Below, piece by piece: positions 1-64,000 of a stretch of DNA of 64,000 nt (its first letter is position 1; each line of letters begins with the position of its first letter). The notes beneath the pieces are model-generated. The model was given only the letters and a program-made list of their open reading frames with translations. It did not search any database and was not told where the DNA came from. The position numbers and the translations under genes are program-made. This DNA is from a virus. The stretch is from IMG/VR virus record IMGVR_UViG_3300042308_001371, positions 17,766 to 81,765 of that record, one strand, 5' to 3'.

Positions 1-1
1 A

Positions 2-106
2 TCTTATAGAGCATACTTAAGATTTCTGCCGAGATTACACGACGATAGTACTATATTTCATGCAGAAGTTTATAATTTTGAAGATTGGAAAAAAGGAAAA
101 AGATAA
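2..106 (+). CDS. C-terminal end of a truncated virion-region gene
   Basis: The window opens inside an open frame that runs to a TAA at 104-106. Thirty-four residues are visible, ending in a basic tail (FEDWKKGKR). The next gene starts at the very next base, so the two are in one operon. The gene begins left of the window and is too short here to assign. By position it belongs to the structural or head-tail block. Confidence 0.6.
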   Translation, partial: SYRAYLRFLPRLHDDSTIFHAEVYNFEDWKKGKR

Positions 107-379
107 GTGAAGCGTCTAAAAGATCCTAAGTCACAGTTTACTGAATGGTGTACTAAAAAAGGTATACCAGTCCCGGTATTACGAGATGCGTTATCTCAAA
201 AACCCTCCGCATCTTTTACGCTTTTGGTAATATCTTCTGGATTAGTTATATTTGGTCTTTTAAATAAAATAGCAAAGTTAGTCGATGGAGTAGATATAGA
301 TAATGCATTACAATTTTTTTATGCATGTGCTGGATTATATTTTGGAAGAAAATTAACTTCTAAAAAAAAAGAGGGATAA
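107..379 (+). CDS. small membrane protein, unknown function
   Basis: A 90-residue protein with a GTG start directly after the previous stop codon and an AGGA ribosome site upstream. Residues about 36-54 (FTLLVISSGLVIFGLL) form a clear membrane segment, and a second weaker one lies at about 68-81. The N-terminus is polar and the C-terminus is Lys-rich (KLTSKKKEG). The size and shape fit small phage membrane proteins such as holins or virion-associated membrane proteins, but no family signature is recognised. It is co-transcribed with the fibre gene downstream. Confidence 0.65.
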   Translation: MKRLKDPKSQFTEWCTKKGIPVPVLRDALSQKPSASFTLLVISSGLVIFGLLNKIAKLVDGVDIDNALQFFYACAGLYFGRKLTSKKKEG

Positions 380-736
380 ATGGGTTGTATATTAGATAGT
401 ATAAGACTTAAAGAAATATTAGAAGGTTCACAAACTGTAAATGTTGATTGGACTTCTCCATCTTTTTCTTTAGATGATAGAGAATCTGAATTTTCAATAA
501 TGGTTACTTATGAAAATGGAGTTTCTCCAAATATGAGGCTGATTCTTCAATTTTCCTCTGATAATGTTAATTTTTCAGATTTAGCAGAGTCCTATCAACG
601 AATTACAGATTCATCTGGAAGTCATATATGGGATATAAATGGAGCTGGTTCCTTATATGTACGTGTAAAAGTACTTGTAACATCGGGTTCTATAGATATC
701 TCTAGAATATTTTACGCTGGAAAACAAAGGCATTAA
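380..736 (+). CDS. small beta-rich protein upstream of tail fibre, unknown
   Basis: A 118-residue protein starting at the base after the previous TAA. It has alternating hydrophobic residues and few helix-forming stretches (for example NMRLILQFSSDNVNFSDL and GSLYVRVKVLVTSGSIDISR), as expected of a beta-sandwich. No catalytic motif, signal peptide or membrane segment is seen. It lies two bases upstream of the giant tail fibre, so a role as fibre adaptor or chaperone is plausible but inferred only from position. Confidence 0.6.
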   Translation: MGCILDSIRLKEILEGSQTVNVDWTSPSFSLDDRESEFSIMVTYENGVSPNMRLILQFSSDNVNFSDLAESYQRITDSSGSHIWDINGAGSLYVRVKVLVTSGSIDISRIFYAGKQRH

Positions 737-738
737 TT

Positions 739-3700
739 ATGGCAAATACATTACTAAGAATAGGCTATATATCTGGTTCTGGTGGAGGAGGGGGAATCTC
801 TCAATACCCAGATCTTGCTAGTTTTCCTCCGACTGGATCTGTTAACGTCTTATATTTTGCTATTGATACTGCAAAGTTATATGCTTGGGATGGAGCTACT
901 TATGTAGAAGCATCTCCTTCTTTAGTAACTTCTGTAAATACTCAAGTTGGAGACGTAGTCTTAGATAAGAGCGATGTAGGTTTAGGAAATGTTGATAATA
1001 CAAGCGATGCCGACAAACCTATAAGTGATGATACTCAGGCAGCATTAGACGCTTTAGACGACAGAATTATTCCTATTGAAGATCGCGCCGAAGTTTTAAC
1101 AGTTTACGCTTACGAAAATAATACACAAGTTTATGCAGACGGACAACCGGGTATAAAAGACCCTTCTGCGTTAATTAGAGATGGTTGGTATTTTAAAAAT
1201 TCAATAGCTGGACAAAAGATAAACTGGTATTATTTTGATGGTACAAGCCAAGGTAGTATAACTTTAGGCGATTTTAAATCAGCCTATGCTGTAATGACTT
1301 TTGATGCAGTGTCTGGAGCAGCGTCTCCAATTATTGCAATTTATACATTTCCTACTGGAGCTGGGGACGTAATCCCCGGCTTTGCTCATTCAAGAATTGT
1401 TTACGACGGACCAATGACTCCGACTCCAGTGGTTGGAAAACAATATTTAGTATATGTCGGAGAAAACCCCTCTGTTAATCCAGAGCTTCCCAGAATTAAT
1501 CTATCTTTAATTCCCGGCTTATCAATTGGAGACAAACTTCCAACTGAACAAATCTTAACTATTTCATTTGGTTCTTCTTCAGGAGTCGCGGTAAATCAAA
1601 TTCAATACATGGTTGAAACTTTGGGATTATTCTCAGATCCCGTTAAGCATGAAATGGATTTAAGAATTAGGGTTGCTTCTGAGGATGCATTAGATCTTAA
1701 AGTTGCTAAAGCTGGCGACACGATGTCCGGACTTTTAGATATCACGGTTACAGGGGCTGCTGCTCTTGAAGCTAATGATATTGTTATTGGTAACCCATGG
1801 GGCGCAGGGTACTCTGTAATCACAGGAAAAGATGGTTCGACTGATGCTCTGTATATACAGTCGGCAGATCAATTAGGTACATTTGCTGGAAATTCTTCTA
1901 AACCAGTAACCGTTGGTTCAGGTTATACGCAAGGTGCAAATTCTGGAGCTGTTGAGGTTCTTTCAGCTCCGGCAGCAGTAAGCGGGGCTTCTGGTTCTGT
2001 TTATATTCATTCGGGAGATACCGTCGGTGCTACTGGGTTTACAACTGTAAAATCTGGTAATTCATCGTCAAGTAGTACAGGTACTGCTGTTTTAAGATCA
2101 GGTGATGCTGCGGTAAGCTCAGGTAACACACAAGTTAGATCTGGAAATTCTGTTGCAAATTCAGGTGTAACATCTCTTCTCTCTGGTCAATCTTCTGGTG
2201 GGAGTTCTGGTCAAGTTCAAGTTCAGTCGGGCGCTGCTGCAGTAGCTTCTGGAAATATCTTAATTTCTTCTGGTTCTGCAGCTACGCGAGGATTGGTTCA
2301 AATTGATGGTTCTAAGCTAAATATGCTTACTTCTATTGATATGAACTCTAGTAAGATTACTGAATTACTTGATCCTACTGATAATCAAGATGCTGCAACA
2401 AAAAAATATGTTGACGACAAAGATGCATTAAAACAATCTTTAATAGATAAAAATCAGGCGAATGGATATGTTGGATTGAATGGTTCAACAAAAATCGATT
2501 CAATATATTTACCTAGTTATGTTGATGATGTATTAGAATTTGCAAGTCTTTCAGTTTTTCCTTTGGTTGGAGAAACTGGGATTATTTATTTGGCATTAGA
2601 TACAAATCTTTGTTATAGATGGGCTGGTTCTGTATATGTAGAAATTTCTGCTGCTCCTGTTATTTCAGTAAATACTAAAGTTGGTGCAGTTGTATTAGAT
2701 AAAACCGACATTGGCTTGGATCAAGTTGATAATACTTCAGATGCTGATAAACAAATATCAGATGCAACTCAGTTGGCTTTGGATGATAAAGTAAGTAAAA
2801 CTGGCGATACGATGACTGGCCAGCTTACGATGCAAGATGATTCAATTCTAATAGATGCTTCTATTTCAGAAGGAATGCCAAATACTCTATTACTTGAATC
2901 AGGAACAATCCAGTCAACTGTTATAAATGGAGATATAACTTCAACATCTATTTTGTATCCTTATCAACACTCAATACAAACTACTGACAGTGTATCCACT
3001 TCAAATACATCGTTAACTATTAGTGCAGAACATAATGCTCCTATCCTTGAGGTTTCAATTGTAAATGCTGAAACTGAAATGGATTCTACGGTTAATATAC
3101 TTAATTCTGGATTATATGTTACTAACATAGATTATACTAATAATAATGAACTTTTAGGTAATTTTATTGCTGGATCTTTCATCATTGAAACCATTCTAGC
3201 TGATTCAAGTAACAGTACTATTGTTGGTGATCCAACTGGTATAACTCTTTCTAGCTTTGATGGAGATGTCACAACCGAACCGTTAATGCCTGCGACTGAT
3301 TTTCATGTAACAGTTAAAAAGTACGTAGATGATGCTGACGATTTAAAAGAAAATTTAGCCAATAAATCAATCGACGGAACATTAGCTTCTAATTCAGACA
3401 CGTTATACCCTTCTCAAAAAGCAGTTAAAACTTACGTAGACTCTGTAAGTGGTGGAGGCACTGCGAATTTTGAAGCCTCTACATATTACCACGAATTACA
3501 TGTTAATTACGATTTCACTGGAGCTACCTCAGATGGCTCTCCATATAGACCATTTAAAACCACTCAAGCAGCAGTAAACGCTGCTCAATTACAAAATATT
3601 GGTGGTAATACTGCCATTTTAATTCATTTAAAAAATGATATTAATATTGTGGAAAATATTGCAATAACTAATGCCGTATCTAACTTATACATTATGCCAG

Positions 3701-6246
3701 CAGTTAGAAACAATACTTCCTCTGCTCCTCTTAAAATTATAGGTAGTCTAACAATTAGCGGATCTCAGACAAATAGAGTTCGTGTTCAGGATATTGAGTT
3801 TACCCCAACTTCTGGTTATGCTTTAGTTATTAACGATACTCAAGGAAGACATTTATTTCAGAATTGTGGTTTTGTAAATGGATCAGTCGCTGGTCAAGCT
3901 GGAACAGGAGTAAATTTAACTAGTACTTATAGAAATTTTCTTGAATTTGTAGATTGTACAATTGAAGGTACTTTAAACATCGCAGGAACTCCCGTAGCTG
4001 GTACGACTGTTTTAATGTATCGTTGTAAGCTCGGTTATGCGAATGTTATTGTAAATAGTGCAAATATTGCCGTTGGAATATATGATACCTATGGTATCTA
4101 TGGACTTACTCATACCGCTGGTGCTTTGGCAATTACTGGGTTGTGGGGAATTGCTCAGACTGGATTTTTTAATTCAACTGCAACTTTAACTGCCACTAAC
4201 GTATTAAGTCTTTCAAACGTCTCACTACAAAAACCTGATTTAAGTTTTGTTGCTTTAAATAAAACAGGAACATGTTTTTATCAATTGATGAATGTACATC
4301 GTGGGGAAACTGCTGATGTTTTAAATGGCACGAGAGTTGTATATGGTCCAACTGCTACCGATGCCGGGTATAAAATGGGTACATCAGGAAACTGGCCCGC
4401 TGCAGTATCTAACGTGGCTGGGGCTTTAGATAGCTTAGCTGCTAATAAAATTGCTATAACCCAAAAAGCTGCAATAAATGGAGTAGCTTCTCTTGATGGA
4501 ACTGGTAAAGTTCCTCTTTCTCAGCTTCCTGCATCTACATTTGCAGCTGATGTATTAGAGTTTGCTAATTTAGCAGCATTTCCTATACCCGGAGCAGCGG
4601 GAATTGTATATGTAGCGTTAGATACTAATAAAATATATAGATGGAATACAACAGTTTATACTGAGTTATCTACAGCTCCAGTTACTTCTGTTAATGGAAA
4701 AACTAACGTAGTTACTCTAAATGCAATAGATGTGCCATTTTCTCCTACAGCAACTATTTTATCAACCGATGTACAGTCGGCTATTGTTGAAATTCAAGCT
4801 GCATCCACATCAACGGCTATTTATCAAGATACAAAAGAACCTACTGGATTTTTAAATAGAACAGATTCGGCTATTTCTTTTGTCGATGGTACTAGAATTT
4901 TTACAATTGCACCAGTTACAACTTCATTTGATTTTTATATTAAAGGTACTAAGTTTACAAAAAGTACTGCACAGAATTTAACTATTCCTAATTTATCAGG
5001 AAATCATTATATTTACTTTAATACTTCTGGAGTTTTAGAATCTACCCAAATATTTAGTAGTGATATTATTGAGCAGAATGCTTTTGTTTCAGTTATTTAT
5101 TGGAACACAGATTTAAATACCCATACGTATTTTGCAGAAGAGAGACATGGTATAACGATGGATGGGGCAACTCACATATACCTACATACTACTTTTGGAG
5201 CAAGGTACTTATCAGGATTAGCCTTACAAGGTTTTACGCCTGATGGTAATGGTAGTCTTGATGCACATGCTCAGTTTACCGCTGATGAAGGCTCTATTAG
5301 AGATGAAGATATACTTTTATCAAGTGCAGCTCAGGCTCAGATTCCTATTCTTTTCAGACAAGGCCAGTTATGGAGAAAAAAGGCAGCGGATGCATTTCCT
5401 TTAATCTATAGCGGTACAGCTGGATATACAGGAGCCAATGGAAGAATTCCATATAATCAATTCGTTGCGGGATCTTGGCAGTTAACACAAGTAACTAGCG
5501 GGGATTATGTATTAGTACATTTTTTTGCAACAAACGATAAAGAGAATCCTATTGTAGGTATTCAAGGTATTGCTCAATATAATAATGCTCCACAAGCAAA
5601 AGCTGCGGCAAGTACTGAAATTACTAGTCTATCTGGACTTCCTTTTGCAGAATTTGTAGCAATTGGTACAGTTTTGTTCCAAACTAATACTTATGCTAAT
5701 ACTCCAGATGCTAGGGTTGTGAGTGTAAATGGAGCTACTTACATTGATTTTAGAGGAACTCAGCTTTATACTCCAGCTGGAGAAGCGACTACTCATAGTC
5801 TTTTGTCAGGATTAAGTAACGATGATCATATCCAATACCATACTGATGCTAGAGGAGATATCAGATACTATACAAAAGCTCAGGTAGATACCCTAATAAC
5901 TGGAATAACATCTACGGGAGACATTGATGAGAAGTTGTTTAGCATTTCAAATTCACAGGCACTTCCAGACAATGTCCATAATTTTGTATTTTCAAATTCA
6001 ATTGTAAGAGCATTTGAAGCACTTGTATCTATTGAAATAGAGGCGACCGCTTCATTGTATGAGACTGTTAAGATTTCAGGAATTCAGAAAGGATCTGACT
6101 GGGATATCACCCTTATTTCTAGTGGGGATATTAGTGGTGTGGCCTTTAGTATTACTACTTCTGGTCAAATTCAGTATACGTCGGATAACGTGGCTGGTTT
6201 TGTTTCTGGAATCCTTAAATTTAGGGCAATTACAACCTCAGTATAA
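739..6246 (+). CDS. giant tail fibre (host-recognition) protein
   Basis: A 1835-residue fibre. A module of about 85 residues is present three times (about residues 24-104, 596-684 and a shorter copy at 1271-1333). It combines a segment like YLALDTNLCYRW with the phage-fibre signature VGLGNVDNTSDADKPIS. Between copies are KKYVDD hinge motifs typical of fibres, an SG-rich repeat at about 400-515 likely to form a beta-spiral, and a parallel beta-helix-like stretch at about 915-1160. Near the C-terminus is DDHIQYHTDARGDIRYYTK, common in fibre tips. The protein should trimerise and project from the tail. Internal triplication suggests growth by module duplication. Confidence 0.9.
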   Translation: MANTLLRIGYISGSGGGGGISQYPDLASFPPTGSVNVLYFAIDTAKLYAWDGATYVEASPSLVTSVNTQVGDVVLDKSDVGLGNVDNTSDADKPISDDTQAALDALDDRIIPIEDRAEVLTVYAYENNTQVYADGQPGIKDPSALIRDGWYFKNSIAGQKINWYYFDGTSQGSITLGDFKSAYAVMTFDAVSGAASPIIAIYTFPTGAGDVIPGFAHSRIVYDGPMTPTPVVGKQYLVYVGENPSVNPELPRINLSLIPGLSIGDKLPTEQILTISFGSSSGVAVNQIQYMVETLGLFSDPVKHEMDLRIRVASEDALDLKVAKAGDTMSGLLDITVTGAAALEANDIVIGNPWGAGYSVITGKDGSTDALYIQSADQLGTFAGNSSKPVTVGSGYTQGANSGAVEVLSAPAAVSGASGSVYIHSGDTVGATGFTTVKSGNSSSSSTGTAVLRSGDAAVSSGNTQVRSGNSVANSGVTSLLSGQSSGGSSGQVQVQSGAAAVASGNILISSGSAATRGLVQIDGSKLNMLTSIDMNSSKITELLDPTDNQDAATKKYVDDKDALKQSLIDKNQANGYVGLNGSTKIDSIYLPSYVDDVLEFASLSVFPLVGETGIIYLALDTNLCYRWAGSVYVEISAAPVISVNTKVGAVVLDKTDIGLDQVDNTSDADKQISDATQLALDDKVSKTGDTMTGQLTMQDDSILIDASISEGMPNTLLLESGTIQSTVINGDITSTSILYPYQHSIQTTDSVSTSNTSLTISAEHNAPILEVSIVNAETEMDSTVNILNSGLYVTNIDYTNNNELLGNFIAGSFIIETILADSSNSTIVGDPTGITLSSFDGDVTTEPLMPATDFHVTVKKYVDDADDLKENLANKSIDGTLASNSDTLYPSQKAVKTYVDSVSGGGTANFEASTYYHELHVNYDFTGATSDGSPYRPFKTTQAAVNAAQLQNIGGNTAILIHLKNDINIVENIAITNAVSNLYIMPAVRNNTSSAPLKIIGSLTISGSQTNRVRVQDIEFTPTSGYALVINDTQGRHLFQNCGFVNGSVAGQAGTGVNLTSTYRNFLEFVDCTIEGTLNIAGTPVAGTTVLMYRCKLGYANVIVNSANIAVGIYDTYGIYGLTHTAGALAITGLWGIAQTGFFNSTATLTATNVLSLSNVSLQKPDLSFVALNKTGTCFYQLMNVHRGETADVLNGTRVVYGPTATDAGYKMGTSGNWPAAVSNVAGALDSLAANKIAITQKAAINGVASLDGTGKVPLSQLPASTFAADVLEFANLAAFPIPGAAGIVYVALDTNKIYRWNTTVYTELSTAPVTSVNGKTNVVTLNAIDVPFSPTATILSTDVQSAIVEIQAASTSTAIYQDTKEPTGFLNRTDSAISFVDGTRIFTIAPVTTSFDFYIKGTKFTKSTAQNLTIPNLSGNHYIYFNTSGVLESTQIFSSDIIEQNAFVSVIYWNTDLNTHTYFAEERHGITMDGATHIYLHTTFGARYLSGLALQGFTPDGNGSLDAHAQFTADEGSIRDEDILLSSAAQAQIPILFRQGQLWRKKAADAFPLIYSGTAGYTGANGRIPYNQFVAGSWQLTQVTSGDYVLVHFFATNDKENPIVGIQGIAQYNNAPQAKAAASTEITSLSGLPFAEFVAIGTVLFQTNTYANTPDARVVSVNGATYIDFRGTQLYTPAGEATTHSLLSGLSNDDHIQYHTDARGDIRYYTKAQVDTLITGITSTGDIDEKLFSISNSQALPDNVHNFVFSNSIVRAFEALVSIEIEATASLYETVKISGIQKGSDWDITLISSGDISGVAFSITTSGQIQYTSDNVAGFVSGILKFRAITTSV

Positions 6247-6277
6247 TGTAATTTCGGCTATTTAAATACGGCATAGA

Positions 6278-6294
6278 AAGCACCCTTATAATAC
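6278..6294 (+). promoter_or_regulatory. candidate late promoter, copy 1
   Basis: AAGCACCCTTATAATAC lies 10 bases before the start codon of the next gene. The core CACCCTTATA(A/T)TA recurs at 12033 and 19346, each time just before a block of virion genes. The 3' half resembles a -10 box (TATAAT), but no -35 box is seen at 17 bases upstream in any copy, so a phage-specific or modified polymerase is likely. Confidence 0.65.
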
Positions 6295-6303
6295 AGAGGT
6301 AAC

Positions 6304-7149
6304 ATGGCACAGGTAAAGCCTAATCCAAATTCATTCTATGATCCGGGCTTAATTGTCAAGGAAATCCATGACTTACATGCTAAGTCTATTAGGGTATCCG
6401 ATACTAGATCCGTAGTAGATAAGTTTTATACTCACTTTAGGGTTTTATACACTGAGCTAAATTTACCATCAGAAGTTTCTTATTTTAGAGGAACAAGATC
6501 TCATACAACTATAATAGGTTGTGTTGATGATGTTGAAGCCTCCCTCCAAAATTCATATATTAAAATATACTCCTGTCCAGATAATACTCCATTCCATATT
6601 TGGTTTAATGTAGATAATCTAGGAGTTCCCCCAACAATTCCCGGATCTACTGCAATTGAGATTCCTATAAATAAAAATGAAGGATCTTCTGTTATATCTA
6701 TGGCTGTGGGTTTAATTATAAACTCTTTGTTTAAATCTGATTTTTCAGTATCTAGATCTAATTCGGTTGTTGAAATTACAGCGGTTGGAATGGGTGAGAT
6801 ACTCGATTCATCAGACGAAGGAACTGGGTTTGCGTTAGTAAACTCTAGAGGAGAGCAGGAATTAGCTAATTATATTCAAATAGGATATCAGGATCTGCAT
6901 CCTGTATATAAAGGACAAGTTTTAAAAAATTACATCTTTAATGTATTTTCTGGACAATTTGAAATTAAAGAAGAGCTTCCAACAACTATTCAAGAAGTGG
7001 TCTGGGATGAAATTGTAACAACATTTCCACTTGAAAATCAAGAGCTGTATTCTTATAAATATAACTCTAATTTAGTTCAAGAAATGCTAGTAACTTATAT
7101 TGATGCTACAAAAAAAGCAATAGTATCTATTCAAAAGACAAGGTATTAA
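6304..7149 (+). CDS. structural-region protein, unknown function
   Basis: A 281-residue soluble protein, first gene after late promoter copy 1, with AGAGGT as ribosome site. It is rich in beta-strand-like sequence and has no signal peptide, membrane segment or catalytic motif I recognise. Features include a Tyr-rich C-terminal third (LYSYKYNSNLVQEMLVTYI). It sits between two fibre-type genes, so a virion or fibre-assembly role is inferred from context only. Confidence 0.65.
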   Translation: MAQVKPNPNSFYDPGLIVKEIHDLHAKSIRVSDTRSVVDKFYTHFRVLYTELNLPSEVSYFRGTRSHTTIIGCVDDVEASLQNSYIKIYSCPDNTPFHIWFNVDNLGVPPTIPGSTAIEIPINKNEGSSVISMAVGLIINSLFKSDFSVSRSNSVVEITAVGMGEILDSSDEGTGFALVNSRGEQELANYIQIGYQDLHPVYKGQVLKNYIFNVFSGQFEIKEELPTTIQEVVWDEIVTTFPLENQELYSYKYNSNLVQEMLVTYIDATKKAIVSIQKTRY

Positions 7150-7335
7150 ATGTCTTGGAAATTTGATCCATTTATTATGAGTCTAATCTGGGTAGCTCCA
7201 ATCTCTATTGTAGATAATGTAGGGGATATCGACATGGGTACAGTAGATAGCGATATTATAATTGACATGGGTTCTAGAGAGGATAGTCCTTCTGGCATTG
7301 ATCAGGGATTAAGAGTATACGATGGCGATTTTTAA
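7150..7335 (+). CDS. small acidic protein, unknown
   Basis: Sixty-one residues, starting on the base after the previous stop and overlapping the next gene by 14 bases. The composition is acidic, with repeated D-M-G motifs (DIDMGTVDSDIIIDMGS). No family is recognised. The tight packing suggests it is translated together with its neighbours. Confidence 0.5.
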   Translation: MSWKFDPFIMSLIWVAPISIVDNVGDIDMGTVDSDIIIDMGSREDSPSGIDQGLRVYDGDF

Positions 7336-7699
7336 AGCTCCCAAATTAACTAGTGCTCAAAGAAACAACCTCGTTCTAGAGGTTAGTGAACTTGTATATG
7401 ATTTAGATCAAAAAGCATTCTACGGTGGAGACGGCTCTGTATCTGGTGGCTTTTTAGTTGGTGCTACCTCCGGCTTTATTGTTGAAACAATTGAATTAAC
7501 GCAACAAAATATAAATGATAAGTTTGTGACGCTTGCGCAAACACCCTTAATTCCTAGTGCTGTAATTGTTACTCCAGAGGGTGGAATATCTCAAGTTAAT
7601 GGAGTTGATTATAGTATTATCGGTAGTAAATTATCATGGGAAAATTTAGGATTAGATGATTTTTTAGATAGTACAGATGTACTGATAATTCAGTACTGA
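7322..7699 (+). CDS. short fibre/decoration protein with Mtd-N-like domain
   Basis: A 125-residue protein. Residues 8-48 follow the N-terminal pattern of major tropism determinant-like fibres: a short alpha stretch, then ELVYDLDQKAFYGGDG and GGFLVGA, equivalent to the usual GELVYDTDTKRLYVGDG. The C-terminal half carries a second small beta domain (VNGVDYSI, LSWENLGLD, DVLIIQY) often seen at phage fibre ends. The 834-residue neighbour ends in a similar domain. It probably forms a small trimeric virion fibre. Confidence 0.75.
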   Translation: MAIFKAPKLTSAQRNNLVLEVSELVYDLDQKAFYGGDGSVSGGFLVGATSGFIVETIELTQQNINDKFVTLAQTPLIPSAVIVTPEGGISQVNGVDYSIIGSKLSWENLGLDDFLDSTDVLIIQY

Positions 7700-7729
7700 C
7701 CCCCGCCATAACAAAAACAAGGAGAAATC

Positions 7730-10234
7730 ATGGCCCAGCAAATTAAAAAGAAGTTTATCCAAAACGACGCAGTCGATGGACAAAAACTCAAACTTCAAAA
7801 AGACCAATCAATTCGTGGTCAGAAACAGGACGGATCAGAAGTCGAATTACTAAAAATGGATGGTAGCGATAAGCTAGTATCTGGTGGACAAGAGCTTGCT
7901 TTTAAAGAAGTTGTAGACGCTCAAGTTTCAGATCTTCAAGATAAACTTGATTCTGAAGAAGCTTCTCGTATTTCTGGAGATGAAACGCTTCAGTCAAATT
8001 TGAATGTTGAACAGTCTGCTAGAGAACAAGCTGATCAAGGTCTTCAATCTTCAATTAGTTCTGAAGAGGCTCGTGCTGAAAGTGAAGAATCTCGTATTGA
8101 ATCTAAATTAGATAGCATGATTGTTTCTGAAGAGTCTGCTCGTGAAAGTGCGGATCAAGGCTTGCAGTCTCAAATTAACACAGAAAAAGGTCGCGTTGAC
8201 GCTATCCTTTTAGCTTCTGATGCTGATAAAGATTCATTTGCTGAAATCGTTCAATTGATTAACTCTGTTGATACTGAGAATGATTCTGCTTTTGGTTCTT
8301 ACGTTCTTTCAAATAATGCAGCTTTAGCTTCTGAAGTTTCTTCTCGTGAGCAAGGTGATCAAGATCTTCAGTCTAACATTGATGCCGAAGAGTCTCGTGC
8401 TAGTGACGAAGAATCTCGTATTGAGTCTAAGTTTGACGGTATGCTCGCTTCTGAAGAAGCTGCTCGTATTGCTGGTGACTCTGCTGAGCAAACTCGGGCT
8501 ATGGGTATTGAATCTAGCTTACAATCTCAGATTACTCAAGAAGTTTCTGATAGACAATCTGCTATTTCTAGCGAAGAATCTGCTCGTCAGTCTGCAGACT
8601 CTAGCTTACAGTCTAGCTTAAATTCTGAAATTTCTGATCGCCAAGCTGCGGTTTCTGCTGAAGCTTCTGCTCGTCAAGCTGCAGATTCAGATCTTCAATC
8701 TCAACATGATGATCTCGATGGTTATGCTCAAGATGTTCGCTCTGACTTGGATGATCTAGATGGTTATGCTCAAGACATTCGTTCTGATTTAGATCAGGAA
8801 ATTGTTGATAGAGCTGCGGCGGTCTCTGCTGAAGCTTCTGCTAGACAATCTGCTGATTCTAGCTTACAATCTAGTCTGAGTTCAGAAGTTAGTCGTGCTC
8901 AATCTGCTGAGTCTACTGAGCAAGCTGCTCGTATTGCAGGAGATGCTTCTTTACAAAGCTCTTTAGATTCTGAAATTTCTTCTAGACAATCAGCTGATTC
9001 TCAACTTCAGTCTAATATTGATTCAGAACAAGCTGCTCGTATTGCTGGGGATTCTTCTACTTTACAATCTTCTAAAGATTATACAGATGGAAAAATCTCT
9101 CTTGTAATGAGTAATTTGGATACGGAAGCTCTAGATTCATTAGTTGAAATTGTTACAGCTTTCCAAAATGCCGACGGTGATTTGAACGATACAATTTCTA
9201 GTTTATCTTCTGCTGCTTCTTCTGCACTTGCTGCTGAGCAAGCTGCTAGAATTTCTGGAGATGAGTCACTTCAATCAAATCTTGATGCTGAATCTGATCG
9301 TGCTATGTCTAAAGAATCTGAATTAGAAGATTCTATTGATTCTGAACAGTCTAGAGCTATGGACGCTGAGAGTTTGATTCAATCGAATCTCGATGCTTAT
9401 TCTCTTCAGAATGACATTAATCTCAATTCTATCCATGAGCAAATGCAAATCAATGATGAGCGTGCTGGTGCAGCAGAAGAAGGTCTCCGAACCGAACTTG
9501 AAGCTGAAATTGAGCGCGCAATGGCTGCTGAGCAAGGTCTTGAAGACAACAAAATGAATCGCGGCGGTGATTCAGTAGAAGGTGAATACTTCTTTGATGA
9601 TGGTGAGGGTGTTGTCTCTTCTATTTTGGGAACTGGATTTAAGGTTGAACAAGATCTTGGATATAAAGTTCTTAAAACTGAAATTAAGTCAGATAGAATT
9701 AACTTTAGCTCTCAGAATGGTAGCTTAGTTGTTTCTGGTGATCAGATTGCTCTTTCTCACATTGTTCCAGAAGCATCAGGACTTCCTGAAGCTGGCTTTG
9801 ATGTATTTGTTGGTACTGACAACAATACTATGCGTATGGGACAATTTTATAACTATGAAGGCGTAACACAGCCTTATCTTCCTGTTGAAGGACATGAGTT
9901 TACTGTTAAAGCTTATGTTGATCAGCAAGATTCAGCATTGTCTGACAGAATTACAGCTCTTGAAGTTCAAACTGATGGTCCTTACTTTCAAAAACAAAAG
10001 TTTGTTATTGACGAAACTTCTGAGTTAAGTTCTATTGAGCTTTCTCATGAGTGTATGGAAAATTCACTTACTGTTTGTGTTGGTCGTTTGATGGTTCACA
10101 AAGACGAAGATTACTCTGTTTCAGTTGTAGACGGTAAATCCGTTCTGACATGGATGGGTGATTTTGCTCAAGGTGAATCTGAAGGTATCGAAGAAGGCGA
10201 TGTAATTTTTGTTACATTCGCTAGAGAAGTTTAA
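7730..10234 (+). CDS. coiled-coil fibre protein rich in Ser/Gln/Ala/Glu repeats
   Basis: An 834-residue fibre. About residues 60-610 are dominated by degenerate repeats of the type ARQSADSSLQSSL-SEISDRQ, which predict a long trimeric coiled coil. The stretches ADKDSFAEIVQLINSVDTEN and LDTEALDSLVEIVTAFQ resemble spacer motifs of other phage fibres. The C-terminal 80 residues form a beta domain (LTVCVGRLMVHKDEDYSV) like that of the 125-residue gene upstream. Codon choice is strikingly biased to TCT, GCT, CGT and CAA compared with neighbours, as in highly expressed genes. AAGGAG is the ribosome site and a strong terminator follows. Confidence 0.85.
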   Translation: MAQQIKKKFIQNDAVDGQKLKLQKDQSIRGQKQDGSEVELLKMDGSDKLVSGGQELAFKEVVDAQVSDLQDKLDSEEASRISGDETLQSNLNVEQSAREQADQGLQSSISSEEARAESEESRIESKLDSMIVSEESARESADQGLQSQINTEKGRVDAILLASDADKDSFAEIVQLINSVDTENDSAFGSYVLSNNAALASEVSSREQGDQDLQSNIDAEESRASDEESRIESKFDGMLASEEAARIAGDSAEQTRAMGIESSLQSQITQEVSDRQSAISSEESARQSADSSLQSSLNSEISDRQAAVSAEASARQAADSDLQSQHDDLDGYAQDVRSDLDDLDGYAQDIRSDLDQEIVDRAAAVSAEASARQSADSSLQSSLSSEVSRAQSAESTEQAARIAGDASLQSSLDSEISSRQSADSQLQSNIDSEQAARIAGDSSTLQSSKDYTDGKISLVMSNLDTEALDSLVEIVTAFQNADGDLNDTISSLSSAASSALAAEQAARISGDESLQSNLDAESDRAMSKESELEDSIDSEQSRAMDAESLIQSNLDAYSLQNDINLNSIHEQMQINDERAGAAEEGLRTELEAEIERAMAAEQGLEDNKMNRGGDSVEGEYFFDDGEGVVSSILGTGFKVEQDLGYKVLKTEIKSDRINFSSQNGSLVVSGDQIALSHIVPEASGLPEAGFDVFVGTDNNTMRMGQFYNYEGVTQPYLPVEGHEFTVKAYVDQQDSALSDRITALEVQTDGPYFQKQKFVIDETSELSSIELSHECMENSLTVCVGRLMVHKDEDYSVSVVDGKSVLTWMGDFAQGESEGIEEGDVIFVTFAREV

Positions 10235-10245
10235 TATATTTTAAT

Positions 10246-10269
10246 GGAGGGGAGAAATCCCCTCTTTTT
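10246..10269 (+). terminator. rho-independent terminator after the coiled-coil fibre
   Basis: Stem GAGGGG/CCCCTC (10247-10252 with 10259-10264), a six-base loop AGAAAT and a run of five T. It lies 12 bases after the fibre stop codon. The next gene begins soon after without a visible new promoter, so some read-through is likely. Confidence 0.85.
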
Positions 10270-10288
10270 ACTTTTTTAAGGAGACTAT

Positions 10289-11890
10289 ATGTCTACATTT
10301 TATGTGCGGAAAAACGGGTCAGGTACGCACACTGACATTCAAAGTGCTTTTGTTCAAGCAGTATCTGGTGACACAATTGATATCGAATCTGGAGTTTTTG
10401 AGGAGAATGTCGATTTTTATAAATCAGGAATTACTCTAAAAGGTGCTGGAAAAAATCTAACGGAAATTAAAGGCATACAAGAGGCAACCGTAACTAAAAC
10501 TACCTCATGGTTGCTTGGTGCAACATCTTTATCGTTTCCCGGTGGTACTTCTGGTTTTATTGTTGGAAGATTCCTATCAGGCGTTGGCTTGGCGACAAAC
10601 ACTAGAATTACGTCAGTTTCTCCTACGTCTATTACGCTTTCAGCAGCAGCTACTGTTGCTAAAACAAACCAAACTGTTTCTATGCCTTTGGTTCCTTCAA
10701 CTATCGTTGTTCGTGGTGCAAACCATGTAATTCAGGATTTAAAGATCACTGCCCCTCAAGCACTAGAATCAAGATGTCTTGCAGATAACGCGGCTATCTT
10801 TTTTAGAACCGCTGGTAACGGGGAAGCCCCTGCTACTGGGTATATTCTCCAAGATTGTATTATTGAAGCAAGAGGTGAATCAGCTATCGTGACCGATTAT
10901 AGTTCTTTCGTAGGAAGTGGGATTATTCGCAGAAACACAGTCCAAGGTCAAACCTTTGTTGGCGCATCTGCTGCTCAGGTTCCTTCTTTTGGAACAATGT
11001 CGAAGTCTGGTACAGTTTTATCAGCTAGAACTATTCGCTTTAGTGAAATGAGTGGTATTACTGCCCCTCATGCTGGTAACTCGCAAGGTAGTGAGATTAC
11101 CCCGGGTCTTCGTGTAGTTTCTATTAGCGGAGATGTGGTAACTGTTTCTGCTAACATTCCTGATGCGGTCAATACTGTAAGAGCTTTCTCTTTTGGTAAC
11201 GTACAGTTCAACTTTCCAAACGTAGCTAGACAATTAGTAGTTATCCAAAGTGTTAACATGGCTACTCAGTTTTTGAGCAATACTGTAAAGGGAGCGACCG
11301 GAAGCGGATTCTCTTACAATACGGCAGCAACTATTGATACAGCCAATGCAACTATCACGAGCAATACTTTCAATGGTAGCTTTAAGTATGGTTATGCTCT
11401 TAGAGCCAGAGGAGCAGGGTCAAGCGTTAATAATAACGTAAACTACTCCTTGACTAGTAATCCTAACGCAGGGTATCTTATTGGTCCTACAGGAGCGCAA
11501 ACTTCTGGCATGACTATTGGAACAAATAGCTCAATTACTAAAGGTATTGTTGCTAGTACTCAAGCGTCGTCTGGAGAAAAAATCGTATCTGAAATGAGTA
11601 AGGAATTGGTATCTGCCCTTTCTAGCGTTTCCTCAGATGCCGATTTTTCAAGCATCTCTAGTTGGTCAATGGTAAGTTATGTTTTTAAACATAGCGAATC
11701 AAGCAAGAGACTTGTTTCTTCATTTAAATCTTTTGATGGGTTTAAATCAACGGCACTCAAATCGGGTATGGCTTCTGGTCAAAAATTTGAACTACACAAG
11801 ATCATTGTGAAAAATGCTTCAGGTGCTCTTAAGGTTGTGAAAAGATCGGACATTCCAGATGCTTCTAGTTTTGATATTACTTTAAAGTAA
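10289..11890 (+). CDS. beta-helix tail spike-like protein
   Basis: A 533-residue protein. The N-terminal 400 residues show the pattern of pectate-lyase-like right-handed beta-helices: YVRKNGSGTHTDIQSAF, GDTIDIESGVFEENV, GITLKGAGKN, then regularly spaced short turns (ILQDCIIEARGESAIV, GIIRRNTVQGQTFVG). The C-terminal 100 residues are a different, Ser/Lys-rich domain that may trimerise or cap the spike. Catalytic residues for polysaccharide cleavage cannot be assigned from sequence alone. AAGGAG precedes the start and a terminator follows. Confidence 0.8.
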   Translation: MSTFYVRKNGSGTHTDIQSAFVQAVSGDTIDIESGVFEENVDFYKSGITLKGAGKNLTEIKGIQEATVTKTTSWLLGATSLSFPGGTSGFIVGRFLSGVGLATNTRITSVSPTSITLSAAATVAKTNQTVSMPLVPSTIVVRGANHVIQDLKITAPQALESRCLADNAAIFFRTAGNGEAPATGYILQDCIIEARGESAIVTDYSSFVGSGIIRRNTVQGQTFVGASAAQVPSFGTMSKSGTVLSARTIRFSEMSGITAPHAGNSQGSEITPGLRVVSISGDVVTVSANIPDAVNTVRAFSFGNVQFNFPNVARQLVVIQSVNMATQFLSNTVKGATGSGFSYNTAATIDTANATITSNTFNGSFKYGYALRARGAGSSVNNNVNYSLTSNPNAGYLIGPTGAQTSGMTIGTNSSITKGIVASTQASSGEKIVSEMSKELVSALSSVSSDADFSSISSWSMVSYVFKHSESSKRLVSSFKSFDGFKSTALKSGMASGQKFELHKIIVKNASGALKVVKRSDIPDASSFDITLK

Positions 11891-11950
11891 TCAAGGCAAG
11901 ATATTGAGCTAAGAATATGGAATCCTAATTTTAGTATCTTACCTAATGAA

Positions 11951-11974
11951 GGGGGTGGTTTATCCACCCCTTTT
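11951..11974 (+). terminator. rho-independent terminator after the spike gene
   Basis: Stem GGGGTGG/CCACCCC (11952-11958 with 11964-11970), loop TTTAT, followed by TTTTAT. It closes the fibre/spike block before the second late promoter copy. Confidence 0.9.
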
Positions 11975-12032
11975 ATATTCTATAACTCCTTAATTTTATT
12001 GTGTTAAAGTCTAAATTACATTCTTTGGTTAT

Positions 12033-12047
12033 AACACCCTTATAATA
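12033..12047 (+). promoter_or_regulatory. candidate late promoter, copy 2
   Basis: AACACCCTTATAATA, the clearest copy of the late motif, lies between the spike terminator and the next start codon (25 bases upstream). It would drive the neck-protein block. Confidence 0.7.
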
Positions 12048-12071
12048 TGTAGCAATAAGGAGCTGTAAACT

Positions 12072-12470
12072 ATGGAAAAGAAAGCAAAAGCTAAGTCTGC
12101 AATGCTAAAAGAACTTTCAAAGGAGATGTCTGACGATATGTACTCTCCAATGAAGGATATGATTGGCAAAAAAGGTCTTAAGAAAGTATCCGTTATGTCT
12201 GATTCTCCTGAAGGTCTTAAAAAAGGTTTATCAATGGCTGAAAAGCTTATGAAACTTAAAAAAGATCAATCTCCTTCAGAAGATGAAGAAACAGAATCCG
12301 AAGAACAATCTTGCTCCAGTTGTAAAGGAGAGGGTTGTGACATGTGTGAAGAGAAAGAAGAAAGCCCTTCAGACGAATCTGAGGAAAGTGCTTCTCCCGA
12401 ACTTCCAGAAATGTCTCCTTCAGAAATGGAAGCTGTCTACGAGATGCTTAAGAAAAAACTCGGAAAATAA
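12072..12470 (+). CDS. acidic protein with CxxCxGxGCxxC zinc-knuckle motif
   Basis: A 132-residue protein. Residues 1-65 are basic and Lys/Met-rich, and residues 66-110 are Glu/Ser-rich and probably disordered. Between them lies CSSCKGEGCDMC, the cysteine spacing of a DnaJ-type zinc knuckle. The C-terminus is helical (SEMEAVYEMLKKKLGK). It is the first gene after late promoter copy 2, with a clear AAGGAG. A scaffold, chaperone or DNA-binding virion protein is possible; none can be shown. Confidence 0.65.
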   Translation: MEKKAKAKSAMLKELSKEMSDDMYSPMKDMIGKKGLKKVSVMSDSPEGLKKGLSMAEKLMKLKKDQSPSEDEETESEEQSCSSCKGEGCDMCEEKEESPSDESEESASPELPEMSPSEMEAVYEMLKKKLGK

Positions 12471-12482
12471 TTAAGGTTTAAA

Positions 12483-13688
12483 ATGAGTAGTATTTTAAAG
12501 ACTGCAGATTTGATACGAAGTATCAAGCGTAGAGCTATGATACCTACAAGTCAAGAAACATTTACAGACACTGACTTATTAGAAATGGCTACAGAAGAGA
12601 TTAATCTAGGTCTAGTTCCTTTAATTCAAAGAATGCATGAAGAACATTTAGTGTATTATATCGATATTAAACTTGAAATAGGTAAAAAAAGATATCCCAT
12701 TCCCTCTAGAGCACATGGTAATAAATTAAGAGATGTTGCTTTAATTGATGAAAACGAAAATGTTTTTGAAATGCACAGGTATTCATTAAATGAATTATCT
12801 GATTTTTCCAATACTACGGCATATATTAATGCTCGTGGTTTCTACTTAGAAAATAATGATGTTATTCTAACAAATTTTCAAACAAATATAGGTCAGAATT
12901 TACGTATGTATTTTTACATGCGTCCAAATTGTTTAATATTAGAATCTAATGGTGCAGTAATTGAAACTATAACCGATCTGGTAGAAGTAGATAAAATTAC
13001 CCCTGTAACTAAAAGTATAACTTCTCTTACTCCAAGTGGATCTAAAGCTATTATCACATGTCCAGATCATGGAATAAGTAATGGAAAAAAAGTATCCTTG
13101 TCTGGAATTACTCTATCCGACCTAAGTATTTTTAGTGGTATTTATGAAATTTATGTTATTAATTCAAATAGTTTTAGTATTACATCTTCTATTTCTTTAT
13201 CTGGAACTGGCGGTAGTGCTTCATTGATGCTTGATGTAAAAAGTATTAAATTTAAAATATTACCAAGTCATATGGTAGCAGATGACTTATTTGATTTTGT
13301 TCAACATGTATCTCCAAATAAAATTCTATATTATGATATTATAAAAAATGATGTAAGTCCATCGCTAAATACTATGAGTTTTCCTGCTTCTAGTGTTCCA
13401 GATATTCAAATAGGCGATTATACTACTGCTGCGGAAGAGACTATTGTACCCAATATCCCATCAGAATTACATCCAATATTAGCGCAGAGGGTTGCTATTG
13501 CTTGCTTAGAAGCCATGGGTGATGAAAATAACAAGCAATCAGCCGAAAGAAAACTAGCGTCTATGGAAAAAGATGCAGGAACTTTCTTAGATAATAGGGT
13601 TGAAGGTGCGCAGATAAAAATTAAATCAAGACACTCTCCTTTAGTAAATACATTAAATACGCTAGGAAGACGAAATAGAAGGTGGTAA
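12483..13688 (+). CDS. neck protein, tail tubular protein A-like
   Basis: A 401-residue protein. The N-terminus (ADLIRSIKRRAMIPTSQETFT, then TDLLEMATEEINLGLVPLI) and the sequence KKRYPIPSRAHGNKLRDV resemble T7 gp11/P22 gp4-like adaptor proteins, which join portal and tail. An extra beta module is inserted at about residues 175-255 (CPDHGISNGKKVSLSG); the same module recurs several times in the next gene. T7 gp11 is about 196 residues, so this is an enlarged version. It is directly followed by the tubular B-like gene, the conserved order in T7-like phages. Confidence 0.75.
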   Translation: MSSILKTADLIRSIKRRAMIPTSQETFTDTDLLEMATEEINLGLVPLIQRMHEEHLVYYIDIKLEIGKKRYPIPSRAHGNKLRDVALIDENENVFEMHRYSLNELSDFSNTTAYINARGFYLENNDVILTNFQTNIGQNLRMYFYMRPNCLILESNGAVIETITDLVEVDKITPVTKSITSLTPSGSKAIITCPDHGISNGKKVSLSGITLSDLSIFSGIYEIYVINSNSFSITSSISLSGTGGSASLMLDVKSIKFKILPSHMVADDLFDFVQHVSPNKILYYDIIKNDVSPSLNTMSFPASSVPDIQIGDYTTAAEETIVPNIPSELHPILAQRVAIACLEAMGDENNKQSAERKLASMEKDAGTFLDNRVEGAQIKIKSRHSPLVNTLNTLGRRNRRW

Positions 13689-13691
13689 TCA

Positions 13692-16600
13692 GTGCCTATA
13701 TTAACTATAAACCGCGGGCTAGTAACCTCTCCAAATGAGTTGGCAAGGCCTGATGGTGCCGCTGATGTATTGGATAATTGTGTAATCGATTCCGACAATG
13801 TTGTAGAACCTAGAAGAGGCTTTGCGGAGTTTGGAAATGTTACAGATGATGACTCTGTTGTTAAACAATTATTAACATATAAAGGCAGAGTATTACGACA
13901 TTTTGCAAATAAATTAAGTTTTGACTCAACTGGTAATGGATCTTTTTTAAATTTCTCTGGAACTTATAACGAACTGGTATCTAGGCTTAGAATTAGATAT
14001 TTTGAACTTAATTCAAATTTATACTTTACTACTAGTGAAGGGATCAAGAAGATTTCTGCAAAATCTGCAGATGATTTTTCTAATTCTGCGGAATATATAA
14101 CAAAGGCTGGTGGAGTTAAAGCCACTGGTTTAGAGTTAAACTTAGTACCATCCGCTTCAGGATTTCTTCCTGCACAATCTAAGGTAGCTTATAAAGTACT
14201 ATGGGCTAGAAAAGATGTAAACGGTAACATTATACGCGGAGTTCCTAGCTCACGACATGTGATAACAAATACGTCTCAAGATCTAAATGTAGGTGAGAGT
14301 TTTACAGCTACTATATTAGATGCTGGAGCTGGGATACATAAATCCTTCGATGCAACCTCTAGTATTTCTGATGGACCTCAAATTACTTTTTTAGCTGCAG
14401 CAGTAAATATTACAGATAATACAATAGCATTGACCGCGGGTGCAACAGATCATAATTACCAAACAAATGATTTAATAAAATTATTACAAAATGGAGTTAA
14501 CCCATTACCTGTAGGTCTTGCGGTAGGTAACTATTATGTGATTAGAGTAGACACTAATAAAATTAAACTAAAAACAACTACAACTGGATCTGAAGTAGAT
14601 ATAACAAGTGTAGCAGCTGCAGGAACTAGTGGCATTGTAGAAAATACAACTACTGGTAAAACTATAACTATAGCATCGCATGGCTATACTGATGGTACTA
14701 AAGTTAGATTATTTGGTATTTTAGCTAATGAATTAGATAAAACACAAACTTACTATATTAGAAATAAAACTACTAATACTTTTCAATTATCATTAGAACC
14801 TGCTAGTGTTATTATTACCCTAACTAAAAAAGTTGGAACTTCTGAGATTTACAGTGGGATATCTAATAATGATTTTTTCTTATTTGATAGCTTAACTAAT
14901 AAGTTTGCAGTGTGGTTTAATATTTCTGGAACTGATCCATCTCCTACTAGTAGTTTATTACTAGGAAGACAATTAATAGAAATCCCTATATATAATATAA
15001 CACTAAAAAATAAAATAAATTATGCATCAAAAATAGCTGAGATATTATTCTCTATATCGGATGTAGAAATAGAAGTGGCTTCTGAAGTAGTAACAATTAC
15101 CAACAGGGATGGTGGGGATGTATTGGATGCTAGTCAGGGCAGTTTAGATATTACTTATGGTACAATATCTACTGTATATGACGGTCAAACATCTATTGGA
15201 ATTCCTTCTAATACTCAAGTCATTACTACCGTACCAAGTGGGATAAATAGTAAAGACTTCTTTTATGAGGTTTATAGAACTGCGATAACAACTGTTCCTA
15301 CTGGGCTGACTCTTAATGATATAGATCCGGGAGAAGAATTTCAAAAAATATATGAATCTCCTGTAAGTTTAACAGATGTTATTCCATCAGAAGTTACTTT
15401 TGATGATTATATTCCTGAAACTTTTAGAGAAGGTGGATTATATCTATATGTAAATCCTGTAACAGGAGAGAGTGCTCTTCAAGCTAATGAAGCTCCTCCA
15501 ATAGCTCATGATGTTGCTATTTTTAAAGGATCTGCTTTTTATGCTAATACTAAGGAAGTTCATAGACTTCAATTTAGCATGCTTTCAGTATTCCCCTATA
15601 ATTCAGGATCATCTAAGTTGCATGTGGGAAATTCTACAAAAATGAGTACATATACATTTATAGGTCAGAATGAAATAATTCAGTTTACAGCAAAGAAGAA
15701 ATCAGAAACAGTGGGAGGATCTTATTTTGACATATATAATGCCCAAAATAAAATTAAATACAGGACATGGTTTGATAAAGGATCTATAGTTTTTAATTTT
15801 GATCAAACTGCTATAAATAGTACTACTGAGGAAATAACTCTATCTAATCATGGATTTGCTACTAATGATCTTGTGACGATAGATGGAACAACTTTACCGG
15901 GTGGATTATTAAAAAAATCATATTATGCTATAAGAGTAAGCTCTAACACTATTAAATTATCCGATTCTATAAACGGATCTGCAATAAACTTAGATTCATC
16001 TTCTGGTTCTGCATCCATTTCCCACATATCTAAGGCTCCTAGTGTAGACAATTGTCTACTACTAAAAATACCTCTATTACTTCCCATTTATGAAGATACA
16101 GTGGAGGGGTCCGTAGACGCATTTGCTGATGCATTTTTTGACATAAATGATTTTAATATAAACGATAATATCTATCACTTATTTGATTCATTTTATGATA
16201 TTAATGGATCTACTGAAACTATAAACATAAAAAATCATTCATTTTTTAATAATGATCAAGTAACTTTTTCTCAAAATTGTCCTGACGGAATCCTCATAGA
16301 TACTCCCTATTATGTTATAAACAAAACTAATAATAGCTTTGGAATATCGACCTCTATAGGTGGACCTTCAGTAGACATAACCCCCAAGTCTGGAGCAGGA
16401 AAAGTAACCTTTGTAGCACCTAGTTCTATTGTAAAATTAGTTTACACTGATAATGGTGACGTATCTCCAGTAGTTCAATCATCTCCTGTTACAGGATGGT
16501 CAGACCCTCTAGTATTACAACAAGGTGATGGAGAAGATGCTTCTTTAAATCAAGTATTGCTATCTGGGTTATCTTCCCAATCCTTATCTATAGAAGACAC

Positions 16601-18560
16601 TGCCAGATCCTTGGAGAGAGTTATAAATAAAGATCCTAACTCTCCAGTTAATGCGTATTATATTTCTGGTCTTAACGACTTGCAGGGTATTTTACTTTTA
16701 GAATCTAGATCTCTAATAGATGATCCTTTCTATGTTGGATTTAGTGAGCAGTTCTCAGATGGGTTTGGAAATCCAATAGCTGTATTCGAGCCTAATATTC
16801 CGGTAGCAAAAACAATTAAGGATCTTACATCTCCGGGGGTTATAACTACAACTACTTCTCATAGTTTTACACCAAACCAACAAGTATATTGTTTCATAAA
16901 ACAAACTTCTTTACCAGCACTTTTATCTGGATCAAAGATAATAGAAACTACTCCCGGAGTAGATACTCTTACAATTTATGGATTTAGTTTTTCTGGAGCA
17001 CAAATAACTTCTTTCGAATCAGCCGTAGTATTCCCAGCTGATGTAGTTTCTGATAATTCGGTAAATCCGAATAGAGTTTATTTCTCTAAGATATACCAAC
17101 CAGAGGCTGTGCCGCTAGTTAACTACATTGATATTGGACCAAGAGACAAGAAAATACAAAGAATCATTGCATTAAGAGATAGTCTTGCAGTACTCAAAGA
17201 AGAGGGCGTCTACATCATATCAGGACAGTCTGCACCAAACTTTTCTGTGCGTCTTTGTGATTCCTCTGCCTTAACCCTTGCTCCAGATACAGCTGTTAAC
17301 TTAAATAATCTAGTATATGTATTAACAAGTCAAGGAGTAGTTACAGTATCCGAAACTGGCGTTCAAGTAATGTCTAGAAATATTGAAAATAAAATTCAAG
17401 AAGTTACAAATTCTAGGTTTGATTATAAGCTTATGAGTTGGGGAATGTCCTCTGAATCAGATAGATGCTATCTTCTTTGGCTTCCTGAGAAGACTACCGA
17501 TGGATATGCTACGCAAGCTTTTAGATATAATACTTTCACAAGAGCTTGGACTAGGTGGACTAAACCTGCGAACTGCGGTGTAGTCAATCCTCTAGATGAT
17601 AAGATGTATCTAGGAGATTCATCTGGAAGACCATATGTATTGCAAGAAAGAAAAAACTTTGAAAGACAGGATCATTCTGACAGAGAAATAATTAGAAGTA
17701 TTGTAGCAAATTCTGCAAATGGAACTACTTACACACTCTCATCGTCTGTAGAATTAGCAGCTGGAGATGTGCTAACTCAAATACAGTATCTTGATATAAA
17801 TAAGTTTAATAGATTCCTTAAAAAATTAGATAGAGATGGATTCTCTTCTCATACTGAGGAGAAATACGTAACATTAAAAGCATCTGCCGGAGACAGTCTT
17901 GGATCAAAATTACAAGAAGTTGAAGTAAAGTTATTATCTGATGGAATTATAATACCACATAGCTCTGGATCAGATATCGCAATAGATATTGCAACTAACT
18001 TTAACGCAATAGTTGCTATCCTTAACCTATCTACAACTTTAACTAATTTTAAAGACTATAAATCAGTAACAGATCCTTTAACTTATGAAGTACTTATTAC
18101 TGGTGTTAATACCATAATGAATACTATTACAGTGAAGGCAGAGAATAAGTTTATAGTGGGCGATGTTTCTATATTTAAAGGTATCAAGTGTGTTGTTCAA
18201 TATGCCCCACAACACTTCGGAAAACCAGAATCAACTAAGCAAATATCAGAAGGTACTTTTATATTTGATCAGAATAATTTCTGGGGTGGATCTGTTGCCT
18301 ATTCTTCAGATAGATCGTATGACTTTAAGAGTATAGATTTTCAAGGAAGAGGTCCGGGATATTGGGATGGATATAATTGGGCTAATGCTACTTTTGGAGG
18401 AGAGGGCAATGAAGTTCCTTTCAGAACTTTTGTTCCTTCAGACAAGGCTAGATGTAGGTATCTCCATGTTCAGTTTACTCATATTAATGCAAGAGAGCAA
18501 TGGAAACTAATTGGAGTATCTTTAGAACCTAGAGAAGTCTCCACTAGAGGATATAGATAA
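13692..18560 (+). CDS. large tail tubular protein B-like nozzle protein
   Basis: A 1622-residue protein with a GTG start four bases after the previous gene. The N-terminus (INRGLVTSPNELARPDGAAD, NVVEPRRGFAEFG) matches the T7 gp12-type tail tube/nozzle family, and the C-terminal half contains the beta-propeller-like segments typical of it (ALRDSLAVLKEEGVYIISG, LTSQGVVTVSETGVQVMSR, FTRAWTRWTKP). It is twice the length of T7 gp12 (794 residues). The extra length is several copies of a beta module with an H-G/S-F turn (TIASHGYTDGTKVRLFG, LSNHGFATNDLVTIDG, IKNHSFFNNDQVTFS). It forms the distal tail tube. Confidence 0.85.
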   Translation: MPILTINRGLVTSPNELARPDGAADVLDNCVIDSDNVVEPRRGFAEFGNVTDDDSVVKQLLTYKGRVLRHFANKLSFDSTGNGSFLNFSGTYNELVSRLRIRYFELNSNLYFTTSEGIKKISAKSADDFSNSAEYITKAGGVKATGLELNLVPSASGFLPAQSKVAYKVLWARKDVNGNIIRGVPSSRHVITNTSQDLNVGESFTATILDAGAGIHKSFDATSSISDGPQITFLAAAVNITDNTIALTAGATDHNYQTNDLIKLLQNGVNPLPVGLAVGNYYVIRVDTNKIKLKTTTTGSEVDITSVAAAGTSGIVENTTTGKTITIASHGYTDGTKVRLFGILANELDKTQTYYIRNKTTNTFQLSLEPASVIITLTKKVGTSEIYSGISNNDFFLFDSLTNKFAVWFNISGTDPSPTSSLLLGRQLIEIPIYNITLKNKINYASKIAEILFSISDVEIEVASEVVTITNRDGGDVLDASQGSLDITYGTISTVYDGQTSIGIPSNTQVITTVPSGINSKDFFYEVYRTAITTVPTGLTLNDIDPGEEFQKIYESPVSLTDVIPSEVTFDDYIPETFREGGLYLYVNPVTGESALQANEAPPIAHDVAIFKGSAFYANTKEVHRLQFSMLSVFPYNSGSSKLHVGNSTKMSTYTFIGQNEIIQFTAKKKSETVGGSYFDIYNAQNKIKYRTWFDKGSIVFNFDQTAINSTTEEITLSNHGFATNDLVTIDGTTLPGGLLKKSYYAIRVSSNTIKLSDSINGSAINLDSSSGSASISHISKAPSVDNCLLLKIPLLLPIYEDTVEGSVDAFADAFFDINDFNINDNIYHLFDSFYDINGSTETINIKNHSFFNNDQVTFSQNCPDGILIDTPYYVINKTNNSFGISTSIGGPSVDITPKSGAGKVTFVAPSSIVKLVYTDNGDVSPVVQSSPVTGWSDPLVLQQGDGEDASLNQVLLSGLSSQSLSIEDTARSLERVINKDPNSPVNAYYISGLNDLQGILLLESRSLIDDPFYVGFSEQFSDGFGNPIAVFEPNIPVAKTIKDLTSPGVITTTTSHSFTPNQQVYCFIKQTSLPALLSGSKIIETTPGVDTLTIYGFSFSGAQITSFESAVVFPADVVSDNSVNPNRVYFSKIYQPEAVPLVNYIDIGPRDKKIQRIIALRDSLAVLKEEGVYIISGQSAPNFSVRLCDSSALTLAPDTAVNLNNLVYVLTSQGVVTVSETGVQVMSRNIENKIQEVTNSRFDYKLMSWGMSSESDRCYLLWLPEKTTDGYATQAFRYNTFTRAWTRWTKPANCGVVNPLDDKMYLGDSSGRPYVLQERKNFERQDHSDREIIRSIVANSANGTTYTLSSSVELAAGDVLTQIQYLDINKFNRFLKKLDRDGFSSHTEEKYVTLKASAGDSLGSKLQEVEVKLLSDGIIIPHSSGSDIAIDIATNFNAIVAILNLSTTLTNFKDYKSVTDPLTYEVLITGVNTIMNTITVKAENKFIVGDVSIFKGIKCVVQYAPQHFGKPESTKQISEGTFIFDQNNFWGGSVAYSSDRSYDFKSIDFQGRGPGYWDGYNWANATFGGEGNEVPFRTFVPSDKARCRYLHVQFTHINAREQWKLIGVSLEPREVSTRGYR

Positions 18561-18970
18561 TGCCTAAATTATCAGACATTAGACGTATTGTTCCAGAAGA
18601 TTATCCTGATGATTTTCAAGAATCAGCTGGCATGATTGCTGGATCTTACAATGAGTTTGCTGATGAAATTTATCAAGTAGTTAATGGTGGATTAGATTTT
18701 GATAATCTGGCTAGGTCATTAGGCACGATAGATGTAGTATTTGATGCATCAGGAAATATAATTGGTAATTCCACTGTCGTTACAAAGCTATCTTATGTAT
18801 CCATGGTTCATTTGGGAAAAGTTCAAAACCTTACCAATGCATCCGCTAAGCTTGCTCAAATTCCTTTTATAGACTGGTCTTACACTGGATCGGGAGCTAT
18901 AAAGATTTTATATGGGATCGGATTTACAGTAGGCGTTAAGTACAGACTTACTTTGGAGATAATCAAATAA
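18560..18970 (+). CDS. short virion-region protein, unknown
   Basis: A 136-residue protein whose ATG shares its A with the stop of the tubular protein gene (TAATG), so it is translationally coupled to it. The N-terminus (DIRRIVPEDYPDDFQESAG) is helical, and the C-terminal 80 residues look like a beta domain. It has no membrane segment or enzyme motif. Position at the end of the neck operon suggests a minor tail or fibre-tip protein. Confidence 0.65.
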   Translation: MPKLSDIRRIVPEDYPDDFQESAGMIAGSYNEFADEIYQVVNGGLDFDNLARSLGTIDVVFDASGNIIGNSTVVTKLSYVSMVHLGKVQNLTNASAKLAQIPFIDWSYTGSGAIKILYGIGFTVGVKYRLTLEIIK

Positions 18971-19345
18971 TTCACATAGTTTTACTTATATAGAGCATGA
19001 ATCTCAATTTGGTAAAACCAGATCCTTAATGTGCTTTCAGCTATTTGGGGAAAAGGGGTGGGCTTTTAACCTGAATGTCTCTTTTCTACAAAGTTCCAAA
19101 CTTCCAATAACTTTGCTTAACTCTCTGGCTTTCCGCTAGGTACTTAGTGGTTTTGCGACACCTAGTCGAGTATTTCGTTTCCTACACCGGCTCGTATATC
19201 GGACTCGCTTGTAAGTCCTCTATTTCACGGTCCAAAAGAGCAAAAAGAGAAGAAATTAATCTTCCTTGATAATATAACATAACTTTGCTATATTCACAAC
19301 TAGGTATAAGGTGTTGATTTTTTGTAGGAATGAAAACTACTATTT
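18971..19345 (+). other. 375-base non-coding stretch with several hairpins
   Basis: No credible gene on either strand. The middle part (about 19050-19250) is less AT-rich than its surroundings. It holds short inverted repeats: CGAC-ACCTA-GTCG near 19157 and GGACT-CGCTTGTA-AGTCC near 19201. It could be a structured leader or small RNA, or the site of a lost gene. No tRNA T-arm or anticodon arm is found. It lies directly upstream of late promoter copy 3. Confidence 0.4.
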
Positions 19346-19360
19346 AACACCCTTATATTA
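19346..19360 (+). promoter_or_regulatory. candidate late promoter, copy 3
   Basis: AACACCCTTATATTA followed by CAGGAG, the ribosome site of the first ejection-protein gene 13 bases on. It is the same motif as at 6278 and 12033 with one change (TATATTA). Confidence 0.65.
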
Positions 19361-19372
19361 CAGGAGAACTCT

Positions 19373-22006
19373 ATGGGAATGAGACTTAATCAGGCAGGAA
19401 ATCAAACACCCGGACAAGGGATGAGTACTACTTTATCTGATGAAGAAAAGAAAAGGAAGGAACAAGAGTCTCTAAAACAACCTCAGATTCCTGAATTAAA
19501 ATCCCCATCATCTCAGGCAAATGTAGCACAGGCTGCAGCACCTAAAGCAGCTCCAAAACAACAAGCTGCTGGAACAGGAACATTCTCTAATCTTAAAAGT
19601 TATATACAAGCTGCTCAAGGTGGAGGACAGCAAAAAATTGCACAAGCTGCAACTCAGAAAGTTCAAAACGTAGCGTCTGGTGCTCAAAAAGAAATTTCTC
19701 AATCACAAAAAACTTTTGGAAATCAGCTAGAAGCTGGAAGCTTAGCCAATAGAGGAGCTGCTGGTGGAGATGTTCAAGCTGCAATAGATGCTGCTAGAGG
19801 AACAGTTTACCAAGCTCCAATAGAGCCAGCTCCAGTTGCGCAGCCTACAACCCGTCTCGAAAATGCAGCGAACTCAGTTAGAAATACAGATCAATACTTT
19901 AAAGATTTTCTAGGTGATAAATATACTGCATTTCAAGAAGAACTTAACGCCATTCAGCGCAGAGTACACCCAATGGATTATGGCCCGGGATCTTCTAATG
20001 AAGCATCATTAAAACGTCAAAATGACGATATACAAACTCTATACTCTAAATATGGAGTTGACAAAAATAAAATTTCGCAATATGCTACAGAAAAACCTGC
20101 TGAACCAGCAACTACTGTTGTACCGGCTCCAGTAGAAACTCCCCAATCCGGAGTAACTCCAGAACAAGCACAGAGATTTCAAGAGATCATTAATGCTAGA
20201 TATGCAGGTCCGGGATCTATTCAAGAAGCGGGCTTGTACAATAGAGCCGCAGAAAAAGCAAGAACAGCTCAGGAAGCAGTTAAGCAAACTCAGACAGCAG
20301 CTGGAAGAGAGCAACTTCTTAGAAATATATTTAGCCAAGGTAGAGATTATTCTAGAGGTCAATCTAAACTTGATTCATTACTTTTAAATACCTCTCAACA
20401 AGGCCTTGGACAACTTCAGCAACAAGCGCAGCAAGCGGGAGATTTACAACAAAAACTTCAACAGGCTCAAACAGAATCTGCTAATACAGCAACTGGAAGA
20501 GCTAGTGAAATTTCTAATATTCAGCAACAAGCTAGAAAATCATTTCTAGAAGGAAGAACTGAAGAAGAGACAACAACAGAAAAAGGCATAGATGCTTTAA
20601 TAAAAGATCCTGCTTTAGATGCTTCAGGAAATAAGATTCAAAAACTAGATTCTACCGGAAAACCTATGGTAGATGCAAAGGGTGATCCAGTTTATCAAAC
20701 TAAATGGGACCAACTGCCAGAATATTATAGAGAAGCTATACGCAATAAAGAAGCTACAAATAAAGATATACAAAAAGAAAGGTTGGCTGCTTTAACTGCG
20801 TATGAACCACAAGTGCAACAGCTTACTGAGGCCAATAAGCAAGTGGCAGAAACTGAGGCTGCAATTAGAAGCGCAGAGTATCAAATTAACCAATTAAAGA
20901 GATATGGTAATAAAATTCAAGCAGCTGGGCAAATCCAAGTTCAGCTTGGCAGACTTCAACAATTAAGACAACAATCGAATGCTCAAAAAGCTCAAGCTGC
21001 TGCAATTCAACAGAGTCCAGAATACCAACAGTACACTCAACAGAAGACAGCTGCTGACCAAATGAATATGAATCAATTGAGCTTATCCCCAGAGGAAGCC
21101 GCAGTATTAGGAATCAGTTCTGGAGAAGGCTTATATAATGTAGGTCAAAACTTAATTCAAGATGTTAATGCAGAAAGAGAAAGATTAATAACAAAAGATC
21201 AATTTGCTAGACAACAAGCACTGGCTAGATTAGCAGGACTTGATACTTCAAAAGCTTTACAAAAAGATTTGCAATATACGGATGCTGAAAAAGCAGGAAC
21301 TCAAACATTGAAAAGTTCTTTAAATACTCAAGCTGTAAGAGACATTTTAAACGAAAAACAACAAAAATTTAAAGAAAGTGCAGAAGGTGCTAATTTAGTT
21401 GGAATGGGACAAAAGAAAGTGTCCAGAGGGAATTGGTCAGGAACGAGAACTAAAACATATTACGCAGATCAATCAGGAAATGTAGCAGACATGTTGCGAC
21501 AAGCAGGATATGACGTATCCGCTGAAAATCCAGAGGCTACTAGGACTATACTATCAGATAAAGATGCGTTAGCTAATTACTTAGGAGCTACTGATACTGG
21601 CAGAGATGACTCTGGAAGTATGTATGCAGAAGGAGCAGCTAGAACAGCAACTGGAGCAGCAACTGGAGCAGCTATTGGCGCAGGACTAGGATCTATTGGA
21701 GGGCCTTTAGCAGGTGTAACGGCAGCAGGTGGAGCAATTGTAGGGGGAGTACTAGGGTCAGTCGTTGGTCCAAATTCAAGTTTATCCAATGTTGTCGGAG
21801 ATTTAAGCGGAGGAAGGATGAGTTCTTCCGCTATGGCCAAAGTTGGAATGGGAACTGCAAAAGCTAAAGCTATTGAAGATTTAGAGAGAAAGTATAAAGC
21901 TTATCTTGAAGGTCAAGGATTTGGAAACCGTTCCAATATTGTAGATGCTGGGATTACGTCTACCAGATCTGCAGCTTTGCGAGATTTATTGCGCAGGCAG
22001 GGATAA
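19373..22006 (+). CDS. large internal virion (DNA ejection) protein
   Basis: An 877-residue protein, rich in Gln and Ala with long helical stretches (for example QQGLGQLQQQAQQAGDLQQK). Near the C-terminus (residues about 758-800) is a Gly-zipper hydrophobic segment of alternating GAAIGAGLG, GGPLAG and GGAIVGGVLG, the kind that inserts in membranes. This is the architecture of podovirus ejection proteins that leave the capsid and form a conduit across the envelope. It heads a five-gene block of similar proteins behind late promoter copy 3. Confidence 0.8.
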   Translation: MGMRLNQAGNQTPGQGMSTTLSDEEKKRKEQESLKQPQIPELKSPSSQANVAQAAAPKAAPKQQAAGTGTFSNLKSYIQAAQGGGQQKIAQAATQKVQNVASGAQKEISQSQKTFGNQLEAGSLANRGAAGGDVQAAIDAARGTVYQAPIEPAPVAQPTTRLENAANSVRNTDQYFKDFLGDKYTAFQEELNAIQRRVHPMDYGPGSSNEASLKRQNDDIQTLYSKYGVDKNKISQYATEKPAEPATTVVPAPVETPQSGVTPEQAQRFQEIINARYAGPGSIQEAGLYNRAAEKARTAQEAVKQTQTAAGREQLLRNIFSQGRDYSRGQSKLDSLLLNTSQQGLGQLQQQAQQAGDLQQKLQQAQTESANTATGRASEISNIQQQARKSFLEGRTEEETTTEKGIDALIKDPALDASGNKIQKLDSTGKPMVDAKGDPVYQTKWDQLPEYYREAIRNKEATNKDIQKERLAALTAYEPQVQQLTEANKQVAETEAAIRSAEYQINQLKRYGNKIQAAGQIQVQLGRLQQLRQQSNAQKAQAAAIQQSPEYQQYTQQKTAADQMNMNQLSLSPEEAAVLGISSGEGLYNVGQNLIQDVNAERERLITKDQFARQQALARLAGLDTSKALQKDLQYTDAEKAGTQTLKSSLNTQAVRDILNEKQQKFKESAEGANLVGMGQKKVSRGNWSGTRTKTYYADQSGNVADMLRQAGYDVSAENPEATRTILSDKDALANYLGATDTGRDDSGSMYAEGAARTATGAATGAAIGAGLGSIGGPLAGVTAAGGAIVGGVLGSVVGPNSSLSNVVGDLSGGRMSSSAMAKVGMGTAKAKAIEDLERKYKAYLEGQGFGNRSNIVDAGITSTRSAALRDLLRRQG

Positions 22007-22008
22007 GT

Positions 22009-22356
22009 ATGCCTAGCTTATATGCGCAGTTTGTAGAAGAAATACTAGACCTAAAAACTTTAGAAGATGAAGATAGCTTTGTTACATATGAAATTCAAAA
22101 AGCAGGACACGTAGTATGTTTAAAAGTAGTAAATATGTATATTGATAAAAAGTCTAGAGGAAAAAATAAATCTATAGATTTGCTTGATAAAATGAAAGAT
22201 ATAGCACATAGCAAAAATTGTTCTTGTCTATCTGCTCAGATTAACAAAGCAACTAGTGAGTTTATTCAACAGAGAACTACCCATATATGTAGACTATATG
22301 GGATGAAAAATACGTATGAAGATTCTCAAATTATAATTTTTAGTAGGAGCATATAA
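22009..22356 (+). CDS. small GNAT-like protein in the internal virion block
   Basis: A 115-residue protein. VVNMYIDKKSRGKNKSIDLLDKMKDIA aligns with motif A of GNAT acetyltransferases (beta4, the R/Q-x-x-G-x-G/A loop, alpha3), although the loop is RGKNKS rather than a full Q-x-x-G-x-G, so acetyl-CoA binding may be lost. RLYGMKN fits the usual end motif (Y-x-K-x-GF). Small GNAT-fold proteins are found in the internal-protein block of T7-like phages. Its ATG is two bases after the upstream stop, and it overlaps the next start by one base (TAATG). Confidence 0.65.
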   Translation: MPSLYAQFVEEILDLKTLEDEDSFVTYEIQKAGHVVCLKVVNMYIDKKSRGKNKSIDLLDKMKDIAHSKNCSCLSAQINKATSEFIQQRTTHICRLYGMKNTYEDSQIIIFSRSI

Positions 22357-23261
22357 TGGCAGGGATATTTGGCGGTGGAGATGCTGGTAAAAGTGAAATG
22401 GAGAAAGCCAATAAGCTTATGCAAGATAATATTGCACGTTTAGAAGCAATTGGTATTCCATCAATTGAAGCTCAAAGAATTGCTTTACAGACTCCAGAAC
22501 TTGTGGGACAGTTAGAAGCAGAAGTTTTAGGCCCATCTGCTATGGAAGGAGTTCAAGAAGATCCTAGATTAAAAGCTATAAATATGGCAGCTATGCAAGA
22601 TGTTGCAGGAATTGCAGCAGCTGGAGGACTTGATGCTAATGCTAGACTTAATTTAGAGCAAGGACTTGGAAGAGTAGCAGGTTCCGAACAAGCAAGATTA
22701 AGTGCTCTTAGAGAAAATCCAGATATGGGTGCAGGTCAAAAATTATTGTTACAAATGCAAGCTATACAAGGAGCTGGTCAAGCTAAAAACCAAGTAGCTT
22801 TACAGTCTGCAGCGCAATCACAAGACGCTCGTATGGCTGCTTTAAGACTACAGGGTGATATGGCAACTCAAATGTCCCAACAACAATTAGCATTGGCTGG
22901 ACAAAAAGCTTCAGCAGATGATGTAATTAAGCAGTTTAATACACAAGGTAGACAAGGTGTAAATCAATTTAATGCTCAAAATAGAATCGCAACACAAAGA
23001 GGCATAGAAAATACAAGAAATCAAGTAGAGATGTATAATAAGGGACTTTTTCAACAAGACTTCCAGAATAGGATGGCTAAGGCTACTGGAGTTTCTGGTG
23101 CGCAAAATAATTTAGCTAATCAATATACTGCTCAAGGCGGGGCTGCTCAACAAGCCCAACAAGCTCAAACAGGAGCATTGCTCAACCTAGCTGGAACTGT
23201 TGCGGGAGCTGGAATTGGAGCTTATGGAGATGTTCAAGCTGAAAAAGTAAAAAAGGCATAA
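22356..23261 (+). CDS. internal virion/DNA ejection protein
   Basis: A 301-residue protein, Gln/Ala-rich and mostly helical, with a C-terminal Gly-rich hydrophobic segment (LLNLAGTVAGAGIGAYG) able to insert in a membrane. It opens with Gly-rich MAGIFGGGDAGKSEM, a common start of P22 gp7/gp20-type ejection proteins. It is coupled to the upstream GNAT-like gene by a TAATG overlap. Confidence 0.75.
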   Translation: MAGIFGGGDAGKSEMEKANKLMQDNIARLEAIGIPSIEAQRIALQTPELVGQLEAEVLGPSAMEGVQEDPRLKAINMAAMQDVAGIAAAGGLDANARLNLEQGLGRVAGSEQARLSALRENPDMGAGQKLLLQMQAIQGAGQAKNQVALQSAAQSQDARMAALRLQGDMATQMSQQQLALAGQKASADDVIKQFNTQGRQGVNQFNAQNRIATQRGIENTRNQVEMYNKGLFQQDFQNRMAKATGVSGAQNNLANQYTAQGGAAQQAQQAQTGALLNLAGTVAGAGIGAYGDVQAEKVKKA

Positions 23262-23272
23262 GGATATAGTAC

Positions 23273-24661
23273 ATGGCAAATAATAATTATCAATCTTTAA
23301 TAGACCTTCTTAATCCAAAAAAAGAAGAACAATTATTTTCTCCAATTAATCCAACTTTGGATCAACTAAGTACGCCAATTAATCCAACTCCTGAGCAATT
23401 AGCTTCTATTGTGGAACAACAGCAAACTCCTGAGCCTGAAATTCAAGCTCCCGTTAGAGCAGTTGCAAAACAAGCTTCTCCAAAAAAAGAAGAAATTTCT
23501 GGCAATCCATTTATGGAAAACGTAAATTTTGATGCAGCTATGGCTAAACTTCCAAAAGAAGATAATGCCGTCTTAGATAAAAATTTACCCCTCTCAGAAC
23601 CTCCAATATCAAAATCAGAGGCTTTAATAGCCGAGTATAATAAACTACTTGGAAAAGGTGAAACAGATCTTGCAGACGCTAGAAAGCGTGATAGAATGTT
23701 AAAAATAGGAGGATCTATTGGAGATGCTCTTGCTACATATTTAAATGCAAGATCTCAAATGAATGTTAAAGCTCCGGGAGTTCAAGTTCAACAAGGTGCT
23801 GGATTAGGTAAGATAGCTGATATGTTTGCTACAGCTCCAGAGATTCAGAGTGACTTAGCTCAAAGAAGAGAATCCATGATGAAGCAATATGCAGAACTAG
23901 CTAAGGGTGAGAGAGCACAAACTAGACTCACTTCCGAAGAATTAAGAGCTAAAGATGCAGATTTGAGAGCTAGAGAATTAGCTAAAATGCAAATTGAAGG
24001 TAATTTAAAAGCGGCTGGAATTAAAGCTGAAGGTAATTTAAAAGCGGCTGGAATTAAAGCCTCTGAAAAAGGAGAGTTCACTCCTTATCAACAATATATG
24101 GTGAACAAGGCTGAGAAAAAAGAGTCAAAACTTTCGGATAAACAAACTACAGAAATTGAAGGTATTAATAACGCACTTAAAGGTTTAGATGAAGTTGAAG
24201 CTGCTAAAACAGGAGTAAACACTGGAAGATACGCATCTATGTATCAATCAGGAATGGATATTTTACCATTTGCAGAATCCGATAAAGATTTTGTTGCGCT
24301 TAAACAACTCTCTGGAACTCAATTATTTGATTATGTAAAAGCTCAATCTGGAGTATCCTATTCTGTAAAAGAATTAGATCAATTAAAAAGTAATATGCCT
24401 AATGTAGATGACGATGATAATACTTTTATGACTAAATTAAAAACAGTTAGAGGTATTATCGAAAGAAAACAAAAAGAAAAGTTATCAGCATTTGAAAAAC
24501 AAGGAAAAAATGTTGGAGCATTCAAAGAAGAATCAGAAAAAACACAAGAACAGCCAAGTAATTTAGTGAGAATAAAAGGTCCAAGCGGACAAGAAGTTAA
24601 TATGACAGAAGAAAAAGCTCAAAAATACTTAAGTAAGCCGGGTTATACAAGGATAAAATAA
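23273..24661 (+). CDS. internal virion protein with repeated helical segments
   Basis: A 462-residue hydrophilic protein, Lys/Glu/Ala-rich and largely helical. The N-terminal 140 residues look disordered, with a repeated INPT motif. A perfect 33-base tandem duplication encodes EGNLKAAGIKA twice (about residues 242-263). The C-terminus (NLVRIKGPSGQEVNMTEEKA) is a small separate domain. Its place among ejection proteins supports a virion role; the exact function is unknown. Confidence 0.65.
   Translation: MANNNYQSLIDLLNPKKEEQLFSPINPTLDQLSTPINPTPEQLASIVEQQQTPEPEIQAPVRAVAKQASPKKEEISGNPFMENVNFDAAMAKLPKEDNAVLDKNLPLSEPPISKSEALIAEYNKLLGKGETDLADARKRDRMLKIGGSIGDALATYLNARSQMNVKAPGVQVQQGAGLGKIADMFATAPEIQSDLAQRRESMMKQYAELAKGERAQTRLTSEELRAKDADLRARELAKMQIEGNLKAAGIKAEGNLKAAGIKASEKGEFTPYQQYMVNKAEKKESKLSDKQTTEIEGINNALKGLDEVEAAKTGVNTGRYASMYQSGMDILPFAESDKDFVALKQLSGTQLFDYVKAQSGVSYSVKELDQLKSNMPNVDDDDNTFMTKLKTVRGIIERKQKEKLSAFEKQGKNVGAFKEESEKTQEQPSNLVRIKGPSGQEVNMTEEKAQKYLSKPGYTRIK
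23996..24061 (+). repeat. 33-base in-frame tandem duplication
   Basis: Unit 1 spans 23996-24028 and unit 2 spans 24029-24061; they differ only in the last base. They encode the 11-residue unit EGNLKAAGIKA twice in a row, inside a helical region of an ejection protein. The near-identity indicates a recent slippage event. Confidence 0.9.
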
Positions 24662-24662
24662 T

Positions 24663-26861
24663 ATGTCAGATTTTGATCCAGAGGATATTATTAATGAGCC
24701 ACCCCTTATATCGGATTTTGATCCAGAAGATATTGCAAATGAACCTGCAATTCAAATGGATCAGCAAGAAGAGATCCCTTTAACTCCAATTACAGAACAA
24801 ATAACAACCCCAATGGTAGGATATGGAATAGGAAAAGCAGCTCAAACTGGAATTGAAAAAACAGGCAAAGCAATATTAGAAGCTCCTGAAAAAATAGCTA
24901 TGAAAATTGGAGGACTTACTCCAGAGCAAGTAGATTATTATAAACAAAATTATATAGATATAGAAGCTAATAAAGGTATTTCTCAAGAAGCTATTGACGA
25001 AGCATATTCTAAATTAGAAAGTAAGTTTAAACTAAAAAATATAGAGGCTAATAGGGCAAGGAAAGCTGCAGAATCCGCACTAGATGTTCCAGTTACTCAA
25101 AAATTATCTAAGCAAGCTATGGAAGCTGCGTTACCTAAAGTTTTAAATAAAGTACCCACTGAAAGTGAAGCATTTAAAGGAAAACTACAAGAGAACATAA
25201 CCTCTAAAGTAGACGCTGATTTAAATAGACTTACTAATCTATTAGAACAAAAAAAACAAATGTTAATATCGTCAAGTGATATAGCACAAACCAAAGCAGA
25301 AGAAGCTGCAAAAAATGCTGTAGAAAAGGCTATTCCAAAAAAATCTGTTGGACTTGTAAAAGAAGCAGCTCCAGATTTAAAAGCAATATACAATGAAGCT
25401 TTCGATAAAACAATAGAACAGTATTCTCCAGAAGAGAATAAAGCCAAGGCATCTATTAGTAAAGATATCATTAATATACAAAATGAAATGCAAGATTTAA
25501 AAAATGAAAATTATATCCAATCTAATGTAGAACCTTCTGTAAGAGAAGATCTTATAAAATCAAAAACTACTAAATTAGCAAAAGACTACCCATCCTTATA
25601 TGGATATGAAGATCCTTCTGAAGAATTTATGCCTCAAGTTAGAAAAATAGAAGGAAAATTATCAGATGTTTCTAGTCTTGAAAAAAAAGATGCAGCAGAC
25701 TACCTAAGAGCTTCTAAAGAATTAGGTTGGACGAAGGGAGCTGGTGGCGTTCCTGAAGTATCTAGCGAATTAAGTAAAGAGTATGCAGGTGAGCTTAGAT
25801 CTTTAATGGCTCCAAGTGGGAGCAAATCTGATATTGAATATAAAAGAGTTAGTTCATTACTAAATCAATTAGAAGAAGCAAAGCAAAATAAATTCATAAC
25901 AAGAAATATGGGTGAGGTAGTTGATGATGAAATTATAGGTAAATTTGATCCAGAGTCAGTTAGTATAGATTTAAATAATAGAAAAACAATAAATAAAGTT
26001 TTAAATCCTAGTCAGGCAGATTTAAAAGATCCTGCTATAAAAGAAGCAAAAATAGCATTAGATAGACTTGTTGAAAATCCTGATTTAGTAGATGAGATAA
26101 AACAAGCTGCAATTAAAGCAAATTTACTAGATGAAAAAAAGGCATTTAAATTCGGACCATTTGATGCATTAAGATTAAGCTTTGCTACAGGGGCATCATC
26201 ATTTCTTCCAGTTGGTGTGTACGAGGGAATGAAGTATACTAAAACTCCTGAAGGGGCATATAAATTAGCAACATTAGTTCCTAGATTAGGAGACATTGCA
26301 GCTAATTACCCTACTACTAGTAAGATAATTAGTAAGGTTACTAAAGGGGCACTTAAAGCACTTCCTTTTGGAGGAGCTGCAGTAGGAGCAGTAGCTGCTC
26401 AAGCCGCAGAAGAAGCATTTAGTCCAGAACCTTCAGGAGCAAATCCAGAAATGCCAGAATACTGGCTAGAAAAAGGTGTTCGTAATCCCGAAGAGCAGGT
26501 GCAAAGAGCTAGATTGGCTAGTTTTAAACAAGGTCTTCCTAATCAAGGGGCTTATGACAAAATGCCATCTGCTTATGAAAAACCAGAAATCAAAGCTTAC
26601 AAAGAAAGAGTTTTGGAAGCTGAGAAGGCAAAAAAACTTAAACCAAACTACGTAGAGAAGCTGGACACTACAGATTCTAATGAATTACAGAACATTTTAA
26701 ATACCTTACAATCTGGTCAAGATAAAGTTTCTCAAGAATATGGCAATGTTTTATCTAAGATAATAGATGCTCCAGAATCACAAAAGCAAGCTACGCTATT
26801 TGGGTTAAATCAACAACCAGCTTTTAGAGAACTTATTAGGAATATTAAAAATAAAGGATAG
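24663..26861 (+). CDS. large internal virion protein
   Basis: A 732-residue, Lys/Glu-rich helical protein. The N-terminus carries a duplicated motif SDFDPEDI-x-NEP (residues 2-13 and 17-28). Residues about 560-590 (GALKALPFGGAAVGAVAAQAA) form a Gly/Ala hydrophobic segment like those of the other ejection proteins, and residues about 500-525 are also hydrophobic. No muramidase motif is seen. It is the last large gene of the ejection block. Confidence 0.7.
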   Translation: MSDFDPEDIINEPPLISDFDPEDIANEPAIQMDQQEEIPLTPITEQITTPMVGYGIGKAAQTGIEKTGKAILEAPEKIAMKIGGLTPEQVDYYKQNYIDIEANKGISQEAIDEAYSKLESKFKLKNIEANRARKAAESALDVPVTQKLSKQAMEAALPKVLNKVPTESEAFKGKLQENITSKVDADLNRLTNLLEQKKQMLISSSDIAQTKAEEAAKNAVEKAIPKKSVGLVKEAAPDLKAIYNEAFDKTIEQYSPEENKAKASISKDIINIQNEMQDLKNENYIQSNVEPSVREDLIKSKTTKLAKDYPSLYGYEDPSEEFMPQVRKIEGKLSDVSSLEKKDAADYLRASKELGWTKGAGGVPEVSSELSKEYAGELRSLMAPSGSKSDIEYKRVSSLLNQLEEAKQNKFITRNMGEVVDDEIIGKFDPESVSIDLNNRKTINKVLNPSQADLKDPAIKEAKIALDRLVENPDLVDEIKQAAIKANLLDEKKAFKFGPFDALRLSFATGASSFLPVGVYEGMKYTKTPEGAYKLATLVPRLGDIAANYPTTSKIISKVTKGALKALPFGGAAVGAVAAQAAEEAFSPEPSGANPEMPEYWLEKGVRNPEEQVQRARLASFKQGLPNQGAYDKMPSAYEKPEIKAYKERVLEAEKAKKLKPNYVEKLDTTDSNELQNILNTLQSGQDKVSQEYGNVLSKIIDAPESQKQATLFGLNQQPAFRELIRNIKNKG

Positions 26862-26864
26862 TTT

Positions 26865-27134
26865 ATGCAAGATCACTTAGATAAAATGGACGAAAAGCTA
26901 GATCGCATTGAAGATAAAATATCTAATATTGATGTAACTCTTGCTAAACAAGCTAAAGATCTGGAACATCATATCTATCGCACAGATCTTGCAGAAGAAC
27001 AGATAAAATTAGTTAAAGAAGAGATTCTTCCAATTAAAAAGCATGTGGCATTAGTGGATGCTTCGCTTAGAATAATGGGAGCTATAGCGTCTGTAGTGAC
27101 TTTTATTGCCGCAATTTATAAACTATTGCTCTAA
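26865..27134 (+). CDS. coiled-coil protein with C-terminal membrane anchor (XhlA-like)
   Basis: An 89-residue protein. Residues 1-60 form a heptad-patterned coiled coil (LDKMDEKLDRIEDKISNID), and residues 68-89 are a single membrane segment ending in YKLLL. This layout is that of the haemolysin XhlA/holin-accessory family, which helps lysis in several phages. It is the last + strand gene. A small - strand membrane gene overlaps its 3' end in antisense. Confidence 0.7.
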   Translation: MQDHLDKMDEKLDRIEDKISNIDVTLAKQAKDLEHHIYRTDLAEEQIKLVKEEILPIKKHVALVDASLRIMGAIASVVTFIAAIYKLLL

Positions 27135-27258
27135 GATATACAACAAATATTGGCATCAGTAGAAGACCTATAGATGACTCTACAGGATCATTACTTAAAA
27201 ATAGCTTGAAAGAATTTACAAGTATTACTACAATTGAAATTAATCTAACATAATCCAT
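27103..27258 (-). CDS. small two-span membrane protein, unknown
   Basis: A 51-residue - strand frame. ATG at 27258 follows the stop of the upstream beta-barrel-like gene by two bases, with GGAG eight bases before. It has two hydrophobic stretches (VRLISIVVILVNSFKLF and GLLLMPIFVVYLRAIV). It overlaps the end of the + strand XhlA-like gene by 32 bases. It is probably the last gene of the - strand transcription unit and a lysis-accessory candidate. Confidence 0.55.
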   Translation of the reverse strand: MDYVRLISIVVILVNSFKLFLSNDPVESSIGLLLMPIFVVYLRAIVYKLRQ

Positions 27259-27260
27259 AA

Positions 27261-27665
27261 TTAAAACTCCAAACTCAAAGCATGAGTTATTATTCCAAAA
27301 GACACTAAATTATTAATTTTAATAGTATCTGTAATGGGTATCTTAAAGTTTAATCCGATAACTGGGGTAAATCCGAAAATTGAGGGAGGTATAATTCCAC
27401 GCTTTTGAAAGGTATCAAAATTGGTATTATATCCACCTAGCATAAAATCTGTATACTCTGATAGCTTGAAGCTAGATATTGGTCCAACAACATTTCCACA
27501 GGCTGAATCTTTACCCTTAAGAATACCCACCTTAGCCTTATCACTTCCAGCCATAGCTATAATATATTCATTATGGATCGTTCCAACATTATTTATTGTA
27601 TTACAGTAGTTTAATTTAGGGGCCATGTAGTGATGTGTTATTCCCCCGTAGATCAATGATATCAC
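27261..27665 (-). CDS. beta-barrel-like protein with terminal Phe
   Basis: A 134-residue protein with a GTG start preceded by a strong GGAGGAGAG. It is composed of alternating-pattern strands (SLIYGGITHHYM, DFMLGGYNTNFD, NNLVSFGIITHALSLEF). The final residues SLEF end in Phe, like outer-membrane beta-barrels recognised by BAM. No signal peptide is visible, so it either uses another start or is not exported. The 145-residue gene at 37255 ends in the similar ALEF. Overlap with the small membrane gene upstream resembles nested lysis genes, but that is inference. Confidence 0.6.
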   Translation of the reverse strand: MISLIYGGITHHYMAPKLNYCNTINNVGTIHNEYIIAMAGSDKAKVGILKGKDSACGNVVGPISSFKLSEYTDFMLGGYNTNFDTFQKRGIIPPSIFGFTPVIGLNFKIPITDTIKINNLVSFGIITHALSLEF

Positions 27666-27768
27666 GCCTCTCCTCCATTCCAGTATAAAGCTTATGACAC
27701 GCTAAGAATCCTATCATAAATGATAAGAACATAGAAGTTATAAATGTCCCCCAGTTCATATCCTTCAT
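27616..27768 (-). CDS. small membrane protein overlapping the beta-barrel gene
   Basis: A 50-residue frame. Its ATG shares the A of the ClpX-like gene stop (TAATG). Residues 5-25 form a membrane segment (WGTFITSMFLSFMIGFLACH) with a Cys at its end, a possible but imperfect lipobox. The rest is short and polar. It overlaps the next gene by 50 bases in another frame, so the pair recalls nested spanin genes. The function is not proven. Confidence 0.55.
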   Translation of the reverse strand: MKDMNWGTFITSMFLSFMIGFLACHKLYTGMEERRDIIDLRGNNTSLHGP

Positions 27769-28694
27769 TAGTATACCCACTTAGGCTTACCACTCAGCAC
27801 TACCATGGAGTCTAGCGTGAATTTCTTTGGTTTAATTGCTAAACTAGGAGCTTCAAACTGAGCGTTTAGCAACGCTTCATCTAATACGCTATGCAAGCCT
27901 CTAGCTCCTAATCCCTTCTCAATAGCCTTCTGAGCTATGATATTAATAGCACTATCCTGTACTACAAGCTCAATACCTTCGCTCAAAAACCACTCTTTAA
28001 ATGAGTTTAAGATAGATCCCTTGGAGTCACGTAGGATCTTCCTGTAATCATCAAATTTAAGCTCCTGAAGCTGCGTGATAACTGGGAATCTTCCCAAGAA
28101 TTCTGGGATCATTCCAAAATCCATAAGAGTAGGAACTGAAGCAGACTCTAGACCCACAAAAGCTCCAGAGCATATAAACATAATATCTTTAGTATTCATT
28201 TTTTTATCGTACTCCCCATTCTGAGAATATCTAGAAATATATGGAACATCGCTACCTTCTAGTAGTTTTAAAAGAGATTGCTGTACGCCAAGTCCGTTAA
28301 CATCAGCTCCTCCGTCTTGACTAGTCTTCTTCTTAATTTTATCTATTTCATCAATGTAGATAATTGATTTAGAAGCTTTCTTTTCATCTCCCTCACAAAT
28401 ACCTAGCAGATCGGTAATAAGTTCTTCAACACTCCTACCCTGATATCCAGAAGAAGTAAACTGAGTTGCATCGCTTGTCAAGAAACTTACTCCAAGAATT
28501 CTAGATAAGATAGAAACTAGGTAAGTCTTACCACATCCAGTAGGTCCAATTAGAAGCACGTTAGATTTTTTTATTGTACTACCATTCATTCTTTTAAAAT
28601 GATTATATGCAGCAACTGATAAAGATCTTTTAGTCTTTTCATGACCAATCACGTACTCATCTAATTCTTTTTTAATTTGCTCTGGGGTTTTCAT
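27768..28694 (-). CDS. ClpX-like AAA+ unfoldase lacking the zinc domain and ClpP-docking loop
   Basis: A 308-residue AAA+ ATPase closest to ClpX: Walker A GPTGCGKT (50-57), pore-loop GYQGRSVEE (83-91, usually GYVG), Walker B YIDEID (113-118), GVQQSLLKLLEG (136-147), arginine-finger box EFLGRFP (198-204) and sensor 2 GLGARGLHS (261-269). It starts at the AAA+ module, with no N-terminal C4 zinc-binding domain. Between GAFVGL and FGMIPEF only about ten residues remain, so the IGF loop that docks ClpP is missing, and the RKH loop is replaced. It is probably an unfoldase or remodeller acting without ClpP. Confidence 0.9.
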   Translation of the reverse strand: MKTPEQIKKELDEYVIGHEKTKRSLSVAAYNHFKRMNGSTIKKSNVLLIGPTGCGKTYLVSILSRILGVSFLTSDATQFTSSGYQGRSVEELITDLLGICEGDEKKASKSIIYIDEIDKIKKKTSQDGGADVNGLGVQQSLLKLLEGSDVPYISRYSQNGEYDKKMNTKDIMFICSGAFVGLESASVPTLMDFGMIPEFLGRFPVITQLQELKFDDYRKILRDSKGSILNSFKEWFLSEGIELVVQDSAINIIAQKAIEKGLGARGLHSVLDEALLNAQFEAPSLAIKPKKFTLDSMVVLSGKPKWVY

Positions 28695-28885
28695 TATGCT
28701 TTCTTTGGAAATACTCTGTTTTCATCTTTATCAAAAAATTCCATTGAAAAAGAGCCATCATCTTTCCATTCAAGCGTATAAGATTCAACTAAGTCTACAT
28801 CTTCAAACAAGTCAGCTAAATCATAAACGTCAATATAATGCTCTCCAGAATCTTCATCTTTTTTAATCTCAATCCTATTTGTCAT
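28694..28885 (-). CDS. small acidic protein, unknown
   Basis: A 63-residue acidic protein (IEIKKDEDSGEHYIDVYDLA). Its stop overlaps the ClpX-like start and its own start overlaps the upstream stop (ATGA-type junctions), so it is translationally coupled on both sides. Its position just before the unfoldase makes an adaptor role possible; the sequence alone does not show it. Confidence 0.6.
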   Translation of the reverse strand: MTNRIEIKKDEDSGEHYIDVYDLADLFEDVDLVESYTLEWKDDGSFSMEFFDKDENRVFPKKA

Positions 28886-29439
28886 TACTTCTCGCTTTCT
28901 GTTATTAAATCTTCAATAGTGGTATTATCTAGTTCTTCTACATTAGCACTATATTGCACATCTTCAAAAGATTCAAGTTGTAATCCTTTAGCAGAATTAT
29001 TTTGAATATCATATCGTCTTTTGTAGTCGTCTGAGTTGATTTCTCTTTGATCCCAAAAATTGTAAGCTAAGTTACCAAGGGATTTACTTTTCTTATTAAA
29101 CTCTTCAACAGCGGCAGTAACTTCAGTTGGGTAAAATCCATTCTGCTCAAAGAACTTAACATGTTCTTTTTTCTTAGATAACTTCTTAGCCTTTTTAAAC
29201 AACCGAGTAGACTCTTGATCAGTATTGAAAGTTCCATGCACGTATTCTTTATAAAAGTTATTTAGCCACTCTTTTTCAGAATCATCTAAAGATCTCATTA
29301 CCTTCTCGCCACTTTCATTTATAATTCCAGAAAGGTACGGAGTTTCAATGAATTCTTGTCTTTGTGCTCTAGCACCCTTTTTATTAAGGTGCTGAAAACT
29401 TTTTTTGTGCTTTTTTGTTTTGCCAGTGTTGTTTATCAT
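28885..29439 (-). CDS. hypothetical basic/helical protein
   Basis: A 184-residue protein with a basic N-terminus (KTKKHKKSFQHLNKKGARAQ) overlapping the upstream gene by 56 bases, then a helical body (SEKEWLNNFYKEYVHGTF, KKAKKLSKKKEHVKFFEQNG) and an acidic C-terminal tail. No family is recognised. The start could also lie further in, because the overlap is long and the ribosome site is weak. It belongs to the operon ending in the ClpX-like gene. Confidence 0.55.
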   Translation of the reverse strand: MINNTGKTKKHKKSFQHLNKKGARAQRQEFIETPYLSGIINESGEKVMRSLDDSEKEWLNNFYKEYVHGTFNTDQESTRLFKKAKKLSKKKEHVKFFEQNGFYPTEVTAAVEEFNKKSKSLGNLAYNFWDQREINSDDYKRRYDIQNNSAKGLQLESFEDVQYSANVEELDNTTIEDLITESEK

Positions 29440-29770
29440 ATTGTTTAGCAGCCTTTAGCATATCCTCATTAACATTAAATATCCCCTCTTTTAACATATA
29501 GTATCGCTGACTATTCTTTCTGTAATCTGGAAAGTGCTTTCCAAAAGTCTGAAAGAAAGTTATTTTCTTAGCTTTCTTTTTAGACTGGTCAGGTTTCCAG
29601 ATAGATCTATAAATAAAGAAAATCAAATAGTTGGGTACAGCTTGAACACCAGATTCAATTCTAAGATCATTAATAAAATCAAGAACATCTCTACTATCTT
29701 GTCTTGGCTTCTTTCCTGACTTAGGCTTTTCTTCTATAAGTTTAAGCAACTCTTCTATTGATTTTCCCAT
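29384..29770 (-). CDS. hypothetical basic protein
   Basis: A 128-residue protein: an N-terminal helix (SIEELLKLIEEKPKSGKK), a central hydrophobic/aromatic helix (NYLIFFIYRSIWKPDQ) and a very basic C-terminal half with RYYMLKEGIF. The high Lys/Tyr content suggests nucleic-acid binding, but there is no definite fold match. It ends inside the next gene. Confidence 0.55.
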   Translation of the reverse strand: MGKSIEELLKLIEEKPKSGKKPRQDSRDVLDFINDLRIESGVQAVPNYLIFFIYRSIWKPDQSKKKAKKITFFQTFGKHFPDYRKNSQRYYMLKEGIFNVNEDMLKAAKQYDKQHWQNKKAQKKFSAP

Positions 29771-29777
29771 ATAACCC

Positions 29778-30542
29778 TTAAAATGTTAAGTTCATTTTTC
29801 TACTTGTAGATCCCAACTGCTTTTTAATTTTAGACATATTTTCAGGTTTTACATTTCTTTCAAAACGTATACTTAAAGGTGCTGAAATTAAAGGACACTT
29901 AGAATACGTAACAGTAGCATTTCCAAATATACTTGCAATTGATTCAGAATGTGTTTGCTTAAACAACTTCTTACTACATGTAACATTAGCAACCTCATCA
30001 GCATGGCCAGCTTTTACAGCATTATCTCCAAACAACCACAGTTCATTAATGATAGCTGCGTCATAATCAGCTTTAGACATTCCAGACCTCTTCGATGCTG
30101 CATCTGACATTTTAGATAGTAATGCTTGAATATGGGTTAGTCTTGAATTTAACTCTCCGGGAACTTGACCAGAGATACCTGAAACAGATCCTCTGTGACT
30201 CATAAGAGTTCCAGATGGTGTGATATACCTTGCTCCAAGCTCTTGAACAATTTGATATCCCATAGATGCTGCAAAAATAGTAACTGTGTGTATTTTAATA
30301 TTAAGAGCTTTAATAATATCAATAAATTGTAATCCAGCAGTTACAGAACCGCCCGGTGTATCCATAACTAGGTATAGTTCCTTTTCACTAAACGACTTTT
30401 CAATAATTTCTACAGTCTTCTTAGAAACGTACCCATCAGACACCGCCTGATTAAATACTACACAATTCTTTTCATTTAGTTCAATATCTTTAGCATGTAC
30501 CATAGTTGACAATAGGGTTAGACTTAATAAAATTCTAAGCAT
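29778..30542 (-). CDS. exported ClpP-like serine protease
   Basis: A 254-residue protein. The start at 30542 is chosen because it gives a signal peptide (LRILLSLTLLSTMVHA, cut near residue 17) with GGAG upstream; an ATG 27 bases earlier has no such support. The S14 fold is clear: oxyanion loop MDTPGGSV (60-67), catalytic Ser in AASMGYQ (Ser93) and His in LMSHRG (His116). The third catalytic residue is less certain. Export would place it in the periplasm, away from any Clp ATPase; it may act on envelope or incoming phage proteins. Confidence 0.85.
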   Translation of the reverse strand: MLRILLSLTLLSTMVHAKDIELNEKNCVVFNQAVSDGYVSKKTVEIIEKSFSEKELYLVMDTPGGSVTAGLQFIDIIKALNIKIHTVTIFAASMGYQIVQELGARYITPSGTLMSHRGSVSGISGQVPGELNSRLTHIQALLSKMSDAASKRSGMSKADYDAAIINELWLFGDNAVKAGHADEVANVTCSKKLFKQTHSESIASIFGNATVTYSKCPLISAPLSIRFERNVKPENMSKIKKQLGSTSRKMNLTF

Positions 30543-30561
30543 GAATACTCCATAAAATGAA

Positions 30562-30579
30562 ACAAACAAAATCGTTTGT
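30562..30579. promoter_or_regulatory. inverted repeat, possible operator
   Basis: ACAAAC-AAAATC-GTTTGT lies between the -10 box at 30586 and the protease start codon, about where transcription would begin. A repressor or an RNA hairpin could act here. Confidence 0.4.
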
Positions 30580-30585
30580 AAATAA

Positions 30586-30614
30586 AATATACTAAATTAG
30601 TAAACAAATAACAA
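30586..30614 (-). promoter_or_regulatory. sigma70-like promoter for the exported protease
   Basis: Read on the - strand: TTGTTA, a 17-base spacer, TATATT. It lies in the gap between the MazG-like gene and the protease start. Confidence 0.5.
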
Positions 30615-30617
30615 GGA

Positions 30618-30923
30618 TTATTTTATTAAAATAACTCCATTATCAAAACCGCCTCTTTCCAAGCACTTATCTTCTCTTTTTTTAAATACTTCTTCTACAA
30701 TATTTTGCTTAACTACTAAAGCTTTTAAAACTTCTAAAACATCAGCTAACTCTTCTATCAGATTTTCATTACTGGTAGCATTTAATACCTCATTAGCTTC
30801 TTCTACTAATTTATTCTTTAATAATAAAAGCATTTCATCTTCGGAAGCTACTCTAGTAACTAAAGTATCTCCTCTCTCCTTAAATACAAACTCCACAATT
30901 TTATCTCTTACCAACTTTTCCAT
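30618..30923 (-). CDS. MazG-like NTP pyrophosphohydrolase
   Basis: A 101-residue protein. It begins MEKLVRDKIVEF, the usual LVRDKIP-type start of phosphoribosyl-ATP pyrophosphohydrolase-like members of the all-alpha NTP pyrophosphatase superfamily. The metal-binding helices carry KLVEEANEVLNA and ENLIEELADVLEVLKAL (E-x3-E and E-E-x-x-D). Such phage enzymes hydrolyse non-canonical or excess nucleotides. Its start overlaps the upstream small gene (TAATG). Confidence 0.85.
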   Translation of the reverse strand: MEKLVRDKIVEFVFKERGDTLVTRVASEDEMLLLLKNKLVEEANEVLNATSNENLIEELADVLEVLKALVVKQNIVEEVFKKREDKCLERGGFDNGVILIK

Positions 30924-31078
30924 TAAAATAACTCTTTTCCAAGGGATGTTTTTTTTAATTCTATCTCTGCTTCACGAATACTAAGGATCTCTATAGCTTC
31001 TTCTACAGATAAACAATTAGACTCTAGTAAAATCATTAGTATTCGAATATCAGGGATACTAGAAGTAGGAAAGCTCAT
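30923..31078 (-). CDS. small helical protein with SLGKELF tail
   Basis: A 51-residue frame. Its ATG overlaps the HNH gene stop (ATGA) and its TAA overlaps the MazG-like start (TAATG). It contains NCLSVEEAIEILSIREAEIE and ends KTSLGKELF, a form of the shared tail of this phage. The GGAAAAGAG encoding G-K-E also serves as ribosome site for the MazG-like gene. Confidence 0.6.
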   Translation of the reverse strand: MSFPTSSIPDIRILMILLESNCLSVEEAIEILSIREAEIELKKTSLGKELF

Positions 31079-31467
31079 TTCTTATTCTCTCTTCTTGCTA
31101 AAGCCCTATCACCGCTTTCGGATAGACTTTTAGATTTATGACATAGCCAGCATATAGACTGAACATTGTCCTCATCACAGAATAGCCTACTTATGACTTT
31201 ATTCCAATCCTTATCTTTCCCAGAATCCTCTACTGGCACAACTGGATCAATATGGTCAACATCCATTTTACCAGCAATTGCAGAAGGATGCTCAATTTGG
31301 ATATACTCTATAGATCTTTTACCAGTATAGATTATTTGCTCACACAAGGGACACTGGTGTAGCTCTGGACCTATCTTAGTCTTTTTTTTCGCTTTTAATA
31401 TCGGACTCCACTGCTTTGTTAACTTTCTCAACGCTGACATTATTTTTGCTTGGAATCGTTTGTCCAT
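31075..31467 (-). CDS. HNH endonuclease
   Basis: A 130-residue protein. CPLC (39-42) and CWLC near the end form the zinc site, and MDVDHIDPVVPV supplies the HNH catalytic His (D-H-I-D-P). The dense Asn/Cys region FCDEDNVQSICWLCHKSKS completes the beta-beta-alpha-metal fold. Small HNH enzymes act as phage homing, packaging or host-DNA nucleases; no evidence separates these here. Its first 92 bases overlap the upstream gene. Confidence 0.85.
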   Translation of the reverse strand: MDKRFQAKIMSALRKLTKQWSPILKAKKKTKIGPELHQCPLCEQIIYTGKRSIEYIQIEHPSAIAGKMDVDHIDPVVPVEDSGKDKDWNKVISRLFCDEDNVQSICWLCHKSKSLSESGDRALARRENKK

Positions 31468-31822
31468 CCAGTTTCTCCAGTTTCTTTACTTCAAGTCTTG
31501 GTCTAATTTTTTCTTCGACCTTTAATTCAATCTTCTTCTCACTATGTCTAACAAGTTTATCTTTAATCTCAGTTAGTCCGTAGTCTTGCAGTTGATTGAA
31601 TTGATCAACTTGTGGAAAACTTTTAGAAACGAATGGGCTTCTAAACCAATCACCCACTGTCGCTAAATATAACTGTCCATCATCAGCTTCAATCAATGTA
31701 CCTGAACTATGAGACAGGATAGTTGCTTTCTTAGGAACTACCCAATGCCTAGCTGCAGCATTTAGCGAATCACTATTTACTACTTGATCTAAAGTTACTT
31801 TCATTGTTCTAACTACATTCAT
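31376..31822 (-). CDS. hypothetical protein with Lys/Glu-rich tail
   Basis: A 148-residue protein. Residues 1-60 look like a small beta domain (TILSHSSGTLIEADDGQLYL), and residues 85-148 are Lys/Glu-rich and probably extended or coiled. Its C-terminal 92 bases overlap the start of the HNH gene. The ATG lies inside the end of the upstream zinc-ribbon gene. Confidence 0.55.
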   Translation of the reverse strand: MNVVRTMKVTLDQVVNSDSLNAAARHWVVPKKATILSHSSGTLIEADDGQLYLATVGDWFRSPFVSKSFPQVDQFNQLQDYGLTEIKDKLVRHSEKKIELKVEEKIRPRLEVKKLEKLDGQTIPSKNNVSVEKVNKAVESDIKSEKKD

Positions 31823-31985
31823 CGTTTACCTCTATATAATCTTCGTTATTTGCCAAAATTCTAATATAATGCTCTGTCTCATCAACAGAAAGCTTTCCAC
31901 AACTACAACTTACAAATTGTCCGGGATATGATGAGTAAACTAAATCTGAACATTTTAAACACATGAATTTAGTTTTTTTAAACAT
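31809..31985 (-). CDS. small zinc-ribbon protein
   Basis: A 58-residue protein with CLKCSDLVYSSYPGQFVSCS and CG a residue later: a CxxC plus CxCG pair. The following SVDETEHYIRIL matches a widespread small zinc-ribbon family (CxxCG..ES....F..C.CG...VDGG..Y.R). It overlaps the next gene by 14 bases. Confidence 0.7.
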   Translation of the reverse strand: MFKKTKFMCLKCSDLVYSSYPGQFVSCSCGKLSVDETEHYIRILANNEDYIEVNDECS

Positions 31986-31987
31986 AT

Positions 31988-32269
31988 CTATCCCTTCTTT
32001 TTAACTGCTCTAAATCCACAAGCAGATTTACATAATTCTAAAAATCCCATGGGTAATTCAGTTATAGAAACTTCGGCTCCACATTTAGGACATTCGTTAC
32101 ACGTATATTTTTTAATCTTTTCAACAGATTTCTCTACTTTAAACACCTTAACATCTTTATTTTTATCTTGCAACAACTTTTTTAGTTTATCTATTTGTTT
32201 TTTTAAATCTTCTATCTCTCTTTCAAGTTCATATTCAATTTCTAAATTAGGCTTTCTTTTTCGTCCCAT
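31988..32269 (-). CDS. coiled coil plus C-terminal zinc ribbon
   Basis: A 93-residue protein. Residues 10-52 form a Lys/Glu/Leu coiled coil (DLKKQIDKLKKLLQDKNKD). After it comes CNECPKCGAEVS and, later, LCKSACGF, four or more Cys consistent with zinc binding. Coiled coil plus ribbon recalls small transcription accessory factors, but no known family is confirmed. It lies two bases upstream of the zinc-ribbon gene at 31985. Confidence 0.65.
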   Translation of the reverse strand: MGRKRKPNLEIEYELEREIEDLKKQIDKLKKLLQDKNKDVKVFKVEKSVEKIKKYTCNECPKCGAEVSITELPMGFLELCKSACGFRAVKKKG

Positions 32270-32297
32270 ACTACTCTCCTTAGAAAGTAAACTTGAT

Positions 32298-32444
32298 TTA
32301 TTTATACTTCAAATCTGATAGTTCTTTTTCTAAATCTTTTATCCTTTTTTTATATTTAGCTAAAATTCTTTTATTAATAATAGATTGTTTAATAAAAACA
32401 TATGACATAGATATAATAGATAGTACGAGTGAAATTATTAACAC
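32298..32444 (-). CDS. small membrane protein with coiled-coil tail
   Basis: A 48-residue frame with a GTG start and AAAGGAAGATTA upstream. One membrane segment (IISLVLSIISMSYVFI) is followed by a basic helix ending KDLEKELSDLKYK. It starts 11 bases after the stop of another small membrane gene, suggesting a pair. Confidence 0.5.
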   Translation of the reverse strand: MLIISLVLSIISMSYVFIKQSIINKRILAKYKKRIKDLEKELSDLKYK

Positions 32445-32454
32445 TAATCTTCCT

Positions 32455-32634
32455 TTAATTTCGCTTCTCTTTAACTTCGTACACTACCCCATCAATATAC
32501 ACTATATTTGTTTTAAGGCTAGTTTTAGATACAAATTCCTTAGTTATTACCCATCCGGTAATACCCATCATAATTACAAATGCAAGATACATACCTATCA
32601 GAAAACTATTCGTACATTTAATTAATCTATTCAC
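32455..32634 (-). CDS. small membrane protein, unknown
   Basis: A 59-residue frame. GTG at 32634 overlaps the last codons of the DUF3310-like gene. It has one membrane segment (FLIGMYLAFVIMMGITGWVI) and then a short exposed domain (TNIVYIDGVVYEVKEK). It is probably an early membrane protein. No family is recognised. Confidence 0.5.
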   Translation of the reverse strand: MNRLIKCTNSFLIGMYLAFVIMMGITGWVITKEFVSKTSLKTNIVYIDGVVYEVKEKRN

Positions 32635-32887
32635 TAGTTACCTCATCAATAGTTTTTTTCCTAAGTTCATAGTAATCTTGATTAGTTTGCTGCGCAAGCA
32701 TTTTAATAAGATAATTTATAGCTTTTTTTAAATCCTGCTCCCCATTCTTGTGCCTGTATCTAGCAATATACTTAACAACTGCCCCCTGCATATAATCAAA
32801 TCCCATGCCAGTTATAGCATCCCAAACTTCAATAGTTCCATTATTATATCTCGATGGTCTAGCAATTGTTTCTGATTCTTTTGACAT
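32627..32887 (-). CDS. DUF3310-like protein (T7 gp1.7 family domain)
   Basis: An 86-residue protein. PSRYNNGTIEVWDAI, MGFDYMQGAVVKYIARYR and GEQDLKKAINYLIKMLA follow the DUF3310 consensus, which occurs in many phages and in T7 gp1.7 (a nucleotide kinase). The short form here is the bare domain, so catalytic function is not assured; a role in nucleotide metabolism is the likely one. Confidence 0.85.
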   Translation of the reverse strand: MSKESETIARPSRYNNGTIEVWDAITGMGFDYMQGAVVKYIARYRHKNGEQDLKKAINYLIKMLAQQTNQDYYELRKKTIDEVTSE

Positions 32888-32898
32888 TAATACACTCC

Positions 32899-33132
32899 CT
32901 ATAAGTTAAGTGTTGAAGCGGATTCATTCAATCTTTGTTTAACCATATCTTCAGATATGTGTAGCAGATCAGCAATGTCTGATACAGATTCCCCACTAAT
33001 ATACAACATGCATACATACCAGTTAGACTCTATAAAATAGTTGGTATCCACTGTTAGTCTAATCTCAGATACGGTGGGATACTTATAAATAATTCTATGA
33101 ATTTTAAATATAATTCTAGCTATTGTTTTCAT
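32899..33132 (-). CDS. helix-turn-helix protein resembling sigma region 4
   Basis: A 77-residue protein. The C-terminal half (SGESVSDIADLLHISEDMVKQ) matches the helix-turn-helix of sigma70 region 4 or LuxR-type regulators (I-A-x-x-L-x-I-S-x-x-x-V-K-x-R-L). The N-terminal half is basic and aromatic. It may redirect RNA polymerase, for example at the CACCCTTATAAT motif, but this is inference. Its start overlaps the metallopeptidase stop. Confidence 0.65.
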   Translation of the reverse strand: MKTIARIIFKIHRIIYKYPTVSEIRLTVDTNYFIESNWYVCMLYISGESVSDIADLLHISEDMVKQRLNESASTLNL

Positions 33133-33461
33133 TATCTTAAAAAGAAATTAAGTATTTGATCTACCATTAAATACATCTCTGCTCCATGTTCTCCGAATAT
33201 TTCAGCACAAACTTCCTCCATTTGATCTGCGGTTAAGCTAGAAGAATTAATACTGCAACACATTACATAAGCATGCATAAGTTCATGTCTAATGTAGTCA
33301 GGAGATAATTCAGATAGCTTAAAGTATATTTCGTGATCTTTGGTATAAGTAATTGCGTGACTATCTGTACCATGCTTCCTATTATAAGTAGAACTAGCCT
33401 GAGCATAGAATTTCCATTCTATACCTTTTATCTTGGCTGTAAAAAATTTAGGCCTATTCAT
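33132..33461 (-). CDS. small HExxH metallopeptidase-like protein
   Basis: A 109-residue protein. YIRHELMHAYV (H-E-x-x-H zinc motif, residues about 59-63) is followed about 20 residues later by EEVCAEIFGEHG, which supplies a likely third ligand Glu. It is shorter than SprT or M48 enzymes. It is one of three HExxH proteins in this early arm. The substrate is unknown. Confidence 0.75.
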   Translation of the reverse strand: MNRPKFFTAKIKGIEWKFYAQASSTYNRKHGTDSHAITYTKDHEIYFKLSELSPDYIRHELMHAYVMCCSINSSSLTADQMEEVCAEIFGEHGAEMYLMVDQILNFFLR

Positions 33462-33499
33462 TATAGATCTCCACGATCATTTTTAAATTAAAACATATA

Positions 33500-33751
33500 C
33501 TAATATCTATGGTTATGTTTTCTTCTACAGTAAGAAGAGCAGTACATTACAGCATATCCTTTTTTAGTTTCATGTATATAATAATTAGAATTTACATAAT
33601 GAAATACCATAATAGCAGTCTTAGCTGATATAGGCATAACAACTCTAGATGGTGCTTTAATGCTTCTAGAACAGCAGGAGCATAATACCATACCATCTAA
33701 TCTTCTTCTTATCGGCTGATTTACAATCTTTCCATCTATGTTGTAGCTCAC
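33500..33751 (-). CDS. small Cys-rich zinc-binding protein
   Basis: An 83-residue protein with two CxxC-type motifs, LCSCC (22-26) and CSSYC (71-75), that could bind one zinc. The body between is beta-rich (IMVFHYVNSNYYIHET) and the C-terminus basic (RRKHNHRY). Its ATG overlaps the upstream stop. The family is not recognised. Confidence 0.6.
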   Translation of the reverse strand: MSYNIDGKIVNQPIRRRLDGMVLCSCCSRSIKAPSRVVMPISAKTAIMVFHYVNSNYYIHETKKGYAVMYCSSYCRRKHNHRY

Positions 33752-33948
33752 TTTAGCCTTTTAATAAGTTCTTCTGACTCTCCATCTAACTCACCTCTAA
33801 TATACTCCCCAATAACTAATCCGTCAATCCAAAGTATATCCGAGTTTGATTTTACAATTGGAGCTACAAATTCTAAAGCTTTCTTTTTGCTATTAAAAGT
33901 TTTTTGTTTAGGAGTGCAGTCGTCTACGTACAAAACTGTATACTTCAT
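33748..33948 (-). CDS. small alpha/beta protein, unknown
   Basis: A 66-residue protein starting YTVLYVDDCTPKQKTFNSKK, with a central helix (KKALEFVAPIV) and DILWIDGLVIGEYIRGEL. It looks like a compact beta-alpha-beta domain. It is coupled to the downstream zinc protein by an ATGA overlap. Confidence 0.6.
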   Translation of the reverse strand: MKYTVLYVDDCTPKQKTFNSKKKALEFVAPIVKSNSDILWIDGLVIGEYIRGELDGESEELIKRLK

Positions 33949-33949
33949 T

Positions 33950-34735
33950 TTATTTACTCCTATAAGCTTTTAATGCATCCTGTACAACTTCAGTCTTATC
34001 GAACTCAGATAGAACTATAAATAATTCTTCTGTAGCAAGTACGTCCATTTTGTTGTACAGCTCCATTTCTTTCCATGCAGCAACATTACCTTTACCACAC
34101 TCGTCCCACAGCATGAATCCCGGAAACTTACTATGTGCTAACTTCTTAAGCTTACAGAACTTCTTAGACATCCACTCAAGCTTATTGCTAACAAATTTAA
34201 AATGTTTTTTAGCTAATTTTAAAGTATCTATTTTTTTATAATCACTAGGACTTCCTAGTTTATATTCTAAGAACTTAGCATTGAGCTTTTTAATATCAAA
34301 ACTATCAGAATTTTGACCTATGATGATATCAGCCTCATCCATTAACTTCCAAATAGGCTTTAGTAGTTCCTTTTCTTTTGACTTATTGCCCTTAACATCT
34401 TTATAAAGAACCTCATTAGAATCAATCCACTTAGCACTCCAAGAGAAGATGCCGCCTTCATCTACTATCTGATTAAGGGATATATTTTGATCAAATAACC
34501 CCCAAACCTTAGCAGTCATGGGTTTAGTTTCAATATCTAGAATTAATACTTTTCTAGGTGATTTTTCAATAGAAGAGCCATACACTTCGATGCAATGCTT
34601 TATAGAATCCTGAGTTCTTACATTAGCAGGGTATTTGTCATTAAACTTCCTAGCAATATCTTTTCTAGAAAATCCTCTCCTATGAAGATTTAAAACAAAA
34701 TTAATTTCTTTTGTAAGCCAAGATTTCTTAATCAT
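33950..34735 (-). CDS. DEDDy 3'-5' exonuclease with N-terminal HTH
   Basis: A 261-residue protein. Residues 1-55 hold a helix-turn-helix-like segment (FVLNLHRRGFSRKDIARKFN). The exonuclease motifs are VLILDIETKP (Exo I, D-x-E), IIGQNSDSFDIKKLN (Exo II) and YNKMDVLATEELF (Exo III, Y-x3-D). This is the RNase H-fold DnaQ/PolB-type exonuclease. The phage polymerase already carries its own proofreading domain, so this one likely serves repair, recombination or host DNA breakdown. Confidence 0.8.
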   Translation of the reverse strand: MIKKSWLTKEINFVLNLHRRGFSRKDIARKFNDKYPANVRTQDSIKHCIEVYGSSIEKSPRKVLILDIETKPMTAKVWGLFDQNISLNQIVDEGGIFSWSAKWIDSNEVLYKDVKGNKSKEKELLKPIWKLMDEADIIIGQNSDSFDIKKLNAKFLEYKLGSPSDYKKIDTLKLAKKHFKFVSNKLEWMSKKFCKLKKLAHSKFPGFMLWDECGKGNVAAWKEMELYNKMDVLATEELFIVLSEFDKTEVVQDALKAYRSK

Positions 34736-35031
34736 TCTAGTTCCTTTAATAATCCAGTTTTCTTTTTAATTCTAGACTCGTGGTAATAAGCTTCTATCAT
34801 TCTAACACCAGTTGCCTTAACTGGTAAACAAAAATATGTATAAGGCCTAGCATTACTGGTTATCATAAGAATTTCAAATTCTATATCACTAATCATAACG
34901 TATTCATTTATCTTAAATTTAGGCTTTTTAACCTTCCTATATATCCAATAGTAAAATTGCACGAACTTGTATCCATGCATGAGTATCATATTTAGCGTAA
35001 GTAGTATAGATAGTATAGTAATAGTTACCAT
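34732..35031 (-). CDS. membrane-anchored small beta protein with LLKELE tail
   Basis: A 99-residue protein. Residues 1-25 form a membrane segment (TITILSILLTLNMILMHGY), then a beta-rich domain (NEYVMISDIEFEILMITS) and the C-terminus KTGLLKELE. The AAAGGAA within the L-K-E codons is the ribosome site of the exonuclease gene, which starts by ATGA overlap. It is one of the proteins sharing the S-L-x-K-E-L tail. Confidence 0.6.
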   Translation of the reverse strand: MVTITILSILLTLNMILMHGYKFVQFYYWIYRKVKKPKFKINEYVMISDIEFEILMITSNARPYTYFCLPVKATGVRMIEAYYHESRIKKKTGLLKELE

Positions 35032-35162
35032 TACAACTTACTTCCTAGTAATATTAAAGTCGATATTAAAGTAATTGCTTGAATTAGTATTTGAGCAAGT
35101 TGCAATTTAGATTGTAGTCTTTGAAGTTTAATTCGTTCTTGATGGTAATTATCTTGGTTCAT
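35031..35162 (-). CDS. small membrane protein beside the endolysin
   Basis: A 43-residue frame. Its ATG overlaps the endolysin stop (ATGA) and its TAA overlaps the next start (TAATG). It has an amphipathic helix (ERIKLQRLQSKLQLAQ) followed by one C-terminal membrane segment (LIQAITLISTLILLG). Position and form suit a lysis-accessory or spanin-like part; not proven. Confidence 0.55.
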   Translation of the reverse strand: MNQDNYHQERIKLQRLQSKLQLAQILIQAITLISTLILLGSKL

Positions 35163-35581
35163 GGAAGAAATATTCTCTTTTTAGATTTAGGTGGAACAAT
35201 CTGTAAATGTACCCAATTTGTCATCTTTCCAACTGTAGCAGACTTATCTTCCATATACAAGTTATATTTAGCAAGAATTTCAGGAGTTAGCTTATTAGCC
35301 AAAGATTGATTTTTATCATCTAGAATATCAATAGCATTTCCAAGCATATGGTTAGATTTTTTAGCAGCACCCTTAGTAGCAGCATTTACTTCACTTGGAC
35401 GAAACCCAGAAGATACCTTAGCCTTAGATATACCCAATCCACTTAATAGAGCATTTACATGAATTAAAAGAGTTTCCAGATTAGATATTACCTCGGGAGT
35501 GAGTTCTGGATGAACCTCCCTATCTGGGTAAGATCCGGAAGAAGTAACGGCATCCTTTAAATTAATCACTCTATCTCCCAA
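35159..35581 (-). CDS. M15 peptidase endolysin
   Basis: A 140-residue protein. SSGFRPSEVNAATKGAAKKS, then NHMLGNAIDI and later WVHLQIVP: the His and Asp of H-x6-D and the final His are the zinc ligands of peptidase family M15 (VanY/endolysin type), which cuts peptide stems of peptidoglycan. There is no signal peptide, so a holin or other release route is needed. Its first 16 bases overlap the upstream gene. It is unusual in lying in the early/middle arm rather than with late genes. Confidence 0.85.
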   Translation of the reverse strand: MGDRVINLKDAVTSSGSYPDREVHPELTPEVISNLETLLIHVNALLSGLGISKAKVSSGFRPSEVNAATKGAAKKSNHMLGNAIDILDDKNQSLANKLTPEILAKYNLYMEDKSATVGKMTNWVHLQIVPPKSKKRIFLP

Positions 35582-35787
35582 GTATAGTATCTAACATCAT
35601 CTTGATCAGCATGATCTCCGTCCATCATAAAAGACCATTCATTAAATGGAGGAAGTACGCCTAATTCTTCAAGCTTATCTAGTATTCTTTCAGCATCCAT
35701 ACCTTCCTTATCATAGTCCTCTGGATAATGATTTCCAGTAAGTCGTAAGACATTAACTACATGTTCGATGGCTTCACTTCTCTTCAT
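35566..35787 (-). CDS. small acidic protein, unknown
   Basis: A 73-residue protein: a helical N-terminus (RSEAIEHVVNVLRLTG), then EGMDAERILDKLEELGVLPP and an acidic C-terminus. The leader upstream (35800-35955) is a structured non-coding stretch. AGAAGGA precedes the ATG. Confidence 0.6.
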   Translation of the reverse strand: MKRSEAIEHVVNVLRLTGNHYPEDYDKEGMDAERILDKLEELGVLPPFNEWSFMMDGDHADQDDVRYYTWEIE

Positions 35788-35799
35788 TTTATTCCTTCT

Positions 35800-35955
35800 A
35801 ATAAAGCCGTTGGTGTTTTCAGCACCTATCGGGACGGAAGCTCCGACATGCTTTTGGACGGCATGCTGACCGCTAGGATTTAAGGTTATTCGCTACGGTT
35901 ACAAACTAACAAACTCCCGCCCCGCTAGAAGGTTCCCAAGAACCTACAACAAATA
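35800..35955 (-). ncRNA. candidate structured RNA or leader
   Basis: A gap without a gene, much richer in GC than its surroundings. Pairings seen (+ coordinates): GCCGT 35806-35810 with ACGGC 35858-35862 encloses hairpins GGTG/CACC (35812-35815, 35823-35826) and CGGA/TCCG (35835-35838, 35842-35845), a compact junction. Further out is GGTTC-CCAA-GAACC at about 35931-35944. It lies in the - strand leader of the 73-residue gene and its endolysin neighbour. It could be a regulatory leader or a small RNA. It is not a tRNA. Confidence 0.45.
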
Positions 35956-36375
35956 CTATAATCTACCTATCTCAGTATACCCCTTACGACTACTAAACTT
36001 ATTAAGATAAGTCTTGTCATCAGAGTTCTCTATCAAGTGTATCTTGCCTGTTCTTTGATTCATGTATATAGGTTGATACTCTTCTTTAGTTCTTACAAGA
36101 GACCTATTACCAGAGTATTCAATACTTAAACCTTGATTCATAAAGGCTTGAATAATCTCATCCTCGATACAAAATCCAAATATATCTCGCAAGATCTCTG
36201 ATTGGAGAAAGTCCTTATCCAGCTTCCAACCTCCAACTTCACCATTAAAATGTTCCATGGCATTCTCAACTGCCCTACTAATAGCTTCTAGGATTTGTTT
36301 TTTTGTTTTAGATACACTTTCAACCTGTAAGTCTCGTTTAACTGTTGCTGACAATACTAGTTTTGTTTGTTTCAT
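35956..36375 (-). CDS. hypothetical protein
   Basis: A 139-residue protein. The start at 36375 is preferred over one 24 bases upstream because it forms an ATGA overlap with the upstream stop and has GGAGAG before it. It has a helical N-terminal half (SKTKKQILEAISRAVENAME) and a more beta-like C-terminal half. No family is recognised. Confidence 0.6.
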   Translation of the reverse strand: MKQTKLVLSATVKRDLQVESVSKTKKQILEAISRAVENAMEHFNGEVGGWKLDKDFLQSEILRDIFGFCIEDEIIQAFMNQGLSIEYSGNRSLVRTKEEYQPIYMNQRTGKIHLIENSDDKTYLNKFSSRKGYTEIGRL

Positions 36376-36857
36376 TTCATCTCTCCACAATGAGGACATT
36401 TGTAATTATCTACTGTAGACATTTTTCCGCAATGGTCACAGCTATTGCTCCACATTTTAGCACAGGCTATAGCAAGTTCGCAAGGGAGTAATTCTTTTGG
36501 AGCATCGTTAATAATTTCGTCACGTATATGCGGATACTTAGCACATACTATAGTGAAGGCATATTGTATGACTAGCTTCTGCCAGAATCTAATTATAGGA
36601 GCAATGTGCTTAAGTGGTTCATTCATTACGTCGAATGACCAAAGCCATTTAGGATATCGACTATACATGTATCCGGGATGTGTGAGTGAGTGTAGAGTTC
36701 CACTACATAAATATAGATTCCATCTAGCCGTACCAAACTTTTCTTTACTATGGACACCAATACGTCCATACTTTCTCATTATAGTATGAGCTTCGTTTAT
36801 AGCTTTATGTAGCGAATCCCAATCAAAGTCTTTATCTCCCCAATAGTGACATGGCAT
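36372..36857 (-). CDS. hypothetical protein with C-terminal zinc ribbon
   Basis: A 161-residue protein. KYGRIGVHSKEKFGTARWNL and GTLHSLTHPGYMYSRYPKWL are strongly aromatic motifs that look conserved. The C-terminus has SCDHCGKMSTVDNYKCPHCG, two CxxC(G) pairs that make a zinc ribbon. The function is unknown. It is directly coupled to the gene at 36375. Confidence 0.65.
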   Translation of the reverse strand: MPCHYWGDKDFDWDSLHKAINEAHTIMRKYGRIGVHSKEKFGTARWNLYLCSGTLHSLTHPGYMYSRYPKWLWSFDVMNEPLKHIAPIIRFWQKLVIQYAFTIVCAKYPHIRDEIINDAPKELLPCELAIACAKMWSNSCDHCGKMSTVDNYKCPHCGEMK

Positions 36858-36876
36858 AATATTCCTTTTGAGTCAA

Positions 36877-37110
36877 TTATAAAAGCTCTTTTTCTAAACT
36901 TGATATTTTTCTTATAAATTCATCCTCATAGCAATAGCACTCATTCACTGGCATCTCGTTAGCTTCCAGATCCAACCATTTAATACTAATAATGCCATCC
37001 CTATAGTCTAATATTAAATAATGCGCATCAGCACTATCGTCAAACCATATATCCCCAACTTCAAAATTCTTCTTTTCCCCATTTTTCATAAATTTCTTTT
37101 TTAACTCCAC
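36877..37110 (-). CDS. small SH3-like protein with SSLEKELL tail
   Basis: A 77-residue protein; an ATG seven codons in (MKNGEKK) is an equally likely start. It has a short beta domain (EVGDIWFDD, HYLILDYRDGIISIKW) and the C-terminus ISSLEKELL. It is the best example of the shared tail of this phage. It overlaps the upstream zinc protein by 50 bases. Confidence 0.65.
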   Translation of the reverse strand: MELKKKFMKNGEKKNFEVGDIWFDDSADAHYLILDYRDGIISIKWLDLEANEMPVNECYCYEDEFIRKISSLEKELL

Positions 37111-37255
37111 ACTTAGTACAATCTTCTACAGTAGATATTATAAGTACTGTTTTTTTCCAATTATGGCTACAATACTTCTGCGACCAGTCTGAGTGTTTTT
37201 CTGGAACAGGAGGAGGAGGTGGGTAGTCATCGTCATCATTATCCATGTACCACAT
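37061..37255 (-). CDS. small zinc-binding protein with poly-Asp/poly-Pro start
   Basis: A 64-residue protein starting DNDDDDYPPPPPVPEKHSDW, then CSHNWKK and CTKCGVKKE, which together give a zinc site (C-x2-H plus CxxC). The start overlaps the upstream stop as TAATG with GGAG before it. The acidic-proline head is probably disordered. Confidence 0.6.
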   Translation of the reverse strand: MWYMDNDDDDYPPPPPVPEKHSDWSQKYCSHNWKKTVLIISTVEDCTKCGVKKEIYEKWGKEEF

Positions 37256-37692
37256 TAAAACTCCAGTGCTATACCTAAACCGATTCTTTTAGTAGTGTCC
37301 AATGTTCCAACAATGGATAAATTACCAAGCAGAGGAGATACTGCTACTACTCCAAAATTAGTCTTTTCTGAAAATTTGCCAAGATCTTTTAATGCTAATA
37401 CTCCAATTGTAATATTAGATTTTTTAAATTTAGTCTCCTCTGAATAAGATACACTTGATTGTGAATCAGAAGAACTGTCTTCTTCTATTGTAGTATCTAC
37501 AGTTGAGCTTCCATCAGCATTCGTAGTTTCCTTAGTAGTAGTTACTTTTTTCTTTTTTTCTTTCTTAACTTCAACTTGTACATATTTAATAACTTCTTTA
37601 ACTTCTTGTTTTGGCTGTATCACAAATCTACCAACTAAAAGTGAAATTAGTCCCACTATAAGTAAATTTTTATACTGACTAATATTTTTCAT
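37255..37692 (-). CDS. membrane-anchored protein with beta C-terminal domain
   Basis: A 145-residue protein. ATG at 37692 is preferred to a TTG 12 bases upstream. One membrane segment (NLLIVGLISLLVGRFVI), a Lys-rich then Thr/Ser/Asp-rich linker (residues about 40-85), then a beta-rich domain ending RIGLGIALEF. The terminal Phe recalls beta-barrel strands, as in the gene at 27261. An N-terminal anchor plus periplasmic linker suggests an envelope-spanning protein such as a spanin or superinfection factor; uncertain. Confidence 0.55.
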   Translation of the reverse strand: MKNISQYKNLLIVGLISLLVGRFVIQPKQEVKEVIKYVQVEVKKEKKKKVTTTKETTNADGSSTVDTTIEEDSSSDSQSSVSYSEETKFKKSNITIGVLALKDLGKFSEKTNFGVVAVSPLLGNLSIVGTLDTTKRIGLGIALEF

Positions 37693-37719
37693 TAAAAATC
37701 CCAATAATTTAAATAATCG

Positions 37720-37914
37720 TTATTCGAGTTCTTTTCCTAGAGAGGTTCTTCGCAGTAACTCCTGACCTAATTCTTCATCCGTAAATTCGCTTAATATAGA
37801 GTAGTCTTTTAGATAACCCCAGTACCCATCTATCCCTACTTTATACGTAGTTAGCTTAGGGTACAATTCCTCTAATTCTATCTTAGTCTTTTTTGTTGTC
37901 ATCTTTGTTACCAT
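37720..37914 (-). CDS. small protein with TSLGKELE tail
   Basis: A 64-residue protein ending RRTSLGKELE, a form of the shared tail. The middle (EFTDEELGQELL) is acidic and helical. The start is uncertain: the frame overlaps the upstream membrane gene by 32 bases and a second Met lies four codons in. Confidence 0.5.
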   Translation of the reverse strand: MVTKMTTKKTKIELEELYPKLTTYKVGIDGYWGYLKDYSILSEFTDEELGQELLRRTSLGKELE

Positions 37915-38068
37915 TTGAAAAAGTTAAGTCTAGCAGCATACATAAAATGACGGTTAATCCCATGGCTGTTAGTAAACTTGCGCCAATTCCCAAATGACCA
38001 GCTTTATACACTGCACCCATAGTTTGACCTACAATAAATCCTAATCCAAGTTTAAAAAAATAAATCAT
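37883..38068 (-). CDS. small two-span membrane protein
   Basis: A 61-residue protein. The start at 38068 is chosen for its perfect AAGGAG site eight bases upstream; a longer frame exists but has none. There are two hydrophobic segments (FKLGLGFIVGQTMGAVY and ASLLTAMGLTVILCMLLDL) and a polar Asn/Asp/Lys tail. A holin is possible by shape. Confidence 0.6.
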   Translation of the reverse strand: MIYFFKLGLGFIVGQTMGAVYKAGHLGIGASLLTAMGLTVILCMLLDLTFSNGNKDDNKKD

Positions 38069-38087
38069 ATATCTCCTTATAATAATC

Positions 38088-38390
38088 TTAGCATAAGAAT
38101 TCTTTAATACGCTCAAGCAGGGATAGCTTACGTACATCCTCAATACAGTACCACATGGTATAATAGAAATACATGCCAGCATTATTGAATTTCCAACACA
38201 CTTTTACCTGATCAGGCTCAACTATAATAACTTTACCAGTTCCAAGTATAGCTAAAGACTCACATAGCATTTGCTCAAAAGAAGAAGCATTCACTCCTCC
38301 ACGAAGTTGCCAACCATCAAATGCGTCATCAATGTTATGATAAAAATTAAATCCTCTACTAGTCATCTTAACAAGTGCGCCTTTTTTCAT
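38088..38390 (-). CDS. small beta-rich protein, unknown
   Basis: A 100-residue protein. GALVKMTSRGFNFYH opens a likely SH3-like fold, with GTGKVIIVEPDQVKVCWKF in the middle, ending RKLSLLERIKEFLC, a divergent version of the tail seen in other small proteins. It starts by ATGA overlap with the upstream gene. Confidence 0.6.
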   Translation of the reverse strand: MKKGALVKMTSRGFNFYHNIDDAFDGWQLRGGVNASSFEQMLCESLAILGTGKVIIVEPDQVKVCWKFNNAGMYFYYTMWYCIEDVRKLSLLERIKEFLC

Positions 38391-38584
38391 CTTAGCCTAA
38401 CCTCAGTTCCATCAACTTCTATAGTTGGAGTATTTAAGTATTCAATTCCAAGGATTTGCCCATCCTTATCGTAGTCAATATAGTATGCACCAGATTGCAA
38501 TGTTTTGTCAACATGTTCCCCACTCTTTAATTCTCGTAGCGTTACGTAAGTAGCTCCTGCTCTGGAGTCGTAGGTTATTCTCAT
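38387..38584 (-). CDS. DUF2283-like protein
   Basis: A 65-residue protein. MRITYDSRAGATYVTLREL and YYIDYDKDGQILGIEYLNTP match the DUF2283 pattern (K-I-x-Y-D-x-x-A-D-x-x-Y-I, then D-x-D-G-x-I-x-G-I-E-I). The start at 38584 is set by that match and by GGGAGAGG upstream. The function of the family is unknown. Confidence 0.75.
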   Translation of the reverse strand: MRITYDSRAGATYVTLRELKSGEHVDKTLQSGAYYIDYDKDGQILGIEYLNTPTIEVDGTEVRLR

Positions 38585-38585
38585 T

Positions 38586-38840
38586 TTAAACCTCTCCCAC
38601 TTTCTCACGTGCTTCATGAATAATTACGTGAATGTCACTATTGAAATACTTCATGTCATCATTGGAGCTATCGATCTTAACCAGTGCATCTCGCATAATC
38701 TCATTCTGCGCTTGAAGCTTTTCAACTTCATCCTGCATAAACCCGGCACCTGCGATGAAGCTTTCAATTGCATCTTCCTCAATTAATTCTGGTCTGCGAA
38801 ATGAATATGTTCTCGCCGCATCTTCGATTCTAGTTTTCAT
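38586..38840 (-). CDS. small helical protein, unknown
   Basis: An 84-residue, mostly helical and acidic protein (QDEVEKLQAQNEIMRDALVK suggests a short coiled coil). Its ATG overlaps the stop of the tiny gene upstream (ATGA). Confidence 0.6.
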   Translation of the reverse strand: MKTRIEDAARTYSFRRPELIEEDAIESFIAGAGFMQDEVEKLQAQNEIMRDALVKIDSSNDDMKYFNSDIHVIIHEAREKVGEV

Positions 38841-38968
38841 TTTCTATACCCTATTGGAAATAGCCTGTAATTCCTATCAGTGAAACAGGCAGTTAGCCAT
38901 ACAAAGCCTTTAGGATTGCCATTCACATTATTGATGGAGTAAGTAAAGCAAATGAACTTATTTTTCAT
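38837..38968 (-). CDS. tiny basic/aromatic protein
   Basis: A 43-residue frame filling the gap between two genes, overlapping 11 bases with the upstream gene and joined to the next by ATGA. Aromatic-rich (NKFICFTY, GFVWLTACFTDRNYRLF). The overlap pattern supports it; function unknown. Confidence 0.5.
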   Translation of the reverse strand: MKNKFICFTYSINNVNGNPKGFVWLTACFTDRNYRLFPIGYRK

Positions 38969-39152
38969 CTTCCACCTCTTCTTCTTTTATTATAGTCAAC
39001 TCATCACCAAAGTCAATAGGATAGCCACACGCCATTAGAAAGCACTTGAAGTCTTCCAGAATCTCGGAAGTAGTCAGAGCATGGGATTCAAATGAAATGG
39101 CAGAGGAGTCGAATTGATTGGACTCATCACGAACCTTTTTAAAGACTAACAT
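38958..39152 (-). CDS. small protein, unknown
   Basis: A 64-residue protein. SSAISFESHALTTSEILEDF looks like a conserved core, followed by GDELTIIKEEEVEDEK. It overlaps the 3' end of the broken Mom/GNAT-like gene by 14 bases, so it survives independently of that gene. Confidence 0.55.
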   Translation of the reverse strand: MLVFKKVRDESNQFDSSAISFESHALTTSEILEDFKCFLMACGYPIDFGDELTIIKEEEVEDEK

Positions 39153-39581
39153 TAGTGACCTTCCATTTTATGTCTAAGTTTTTATCATACACAAGAACAT
39201 ACCTGTGCTTAACACTCCTACCCCTCCACTCTCCCTCTATTCCTTTAACCTTACCTCTACTATGCTTAATAAATGTTCCATCTGACTGCTTTATGAAGAA
39301 ATCCTTCTTAGCCTCAGTTAGTCCATAGTACTTGAAGTTACAAGCTTTGTAAACAGTGCCAGAGTGGAATGTAGAATCTGCGTATGATAAAATAGCTCTT
39401 ACAGATTTTTCCTTCCTTAAAAGTCTAATAGATCGAGACACAAACCAAGAAGCTAAATTATGTTCTTGTTAAAGCCACTTTTAAATCCCTTAGAGATGTC
39501 TTTTAAATAATGGAACTTTAATAGAATGTCAGCAGCTTGTTGCTTGGATACTAAGCCTAACTTAAAGGATTCCTTACTCAT
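39139..39581 (-). pseudogene. Mom/GNAT-like gene broken by an internal deletion and frameshift
   Basis: ATG at 39581 overlaps the DNA polymerase stop (TAATG) and reads KLGLVSKQQAADILLKFHYL and KGFKSGFN before a TAG at 39453-39455. In the next frame, from about 39465, the sequence continues EHNLASWFVSRSIRLLRKEK, ILSYADSTFHSGTVYKACNF and KKDFFIKQSDG to the stop at 39139. Both halves resemble one phage family of GNAT-fold proteins related to Mom DNA-modification enzymes, but roughly 50 central residues between GFN and EHN are missing. An internal deletion that shifted frame is the simplest reading; the C-terminal piece may still be made from a GTG at 39441. Confidence 0.7.
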
Positions 39582-41860
39582 TAATGCCCCTCTCGAAGAT
39601 TATACGCGAATTGTGGAATTGCTACAAGAGGTACTGAAATTTTATTAGTCTGCTCCATACATCTCTGAACAATCTCAGCCACTTCGTCCTTCTGACTTTC
39701 ATTTGCTGATATTATAGCCTGATCATGTACGCTAAGGCTAACCCAAGCATCTAAACCCCTCAGCAAGAATTCTCTACTCATGGCAATACACGCTCGGCTA
39801 ATGATAGAAGTAGCAGCTGCTTGAATTGGAAAGTTCAAAGCATTATTTAGTAAGTTGTTGTACTTACTTCGCATAATCTTAACCTCATCCATTGAAATTC
39901 GCTCTTTATAAGCAATTCTCCCCATTGCCTTGTAGTCTAACAAGCTATCCTTATACTTCTTATACATATCTCTTACTTCTGGCAAGTGTCTAACCCTGCC
40001 ATATTTAGAGGTAACTTTTCCAGTTGTTTTAGCTTCATGCAAATAACCATCCATTGCTTGTTTCAATAGAGGAAATGCTTTAAAATAGTTGTCAATCAAA
40101 TCCTGAGCCTCTTCTTTTGAAATACCTAATAACTGGGAAATCTTTCCAGCCTTTGCACCGTATCTAATTCCTAAAGAATAGCCTTTAGCGTCTTGTCTTA
40201 ATTTTGGATGAGTATTTTTTAAAAAGTTAGGTGCTTTCTTATCAGCAGAAAATCCTTCCAAACCATGTGCCATTATAGCCACCTTAGAGTAGAAGTCTTC
40301 CCCATTAATGAAAATATCCCTAAGGGGCTGATCTCCTGCATCATCAGCAAACACAGATGGTTCCAAACTAGAGTAATCGTCGTCGATAAAAACATAACCA
40401 GACTTTGGAACTATTAACTCTCTTAAAACATTAGTATAATAAATAATCCTTGCATCATCTTCTCCATCTTCTAATGGTCTACTTAATTGCTGCAAATCTC
40501 CACCGTATCTTCCAGAAGTAGTAGCGTGTTGCTTGAAAGTAGGATAGTAAATTCCATCCTCTTGCATTTCCATGAATCTGTCAAAATAGCTGCTTTTGAT
40601 CTTATTCATCTTGTTGAATACTCGCAGCTCTAAAGCCCAAGCAAATCCATAAGTTTCTGCCAAGTGTTCAACGAAGTCTTCATTGAACTGACCCTTCCCA
40701 CCCTTTGTTTTTGATAGCGGAGCAATCCCCATTCTCTCAAACACGATCTTGCCGAGCTGATCTTTTGATGCAAGGTTAATGGGATACTGCTGATCTTGGA
40801 GCAATAGCCCCATCTGCGCACCCCTCCAGTCGAAATTGGGAAGTATAGTTCCATTTGCAAGAAAATCGTAGTGCTCTGGGTGTGTGTCTTTTAAAACCTC
40901 AATGCTCTTTTTTGTAAGTTGGAACTTACCACTTTTTAGTACTGGTAGGAATCTTCCCAAACCACAAAGCTCACAAAAGTATTGCTTCAGCTTGCCACCT
41001 GATAATGGGTATTCTTCGTTCAGCAAATCGTCCACAAACTCTTTTGCCTCAGGAGTCGCCATAATAGCCTCAACTACGGCTTTCTCTGTCCTCGCTAATT
41101 CTAGCTTGATTTCCCCAAGGTACTTCTCAAGCTTCGGCATATCAAGGTAAACTCCGCGGTGCTCCATTTTTATTGTCACTAGCTTATAAAGCGGCATAAC
41201 TTCGTCAACATAGAATAAGTCAGATAAGCCTTGCAATTTCATTTCTGAGTGAAAGTAGTGAAATAGTCGCAAAGTTATGTCAGTGTCAGCAATTGCGTAC
41301 TTAGCCAAGATTGGCAAGTCGCCTTTGAACATTTGCTTATTCTCTCTTGTCCAACTCCCACCATTGGCTTTGACATTAAGCTCAAGCTCAATCTGCTCCT
41401 GATTGGCTGCGTCCTGATTGTCAAGACCTATTTCAGCAGCATAAATGAGCGCATTCTCTTTCAGAGCAAACGGACCCTCCTCCGCTAGTGTGTGCTTCAT
41501 AAGCTGAGTGTCAGCGTAGAGAGCTGAGATTAAATTGACCTTAAAGAAGTTAGCAGTGACTCGCACATCAAAACTGGCATTGTGCATAATCAGACGTTTT
41601 TGCGACAGCAATTCTAAGAATTTAGTAGCAACAGACATTGCCCACTTCTGTTCATCAAGTTGCTGAGTTACTTTGTTCCAAACGAATGTGGGCAAGTACC
41701 AACCAGTACCCACAATGCACGAGAATGAGAATCCTATGATTTTTACCTTGCGAACATTCAATCCAGTGGTTTCAGTGTCATAAGCCACTACGTCAGCATT
41801 TTCTAGCTCACTCAACGCAGTCTGAGAATTCATGAGATTTATAATTTGGTAGGATTTCAT
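39581..41860 (-). CDS. family A DNA polymerase with 3'-5' exonuclease domain
   Basis: A 759-residue replicative polymerase of T7/PolA type. Exonuclease: YDTETTGL (Asp28, Glu30), HNASFD, and YAIADTDITLRLF. Polymerase motif A is DYSSLEPSVFA (about 491; usually DYSQIELR), motif B is RQDAKGYSLGIRYG (about 554-567), and motif C is VHDQA (about 710, Gln replacing the usual Glu of HDE). The residue at the position of E. coli Phe762 is Leu. There is no 5'-3' exonuclease domain. It works with the helicase and primase encoded just upstream in the same unit. Confidence 0.95.
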   Translation of the reverse strand: MKSYQIINLMNSQTALSELENADVVAYDTETTGLNVRKVKIIGFSFSCIVGTGWYLPTFVWNKVTQQLDEQKWAMSVATKFLELLSQKRLIMHNASFDVRVTANFFKVNLISALYADTQLMKHTLAEEGPFALKENALIYAAEIGLDNQDAANQEQIELELNVKANGGSWTRENKQMFKGDLPILAKYAIADTDITLRLFHYFHSEMKLQGLSDLFYVDEVMPLYKLVTIKMEHRGVYLDMPKLEKYLGEIKLELARTEKAVVEAIMATPEAKEFVDDLLNEEYPLSGGKLKQYFCELCGLGRFLPVLKSGKFQLTKKSIEVLKDTHPEHYDFLANGTILPNFDWRGAQMGLLLQDQQYPINLASKDQLGKIVFERMGIAPLSKTKGGKGQFNEDFVEHLAETYGFAWALELRVFNKMNKIKSSYFDRFMEMQEDGIYYPTFKQHATTSGRYGGDLQQLSRPLEDGEDDARIIYYTNVLRELIVPKSGYVFIDDDYSSLEPSVFADDAGDQPLRDIFINGEDFYSKVAIMAHGLEGFSADKKAPNFLKNTHPKLRQDAKGYSLGIRYGAKAGKISQLLGISKEEAQDLIDNYFKAFPLLKQAMDGYLHEAKTTGKVTSKYGRVRHLPEVRDMYKKYKDSLLDYKAMGRIAYKERISMDEVKIMRSKYNNLLNNALNFPIQAAATSIISRACIAMSREFLLRGLDAWVSLSVHDQAIISANESQKDEVAEIVQRCMEQTNKISVPLVAIPQFAYNLREGH

Positions 41861-41868
41861 AGATTCCT

Positions 41869-42066
41869 TTAGAGTAGTTCTTTTAATAAATTAGAGGCAG
41901 GGGAATACTTCTTCTTAAACTGAGCAGAGTTTACAGTCCACATGCCCTTAGATCCATCCTTTATATTACAAAACTCATAGGTAACATCGTCGTAGATTAT
42001 AATGAGTATTATAGCAGAATACGTGAAGTCCTTACGGATGTAACACTTTCCCTCTTCTAATTTCAT
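41869..42066 (-). CDS. small beta protein with NLLKELL tail
   Basis: A 65-residue protein with a likely small beta-barrel (GKCYIRKDFTYSAIILIIIY) and C-terminus ASNLLKELL. It lies eight bases upstream of the polymerase start. The tail codons hold AAAGAACTA, matching the ribosome-site position. Confidence 0.6.
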   Translation of the reverse strand: MKLEEGKCYIRKDFTYSAIILIIIYDDVTYEFCNIKDGSKGMWTVNSAQFKKKYSPASNLLKELL

Positions 42067-42281
42067 AATAACTCCATCATTAGCGAGCTATGGTATTTCC
42101 CGTCTACCCAATATTTTATACCATCTATGTTTATTAAGTATACAAAACGTAATCCAAACGGATCTATTGCTTCAATTGGGTGAATCGTTCCGATTATATT
42201 AGCAGCTTTAGTTGGGCATAGGGTTAGTATGTTAGTAACTACTATTATATCATTTATATTTAAATTCTTTATACTTCCCAT
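42063..42281 (-). CDS. small beta protein with SSLMMELL tail
   Basis: A 72-residue protein: INDIIVVTNILTL, LRFVYLINIDGIKYWVDG and the C-terminus SSLMMELL. Its TGA overlaps the next start. It is a member of the tail-sharing group. Confidence 0.6.
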   Translation of the reverse strand: MGSIKNLNINDIIVVTNILTLCPTKAANIIGTIHPIEAIDPFGLRFVYLINIDGIKYWVDGKYHSSLMMELL

Positions 42282-42520
42282 CCAAAATCCCCATAAGCTA
42301 ATAAATAAATGGATTCGGCTTTAAGTCTTTCAAGTTTGCTTATTTTACCAGTTTTAAAATAATTAACTATTATATCCTCTATGTCATCCATATTATGAAA
42401 TCCTGCTAGAATATTATTACACTCATCTAGCAAAGCGTCATCACTTAAGCTATCTAATTCCATATAAAGAGTATCACTCTCAAAACATATATCATTATAG
42501 TCTACTAGAGTTTGTTTCAT
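42269..42520 (-). CDS. small acidic helical protein
   Basis: An 83-residue protein with helices (DSLSDDALLDECNNILAGF, SKLERLKAESIYLLAYG). It overlaps the next gene by 13 bases. It starts by ATGA overlap with the gene at 42744. No family recognised. Confidence 0.6.
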   Translation of the reverse strand: MKQTLVDYNDICFESDTLYMELDSLSDDALLDECNNILAGFHNMDDIEDIIVNYFKTGKISKLERLKAESIYLLAYGDFGWEV

Positions 42521-42744
42521 AATAATTGTCTCTCCAATGATGAAAGTGGAAGAATAAACACATCATCTGTAAAATGTGTATATAAAATTCCCATTACGTT
42601 ATCATAGTATCGTATTCTTACTTTAAAGTCATCTACTTCTTCTAATACAATAAACCAAAATGTGCTATCACTAGTATCTTCATTTAAAGAATACCGTTCA
42701 TTAATTATCAAATTATTTGTTTTTGTCTTTTGCAATAGTACCAT
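42517..42744 (-). CDS. small beta protein with SSLERQLL tail
   Basis: A 75-residue protein: DSTFWFIVLEEVDDFKVRIR and the C-terminus PLSSLERQLL. The GGAGA of the L-E-R codons lies ten bases before the next ATG and acts as its ribosome site. The true start is uncertain because the frame overlaps the primase end by 32 bases. Confidence 0.6.
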   Translation of the reverse strand: MVLLQKTKTNNLIINERYSLNEDTSDSTFWFIVLEEVDDFKVRIRYYDNVMGILYTHFTDDVFILPLSSLERQLL

Positions 42745-43567
42745 CTTTTATAGATCTTTTAATTTGATACATATCTTTTTTATCTAAATCTTGAGGAGAA
42801 ATTTTAGACATAACCTCCTCTATTATTGTAGCATCAACACCAGAAAGGGCAAGTGAAAAGACGCATGCATTTAATGAATTAATCCACAATCCCGATAATC
42901 CAGTATGTGCATTGGTCAAGAAGAATTCAACCGCTTCAGGTATAGTATCCCTTTCCTTGCCATATAATAATTTAACTATTTCGGAAAGCTCCTCGGGTAC
43001 AATGACTTGTGCTTCATTTAAATTGTACTTAGCTTCTATAACCTCTTTAGCTTTTTTAGGAATTAGAAACTCACCATCCTGCCAAAATCCATCATCTATC
43101 TTAGAAGGGCAGTAGTACCTAGCAGTATCGGAACACTGCCTGTCAAGTTCTGGGAATTTTTCAGATAGCCAGTTCCAAGTCTCATCAAAATCCTTTGAAT
43201 TTAAAATAGTCTTAGCTAATGGAAATACTAGCCTAAACTTATGTAACTCATTAGTATGACTAGGACTTGGCAGACATAGGCAGGATAATCCAATTTGCTG
43301 TATTCTATGCTCAGCTTGTGGAATAGTTAAACCACTGTCTACATCTAAAGTCATAAAATCAGTAGATATAAAATGCTCATCAAGCCTAGTTCCAGAAAAT
43401 ATACTGGGACTCCAAGCATAGGATGATATATAAGATATTAGATCTTCTTCATTTATAATATCAACTACTTTAGGCAAATTAGGAGTAGAGGCAAGGAATG
43501 CTTGCTGTATTTTATCTTGTTTATTCTTAGGTAAGAAATTAGCTAAGGGATATATTGATAGTCTCAT
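42713..43567 (-). CDS. AEP-type primase (PrimPol-like)
   Basis: A 284-residue protein. The core signatures of archaeo-eukaryotic primases are present: FMTLDVDSGLT (D-x-D metal site, about residues 73-75), PSPSHTNELHKFRLVFPL (S-x-H plus the third acidic/basic cluster) and a C-terminal helical domain (PEAVEFFLTNAHTGLSGLW). It lies between helicase and polymerase, so it most likely primes phage replication. ATGA overlap with the small tail-bearing gene upstream. Confidence 0.75.
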   Translation of the reverse strand: MRLSIYPLANFLPKNKQDKIQQAFLASTPNLPKVVDIINEEDLISYISSYAWSPSIFSGTRLDEHFISTDFMTLDVDSGLTIPQAEHRIQQIGLSCLCLPSPSHTNELHKFRLVFPLAKTILNSKDFDETWNWLSEKFPELDRQCSDTARYYCPSKIDDGFWQDGEFLIPKKAKEVIEAKYNLNEAQVIVPEELSEIVKLLYGKERDTIPEAVEFFLTNAHTGLSGLWINSLNACVFSLALSGVDATIIEEVMSKISPQDLDKKDMYQIKRSIKDGTIAKDKNK

Positions 43568-43752
43568 AATAATTGTATTTCCAATGATGATAGTTTTACT
43601 AATCCCATTTCAAAATTAGACTTATAATACCACGAAGTTTCTCTAAAGATAGATGAATTATATTTTATTACAACAAAAACTAATTGATCAGTAACTTCAG
43701 TTATTTCAAATATAGCCCAATAATCATTTCTGTATATATCCCCTTTTTTCAC
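43564..43752 (-). CDS. small SH3-like protein with SSLEIQLL tail
   Basis: A 62-residue protein: KKGDIYRNDYWAIFEITEV (a GDI-type SH3-like start) and VFVVIKYNSS, ending KLSSLEIQLL. Its stop overlaps the primase start. It sits between helicase and primase genes. Confidence 0.65.
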   Translation of the reverse strand: MKKGDIYRNDYWAIFEITEVTDQLVFVVIKYNSSIFRETSWYYKSNFEMGLVKLSSLEIQLL

Positions 43753-44756
43753 AGATCTCCGCTATCTCCGCTAAACTTCTCTACAATAGTAACTACTTTA
43801 CCACTAGGACTTACTACTTCTTTAATTAAGTCATAAGTGAAACTCTTATGCTTCTCTTCTGCAGACTTCATTGCTAGAAGTTCATTATAGTATAACTTAA
43901 AGGTAGAGTACTCATTAATAGACATTTTCTTAAACCCTCTAGTCTCCACATCATAAGCCAGTAGCTTATTTTGACCACGCTTAATCTTATCCTCTTTGTG
44001 AGCTTCTCTAATCTTGCAATACCCCCATCCCATTACGCTTATCTTAGCCTCTTCTTCAAGTCTTAAAACTGGGCGATGAATCTGCATAATATCAGAGCAA
44101 ATGTACTTAAACTGACTACAGCCCAATACTGCATCTGCATCAAGAGGAACCTCTCCCTTCTGACCAGCACCTTTATTTACTTGAGCCATAGGGACTCCAA
44201 AAGCATTTAATTCTACAGCCATTTCTTTTAATGTAATCATAATAGAATTAAGAGTAGACGGATCGTTCTCGCCTAGACAATGAATATGGTCAATTGCAAA
44301 AGCTGCAACATCTCCAATGACTTCACGATACTTAACAAGTTCTTTCTTAATCCATCCCATGCTAACCTCACGAGATTTTCCAGTCTCATCATATCTGGAG
44401 ATTACGTATAATCTTTCAGATACCTCTGGACAATCCTCAGTAAGCTTAAACCATCGTTGAGAGATCTTTTCGTCGGTCATTTCAAGTGAAACGTATACGG
44501 CACAAGAATTTGGATTGTTCTTCAGAATCTCTTTAAAAAAATATAATACTACCTCAGACTTACCTACTCCAGAATCTCCAATTACTCCAAGTAACTCTTG
44601 TCTACTCCATTGATTTATCAAGCAATCAAATTCTTTAGGTCCGTTAATAAAAAGCTTTGTATTTAATCCACCGGAAACCTTACCAGATCTTTTTAGATCT
44701 GCTAAACTCCTTACTCCCATTTGTTGCTTTCTTTTATCATTAAAACTAGTCATCAT
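43749..44756 (-). CDS. DnaB-like replicative helicase (RecA fold)
   Basis: A 335-residue protein. Walker A is GVIGDSGVGKSE, Walker B VAAFAIDHIHCL, and YVSLEMTDEKISQRW is the typical DnaB/SF4 motif after Walker A. The Q-containing motif VPMAQVNKGAG fits motif 3. It lacks the N-terminal domain of bacterial DnaB and is nearer to phage minimal helicases. AAGGAG lies upstream. It acts ahead of the primase and polymerase genes in the same unit. Confidence 0.85.
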   Translation of the reverse strand: MMTSFNDKRKQQMGVRSLADLKRSGKVSGGLNTKLFINGPKEFDCLINQWSRQELLGVIGDSGVGKSEVVLYFFKEILKNNPNSCAVYVSLEMTDEKISQRWFKLTEDCPEVSERLYVISRYDETGKSREVSMGWIKKELVKYREVIGDVAAFAIDHIHCLGENDPSTLNSIMITLKEMAVELNAFGVPMAQVNKGAGQKGEVPLDADAVLGCSQFKYICSDIMQIHRPVLRLEEEAKISVMGWGYCKIREAHKEDKIKRGQNKLLAYDVETRGFKKMSINEYSTFKLYYNELLAMKSAEEKHKSFTYDLIKEVVSPSGKVVTIVEKFSGDSGDL

Positions 44757-44775
44757 GTAATCTCCTTATTTTTCA

Positions 44776-45000
44776 CTACTCTATAATATCAACTATTCCA
44801 TAAAATACCTTAACACTCTCAATTCTCCTTGTCAATTCCGTATTAGAAGGATCTTTCTCTCTACAAAACCAATAAGCAGCTACAACAGGGCATAAGTTAC
44901 ATGCACAATATAAAGATATAGAATCAATACCTTTCTCTTCATACGTATCATGTACTAGTTTTTCATGTGCGTTTCTAAATTCACCAATTTTAAATATCAT
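44776..45000 (-). CDS. small Cys-rich protein
   Basis: A 74-residue protein with LYCACNLCPVVAAYWFCRE: four Cys that may hold zinc. It begins just after a terminator (AGGAATAA then ATG). Function unknown. Confidence 0.55.
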   Translation of the reverse strand: MIFKIGEFRNAHEKLVHDTYEEKGIDSISLYCACNLCPVVAAYWFCREKDPSNTELTRRIESVKVFYGIVDIIE

Positions 45001-45008
45001 TTATTCCT

Positions 45009-45034
45009 AAAAAAAGGAGCCTTTCGGCTCCTTT
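45009..45034 (-). terminator. rho-independent terminator between recombination and replication modules
   Basis: On the - strand: stem GGAGCC/GGCTCC with a GAAA loop and a run of seven T. It lies one base after the stop of the 112-residue gene. The next gene starts nine bases on with no new promoter seen, so it may be a leaky attenuator. Confidence 0.9.
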
Positions 45035-45035
45035 A

Positions 45036-45374
45036 TTATTTCTCTAAATCAGCTACAATTTCCATTTGCACAAATTCCAACCTACCACCTGATCCATAAT
45101 CTGCTACCTTTTTTTCAAATTCTTTTTTATCAATAACACCTTTATCAAGAAGTCTTGCAAATTTAGTATCAGGACGAGATACGTATAGTGTTTTACCACT
45201 CATATTAACCCCATTGATAACAACTTCTGTATTCTTATCTAGCTTAAGAGCGTATAGTTTACGACCCTTATCATCAGTCTTATATTCGCCTTCTAGTCGA
45301 TTGCCTTCATCATCAAACTGAGATTGGAAGATCAAACTTCCTACTGTAGCGTACTTACCCTTCTGTTTCGACAT
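45036..45374 (-). CDS. recombination-module protein, unknown
   Basis: A 112-residue, beta-rich soluble protein (YATVGSLIFQSQFDDEGNR, NTEVVINGVNMSGKTLYVSR). Small proteins of this type next to ERF genes may bind single-stranded DNA, but no OB-fold signature is certain. It overlaps the upstream gene by 20 bases and is followed by a strong terminator. Confidence 0.6.
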   Translation of the reverse strand: MSKQKGKYATVGSLIFQSQFDDEGNRLEGEYKTDDKGRKLYALKLDKNTEVVINGVNMSGKTLYVSRPDTKFARLLDKGVIDKKEFEKKVADYGSGGRLEFVQMEIVADLEK

Positions 45375-45717
45375 TTTGCACTCCTTGTGTTAAGCCCTCG
45401 GCTTCATTAGTCTTTTGATTTTGAGCAAATCCATTTAAAATACCTTCAATAGCTGCTTCTGTACCCAACGCTACTAAGCTATCACAAATTCTCTTCCAAG
45501 TCGATAGAGCAATTCTAAGTTCAGGTTCTGACTCCTCAAATTGAGAATCAATTAGGGGATATGTAGCCATAGCTTCCATAAGCCTATCTTTTTGACCATG
45601 TTTTAGAATTGATCTAGCATTTTTAAATTCTTCTTGATCTCCAAGAAGACCTCTAACTAAAGTTTCAGTTACCTCTGTTTTAGAAATAACTCTTGGCGTG
45701 TTCGGTGAATTTTCCAC
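45355..45717 (-). CDS. hypothetical protein beside ERF
   Basis: A 120-residue helical protein (SKTEVTETLVRGLLGDQEEF, LRIALSTWKRICDSLVALG) with a disordered Glu/Gln tail. It overlaps the ERF stop by one base. Role unknown; conserved gene order suggests part of the recombination module. Confidence 0.6.
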   Translation of the reverse strand: MENSPNTPRVISKTEVTETLVRGLLGDQEEFKNARSILKHGQKDRLMEAMATYPLIDSQFEESEPELRIALSTWKRICDSLVALGTEAAIEGILNGFAQNQKTNEAEGLTQGVQNVETEG

Positions 45718-46268
45718 TATAGATCTCCTGATGGGATTGATGAAGTAGTTGCTTTAGTAGCATTCTTTCTAAAAGAACCCCGACTAGCAGCAGGAGTAGA
45801 GTCTACTACTACTTCCTCTAATTTGTCAAAATTTGTAGTTTGTAAAGTTGCTACTACTTGTGTTTTAGAATTTCCACGACCAACGGCTTGCTCCCCATCG
45901 TCATCATCGGCACCAATATTAGCTAGAGATTGTAAGCCATAACGACGAGCATAGGAAATTCCCGATCCTTGTTGTTGGGCATCATTCAATTTATTTACAA
46001 TAATCTCTGTGAGACTTGAAATAAACTCACCAGATTCATGCAGAAGAATAGTTTCTACAAACGACTTTCCATCAATATGAACAGTTGGCTGTAGAACAGA
46101 GATACCATTGGCATTCATAACAGGAAGCACCGCTTCACGTACAGCATTAAGATCTGCGTAACGACTTTTAAAGAATGGATTTTTAGCATCTTTAATAGCA
46201 TTTCCCATAGTAGATTGAGCCTTAACTAGAGCAGATGCAATTTTAACAATTGACTCTGAACGATTCAT
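45717..46268 (-). CDS. erf: ERF-family single-strand annealing protein
   Basis: A 183-residue recombinase. KNPFFKSRYADLNAVREAVL, LLHESGEFISS and GSGISYARRYGLQSLANIGA with the acidic DDDDGE end are the ERF family core. The C-terminal 50 residues are a flexible tail. ERF proteins anneal single strands during recombination-dependent replication. The RecB/Cas4-like nuclease at 47435 is the likely partner that makes the ends. Confidence 0.92.
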   Translation of the reverse strand: MNRSESIVKIASALVKAQSTMGNAIKDAKNPFFKSRYADLNAVREAVLPVMNANGISVLQPTVHIDGKSFVETILLHESGEFISSLTEIIVNKLNDAQQQGSGISYARRYGLQSLANIGADDDDGEQAVGRGNSKTQVVATLQTTNFDKLEEVVVDSTPAASRGSFRKNATKATTSSIPSGDL

Positions 46269-46523
46269 TTATACCCCCAAAAGTGTAAGAGTACTTTCTA
46301 GTGCTGAACGATTAGCTTCTTCAACAGTTGCTTCAATCGCAGGGATGGATACCTTCTTAGTAATAATCGGACTCTTACCCTCTTTTCCAGCAGAGTAAAT
46401 GGTCAAATTTAGAGTCGAAGCTACTTTTCCAGCTTGACCAGAATTAGATAGGTTAAAACTCAAATCAAATCCTCCATCTTCTGGAACTAACTTTTTTAAT
46501 CGTTTTGAAAATTCTTTATCCAT
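46269..46523 (-). CDS. small beta-rich protein beside ERF
   Basis: An 84-residue protein (FDLSFNLSNSGQAGKVASTL, TKKVSIPAIEATVEEANRSA). It starts by overlapping the upstream stop and ends one base before the ERF start codon. It may be an accessory to annealing; unknown. Confidence 0.6.
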   Translation of the reverse strand: MDKEFSKRLKKLVPEDGGFDLSFNLSNSGQAGKVASTLNLTIYSAGKEGKSPIITKKVSIPAIEATVEEANRSALESTLTLLGV

Positions 46524-46854
46524 TTTTTTTCTCCTTTAAATGGTTTAAGTTCTCTTTTGTCATTACAGCGTCTATAAGATATTTTTTAGCTTGAAACATA
46601 GCAAATTCATAATTACTTGGATAAATCTCCTCAAGCTTCTCTATTCTACCAGCTTTTGTAGCTGTGTCAAATGATAAATGTACTAGTTGAAACTTATCAT
46701 TCTCGTCTTGGATAATAGAGAATCCTTTACCATCCAAACTAGTTTCCAAAGCTTCATGCTTTGCTTCAACTCCTTGCATTTCTGAAAGTTTTGATCTTAA
46801 TTGATCAATGATATCTAAAAGTTCTTTTTTAGATTTTTTTTCTAAATCTGTCAC
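46516..46854 (-). CDS. coiled-coil protein upstream of ERF module
   Basis: A 112-residue protein. GTG at 46854 is chosen over an upstream ATG (46899) because it forms a GTGA overlap with the preceding gene and has AAGGAA before it. It begins TDLEKKSKKELLDIIDQLRS, a coiled coil, and continues with a globular part (IIQDENDKFQLVHLSFDTAT). Confidence 0.65.
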   Translation of the reverse strand: MTDLEKKSKKELLDIIDQLRSKLSEMQGVEAKHEALETSLDGKGFSIIQDENDKFQLVHLSFDTATKAGRIEKLEEIYPSNYEFAMFQAKKYLIDAVMTKENLNHLKEKKNG

Positions 46855-47018
46855 GTTAATTCCTTTATAAGAGATGAGTATAACATCACTGCTGCACAAT
46901 CTATGGGAAAATCATATGTACCTGAGTTTACAACTACACAAAATCCCAACATATATTTTACAGTATAAACCTTACTAGTATATTTGTCAATAATTAGATC
47001 ACCTTTACTATATCTCAC
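46851..47018 (-). CDS. small protein with SSLIKELT tail
   Basis: A 55-residue frame with a GTG start overlapping the upstream stop (GTGA) and TGA overlapping the next start. RYSKGDLIIDKYTSKVYTVK is a short SH3-like opening, and the C-terminus is LYSSLIKELT. The AAGGAA of the K-E codons is the ribosome site of the next gene. It is an overlooked member of the tail-sharing group. Confidence 0.65.
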   Translation of the reverse strand: MRYSKGDLIIDKYTSKVYTVKYMLGFCVVVNSGTYDFPIDCAAVMLYSSLIKELT

Positions 47019-47254
47019 ATTAACTCCTTTATAAGAGAAGATTCTGGGACAATCTCATCTAAAAAAAATGGGAATATATTTAATGCATTATACTTATCCC
47101 CATACCTATCATCCTGATTAACAAATACATTAATTAATCTAACGTGATTATTATGACCGTATACAATTTCTGCTACTACATATATTTTACCTATAAAAGC
47201 AGGAATATCACTTTCTTTTATACAGAGAACTCTATCACCAACTTTATAGTTCAT
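47015..47254 (-). CDS. small SH3-like protein with SSLIKELM tail
   Basis: A 79-residue protein. The start at 47254 overlaps the upstream stop (ATGA) with GGAG before it; a longer frame lacks support. NYKVGDRVLCIKESDIPAFI and GKIYVVAEIVYG form a GD-type beta barrel, ending PESSLIKELM. AAGGAG within the K-E codons is a perfect ribosome site for the next gene. Confidence 0.7.
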   Translation of the reverse strand: MNYKVGDRVLCIKESDIPAFIGKIYVVAEIVYGHNNHVRLINVFVNQDDRYGDKYNALNIFPFFLDEIVPESSLIKELM

Positions 47255-47457
47255 ATTAGCTCCAACAATAATGCAGGTGCTCTCTCTATGGTTTCTAGCC
47301 AATCAAACTCACCATTATCATATGTCACAGCTGGAATATATGCGCTTAAATTAATTGTAGCTACTCTTAGTGGATTTCCATTTTCTCCAGTTACAATAGA
47401 TCCCCCTTCCTTATACATTACATAATCTCCAACCCTAACTTCGTTTTTTGAGTCCAT
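47251..47457 (-). CDS. small SH3-like protein with LLLELI tail
   Basis: A 68-residue protein; the start at 47457 follows GGGAGAA. NEVRVGDYVMYKEGGSIV is a GD-type opening, and it ends RAPALLLELI. Its 3' end contains TTGGAG, the ribosome site of the next gene. It overlaps the end of the nuclease gene by 23 bases. Confidence 0.65.
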   Translation of the reverse strand: MDSKNEVRVGDYVMYKEGGSIVTGENGNPLRVATINLSAYIPAVTYDNGEFDWLETIERAPALLLELI

Positions 47458-48427
47458 CCATTCTCCCATGCCAACATAAGTTAAAGAACTCGCAAGGCTT
47501 TCCATAAAAATGACACTCTTTAGGCGAATTCTTTTTTGAAAAACTAGCACAAGCTATATTATTAAGTTTCTGCTCTACAATGTCAAATGTTTTTTGCTTA
47601 TGCTCATCAGAAATTGTATCCCTTATTATTTGAGTTCTTACCTTTGGATCTTTAACCCTAATCTTTTTTTGTAATACAACGTAAGAAGCTTCGGCACAAT
47701 TTTCAGCCTCGCAGTAAATAGCAAGTTGTACACTATTTGCTACAGAATCCTCTTTATAAGGCTCTGAGGATGTTTTATTATCGCAGATATGTCTTACAGT
47801 AGGATCATCTTTAAAACTTGCAATAAAGTCAATCTTGCCTCTAAGCTTATCTCCGGATTCATTTTCAAGGGATATTTCCTTTTGAATTTCAAATACTTCT
47901 TCTATATGAGGCAGTACATCTTTCTCATATGCTTCTATTAATAGTCTACCTTTACGATATAAACTAATCCAACAAAGATTATTTAACGCTATCTTAGATC
48001 CCTTTGGCAATTCCCCATCTGATTTTATTTTTTTCTTGCAGTAGACTATAAACTCTTCAAAGTCCACTATAGATGGATATCTAGTGTTGAGCATGACAAT
48101 ATCTTGAGCTTGTAGTATATTCAAATCACAATCAGAAAAAAAATACTCACATAGAGGATTCCTTTCCAGTAATTGACCATTTTGCTCTATCATCCACTTA
48201 TCGAATACAGAGTAAGCATTTTCATTTAAAAGTAAATCTAATTCTACATCAGTTAGATATTGCTTTTTCTTTAAAAGAAGTAACTCCATAGCAGCATCAA
48301 TAGCTGAACCAAAAAATAAAGGACTGGGTATTTTTTCAGAGGCTAACTTTTCTCTATACCTAAGTCTATACTTTTCAGAGCATTGCTCAAAACAGTCTAA
48401 AGCAGAAAATGAAACATTAATACTCAA
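47435..48427 (-). CDS. PD-(D/E)XK nuclease of RecB/Cas4 type
   Basis: A 330-residue protein with a TTG start forming a TTGA overlap with the small gene upstream. The N-terminus has FSALDCFEQCSEKYRLRY (the RecB-nuclease opening with Cys). The catalytic core is GKIDFIASF (Asp), ICDNKTSS (D-x-K) and QLAIYCEA (Q-x-x-x-Y). The C-terminus has KECHFYGKPCEFFNLC, which with the N-terminal Cys could hold an iron-sulfur cluster as in Cas4 and AddB. Probably a 5'-3' exonuclease working with ERF. No CRISPR array is present. Confidence 0.8.
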   Translation of the reverse strand: MSINVSFSALDCFEQCSEKYRLRYREKLASEKIPSPLFFGSAIDAAMELLLLKKKQYLTDVELDLLLNENAYSVFDKWMIEQNGQLLERNPLCEYFFSDCDLNILQAQDIVMLNTRYPSIVDFEEFIVYCKKKIKSDGELPKGSKIALNNLCWISLYRKGRLLIEAYEKDVLPHIEEVFEIQKEISLENESGDKLRGKIDFIASFKDDPTVRHICDNKTSSEPYKEDSVANSVQLAIYCEAENCAEASYVVLQKKIRVKDPKVRTQIIRDTISDEHKQKTFDIVEQKLNNIACASFSKKNSPKECHFYGKPCEFFNLCWHGRMDGLKKRS

Positions 48428-48597
48428 AGTAACTCCAATAGTAGACTAGAAGGCTTTACAAATCTACTGGCATGATGATGGAAGAATCTTCCGTCTATGT
48501 AAATACTAAAGCCCTCTTGGTCAATAATTACTTGATATATGCCAATTGGACATCTGTCTAAGTATGGATCTATGAGTAGCATTGAAATTAAGTTCAT
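48424..48597 (-). CDS. small protein with SSLLLELL tail
   Basis: A 57-residue frame joined on both sides by overlaps: ATG at 48597 overlaps the lipoprotein stop, and TGA overlaps the nuclease TTG start. GIYQVIIDQEGFSIYIDGRF forms a small beta domain, ending KPSSLLLELL. TTGGAG inside the L-E codons is the ribosome site of the nuclease gene. Confidence 0.65.
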   Translation of the reverse strand: MNLISMLLIDPYLDRCPIGIYQVIIDQEGFSIYIDGRFFHHHASRFVKPSSLLLELL

Positions 48598-48716
48598 CTA
48601 AGTCTACCAGATTGATCTGGGTTAACTGTAGATTCTTTAGGATCTACTACCATACCTTGGTTAGAGGCACAAGAAATAAAAAATCCAAGCAAAAATAGCA
48701 ATATAAAAGTTCTCAT
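48594..48716 (-). CDS. short lipoprotein, possible outer spanin
   Basis: A 40-residue protein with a signal sequence (RTFILLFLLGFFISC) ending in Cys16, a probable lipobox, and a short mature part (ASNQGMVVDPKESTVNPDQS). AGAGGG precedes the ATG. Size and form match Rz1-type outer-membrane spanins, which are usually Pro-rich; here only two Pro are found, so the role is uncertain. Confidence 0.6.
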   Translation of the reverse strand: MRTFILLFLLGFFISCASNQGMVVDPKESTVNPDQSGRLR

Positions 48717-48730
48717 TTACCCTCTACTGA

Positions 48731-50587
48731 TTAAAAATTTACTTCACAAGCCCCACCTGCACAAGCAGCTTCAGAACTTAGATCTGTATTATCTTCTTGT
48801 TCGATTACTTTTGTCAAATCAATATTCTTTAATGTAGCGTACAAGCTATCAAACTTTTCTTTAGAGCACTCCTCAAAAGGAGCTTGAATATATGAATGAT
48901 CATTTCTAGGAAGCACAGAAAGTCCATTATAACAATCCCTATTGTCCCACATCCACTCTGCAACATTATCCCATTCAGTATCACCTACAGATATAGTAGC
49001 CGAAACATTATGAGTATTATCACCCTTTCTATGCCCAACTTTAACCCACTCTGACGAGAACTTCTTAATTCGCTCTAATAGTTGAATTGCACTCTCAGTT
49101 CTAAAAATAGCAGTTTCAGGAGCTTTAACAGGAATTCCTACAACAGCTTGTTCCGTAGGTTTGAAGAATTCATCTTGAACAATTTCAGGATGATTTTTAG
49201 CTAGAAATTTGTAGATTGTTTCGTTTTTACCAAATCGTATATTACGAATATAATACTCACTATGCCAAGCATGAATACCAGAACTAGACCCAACAACCAA
49301 GGAAGTGGTCCCTGATGGTTTAATACAAGTTGTCCTAGCAGCCACGTTAATCCCAATAATGGTAGCAACACGTTCATTCTCCTGTTTTACAATACTGGAA
49401 GCAGATTCTAAATTAAAATTAAGAATATTACCTGAAGCAATTCCTGTAATTCCAACTCCTATTAATGAGTCTTTTTCTGTTGTCTTTTTCCAAATATCTC
49501 TAAGATAGTGGAAATCTGTATATCCGGCTTGGAGAGTGCCGAGAAATGCTGCGGCTCTAGATCTATCTTCTAAATCCCCTTGACTCACTATATCACTTCC
49601 ATTAATTTCCGTCAAGTTACAAAATTGGAATGGTCTTAATGCAATTTCACAGCATGGATTAGTTCCCCAATCTGCATTATTGCTAAAGTATAATCCCGGC
49701 TCACCAGATCCAGAGGCTTTAATTTTAGACCATAATTCCATAAATTTATCTTTAGTAACCTTATGTCTAATTACTACAGCCGAGTTATTTGCTCGTCCTC
49801 TCTGAGGATTTAATTCCCACCAGTTACCAAATTTACATGTTAGCATTTCATTGTCATCGATATCAAATAGGCATATCAAAGCGGCTCGTCTAATTCCACC
49901 AGAAAGTACCGCATCTGCAATGAAGCATAACATATCATGTACTTCTAAGGTAGATAGCTTATCCCCAATGCTTTTTCTGTCCAATATTCTTTGGAGATTA
50001 AATAGGCAAGTCTTTAATGGTTCAGCTCCGGGGGCTTTACCTCCACTAGTTACGAGTTCCTCTCCTTTTGCACGAATATCAGAAAAATCAAATAGGGGAA
50101 ATGACTTTCCATGAAAGTAAGCTTCCATGAGTTTTTTAATTGCATTAGCCCATCCTTGAATGGAATCTTCAATTAAAAATCTTCTTGCTCTTCCCGGCTT
50201 TACTACCTCACCTATATGCTCTACATGATGCTTTTGAACAGAATAACCTAAGCCAGTACCTCCCAATAAAAGAAACATGGCTTCAGAAAAGATCTTATAG
50301 TTATCCGCAGGAGCATAAGCACAGTTAAATATTCTATTAGGACTAACTTCAATAGGTTTTCCTGCAAACTGCATAGAGCGCATAGACGGTAGGATCTTTT
50401 TAGGAATTACAAAATTGTTATATAAACTAATAATTTCAAAATCTAATTGAGGATATTTTTTTAAATGCATGTCTCTATTTCTTAGACAAATTTCTTCCCA
50501 AGTCTCTCTTCTATTTTTGCTTTTATCAAATTTAGCATACTTAGAAAATACTGTAATATCTGACATAATCTTAACACTTTTGTCCAT
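48731..50587 (-). CDS. nrdJ: class II (B12-dependent) ribonucleotide reductase
   Basis: A 618-residue protein of the monomeric adenosylcobalamin-dependent type. FNCAYAPADN holds the first active-site Cys, GTNPCCEIALRPFQFCNLTEIN the thiyl-radical Cys and conserved N-x-C-x-E, and CIKPSGTTSLVVGSSSG the phosphate-binding loop. The C-terminus CAGGACEVNF carries the redox-active Cys pair like the CxxxxC of Lactobacillus RTPR. It is shorter than RTPR (739 residues). It makes deoxynucleotides without a second subunit, so the host must supply cobalamin. AGGAGAAATA precedes the ATG. Confidence 0.93.
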   Translation of the reverse strand: MDKSVKIMSDITVFSKYAKFDKSKNRRETWEEICLRNRDMHLKKYPQLDFEIISLYNNFVIPKKILPSMRSMQFAGKPIEVSPNRIFNCAYAPADNYKIFSEAMFLLLGGTGLGYSVQKHHVEHIGEVVKPGRARRFLIEDSIQGWANAIKKLMEAYFHGKSFPLFDFSDIRAKGEELVTSGGKAPGAEPLKTCLFNLQRILDRKSIGDKLSTLEVHDMLCFIADAVLSGGIRRAALICLFDIDDNEMLTCKFGNWWELNPQRGRANNSAVVIRHKVTKDKFMELWSKIKASGSGEPGLYFSNNADWGTNPCCEIALRPFQFCNLTEINGSDIVSQGDLEDRSRAAAFLGTLQAGYTDFHYLRDIWKKTTEKDSLIGVGITGIASGNILNFNLESASSIVKQENERVATIIGINVAARTTCIKPSGTTSLVVGSSSGIHAWHSEYYIRNIRFGKNETIYKFLAKNHPEIVQDEFFKPTEQAVVGIPVKAPETAIFRTESAIQLLERIKKFSSEWVKVGHRKGDNTHNVSATISVGDTEWDNVAEWMWDNRDCYNGLSVLPRNDHSYIQAPFEECSKEKFDSLYATLKNIDLTKVIEQEDNTDLSSEAACAGGACEVNF

Positions 50588-50619
50588 TATTTCTCCTATC
50601 TGTTGTTTTCGACAAAACC

Positions 50620-50648
50620 ATTATAGCACTTTCTTTTAAATTTTTAAA
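50620..50648 (-). promoter_or_regulatory. promoter for the ribonucleotide reductase gene
   Basis: On the - strand: TTTAAA, 17-base spacer ending in TGC, TATAAT. The extended -10 (TGCTATAAT) compensates for a poor -35 box. Confidence 0.65.
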
Positions 50649-51011
50649 TCATTTTCTCATGGCATTCATCACTTTTTTATAGTAAATAAAACTACTTGGA
50701 TGTTTAATTTTCCTAGCACCTTTAATTCCAAGATTGTAACATATAACCCAAGTGTTGTTAGCCTTATGAATACAATCCTGCTTAGCTTTTTTTAATAACT
50801 GAACCCCTCTTTCTATATTGGTACAGCTATTTAATAATTGTAGTTGACTCTCTGGAACAAATTGGTGCCTAATTTGCATCAATCCAGAATCTCCATTGCT
50901 ACCTATAGAAAATGGATTCTCCTTGCTCTCAACTTGTATGATTGCATTTGTTAGAGTAGGATTTAATCCAGACATGAGAGAATAGAATAGCACACATGAA
51001 TACATACTCAT
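50649..51011 (-). CDS. exported SLT-type lytic transglycosylase
   Basis: A 120-residue protein. The start at 51011 overlaps the upstream stop (ATGA) with CGGAG before it, and gives a signal peptide (SMYSCVLFYSLMSGLNPTLT). NAIIQVESKENPFSIGSNGD then SGLMQIR is the Slt catalytic region: Glu in VES, followed by G-x-x-G-L-M-Q-I. It cleaves peptidoglycan glycan strands from the periplasm. It may be an export endolysin, or help entry or virion release. Confidence 0.85.
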   Translation of the reverse strand: MSMYSCVLFYSLMSGLNPTLTNAIIQVESKENPFSIGSNGDSGLMQIRHQFVPESQLQLLNSCTNIERGVQLLKKAKQDCIHKANNTWVICYNLGIKGARKIKHPSSFIYYKKVMNAMRK

Positions 51012-51250
51012 AGCAACTCCGATTCTAATCCTGACAATATTCTCCATCCATAAAGATTAAAGCATTCTAACGCTGTTTTAACTTTAATTATATGATGAAA
51101 CTCATTAGTAACTGCATCTTCTGAGGAATCTATCCAGATAAAAGTAAATTCATCTTTTGTAAGCTCACTACATAAGCCGTATACGTTAGGATCTTCCCTA
51201 GTGGGTTTAAATTTCATACCTATAAAGAGATTATCCATATTTATATTCAT
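51008..51250 (-). CDS. small protein with SGLESELL tail
   Basis: An 80-residue beta-rich protein (LFIGMKFKPTREDPNVYGL, TKDEFTFIWIDSSEDA) ending RILSGLESELL. TCGGAG in the S-E codons is the ribosome site for the transglycosylase. Member of the tail-sharing group. Confidence 0.65.
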   Translation of the reverse strand: MNINMDNLFIGMKFKPTREDPNVYGLCSELTKDEFTFIWIDSSEDAVTNEFHHIIKVKTALECFNLYGWRILSGLESELL

Positions 51251-51380
51251 TTAGTTTATCCAATAAAATATTTAATAGAACTATTATAAATCCCTTTGCT
51301 ATAAAAAATAATACTACTTTTATAAGAATTAGTATAAACAATAGTCTAAAAATAGTATCTTGTATATTTTCTAGCTTCAT
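51231..51380 (-). CDS. small membrane protein
   Basis: A 49-residue protein. Its ATG overlaps the stop of the VWA gene (TAATG). Two long hydrophobic segments (IFRLLFILILIKVVLFFIAK and FIIVLLNILLDKL). A holin-like role is possible because the transglycosylase follows closely. Confidence 0.6.
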   Translation of the reverse strand: MKLENIQDTIFRLLFILILIKVVLFFIAKGFIIVLLNILLDKLNEYKYG

Positions 51381-52573
51381 TATTCTTTTTCCAGATAGAT
51401 TACCTTTCCAAATTCTGCAGGGGCTGGAGATTTTCTTACTCCTACCCATAGAAAAGGCTTATTAGGATTTTCTGGAGTATCTGCAGTGTCAAAATCACCA
51501 CAGTATAAAATGCCGTCAACCTTTAATTCTACAGCTTTTTTAATAGCCGGATTGTATGCGGTCCCGCCCCTACCTTTAAAATTGGGAGTCTTACCTGCTT
51601 CAAATTCATATACATTTTGTACAATACAATCTGCTTCGATAACTGTAATTTTAACTCCACATGCTCCAATAGATTGCATTTCTGCCCAAAACATTGACAA
51701 TTCCTCATCGCTTACCGATCCAGAAGTATCTACACATAGACCCAAATGAAGTTCTGGCTTCTTTTTACTCCCCGGCTGCAAAATTCCATATCTTCTATTT
51801 CTTTTTTTTCTAGTTGGAATTCTACTACTCTTTAAAGTATTAACATAAAATTGTCTTAATTGCTGTTTCCAATTAACTTGACTCTTGTTCATATCACTTA
51901 CTAAGCCAACTAAATCACTAGGCAGATTACCAATGCCTCCAATTGATTTAACTGAATCGTTAACCGCTTGCTTGGCTACTTCCTTCTGCATCTCTGCATT
52001 TCCTTCAGACTTATCCCAAACAGAATGGTCATCGATAGTATCCCCCAAGCCGTCACCCTCTGGTAGTATATCCGAGTTTTCTTCTGCAAATTGATTTATT
52101 CTATTGTAATAATACTCAGCCATTTGACCTTCAATCATGGGAGTAAAAGCCCTTTTTGCATTGTCTTTGGCATTAGCCTTCTCTATCATTGCCTTCATCA
52201 TTTCATTAATGGACTTAATAGTAACTCCACCTATTTTTTCAACTGTAGCAACTAAATCATGTGTATTAATAGTTGCATCTGTTGCAATATTAAATCTTTT
52301 ATGTAGTTCTGCATTAACTACTCCAATCTGTTTTGCGCGAATAATATGCTCTTGTAGAATGTGAGCGCACTCATGTTTTAATACCTTAACAACATCGATT
52401 AGATCTAAACTTTCAATCCAATCCTCGTTATAAATTAGATTTATTTTATCTGTAATAAAAACTCCGGCAGTAGGAATCTTATCAGTCTTATTAATTTTCA
52501 TCTTAGAGATCAAATGCCCATAAAATGGTTCAGAAAAAATGAGAGCTGTTATTGCTTGTTGGAACTTATTCAT
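51380..52573 (-). CDS. VWA-like protein with HExxH metallopeptidase domain
   Basis: A 397-residue protein. The N-terminal domain carries VVKVLKHECAHILQEH (H-E-x-x-H, residues 67-71, zinc ligands). The C-terminal domain starts LHLGLCVDTSGSVSDEEL (MIDAS metal site D-x-S-x-S) and continues FKGRGGTAYNPAIKKAV and GILYCGDFDTAD. This is the DUF2201-type fusion that pairs with MoxR AAA+ ATPases, as here with the next gene upstream. It likely forms a chaperone or metalloprotein-maturation complex. Confidence 0.85.
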   Translation of the reverse strand: MNKFQQAITALIFSEPFYGHLISKMKINKTDKIPTAGVFITDKINLIYNEDWIESLDLIDVVKVLKHECAHILQEHIIRAKQIGVVNAELHKRFNIATDATINTHDLVATVEKIGGVTIKSINEMMKAMIEKANAKDNAKRAFTPMIEGQMAEYYYNRINQFAEENSDILPEGDGLGDTIDDHSVWDKSEGNAEMQKEVAKQAVNDSVKSIGGIGNLPSDLVGLVSDMNKSQVNWKQQLRQFYVNTLKSSRIPTRKKRNRRYGILQPGSKKKPELHLGLCVDTSGSVSDEELSMFWAEMQSIGACGVKITVIEADCIVQNVYEFEAGKTPNFKGRGGTAYNPAIKKAVELKVDGILYCGDFDTADTPENPNKPFLWVGVRKSPAPAEFGKVIYLEKE

Positions 52574-52636
52574 ATATCTCCTAGTAAAAAAATGGGCAAG
52601 GTATTTATAGCCTTGCCCTTAGCTTAGTCTTATACA

Positions 52637-52665
52637 ATAATACAGGAGTTAAATTATTGCGTCAA
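52637..52665 (-). promoter_or_regulatory. sigma70-like promoter for the VWA gene
   Basis: On the - strand: TTGACG, 17-base spacer ending TG, TATTAT. It sits in the gap between the MoxR and VWA genes. Confidence 0.65.
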
Positions 52666-52666
52666 G

Positions 52667-53854
52667 TTAAAAAGGTATATCAGAGTTTTCAAATGCTTTA
52701 GCTTTAGCTTTAGCTTCCCTCTCTTCTTTAGCCGTTTTATATGCATCTTTTGCAAGCCTAGCTTCTCTTGTCTTTTCTACTAATTGTTTATTCTCTAGTA
52801 CATAAGCCTTCATGTTAACATCTGTCGAAAATTGAGCAACCTCTCTTAAGGGCAGCAAAAAAGCATACAAATTTTCTACAGGGCAGTCTAAAAGAAATGC
52901 CACTAGATTTTTAGCATTATTGTCAGTTAGTGTAGTTGCTTTAAGTCTAATTACTAGCTCCTCAGAAACATTAGAGCAAACTGTAGCGATGATATCGGCT
53001 CTAGGTGCTTCAATATCTTCTAGAGTAACTGGGTTTTTAAAATTCTTAATAAAACTAGTTCTACTCTTTTCATAATTATCTAGAATATCTTTTGCATCAA
53101 CAATTTTTACTTGGTTTTCCTTCCACGAACTATAGGCAATCATACTAGTAGTTCCTACAATGCCCATACCTGCTTCTCTAAAAAGATTCTCTGGCATACT
53201 GGTTAGTTCCAATTTTTGAAGTCTATCCCATGATCTTCGTGAAGGTTTAACAAAATCTAAGGTAACAGCTTTAAGATCAGTTTCTTCTAGAAGTTTTGTC
53301 TGTTGACGTAAGAAATCACTTACTGGACTATTAGTATATCGACCAGTCATATATTCATGAAATTCTTCATGAGTAGGATCTAGATTAATATGAACAAAAC
53401 GATCTGCAAAAGCCTTATCTGCAAAGTCAAGAACAGAATAGTCATCGGTGGCCGGATTCATTGCCATGATAATGGCAGAATCTTTCGGTAACGTATAATC
53501 ATGTAAGGTTCCTTCTAGAGCCAATTGAAAGATAGCTTGGAGTAGTTCTTTTGATGCTCTGTTAAGCTCATCAAAGAAAAGAATTGACTTAGGATTTTTA
53601 GGTAACTTTTCAGGATGGACAAAGCTAACTGATAAAGCTTTACCAGAACTATCCCTATTAAATTCTGGAAGACCTAGCAAGTCTCCATTGTCGGACATTT
53701 GACCAAGAAAGAATGGGTGAAATGTATAACCATTTTCCTTAGCGTACTGAGCTACTACTGAAGACTTCCCAATCCCATGCTTTCCGATAATATTAGGCAC
53801 AAGCCCAGACTCAATAATGAATGGAAGTGATTGTTTAAGTTGTGTGATATTCAT
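52667..53854 (-). CDS. MoxR-family AAA+ ATPase
   Basis: A 395-residue protein. Walker A IIGKHGIGKSSVV, Walker B SILFFDELNRASKE, sensor 1 AIIMAMNPATDDYSVLDF, arginine finger region FADRFVHINLD. The position of a loop before DELNRA and the C-terminal helical lid fit MoxR/NorQ-like remodellers. The last 35 residues are a Lys/Glu/Ala helix. Such ATPases act with VWA partners; the partner gene follows at 51380. Confidence 0.88.
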   Translation of the reverse strand: MNITQLKQSLPFIIESGLVPNIIGKHGIGKSSVVAQYAKENGYTFHPFFLGQMSDNGDLLGLPEFNRDSSGKALSVSFVHPEKLPKNPKSILFFDELNRASKELLQAIFQLALEGTLHDYTLPKDSAIIMAMNPATDDYSVLDFADKAFADRFVHINLDPTHEEFHEYMTGRYTNSPVSDFLRQQTKLLEETDLKAVTLDFVKPSRRSWDRLQKLELTSMPENLFREAGMGIVGTTSMIAYSSWKENQVKIVDAKDILDNYEKSRTSFIKNFKNPVTLEDIEAPRADIIATVCSNVSEELVIRLKATTLTDNNAKNLVAFLLDCPVENLYAFLLPLREVAQFSTDVNMKAYVLENKQLVEKTREARLAKDAYKTAKEEREAKAKAKAFENSDIPF

Positions 53855-53889
53855 AATTTCTCCTGTTATCAGTTAAGTAGCCTTTAATT

Positions 53890-53918
53890 ATTATAATTTA
53901 TTTTACATTTTGTGTCAA
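53890..53918 (-). promoter_or_regulatory. promoter for the MoxR gene
   Basis: On the - strand: TTGACA, 17-base spacer, TATAAT, a perfect sigma70 consensus. It overlaps the last codons of the upstream gene. Confidence 0.8.
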
Positions 53919-54290
53919 TTTATTTTTATTCTTACTTCTAATTACTTCACCAATACAGCATTCTTTACATGCCGCCCTCACCCCTCCCTTTGATGTTTTA
54001 TGGGGTGAAAAGGAAATAAACGGTTTATTTTTACGACATTTAGTACATACCTTTTCTCTAAAATTTACTATTTTATAATCTTTAACTATGCGCCTAGTAT
54101 CTTTTTTTTGCTTTAAACACAATCTAATAAATTCATCCCCCACCTTTATCCTTCTTTCATCTGCACTTACTAAATCTAATATCTGCACTTCTAGATTATT
54201 CTTATCTTCAATCGGAGTAGACTTAAAAACTTTATTAAAAGTTTTAACATCTTGTTTAGGCATATTCTCAAAAATATCTATAATACTCAT
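53898..54290 (-). CDS. zinc-finger protein, HNH-like ribbon
   Basis: A 130-residue protein. The C-terminal half has VCTKCRKNKPFISFSPHKTS and, later, AACKECC, the CxxC...CxxC ribbon common to phage HNH and recombination proteins, but the HNH histidines are not evident. The N-terminal half is helical. It starts by ATGA overlap with the winged-helix gene upstream. Confidence 0.6.
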   Translation of the reverse strand: MSIIDIFENMPKQDVKTFNKVFKSTPIEDKNNLEVQILDLVSADERRIKVGDEFIRLCLKQKKDTRRIVKDYKIVNFREKVCTKCRKNKPFISFSPHKTSKGGVRAACKECCIGEVIRSKNKNKLTQNVK

Positions 54291-54607
54291 TGTAACTCCT
54301 TCAAGGTTAGTATTTTATTCTTACCATATTTTCTCTGAGTGATATACCCTAATTTTTCCAAATTGTTGGCACCGCTTCTGATAGTTCTAAATGATAAGCA
54401 AGTGTTATTTAACAAAGTAGTGAGCGAATGAATTTGTTTAGTATCCCTGACCGCTATAAAGATCATAAATTCAGATAAGGTAAGTTTTTTATAATAATCT
54501 GGAAAACTTAAATTAGTCTCACTTCCAGAAATATCTTTTAATTCTCTTTTCTTTTTTAAGTAATATCTTTTATTTCTTCTCTGCTTGCCTGTTTGTTTTG
54601 TTGTCAT
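54287..54607 (-). CDS. winged-helix transcription regulator-like protein
   Basis: A 106-residue protein. Residues about 45-106 (LSEFMIFIAVRDTKQIHSLT, FRTIRSGANNLEKLGYITQR) form a helix-turn-helix with wing like MarR/replication-repressor folds. The N-terminus is strongly basic (KQTGKQRRNKRYYLKKKREL). It is a likely phage regulator; a strong promoter lies upstream. Confidence 0.7.
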   Translation of the reverse strand: MTTKQTGKQRRNKRYYLKKKRELKDISGSETNLSFPDYYKKLTLSEFMIFIAVRDTKQIHSLTTLLNNTCLSFRTIRSGANNLEKLGYITQRKYGKNKILTLKELQ

Positions 54608-54625
54608 TGCTTCCCCCTTACACTT

Positions 54626-54654
54626 ATTATATAGACATTTAATGCAAGTGTCAA
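54626..54654 (-). promoter_or_regulatory. promoter for the winged-helix gene
   Basis: On the - strand: TTGACA, 17-base spacer, TATAAT, a full consensus sigma70 promoter in the gap before 54607. Confidence 0.8.
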
Positions 54655-54803
54655 TTTTTTAATTCGGAGCATTTATATGTAGAATATTTAATAGTATTGC
54701 TATAATACTTTCCAATCTTTTCACAATTAGATTTATTTATAAATTTATATCCGTACTTGACCTCACCATGAATCATAGTTATGGTCAAAATCCAAAATAT
54801 CAC
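54651..54803 (-). CDS. small exported protein
   Basis: A 50-residue protein. GTG at 54803 forms a GTGA overlap with the upstream stop and has GGAG before it; a longer frame from 54869 overlaps the neighbour more. IFWILTITMIHGEVKYG is a likely signal sequence, and the mature part is basic with two Cys (SNCEKIGKYY, YKCSELKN). Confidence 0.55.
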   Translation of the reverse strand: MIFWILTITMIHGEVKYGYKFINKSNCEKIGKYYSNTIKYSTYKCSELKN

Positions 54804-55036
54804 ATAAGCTCCATTTCTAAAGAAGTAAGTTTTTGATCTAAAATCTCGGGAAATTTCATAAAATCCCACCTCTGTTCATAAGGTGGTTCATTTAATAGTG
54901 TATATAAAGCGATATTATAACCAACATAGTGGATTTTCATCACATTACTCGGATTTAATCCATCATGCTCCCAAATTTTATAAAATTCCCCTATCTTTGG
55001 TTTTTGAGTATCCGCTTTTTTTAAATTCCTTTTCAA
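54800..55036 (-). CDS. small SH3-like protein with TSLEMELM tail
   Basis: A 78-residue protein with a TTG start after a perfect AGGAG (six bases upstream). KIGEFYKIWEHDGLNPSNVM opens the fold; it ends KLTSLEMELM. ATGGAG in the M-E codons is the ribosome site of the next gene. It overlaps the upstream gene by 59 bases. Confidence 0.65.
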   Translation of the reverse strand: MKRNLKKADTQKPKIGEFYKIWEHDGLNPSNVMKIHYVGYNIALYTLLNEPPYEQRWDFMKFPEILDQKLTSLEMELM

Positions 55037-55262
55037 ATTTAACTCCTAGCTTTTGAAGTTCTCGTCTTATCATTCGTCTTAGTACGTTTCTATTAGTGCT
55101 AAAATACTCTTTAATGATATTTCTACGTTTAAAGTTTAATATTTTACCATATCCATTTATAAAGTTAATTTTAGCATAATAAGAAACCCCAGAAGATGAT
55201 ATAATTTCATCGCTCTGGAGTTCGCCTGTTTTTAGTTTAGTGTATTTAATGCGATAAGTCAA
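54978..55262 (-). CDS. hypothetical basic protein
   Basis: A 94-residue protein: a beta N-terminus (TYRIKYTKLKTGELQSDEI, GVSYYAKINFINGYGKIL) and a very basic C-terminus (NVLRRMIRRELQKLGVKF). It may bind nucleic acid. Overlap with the next gene is long. Confidence 0.55.
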   Translation of the reverse strand: MTYRIKYTKLKTGELQSDEIISSSGVSYYAKINFINGYGKILNFKRRNIIKEYFSTNRNVLRRMIRRELQKLGVKFEKEFKKSGYSKTKDRGIL

Positions 55263-55265
55263 ATA

Positions 55266-55487
55266 CTATTCTCCTAAAATTATTCTTTTAACAACGTCAT
55301 CTGTTAAGTCTACAGTAATTAAAGCCTGTTTAAGAGTTTTACTTGTAATGTCTAAATTGGTGCCATGTTCTACAACTTGGAATGATTCTTTATTCCTAAG
55401 CTTACTAACTAAATAGTTTAGCGTTACATAACTCTTTGTTGTTTTACTGTAAAGCTTACGGTTTTTAAATTTCTTAATTGTTTCCAT
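55266..55487 (-). CDS. PHB/PhaR-type DNA-binding domain protein
   Basis: A 73-residue protein. The start at 55487 is set by AAGGAG eight bases before. ETIKKFKNRKLYSKTTKSYV, then TLNYLVSKLRNKESFQVVEH and LDITSKTLKQAL match the N-terminal DNA-binding domain of PhaR-type polyhydroxyalkanoate regulators (K-x-Y-x-N-R-x-L-Y-D, then Y-I-T-L-x-x-L-x-x-L-V). It is unusual in a phage and probably serves as a small regulator. Confidence 0.72.
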   Translation of the reverse strand: METIKKFKNRKLYSKTTKSYVTLNYLVSKLRNKESFQVVEHGTNLDITSKTLKQALITVDLTDDVVKRIILGE

Positions 55488-56031
55488 TGTTTTCTCCTTT
55501 GTATTTTTCAACATAATCTACCACTAGTTTTATTTGTTCCAACGTAGCATTATTTTTTATTCTATTAGCTAAATGAGATACTATTTGAACATTACCTTTA
55601 ACATAACCTAGAGAAGGTATAATTCTATCTAAGGATGGAGAATTATCTAGGTTTTCTCCTCCAGCTTTTAAATCTGTTCCAAAAACTACGCACTTTCCTG
55701 TATAAACTAAATCCTCCTCTTTTAAATTAAAAGGAATGTTGTATTTTTTTGATTTTTGTTTAGCCCATCTCAATAGCATTTTTAATGGATTATTTTTACT
55801 AAACTCTCGTTTTTTTACATTTATTTTATCTTTAAATTCCCTTGTTTTTCTTGTAGCTCTTTGTTTTTTTAACAATTGTTTTCTATTTTTATCATAATAC
55901 TCTTTTCTTTTTATTTTTACACAATCTATACAAAAAGAATACATGTTAGCTTTATTTCTTTTATGTTTAAAAAAATTAATTTTTGCTTTAAACATCTTAC
56001 AATGATTACAAATTCTCCCTTCTAACTCCAT
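55474..56031 (-). CDS. HNH homing-type endonuclease
   Basis: A 185-residue protein. It has an N-terminal zinc site (RICNHCKMFKAKINFFKHKR and CIDCVKIKRKEY), a basic helix, then PSLDRIIPSLGYVKGNVQIV and HLANRIKNNATLEQI, the usual D-R-I-x-P-x-x-G-Y-x-x-x-N-x-x-x-V phage HNH signature. It may be a free-standing homing nuclease. Its start overlaps the gene upstream by ten bases. Confidence 0.85.
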   Translation of the reverse strand: MELEGRICNHCKMFKAKINFFKHKRNKANMYSFCIDCVKIKRKEYYDKNRKQLLKKQRATRKTREFKDKINVKKREFSKNNPLKMLLRWAKQKSKKYNIPFNLKEEDLVYTGKCVVFGTDLKAGGENLDNSPSLDRIIPSLGYVKGNVQIVSHLANRIKNNATLEQIKLVVDYVEKYKGENNGNN

Positions 56032-56489
56032 TTAGGTTCCCTTACATCTGTTAACCATCTACTTTTCAAGTAGAGTCTATAAGCCAATGTTACATCATTT
56101 TCATGCGTGAAGTCAACGCCTTTCGTCAAGTTTCTTGCATTGTTTGAAAAAGGCATTTGCTCCCCTACTGGAATAAGTCCAATATTAACTTCAAAAATAG
56201 GAAAAAGTTTATAGCTTGCATGAACCTTTCCACCTCGTCTAGTATATTCATCACATAACGCTCTAAAATGCTCTAGAAGCCATTTATAATTGCCCCTAGT
56301 AGTCCTACACCAAACATTAGAAGGATGGTTTTTATGAGTGATTTTATAAACATCCTCACCAGTATAACCGCATAGGCGCAAAGCACTTGATAGTAATTGA
56401 GCAGTCTCTAGACACATTTTATTTACTCGCTTATCATCTAAAAAATTTGCCGATTCAATAGGACAATTTGAAGTTATAAAAATATTCAT
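56022..56489 (-). CDS. pyrimidine-dimer glycosylase-like protein
   Basis: A 155-residue protein. It begins NIFITSNCPIESANFLDDKR then VNKMCLETAQLLSSALR, and has NHPSNVWCRTTRGNYKWLLE and the E-Y-T-R-R-G-G-K-V-H motif. This is the phage form of the pyrimidine dimer DNA glycosylase (T4 DenV-like) fold family, thought to repair UV damage. Catalytic identity is inferred from family likeness only. Confidence 0.72.
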   Translation of the reverse strand: MNIFITSNCPIESANFLDDKRVNKMCLETAQLLSSALRLCGYTGEDVYKITHKNHPSNVWCRTTRGNYKWLLEHFRALCDEYTRRGGKVHASYKLFPIFEVNIGLIPVGEQMPFSNNARNLTKGVDFTHENDVTLAYRLYLKSRWLTDVREPKWS

Positions 56490-56683
56490 ATTAGTTCTTT
56501 TTCTAAAGTAGAAAGTTTTTGCATTTTAAGCAACGTATTTTTATGTTCAATACAAGTATTTAAATCCCTACCATTTTCTGCCAATAAAGCCCGACATTTA
56601 ATATAACATGTATCTAATGGAATTGAAATAATTTTATACAAAATCATACCATGCTTAAAAATATCTCCCTTTTGAATCTCCAT
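56486..56683 (-). CDS. small SH3-like protein with STLEKELI tail
   Basis: A 65-residue protein: EIQKGDIFKHGMILYKIISI is a typical GDI-start beta barrel, and it ends KLSTLEKELI with TGA overlapping the next ATG. GAAAAAGAA in the tail codons is the ribosome site. Confidence 0.68.
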   Translation of the reverse strand: MEIQKGDIFKHGMILYKIISIPLDTCYIKCRALLAENGRDLNTCIEHKNTLLKMQKLSTLEKELI

Positions 56684-56832
56684 TATTGTACTGTCAAATA
56701 AATAGTATTTCCATTTAATTGTTCCACAAGTTCAAAAAGCTTAGCTTCAAGAATTTTTCTTTCAACTTCATCAATAGTAACATCTAAAATATCACAAGTA
56801 TTATCAATTTGAATTTCAAGTTTAGTCATCAT
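56683..56832 (-). CDS. small protein, unknown
   Basis: A 49-residue protein. The start at 56832 follows GGGGGAG; a longer frame is less likely. TKLEIQIDNTCDILDVTIDE and ILEAKLFELVEQLNG suggest a compact alpha/beta unit. It overlaps the tiny membrane gene upstream by 11 bases. Confidence 0.6.
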   Translation of the reverse strand: MMTKLEIQIDNTCDILDVTIDEVERKILEAKLFELVEQLNGNTIYLTVQ

Positions 56833-56929
56833 TAAGCTCCCCCATAAATAAGTTATAAATAAGACCACCTGCGACAATTATAAGCCCAAAAACTCCGATA
56901 AGCAATAAAAAAGATTCTAATTTTGACAT
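56822..56929 (-). CDS. tiny membrane protein
   Basis: A 35-residue frame with a single membrane segment (SFLLLIGVFGLIIVAGGLIY). GAGG precedes it, and its ATG overlaps the stop of another tiny gene (TAATG). Its first residues (MSKLESFL) resemble those of that gene (MTKLEFLS), suggesting an old duplication. Confidence 0.5.
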   Translation of the reverse strand: MSKLESFLLLIGVFGLIIVAGGLIYNLFMGELNDD

Positions 56930-57009
56930 TATAACCTCACTAAATAATTAGTTAAGTATGAAAAAAATAATCCAGTCATTAGATAACTTAAAAATTCTAG
57001 TTTTGTCAT
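56929..57009 (-). CDS. tiny membrane protein
   Basis: A 26-residue frame (MTKLEFLSYLMTGLFFSYL, then a short tail) with AGGGG upstream, coupled by TAATG to the next. Its size alone makes the call weak; the matched pair with 56929 supports it. Confidence 0.4.
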   Translation of the reverse strand: MTKLEFLSYLMTGLFFSYLTNYLVRL

Positions 57010-57016
57010 AAAGCCC

Positions 57017-57355
57017 CTATTTTACTATTGTAAACTTTTTACCAGTAGACTTATCACTATAAAACTCGGATAGTCCGTCAACAGACTTTACTTGAGTAAA
57101 TACACCGGCTCTTTTTCCATCCACAATTACCCTATTTTCATTTCCAATAGTGACCTTTTGCCTAATATTGTTATCAGCTAAAAACTGTTTTAAAGCGTTT
57201 TCTTCCACCTTAGAAGATAGTTCTATGATTAATACCCTACCAGATAACGAGTTATCTATTTTTCTAAAGTTTAAGCCAATGGTCAGCACAAAGCCCATTA
57301 AATCCTTGCTTAAATTATTGGATAGTCCATCGATGTCAATAATAAATGTTTTCAT
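57017..57355 (-). CDS. hypothetical alpha/beta protein
   Basis: A 112-residue protein: FIIDIDGLSNNLSKDLMGFV, GRVLIIELSSKVEENALKQ and ENRVIVDGKRAGVFTQVKSV. No family recognised. Start joined by ATGA to the upstream gene. Confidence 0.6.
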   Translation of the reverse strand: MKTFIIDIDGLSNNLSKDLMGFVLTIGLNFRKIDNSLSGRVLIIELSSKVEENALKQFLADNNIRQKVTIGNENRVIVDGKRAGVFTQVKSVDGLSEFYSDKSTGKKFTIVK

Positions 57356-57525
57356 TCACTAGCCTTTTTTTCAATGCTTTCTATATTATATAACTCATTT
57401 ATAGCCATCTCTATGCGTTTTATATTATCACTCTTTACTCTTACTTGCACTGAAAATTTATAATTATCTAAAGCCCTTTCCAAAACTTCAAGCTCTTTTT
57501 TGTTTAATTTTATTACTTTTTCCAT
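57352..57525 (-). CDS. small helical protein
   Basis: A 57-residue frame. VIKLNKKELEVLERALDNY and NIKRIEMAINELYN predict two helices. Coupled to the next gene by ATGA. It fills a gap that would otherwise be empty. Confidence 0.6.
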   Translation of the reverse strand: MEKVIKLNKKELEVLERALDNYKFSVQVRVKSDNIKRIEMAINELYNIESIEKKASE

Positions 57526-57537
57526 TTTACTTTCCTA

Positions 57538-57855
57538 TTAGTTTAATGCATTTTCCAAGCTAGACTGAACTAGTAGCGTTTTATTTAAATCACTATAGGG
57601 AGTCCATTTTTCACTTCTAAAGCCATCCTCTAAAGCCACCTCAACAAAGTCTAGCCTTACTTTTGCCGGTGTATTATAAACCGTTTTCATATTAGTTTCA
57701 ATCATTCCCCGAGCAAGCTCTAAAATCTCATCCTCATTAAATTTTCCGTCATTGTAAGGGATATATCCCGCACTTAGGGTATGATACTCAACTTTTCTGC
57801 ATCTTTTTTTAATACCAGCTACTACAATTGAAATTTTAAAAAGCTTACCTTGCAT
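57538..57855 (-). CDS. hypothetical protein
   Basis: A 105-residue protein: LFKISIVVAGIKKRCRKVEY, YIPYNDGKFNEDEILELARG, KVRLDFVEVALEDGF; ends VQSSLENALN, a loose relative of the shared tail. Function unknown. A promoter lies just upstream. Confidence 0.6.
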   Translation of the reverse strand: MQGKLFKISIVVAGIKKRCRKVEYHTLSAGYIPYNDGKFNEDEILELARGMIETNMKTVYNTPAKVRLDFVEVALEDGFRSEKWTPYSDLNKTLLVQSSLENALN

Positions 57856-57886
57856 AAATTCCCCTTTAGTTTTTCTTCCCTACTCA

Positions 57887-57915
57887 ATTATAATACATGC
57901 ATCAATTTGTTGCAA
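57887..57915 (-). promoter_or_regulatory. sigma70-like promoter upstream of 57855 gene
   Basis: On the - strand: TTGCAA, 17-base spacer, TATAAT. Confidence 0.6.
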
Positions 57916-57918
57916 GCG

Positions 57919-58041
57919 TTATTTGCAGATATCTTTGCAATAGATACTTACACCTTTAGTTAATTCACCAACGCTAGGCATAGGCTTTAGAGATGAAATA
58001 AAAGTAATGAACGCAATTAAAACAATAATATTCTTAAGCAT
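57919..58041 (-). CDS. small exported protein
   Basis: A 40-residue frame with a hydrophobic N-terminus (LKNIIVLIAFITFISSLKP) that may be a signal sequence, and a short mature part with two Cys (CKDIC). AGGGAG precedes it. Confidence 0.5.
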   Translation of the reverse strand: MLKNIIVLIAFITFISSLKPMPSVGELTKGVSIYCKDICK

Positions 58042-58052
58042 ATAACTCCCTC

Positions 58053-58334
58053 TTATGATAAGTAATGAAGCAAGGCTTTACTGCCTAAAACCTCTTTGTT
58101 ATTATATCTAAGGAAAATAAGAGTATTCATGTTAATGGTTCTATAAGCCCCCTTCTCAACGTCAAAAACCACAATATAGTTATATGACTCGGGGGAATAT
58201 TTCAATTCTCCACCTTTCAAATGCTTTTTAACTCCAAAACGCGCAGTCATTTCTCTAGTGGTCCCATCCTTTTTTAGGAAGCATGCTCTAAAAAAATTAC
58301 CTTTCACTTCATTTCTAAATTCTTGGATATCCAT
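58053..58334 (-). CDS. WYL_2/DUF2693-like small protein
   Basis: A 93-residue protein. ACFLKKDGTTREMTARFGVK then KHLKGGELKY and YIVVFDVEKGAYRTINM match the Sm-like WYL_2 (DUF2693) pattern (K-K-D-G-x-x-R, G-V-K-K-x-L-K-G, A-Y-R-T-I-N). The family is common in phages and lacks a proven function. Confidence 0.68.
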   Translation of the reverse strand: MDIQEFRNEVKGNFFRACFLKKDGTTREMTARFGVKKHLKGGELKYSPESYNYIVVFDVEKGAYRTINMNTLIFLRYNNKEVLGSKALLHYLS

Positions 58335-58335
58335 T

Positions 58336-58578
58336 TTAAAACCCCATTTTTTGAGTTAGTTTTTGCGCTTTAATTTGTTCCGGAGTTAGTTCGATATTAA
58401 TAGAACAATTTTCTCCAACGAGACTAACAATGTCCCAAGCGTATACGCTTCCAATTTCAGTATAATCGCCAAAAACTTTTGCAAGTCTAATATTTCCTTT
58501 TTTATTATCCTCAATTATAGCATTCCATCCACTTCTAAGCTTAACTTTATCATTCTTTTTTAAATCATTAGTTTTCAT
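58336..58578 (-). CDS. small phage protein, SH3-like
   Basis: An 80-residue protein: KNDKVKLRSGWNAIIEDNKK, NIRLAKVFGDYTEIGSVYAW. This looks like a conserved phage family (R-N-G-W-x-A...G-x-Y-T-E-I-G-S-V-Y) of unknown role. Overlaps the upstream gene end. Confidence 0.65.
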   Translation of the reverse strand: MKTNDLKKNDKVKLRSGWNAIIEDNKKGNIRLAKVFGDYTEIGSVYAWDIVSLVGENCSINIELTPEQIKAQKLTQKMGF

Positions 58579-58747
58579 TTTGTCCCCCTTTTGCGTTATT
58601 TAATAAATCTTTTTTATAGTTGATATAATCGTCAATTGGCCAACAATGATCTGGATAGTCCCAAATTTGAGTTTCTCCATTTTGTTTTAATTCTTGCGCT
58701 TCTAGTATATCGTTTTCCGTTTTTTTAAACCAAAAATCAATATTCAT
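58568..58747 (-). CDS. small acidic protein
   Basis: A 59-residue frame: NIDFWFKKTENDILEAQELK, QIWDYPDHCWPIDDYINYKK. Overlaps the next start by 11 bases. No family recognised. Confidence 0.55.
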   Translation of the reverse strand: MNIDFWFKKTENDILEAQELKQNGETQIWDYPDHCWPIDDYINYKKDLLNNAKGGQNEN

Positions 58748-58748
58748 T

Positions 58749-58925
58749 TTAAACCTCGCCTATTTTTTCTAAATAATCTAAATGAGTTTTAGGCTTATTT
58801 TCTTCTTCTTCTTCCCTCTCTAAGCATTCCCCACAAACATAATCGCCCATTGCTCCACAATAAAAAACATTGTAAGATGAACCGCATGAATCACATAAGC
58901 ATTTATGTAAATCTCTTTTTGTCAT
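58749..58925 (-). CDS. small zinc-ribbon protein
   Basis: A 58-residue protein. Start at 58925 with GGGGGAG before it. KCLCDSCGSSYNVFYCGAMG and YVCGECLERE hold several Cys, consistent with a zinc ribbon, then a run of Glu. Confidence 0.65.
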   Translation of the reverse strand: MTKRDLHKCLCDSCGSSYNVFYCGAMGDYVCGECLEREEEEENKPKTHLDYLEKIGEV

Positions 58926-58944
58926 TTGCTCCCCCTTCGTTATA

Positions 58945-59109
58945 TCACAATGATGATTCAATTGATTCGATTTTTTCTTTTTGTTCTTGGAGAAAATCTT
59001 CTAAAGTATCAAATTCTTGAAAACCTTCTATTTTAACATGTTTAAAATCATTTTGTTCTAGAATATCTATTAAATCAAATAGAATTTCTTGAACTTTTGT
59101 TTTCATCAT
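58945..59109 (-). CDS. small helical protein
   Basis: A 54-residue frame: KTKVQEILFDLIDILEQNDF, FDTLEDFLQEQKEKIESIES. AAAGGGGAC precedes it. Probably a real early gene; function unknown. Confidence 0.55.
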   Translation of the reverse strand: MMKTKVQEILFDLIDILEQNDFKHVKIEGFQEFDTLEDFLQEQKEKIESIESSL

Positions 59110-59138
59110 GCAGTCCCCTTTGTTGCTTTCCTTTAATC

Positions 59139-59167
59139 ATTTTATATCATGTTGCGTCATTAGTCAA
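59139..59167 (-). promoter_or_regulatory. sigma70-like promoter upstream of 59109 gene
   Basis: On the - strand: TTGACT, 17-base spacer, TAAAAT. The spacer contains TGACGCA, part of a sequence shared by several promoters in this arm. Confidence 0.55.
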
Positions 59168-59225
59168 TTAGTTTCATCAAAAGATAGAAAATAAATGTTT
59201 TTAAAACTAAACTTAATAAAATCAT
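59160..59225 (-). CDS. tiny hydrophobic peptide
   Basis: A 21-residue frame (ILLSLVLKTFIFYLLMKLI core) after AAAGGGGACTA. It overlaps the -35 box of the promoter at 59139. Low confidence because of its size. Confidence 0.35.
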   Translation of the reverse strand: MILLSLVLKTFIFYLLMKLID

Positions 59226-59234
59226 TAGTCCCCT

Positions 59235-59942
59235 TTAGTTATGAATAACAAAGCCTGTTTTATCTTTTTTTGCCTCGCCCTTTGCCTTTAGTGCTACAAT
59301 TTTTCCCTTAATATCCAAAAATCTTAGGTCATGTAAATCGCCGTCAATTGCGCCAAGCTCATCAACTACCCTGCTTACATTAGAATAAACCGCTGCTACA
59401 TTAACGCCTAGTCTCAACATTTTCTCGCATTCAATATGATTCGCCCTTGACTCTTTACGGCTGAAAGTAAGGTGGTAATTGTTCCATTTTCCTGTTAATG
59501 CATCCATTCTAGTATGATTCGGAGTGTAGTCGTAAAACTGGACATCCGAAAAGACTTCAAAGATATTTTTACCATCCTTAACCATAATTTCTTCCCATGA
59601 AATATCACTCGTTCCATTCAATCGAATCGCTGGAATAAGATTTTTTCTTTTTGCTTCCCTTAATACGCCCTCAATTGACCAAACAAGGGAAGTGATAAAC
59701 GCCTCTTTGTTATCTCTAAAAAATTCAGTTTTTGCAATACGCGCTTTTTTAACGCTGTTAAATTTTCCCCTACCTGCACTATAAAGGCAAGCTTCCTTAC
59801 ATCCTTTAGAGGCAAATTTGCAAACATTTATACCCTCGACAAGATTAGCCGGTGCCATGTAAAGAATTCCAGTGAGATATCCTAAATCCTCGCCCTTAGA
59901 AGTTTTTGCGTTTGCAGTAGTCAATAATTTTTTATGTTTCAT
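59235..59942 (-). CDS. GP88-family phage protein
   Basis: A 235-residue protein. NVCKFASKGCKEACLYSAGR (C-x6-C-x3-C) and KNLIPAIRLNGTSDISWEEI match the actinophage gp88 family found in many phages. The Cys triad suggests a metal or Fe-S site, but the family has no proven function. Expressed from the TTGACG promoter at 59973. Confidence 0.82.
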   Translation of the reverse strand: MKHKKLLTTANAKTSKGEDLGYLTGILYMAPANLVEGINVCKFASKGCKEACLYSAGRGKFNSVKKARIAKTEFFRDNKEAFITSLVWSIEGVLREAKRKNLIPAIRLNGTSDISWEEIMVKDGKNIFEVFSDVQFYDYTPNHTRMDALTGKWNNYHLTFSRKESRANHIECEKMLRLGVNVAAVYSNVSRVVDELGAIDGDLHDLRFLDIKGKIVALKAKGEAKKDKTGFVIHN

Positions 59943-59972
59943 TGTATCCCCTTTGGTTGAAAAGCTTGATTC

Positions 59973-60001
59973 ATCTTATCAAAAAAGAAATAATGCGTCA
60001 A
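59973..60001 (-). promoter_or_regulatory. early promoter, TTGACG type
   Basis: On the - strand: TTGACG, 17-base spacer, TAAGAT. The first 20 bases (TTGACGCATTATTTCTTTT) are nearly the same as those of the promoter at 61668. Confidence 0.75.
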
Positions 60002-60020
60002 TAAAAAAATGCCGATTATT

Positions 60021-60048
60021 TAAAAAACTAAGCGGGCATAAAGCCCGC
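60021..60048 (-). terminator. terminator after the DUF932-like gene
   Basis: Stem GCGGGC/GCCCGC (60032-60037 with 60043-60048), loop of five bases, then TTAGTTTTTT on the - strand. The + strand side has CCTTTTTT, so it may work both ways. Confidence 0.8.
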
Positions 60049-60054
60049 CCTTTT

Positions 60055-60786
60055 TTATGCGATAAGCTTCAAAGCTTCGTTATAGATACTAGTATTTAAA
60101 AGGATATTAGCGTCAACGCCTTTTATCGCTCTTACTTTACTAGTCTTATTCTTATCCTCATCCTGTACATAAAAGCCCGTTCTCATCAAATTTTCTTGAA
60201 TGATATTAAATTGGCTAAATAAATCTTCTCTTTTATCTTCCCACCGCTTCGCTTCAAAAAGGGGGATAAGTTTATCAGAATATTTATCCCCCATTCTCAA
60301 TTTTAGGCATGAATCTTGCAAGGCTTTAATTTCGTCACTAGTCAAAATTTTATTGCTCATTGCATTAATTCCATCGATTGCCACAGTCCTATAATCCATC
60401 ATCTCCTCAATTGAATCGTCAAGCTTCAAAAGCCCGTTTTGGGTATGCCGTACTTTAATTTTAGGGATTAGATCACTCCCCACTATCAAACCATTGGAAC
60501 AAACCATTCGAAAAAAGCCTAGTCGGAAAGTCAACGCGCTTGATCCTTCGTGAGAATTAATAGCCAATAGTTGAAGTTTTCCTTGACTATTTGAATAGCC
60601 AACATCAAAGCGCAAAACATGTTTTTGGAAGCCTAGGCGTTTTTCCTTATCCTTTCTAATTTTAGACTCCACAACATCGGACAATTTAAATCCCTTATTT
60701 TCAAGATTTTTCACTAGACTTTCACTTGAGATAAACCCGAATTTATTAGAGCCAATGTGAGACGTTTGAGTTAAGCAAATTGACAT
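60055..60786 (-). CDS. DUF932/DUF945-like phage protein
   Basis: A 243-residue protein. AINSHEGSSALTFRLGFFRM and VCSNGLIVGSDLIPKIKVRH match the phage/plasmid DUF932-like family (N-S-H-x-G...x-R-x-V-C-x-N-x-L). Function unknown; often near replication genes of phages. Flanked by a strong promoter and terminator, so it is a single-gene unit. Confidence 0.8.
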   Translation of the reverse strand: MSICLTQTSHIGSNKFGFISSESLVKNLENKGFKLSDVVESKIRKDKEKRLGFQKHVLRFDVGYSNSQGKLQLLAINSHEGSSALTFRLGFFRMVCSNGLIVGSDLIPKIKVRHTQNGLLKLDDSIEEMMDYRTVAIDGINAMSNKILTSDEIKALQDSCLKLRMGDKYSDKLIPLFEAKRWEDKREDLFSQFNIIQENLMRTGFYVQDEDKNKTSKVRAIKGVDANILLNTSIYNEALKLIA

Positions 60787-60818
60787 ATTATTTCCTTTTT
60801 GTTAAATTCCCTAAGATT

Positions 60819-60847
60819 ATTATATTCCATGCGTCAAATTAAGTCAA
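60819..60847 (-). promoter_or_regulatory. early promoter upstream of DUF932-like gene
   Basis: On the - strand: TTGACT, 17-base spacer, TATAAT. The spacer contains TTTGACGCAT, again related to the TTGACG group. Confidence 0.75.
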
Positions 60848-60851
60848 GTTT

Positions 60852-61283
60852 TTAAGTTAATTCTATCTCAAGTGAAGTCACGCCCTCGGCTTTTTGACCA
60901 CAAAAATCTTTTAAACGCCCATTATAAAGCACTTTTTTAGTGTAACTATCAATGACTTTTAACTTTACAGAATTCACATCTTGACTTAAAATATAAGTAA
61001 AATCTTCCCCACTGCCCTCTGTATTAGGTGCCATAATATAAACATTTCCTATTTTCTTTTGCTTTAACTCCCCTATTAAATAAGCAGCCAAACATCCCAT
61101 GCCGTTAAATTTTGAAGGCGTAGCGCATGAATCATTATAACCATTCAAAATAATAACATTTCCATTGTTTAAAATTTTCTTAACATCCTCGCCTAGTCCA
61201 GTAGGATATCCGTCATACTGCCTATAAATTGTGGCAATTGTCTTTCTTCCATCCTTAACGTGAATTAATGCCCTAGTCCCCAT
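60852..61283 (-). CDS. conserved phage protein with TSLEIELT tail
   Basis: A 143-residue protein. GTRALIHVKDGRKTIATIYR, QYDGYPTGLGEDVKKIL and FNGMGCLAAYLIGELKQKK are motifs of a phage family of unknown function. It ends GVTSLEIELT, the shared tail, although here a promoter rather than a gene follows directly. Confidence 0.75.
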   Translation of the reverse strand: MGTRALIHVKDGRKTIATIYRQYDGYPTGLGEDVKKILNNGNVIILNGYNDSCATPSKFNGMGCLAAYLIGELKQKKIGNVYIMAPNTEGSGEDFTYILSQDVNSVKLKVIDSYTKKVLYNGRLKDFCGQKAEGVTSLEIELT

Positions 61284-61284
61284 T

Positions 61285-61434
61285 TTATGCCCCTTTTATT
61301 AAAATTAAAACTCTAGTATTAAAGCCCCAGTGATATTTATCATGAAATAACTTAATACTTCTTTTACTAAATGATCTTTCATAAATTGCCGTTTTTCCAT
61401 CTTGAACCATACCGATTTTAAATTTTACGCTCAT
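61285..61434 (-). CDS. small protein, unknown
   Basis: A 49-residue frame: VKFKIGMVQDGKTAIYERSF and a basic/aromatic end (HDKYHWGFNTRVLILIKGA). AAAAGGGGACAAA precedes the ATG. Closely spaced between two genes. Confidence 0.6.
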   Translation of the reverse strand: MSVKFKIGMVQDGKTAIYERSFSKRSIKLFHDKYHWGFNTRVLILIKGA

Positions 61435-61445
61435 TTTGTCCCCTT

Positions 61446-61631
61446 TTATGCTACAAATGATTTAATTCTAGTTATTTCTTGATCTAATAACATTAACTCA
61501 ATAATAGCCGAATTAAGTTGATCTAATTGATCTTTTAAGGCTTTAGTCTCATCACTTGACCAACCATAAAATTCAACGTAAACATCCATTTTCTTTTCAA
61601 TCATTTCTACCTTATTTAATAAATCTTTCAT
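61446..61631 (-). CDS. small coiled-coil protein
   Basis: A 61-residue protein: KDLLNKVEMIEKKMDVYVEF and ETKALKDQLDQLNSAIIELM give two helices. GAGGGGCAA precedes the ATG. The TTGACG promoter at 61668 drives it and the genes after it. Confidence 0.6.
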   Translation of the reverse strand: MKDLLNKVEMIEKKMDVYVEFYGWSSDETKALKDQLDQLNSAIIELMLLDQEITRIKSFVA

Positions 61632-61667
61632 ATGTTGCCCCTCTTTGTTGTTTGTTTCCTTAATGAG

Positions 61668-61696
61668 ATGGTACAGGAAAAGAAATAATGCGTCAA
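61668..61696 (-). promoter_or_regulatory. early promoter, TTGACG type
   Basis: On the - strand: TTGACG, 17-base spacer ending TG, TACCAT. Shares about 20 bases with the promoter at 59973. Confidence 0.65.
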
Positions 61697-61932
61697 TAAT
61701 AAAGTGACATCTCTTAACTTTTATATAAACCCCCTTACATTATGAGGATAAGCCCTCGCACTGGCATTGAATCGGACCGTGAAAAAAAGCATGCCTTGGA
61801 CGTTTTAAAGCGTTTAAGCCATGTCAGCGCATGCCCCTGAAATAGCATGACTTGAAAACGTGGGATTATGTTTCAAGCGAAACGCCGACAAAACAGTGAC
61901 AATTTAGCCATGGTTGATGATACGAGACTATA

Positions 61933-61948
61933 TGGCACAGACTTTGCA
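61933..61948 (+). promoter_or_regulatory. sigma-54-like element 1
   Basis: TGGCACAGACTTTGCA: GG and GC separated by exactly ten bases, as in the -24/-12 consensus YTGGCACG-N4-TTGCW. Isolated from the other copies. Confidence 0.6.
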
Positions 61949-62050
61949 GGGAATGAATTGAGTACCTGTAAAGGCATAAAATAAGGTGTCACATAAAGGC
62001 AGCTTAGTTTTCTTGCGCCCGCATATTAATTCCCTGTAAGTATCTGAAAA

Positions 62051-62084
62051 TTGGAAAGGGGACCAAGCTCAAGCCTAGTCCCCT
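62051..62084 (-). terminator. GC-rich hairpin, weak terminator candidate
   Basis: Stem GGGGAC/GTCCCC (62058-62063 with 62078-62083) around a 14-base loop, followed on the - strand by TTTCCAATTTTC. The poor T run makes it uncertain; it would end the short transcript through 62167-62256. Confidence 0.35.
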
Positions 62085-62166
62085 CGGGTGATATGTATAA
62101 GCTCGCCACGGGCATTTTGAAGACTAGACAAAGTCGCCCATAGCTCACTCGATAAGGTGTATTAAA

Positions 62167-62256
62167 TCACTGCTCAAAGGCTTTTAAAACAGTCTCAGAA
62201 CGTGATAATAAGTTTACTAAGGTTAATGTAATCACTAGCATAATATAAGTTTTCAT
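62167..62256 (-). CDS. tiny membrane peptide
   Basis: A 29-residue frame (KTYIMLVITLTLVNLL, then a polar tail) with AGAGGGGATTAG upstream, a strong ribosome site of the type used in this arm. Single membrane segment. Size limits confidence. Confidence 0.45.
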   Translation of the reverse strand: MKTYIMLVITLTLVNLLSRSETVLKAFEQ

Positions 62257-62377
62257 CTAATCCCCTCTTAAAACAATATTCTCACACTATGCATCATAAT
62301 GCAATAGCCAAACGAAATAAATATTTGTCAAGCGGTTACTCATAAATTCGTAACTGGTAAGGCCTCAGTATTGCACT

Positions 62378-62394
62378 AGCAAAGCATGTGCCAA
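62378..62394 (-). promoter_or_regulatory. sigma-54-like element 2
   Basis: On the - strand TTGGCACATGCTTTGCT: GG-N10-GC spacing exact. It would fire toward the tiny membrane peptide at 62256. Confidence 0.65.
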
Positions 62395-62418
62395 TTGGAA
62401 GATCCCCCTAAAGAAACA

Positions 62419-62434
62419 TGGCATGAGTTTTGCT
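62419..62434 (+). promoter_or_regulatory. sigma-54-like element 3
   Basis: TGGCATGAGTTTTGCT matches YTGGCAYG-N4-TTGCW except for the usual T/C choice. + strand, 63 bases before element 4. Confidence 0.7.
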
Positions 62435-62480
62435 TATGCAAAGCCAACATCCAGCGTATATTCCAGCAAAAGAAAATGTT

Positions 62481-62497
62481 TTGGCATGATCTTTGCG
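62481..62497 (+). promoter_or_regulatory. sigma-54-like element 4
   Basis: TTGGCATGATCTTTGCG: exact GG-N10-GC. The following leader holds an extended -10-like TGCTACAAT at 62521, so sigma70 and sigma54 starts may overlap. Confidence 0.7.
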
Positions 62498-62527
62498 TTA
62501 TATACAGCTTAGTTCTTTTTTGCTACA

Positions 62528-62539
62528 ATGAGGGTAAGA
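62528..62539 (+). repeat. leader block ATGAGGGTAAGA, copy A
   Basis: The 12 bases after a -10-like TACAAT. The same 12 bases recur at 63794 after TATGAT, and a variant ATGAGGATAAGC lies at 61742. Each copy precedes sigma-54-like elements, so the whole cassette seems repeated. Confidence 0.6.
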
Positions 62540-62613
62540 CAAGCGCAACAGGGCGAGCTTGGAAAATAAGCCCAACAGTAAACAAGTTTAGGGAAGGAGC
62601 GAGCTTAAAAAAA

Positions 62614-62630
62614 TAGGCACAGCTCTTGCA
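62614..62630 (+). promoter_or_regulatory. sigma-54-like element 5
   Basis: ATAGGCACAGCTCTTGCA: exact GG-N10-GC. It faces element 6, separated by only two bases (TC), giving the palindrome CTTGCA-TC-TGCAAG. Confidence 0.65.
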
Positions 62631-62632
62631 TC

Positions 62633-62649
62633 TGCAAGCCCCATGCCAA
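62633..62649 (-). promoter_or_regulatory. sigma-54-like element 6
   Basis: On the - strand TTGGCATGGGGCTTGCA. Head-to-head with element 5. It lies just beyond the terminator of the gene at 62691. Confidence 0.68.
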
Positions 62650-62652
62650 GCC

Positions 62653-62674
62653 AAAAAAACTCCCCGAAGGGAGC
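62653..62674 (-). terminator. terminator of the rightmost - strand gene pair
   Basis: On the - strand CTCCC-TTCG-GGGAG followed by seven T. It lies 17 bases after the stop at 62691. Confidence 0.88.
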
Positions 62675-62690
62675 TTAGCGATTTGGAGAG

Positions 62691-62945
62691 TTATAAGATG
62701 TTGACTGTGGTGGCTGCTGCTTTAAGCATGTTGGGCTTTAGAATGCAATCTGTTAACATTTGAAGTTGACCATTATCCTCAACGCTTAGACCGAAGTGGT
62801 TGAAAAGCATGTCATTGATTAGATCAGTCTCATTGCCTCTGTATCCAAGCTCGTCAAGCTCATAGTCAAGGTCAGAGAACAATGCCACGAATTCTTTTTG
62901 TTGTTTCTTGTTAAGCATTCTAAGTATCTGTAATAAGTAAATCAT
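62691..62945 (-). CDS. small early protein, unknown
   Basis: An 84-residue protein. The start at 62945 follows AAGGGAG; an ATG 48 bases upstream lacks a site. IYLLQILRMLNKKQQKEFVA and ELDELGYRGNETDLINDMLF are helical. Its own promoter (62976) and terminator make it a separate early unit. Confidence 0.65.
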   Translation of the reverse strand: MIYLLQILRMLNKKQQKEFVALFSDLDYELDELGYRGNETDLINDMLFNHFGLSVEDNGQLQMLTDCILKPNMLKAAATTVNIL

Positions 62946-62975
62946 ATAGCTCCCTTTGTTGTGTTGTCGTGATTC

Positions 62976-63003
62976 ATTATAGCAGAATGACAATCGGTGT
63001 CAA
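62976..63003 (-). promoter_or_regulatory. strong early sigma70 promoter
   Basis: On the - strand: TTGACA, 16-base spacer ending TGC, TATAAT. Perfect boxes and an extended -10. Confidence 0.85.
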
Positions 63004-63005
63004 CT

Positions 63006-63254
63006 TTATTCCTCCCACAACGCTCCGATATCGTCCGAGAATATACCTTGCTGCACTTCTACCCATCGCACATTGGTCACGTTATTCGCCCCAAAATGAT
63101 ACCTTAAAAGAGCCGTAGCGAATTGTTCAAGCATTTCAGGGGATAAGGCTTTTACAGTTGCATCAACGTCAAAAGATCGTCTCATTGATTTAAAAGTCCT
63201 TTTTCCTTTGAGCTTGATACTAGCATGTGCAGATATTCTAAAAATTGGTTTCAT
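63006..63254 (-). CDS. small early protein, unknown
   Basis: An 82-residue protein: basic N-terminus (KLKGKRTFKSMRRSFDVD), a helix (PEMLEQFATALLRYHFG) and an acidic end (FSDDIGALWEE). AAGGGAG precedes the ATG. No family recognised. Confidence 0.65.
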   Translation of the reverse strand: MKPIFRISAHASIKLKGKRTFKSMRRSFDVDATVKALSPEMLEQFATALLRYHFGANNVTNVRWVEVQQGIFSDDIGALWEE

Positions 63255-63284
63255 TGTTTGCTCCCTTGTTGTTTGTCATGCTTC

Positions 63285-63312
63285 ATTGTAGCACATTGAC
63301 GATTAGCGTCAA
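63285..63312 (-). promoter_or_regulatory. strong early sigma70 promoter
   Basis: On the - strand: TTGACG, 16-base spacer ending TGC, TACAAT. Extended -10. Confidence 0.8.
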
Positions 63313-63683
63313 GCCCTTTCGTTAACTATCTCCTCGAATCTTTTCCAAGCATTGTCTGCAAGTTCCGTGCCATCATAGAGTGCCTTCATTAATTGGCAAT
63401 TGTCATCATGCCCAAGCCTGAACCAAGTATGGCATAGTTCATGCAGGACAACATGTGTCAGTGCTTCGCTTGCAACATCCTCGCCAATTGCTATGATGTT
63501 TTTCCCAAGCCAAGCCAAGCCCCCTTCACTTGTTATTATCTTGACTTCTACCCTAGGCGCATTTATGTAGATCCTACGGGCTTTATAAATGATATCCATT
63601 ACTTGTCTACGCTTGTCAAAGTACCCTTCTGATTTTACTCGCCAGTCCTGATGAACCACTTCGTTTTTTCTAAGCTTATTCAT
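63309..63683 (-). CDS. HExxH metallopeptidase-like early protein
   Basis: A 124-residue protein. ALTHVVLHELCHTWFRLGHD holds H-E-L-C-H and a third ligand His five residues on (H-x-x-x-x-x-H-D), the spacing of SprT/archaemetzincin-like or M48-like folds. The N-terminal part is alpha/beta (DIIYKARRIYINAPRVEVKI). It is the first gene read from the right end and probably the earliest expressed. Its substrate is unknown. Confidence 0.75.
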   Translation of the reverse strand: MNKLRKNEVVHQDWRVKSEGYFDKRRQVMDIIYKARRIYINAPRVEVKIITSEGGLAWLGKNIIAIGEDVASEALTHVVLHELCHTWFRLGHDDNCQLMKALYDGTELADNAWKRFEEIVNERA

Positions 63684-63704
63684 TTGATGCCCCTTGATAT
63701 CCTC

Positions 63705-63733
63705 ATCTTAGCATTTTTGATTCAAAGTGTCAA
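63705..63733 (-). promoter_or_regulatory. early sigma70 promoter for the rightmost gene
   Basis: On the - strand: TTGACA, 17-base spacer ending TGC, TAAGAT. Confidence 0.75.
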
Positions 63734-63793
63734 ATTATGCTGCAAGTCCCTGTCATCATTGACTTTGCTGCGAATCGTTACACCTATGGTATG

Positions 63794-63805
63794 ATGAGGG
63801 TAAGA
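63794..63805 (+). repeat. leader block ATGAGGGTAAGA, copy B
   Basis: Identical to the 12 bases at 62528, again just after a -10-like box. Followed 54-65 bases on by the array. Confidence 0.6.
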
Positions 63806-63837
63806 AACAAACAAGGGGAAAACAATGGGAATATAAT

Positions 63838-63854
63838 AGCAATAATCATGCCAA
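63838..63854 (-). promoter_or_regulatory. sigma-54-like element 7
   Basis: On the - strand TTGGCATGATTATTGCT. Exact GG-N10-GC. Points toward the metallopeptidase gene. Confidence 0.7.
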
Positions 63855-63858
63855 GGAC

Positions 63859-63875
63859 TAGGCATGTCTCTTGCA
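63859..63875 (+). promoter_or_regulatory. sigma-54-like element 8
   Basis: TAGGCATGTCTCTTGCA on the + strand; faces element 9 across CTTGCA-TC-TGCAAG, the same palindrome as elements 5/6. Confidence 0.68.
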
Positions 63876-63877
63876 TC

Positions 63878-63894
63878 TGCAAGGCCTGTGCCAA
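63878..63894 (-). promoter_or_regulatory. sigma-54-like element 9
   Basis: On the - strand TTGGCACAGGCCTTGCA. Exact spacing and full GGCAC. Confidence 0.72.
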
Positions 63895-63903
63895 GCCAGT
63901 GCA

Positions 63904-63920
63904 TGCAAGGCCGGTGCCAA
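63904..63920 (-). promoter_or_regulatory. sigma-54-like element 10
   Basis: On the - strand TTGGCACCGGCCTTGCA. Exact spacing. Confidence 0.72.
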
Positions 63921-63928
63921 GTGGCCCA

Positions 63929-63945
63929 TGCAAGAACGATGCCAA
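63929..63945 (-). promoter_or_regulatory. sigma-54-like element 11
   Basis: On the - strand TTGGCATCGTTCTTGCA. Exact spacing. Confidence 0.7.
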
Positions 63946-63972
63946 GCCACGGACGGCTGAGCTGTGCGGCTA

Positions 63973-64000
63973 GGGGGGGGGGGGGGGGGGTGTGGGGGGT
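63973..64000. other. poly-G end, probable sequencing artefact
   Basis: A run of 18 G, then TGTGGGGGGT. Such tails arise from two-colour sequencing reads that run off the template. It marks the contig end rather than a biological feature. Confidence 0.85.

Follow-up and report, generated by a model that had tools for sequence, protein, structure and literature searches.

The right end of a viral DNA stretch of 64,000 nucleotides (hereafter the window; positions 17,766 to 81,765 of the IMG/VR record IMGVR_UViG_3300042308_001371) raises the question of why a phage would carry, in non-coding DNA, a dense array of elements resembling the -24/-12 promoter element of the alternative sigma factor sigma-54 (RpoN). 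A sequence-only reading had listed eleven such elements, and all of them are present: a pattern scan of the window finds eleven matches to [T/A]GGCAY-N5-TTGC at 61933-63944, outside coding DNA, with five on the plus and six on the minus strand, as had been given (Table 1). The listed positions were essentially right, except that several starts were one base off because 16-base elements had been listed. Three further exact matches exist in the window, one of them, absent from the earlier list, within ORF 63309-63683 (63358-63372, minus strand) and the two others in coding DNA (60305, plus strand; 4723, minus strand).

The array is far above what chance would produce, as had been proposed. Under a first-order Markov model, 0.5 matches are expected per 81,765-base contig and 0.06 per 2.25-kb array region, where eleven are seen. 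Over the whole 81,765-base contig, the forward pattern gives 17 matches and the reversed control pattern none; as the contig ends share about 140 bases inside the array, the 17 matches represent 14 distinct places. Together with the N7 control scan described below, these results lead us to reject a chance origin.

Table 1. Elements and flanking features of the array region; scores were obtained with the Salmonella matrix (PSSM).
Feature	Positions	Strand	PSSM score	Remark
Sigma-54-like element TGGCACAGACTTTGC	61933..61947	+	15.8	
Sigma-54-like element TGGCACATGCTTTGC	62379..62393	-	17.7	
Sigma-54-like element TGGCATGAGTTTTGC	62419..62433	+	19.8	
Sigma-54-like element TGGCATGATCTTTGC	62482..62496	+	19.5	
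Sigma-54-like element AGGCACAGCTCTTGC	62615..62629	+	12.5	Convergent pair 1, first half (gap 4); starts with A instead of T
Sigma-54-like element TGGCATGGGGCTTGC	62634..62648	-	14.1	Convergent pair 1, second half
Intrinsic-terminator-like hairpin	62657..62676	-		Ends gene 62691-62993, just before the 62634 element
Sigma-70-like promoter, consensus TTGACA-N16-TATAAT	62976..63003	-		12/12 match; upstream of early gene 62691-62993
Sigma-70-like promoter TTGACG-N16-TACAAT	63285..63312	-		Upstream of early gene 63006-63254
Additional sigma-54-like match TGGCACGGAACTTGC	63358..63372	-	16.4	Within ORF 63309-63683
Sigma-70-like promoter TTGACA-N17-TAAGAT	63705..63733	-		Upstream of early gene 63309-63683
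Sigma-54-like element TGGCATGATTATTGC	63839..63853	-	20.9	
Sigma-54-like element AGGCATGTCTCTTGC	63860..63874	+	12.2	Convergent pair 2, first half (gap 4); starts with A instead of T
Sigma-54-like element TGGCACAGGCCTTGC	63879..63893	-	13.9	Convergent pair 2, second half
Sigma-54-like element TGGCACCGGCCTTGC	63905..63919	-	15.6	
Sigma-54-like element TGGCATCGTTCTTGC	63930..63944	-	15.4	
G-tract adjoining the array on the terminase side	63973..63999			Contig breaks here; its ends overlap by about 140 bases

Relatives of the window phage, found through the large terminase (TerL), carry arrays in the same region and support the view that all eleven elements lie in non-coding DNA. In L013 and L014, two of these relatives, three to four stops interrupt a 76-aa ORF over 62386-62616. 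The near-identical L013 matches the ORFs over 63722-63973 piecemeal only, one of them with a stop, and just two short fragments of one of these ORFs reach L014. Unlike these poorly conserved ORFs overlapping the array, gene 62691-62993 stays open in relatives. Across arrays in general, ORF overlap gives no clear answer as a coding test, because spurious ORFs cover the arrays.

That the motif is the sigma-54 -24/-12 element, as the sequence-only reading had held, is strongly supported, as matrix scores, relatives, the N5 spacing and positions that the search pattern did not select all agree. The matrix was built from 23 intergenic, ChIP-supported Salmonella sites (PMC3844500). When the window is scanned with it, as had been suggested, array elements make up 9 of the 13 best matches; these nine sites score 13.9-20.9, the training set scoring 14.9-23.9, and about 0.8 matches scoring at least 14 are expected by chance per 64 kb. 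GG and GC lie ten bases apart within TGGCAY-N5-TTGC, as in an RpoN recognition element. At the unselected positions, tallied over 382 unique sites from array-bearing viral contigs that form about 85 independent groups, C or T precedes TGG in 82%, A or G follows TGGCAY in 98% and A or T follows TTGC in 90%. These preferences, Y(-1), R(+6) and W(+15), are alike in the window family, the L100 group and all other groups, the R(+6) preference being weaker in the window family (79%). At 220 loci, the N5 spacer occurs at 945 sites and any other spacer of 0 to 12 bases at 4 to 32 sites each; as these loci were themselves retrieved with N5 pair patterns, the unbiased version of this comparison is a control scan with N7, which finds 20 viral contigs versus at least 120 with N5.

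The fixed bases of the motif are, moreover, under selection in three relatives, in which the sequence outside them drifts. In L013, 0 of 110 core positions are changed, versus 7% in spacers plus flanks (Fisher p 8e-4); in L014 the figures are 12 of 100 versus 30% (p 6e-5), and in L010 2 of 30 versus 31% (p 0.013). A loss of the GG and GC dinucleotides in relatives, which had been named as an outcome that would speak against the identification, is thus not what these three show. The number of sites varies between relatives, and L021, whose TerL is 64% identical, has only one exact site.

Sigma-54-site arrays are spread over unrelated viruses. At least 120 viral contig stretches, some in fragmentary contigs, show the convergent-pair pattern, versus 19 stretches in the bacterial and archaeal genomes (257 Gb), which were scanned with a slightly narrower gap range. 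Several of the pairs from bacterial genomes are perfect hairpins, whereas the viral pairs are not; RNA hairpins or terminators are ruled out as an explanation of the latter by their non-complementary spacers. Array-bearing viral loci share a regular architecture, in which tandem elements have a period of 26 to 28 bases, convergent pairs a gap of 3 to 8 bases with peaks at 4 and 7, and divergent elements peaks at 8 and 10 bases, the packing showing clear minimum distances. The window carries the convergent gap-4 module twice (62615/62634 and 63860/63879). Neither the array region nor the right part of the window has DNA similarity to phage records, and the cultured phage with the closest TerL, a Silvanigrella phage, reaches 29% identity in that protein.

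The reading that we favour, and that stands about an even chance when judged on sequence, is that the array offers docking or titration sites for host sigma-54 and would act by occupancy in a non-coding early region. Host RpoN, alone or as RNA polymerase holoenzyme, would bind the array and occupy its putative high-affinity sites, and this occupancy, not transcription start, would most likely be the mode of action. On -24/-12 elements, sigma-54 holoenzyme forms a closed complex that is both stable and silent, so that eleven sites per genome, multiplied by replication, could retain or titrate a host factor that is scarce, shutting down its regulon. The holoenzyme is described as transcriptionally inactive when bound to promoter DNA (PMC4591121), and an affinity of about 3 nM has been reported for it (PMC7064336); both suit occupancy, one reason why docking or titration is favoured. 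Titration itself, and its benefit to the phage, are presumed. A single infecting genome brings only 11 sites, so that titration would depend on replication or on sigma-54 being present at a low level.

The sequence-only reading had offered two functional ideas, a decoy and a set of stress-gated promoters. In the latter case, the elements would be working sigma-54 promoters, gating early transcription by a host activator (bEBP) and thereby by the stress or nitrogen state of the host. We consider this unlikely, even though the elements match functional sigma-54 promoters by matrix score and NtrC-like sites lie near a few arrays. In several lineages, moreover, the elements share a single orientation, facing away from the terminase and toward early genes, an arrangement that favours promoters and that a pure sponge would not require. 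A directional bias was considered as further promoter evidence and set aside, since the bias, marked in raw counts (224 versus 97), loses its significance over TerL clusters (9 versus 4). Convergent pairs 3-7 bp apart could not all be used simultaneously, and the plus-strand elements of the window face no gene on their own strand. Early genes beside the window array have sigma-70-like promoters of their own, and such promoters flanking arrays point outward in 44 of 56 cases (p 2e-5). The 79 terminal elements of arrays show neither an AT-rich stretch at -9 to -1 nor a preference at +1, so that an initiation signature is lacking, and no conserved enhancer site lies beside the arrays beyond the G/C tract.

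The phages do not appear to bring the missing partners either. No RpoN domain was found in the window phage or in the array phages tested, several of whose records are fragments, and no bEBP in the window phage or in 20 array-phage records, which include fragments; an activator may still be supplied by the host. A phage-encoded sigma-54 or activator was considered and set aside on this ground, and the AAA+ genes 27768-28694 and 52667-53854 are of the ClpX-like and AAA_5 type. Because of the close convergent pairs, the outward sigma-70-like promoters, the lack of a start-site signature and the lack of a phage activator, the decoy is preferred: occupancy fits the geometry of the array better than stress-gated promoters do, and the earlier interpretation is partly supported, the decoy being the one of its two ideas that stands better.

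Cultured phages point to another possibility, which we regard as rather improbable: host proteins bound to the array could halt or regulate DNA entry, as has been proposed for the stop signal of T5. The Vibrio T5-like phages PG07, X1, phi 3, JSF10, D254 and SJ1 have 2 to 13 exact sigma-54 sites, which fall in the early-transfer (FST, terminal-repeat) region beside A1, A2 and dmp, this region being identified by these genes or by annotated repeats where annotation exists; in the unannotated SJ1, most sites are duplicated at both ends. The early-transfer regions of PG07 and X1 contain 5 and 6 exact sites, respectively. For T5, the signal that stops injection is reported to be rich in repeats, palindromes and DnaA boxes, through which it may engage host components (PMC13250531). 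The T5 early-transfer region itself, however, has no exact sigma-54 site, and in PG07 the sites occur in each of the two non-coding parts of the region rather than just at its end. The window phage, furthermore, lacks homologs of A1, A2 and dmp and is not known to enter in two steps. Proteus phage PM135 has no exact sigma-54 site.

It is improbable, too, that the array is instead a site for a phage protein, either a packaging site (cos/pac) of the small terminase or iterons of a replication initiator. Arrays lie mostly 0.8 to 2.6 kb upstream of terL in TerL-bearing contigs, often beside a C-tract. Arrays of other phages show an enrichment of adjoining G/C tracts, often on the terminase side, though such a tract is present in 6 of 16 TerL clusters. 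Tandem repeats adjoining DnaA boxes in more than 100 contigs also resemble iteron origins. The array of the window, however, is about 5.9 kb from terL, and one would not expect such a site to follow the sigma-54 consensus at positions outside the search pattern. The motif does not track the TerS family, since it is the same with candidate TerS proteins lacking similarity (one of four candidates being confirmed by profile) and with TerL down to 23% identity; a small-terminase site is therefore disfavoured.

Returning to occupancy by host regulators, boxes for proteins other than sigma-54 accompany some arrays. In at least 120 viral contig stretches, a sigma-54 element comes after a DnaA box, the commonest distance being 11 bases, versus 22 stretches for the N7 control, about half of which apparently represent one coding sequence. 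LexA-, NtrC- and Fur-like boxes lie beside some arrays, an enrichment that is suggestive only, as the motif lists were chosen after looking. The early-transfer regions of the Vibrio T5-like phages also contain DnaA boxes and, in some cases, Fur-like boxes, and that of T5 combines DnaA boxes with two perfect LexA-like boxes and a Fur-like box cluster. DnaA, LexA, Fur and NtrC sites were not found in the window array. One tentative generalization, which we hold possible rather than probable, is that many phages carry early-region or early-entering non-coding cassettes with consensus sites for master regulators of the host, namely sigma-54 and, in some, DnaA, LexA, Fur or NtrC, which would achieve a DNA-encoded, protein-free takeover by occupancy.

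The known ways in which phages take over host transcription work through proteins. If the docking or titration reading is true, capture of an alternative sigma factor by a DNA array would be another kind of takeover strategy, one that is widespread among uncultured phages and gives viruses a new means of handling host gene control. No description of sigma-54-site arrays in phages was found in open-access full text. The nearest parallels differ in several respects. The sites of bacterial sigma-54 promoters (Salmonella, E. coli; PMC3844500, PMC4591121) have the same element sequence, spacing and flanking preferences, but are usually single chromosomal sites with an activator, whereas the phage arrays are dense, with convergent pairs. 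The non-coding FST DNA of T5, with its stop signal, resembles the arrays by its boxes for host proteins and by the sigma-54 sites that Vibrio T5-like relatives have there, and differs in the points given above. The docking or titration reading would suggest a use for this puzzling, repeat-rich DNA of T5-like phages, and is testable at once in the cultured Vibrio phages. Regulator decoys are likewise groups of consensus sites with a proposed role in buffering or titrating a regulator: datA is a nucleic-acid decoy for DnaA, and the phage arrays differ from such decoys in that viruses carry them, that their target would be a sigma factor and that they replicate along with the phage. In E. coli, a decoy role has been suggested for intragenic sigma-54 sites (PMC4591121).

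Finally, a few of the bacterial loci with a convergent pair do look genuine. One of them is a Methylovulum locus, L267, which is prophage-like and adjoins the pheST region. RpoN is encoded in all five of the tested bacterial genomes whose loci hold a convergent pair.

The sigma-54 elements are directly preceded by tandem DnaA boxes, often in 11-base steps, in two of the compared loci (L043 and L129) and in many further viral contigs, and such combined stretches may also serve as a replication origin. On separate viral contigs, LexA-like, NtrC-like or Fur-like boxes adjoin the arrays.

Some of these box types are also found in the non-coding early-transfer DNA of T5 (AY543070). Besides DnaA boxes, it contains a pair of perfect LexA-like boxes (CTGTATAAATATACAG) and Fur-like boxes clustered in tandem, part of this set lying within the annotated injection stop signal.

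The window contig breaks at a G-tract adjoining the array (63973-64000); the genome may physically end there, or the break may stem from sequencing. The contig of a relative (L017) likewise starts inside its own array. Genes related to the phrog_1617 gene of the window, forming one cluster, are near arrays in 12 of the 81 groups of array-bearing contigs, and a terminase-like gene adjoins the array of L267, a probable Methylovulum prophage.

Coordinates of the features discussed
Feature	Location	Remark
Gene, phrog_1617	window 59235-59942	family of unknown function
Sigma-54 array	L267 6776-6960	Methylovulum, probable prophage
LexA-like (n=3), NtrC-like (n=3), Fur-like boxes	L253 1844-2303; L251 1930-2251; L138 2800	next to sigma-54 arrays, in different viral contigs
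Regulator-type boxes	T5 (L303, AY543070) 6113-6230 and 9405-9720	non-coding early-transfer DNA
Tandem DnaA boxes running into sigma-54 elements	L043 10194-10273; L129 3560-3645
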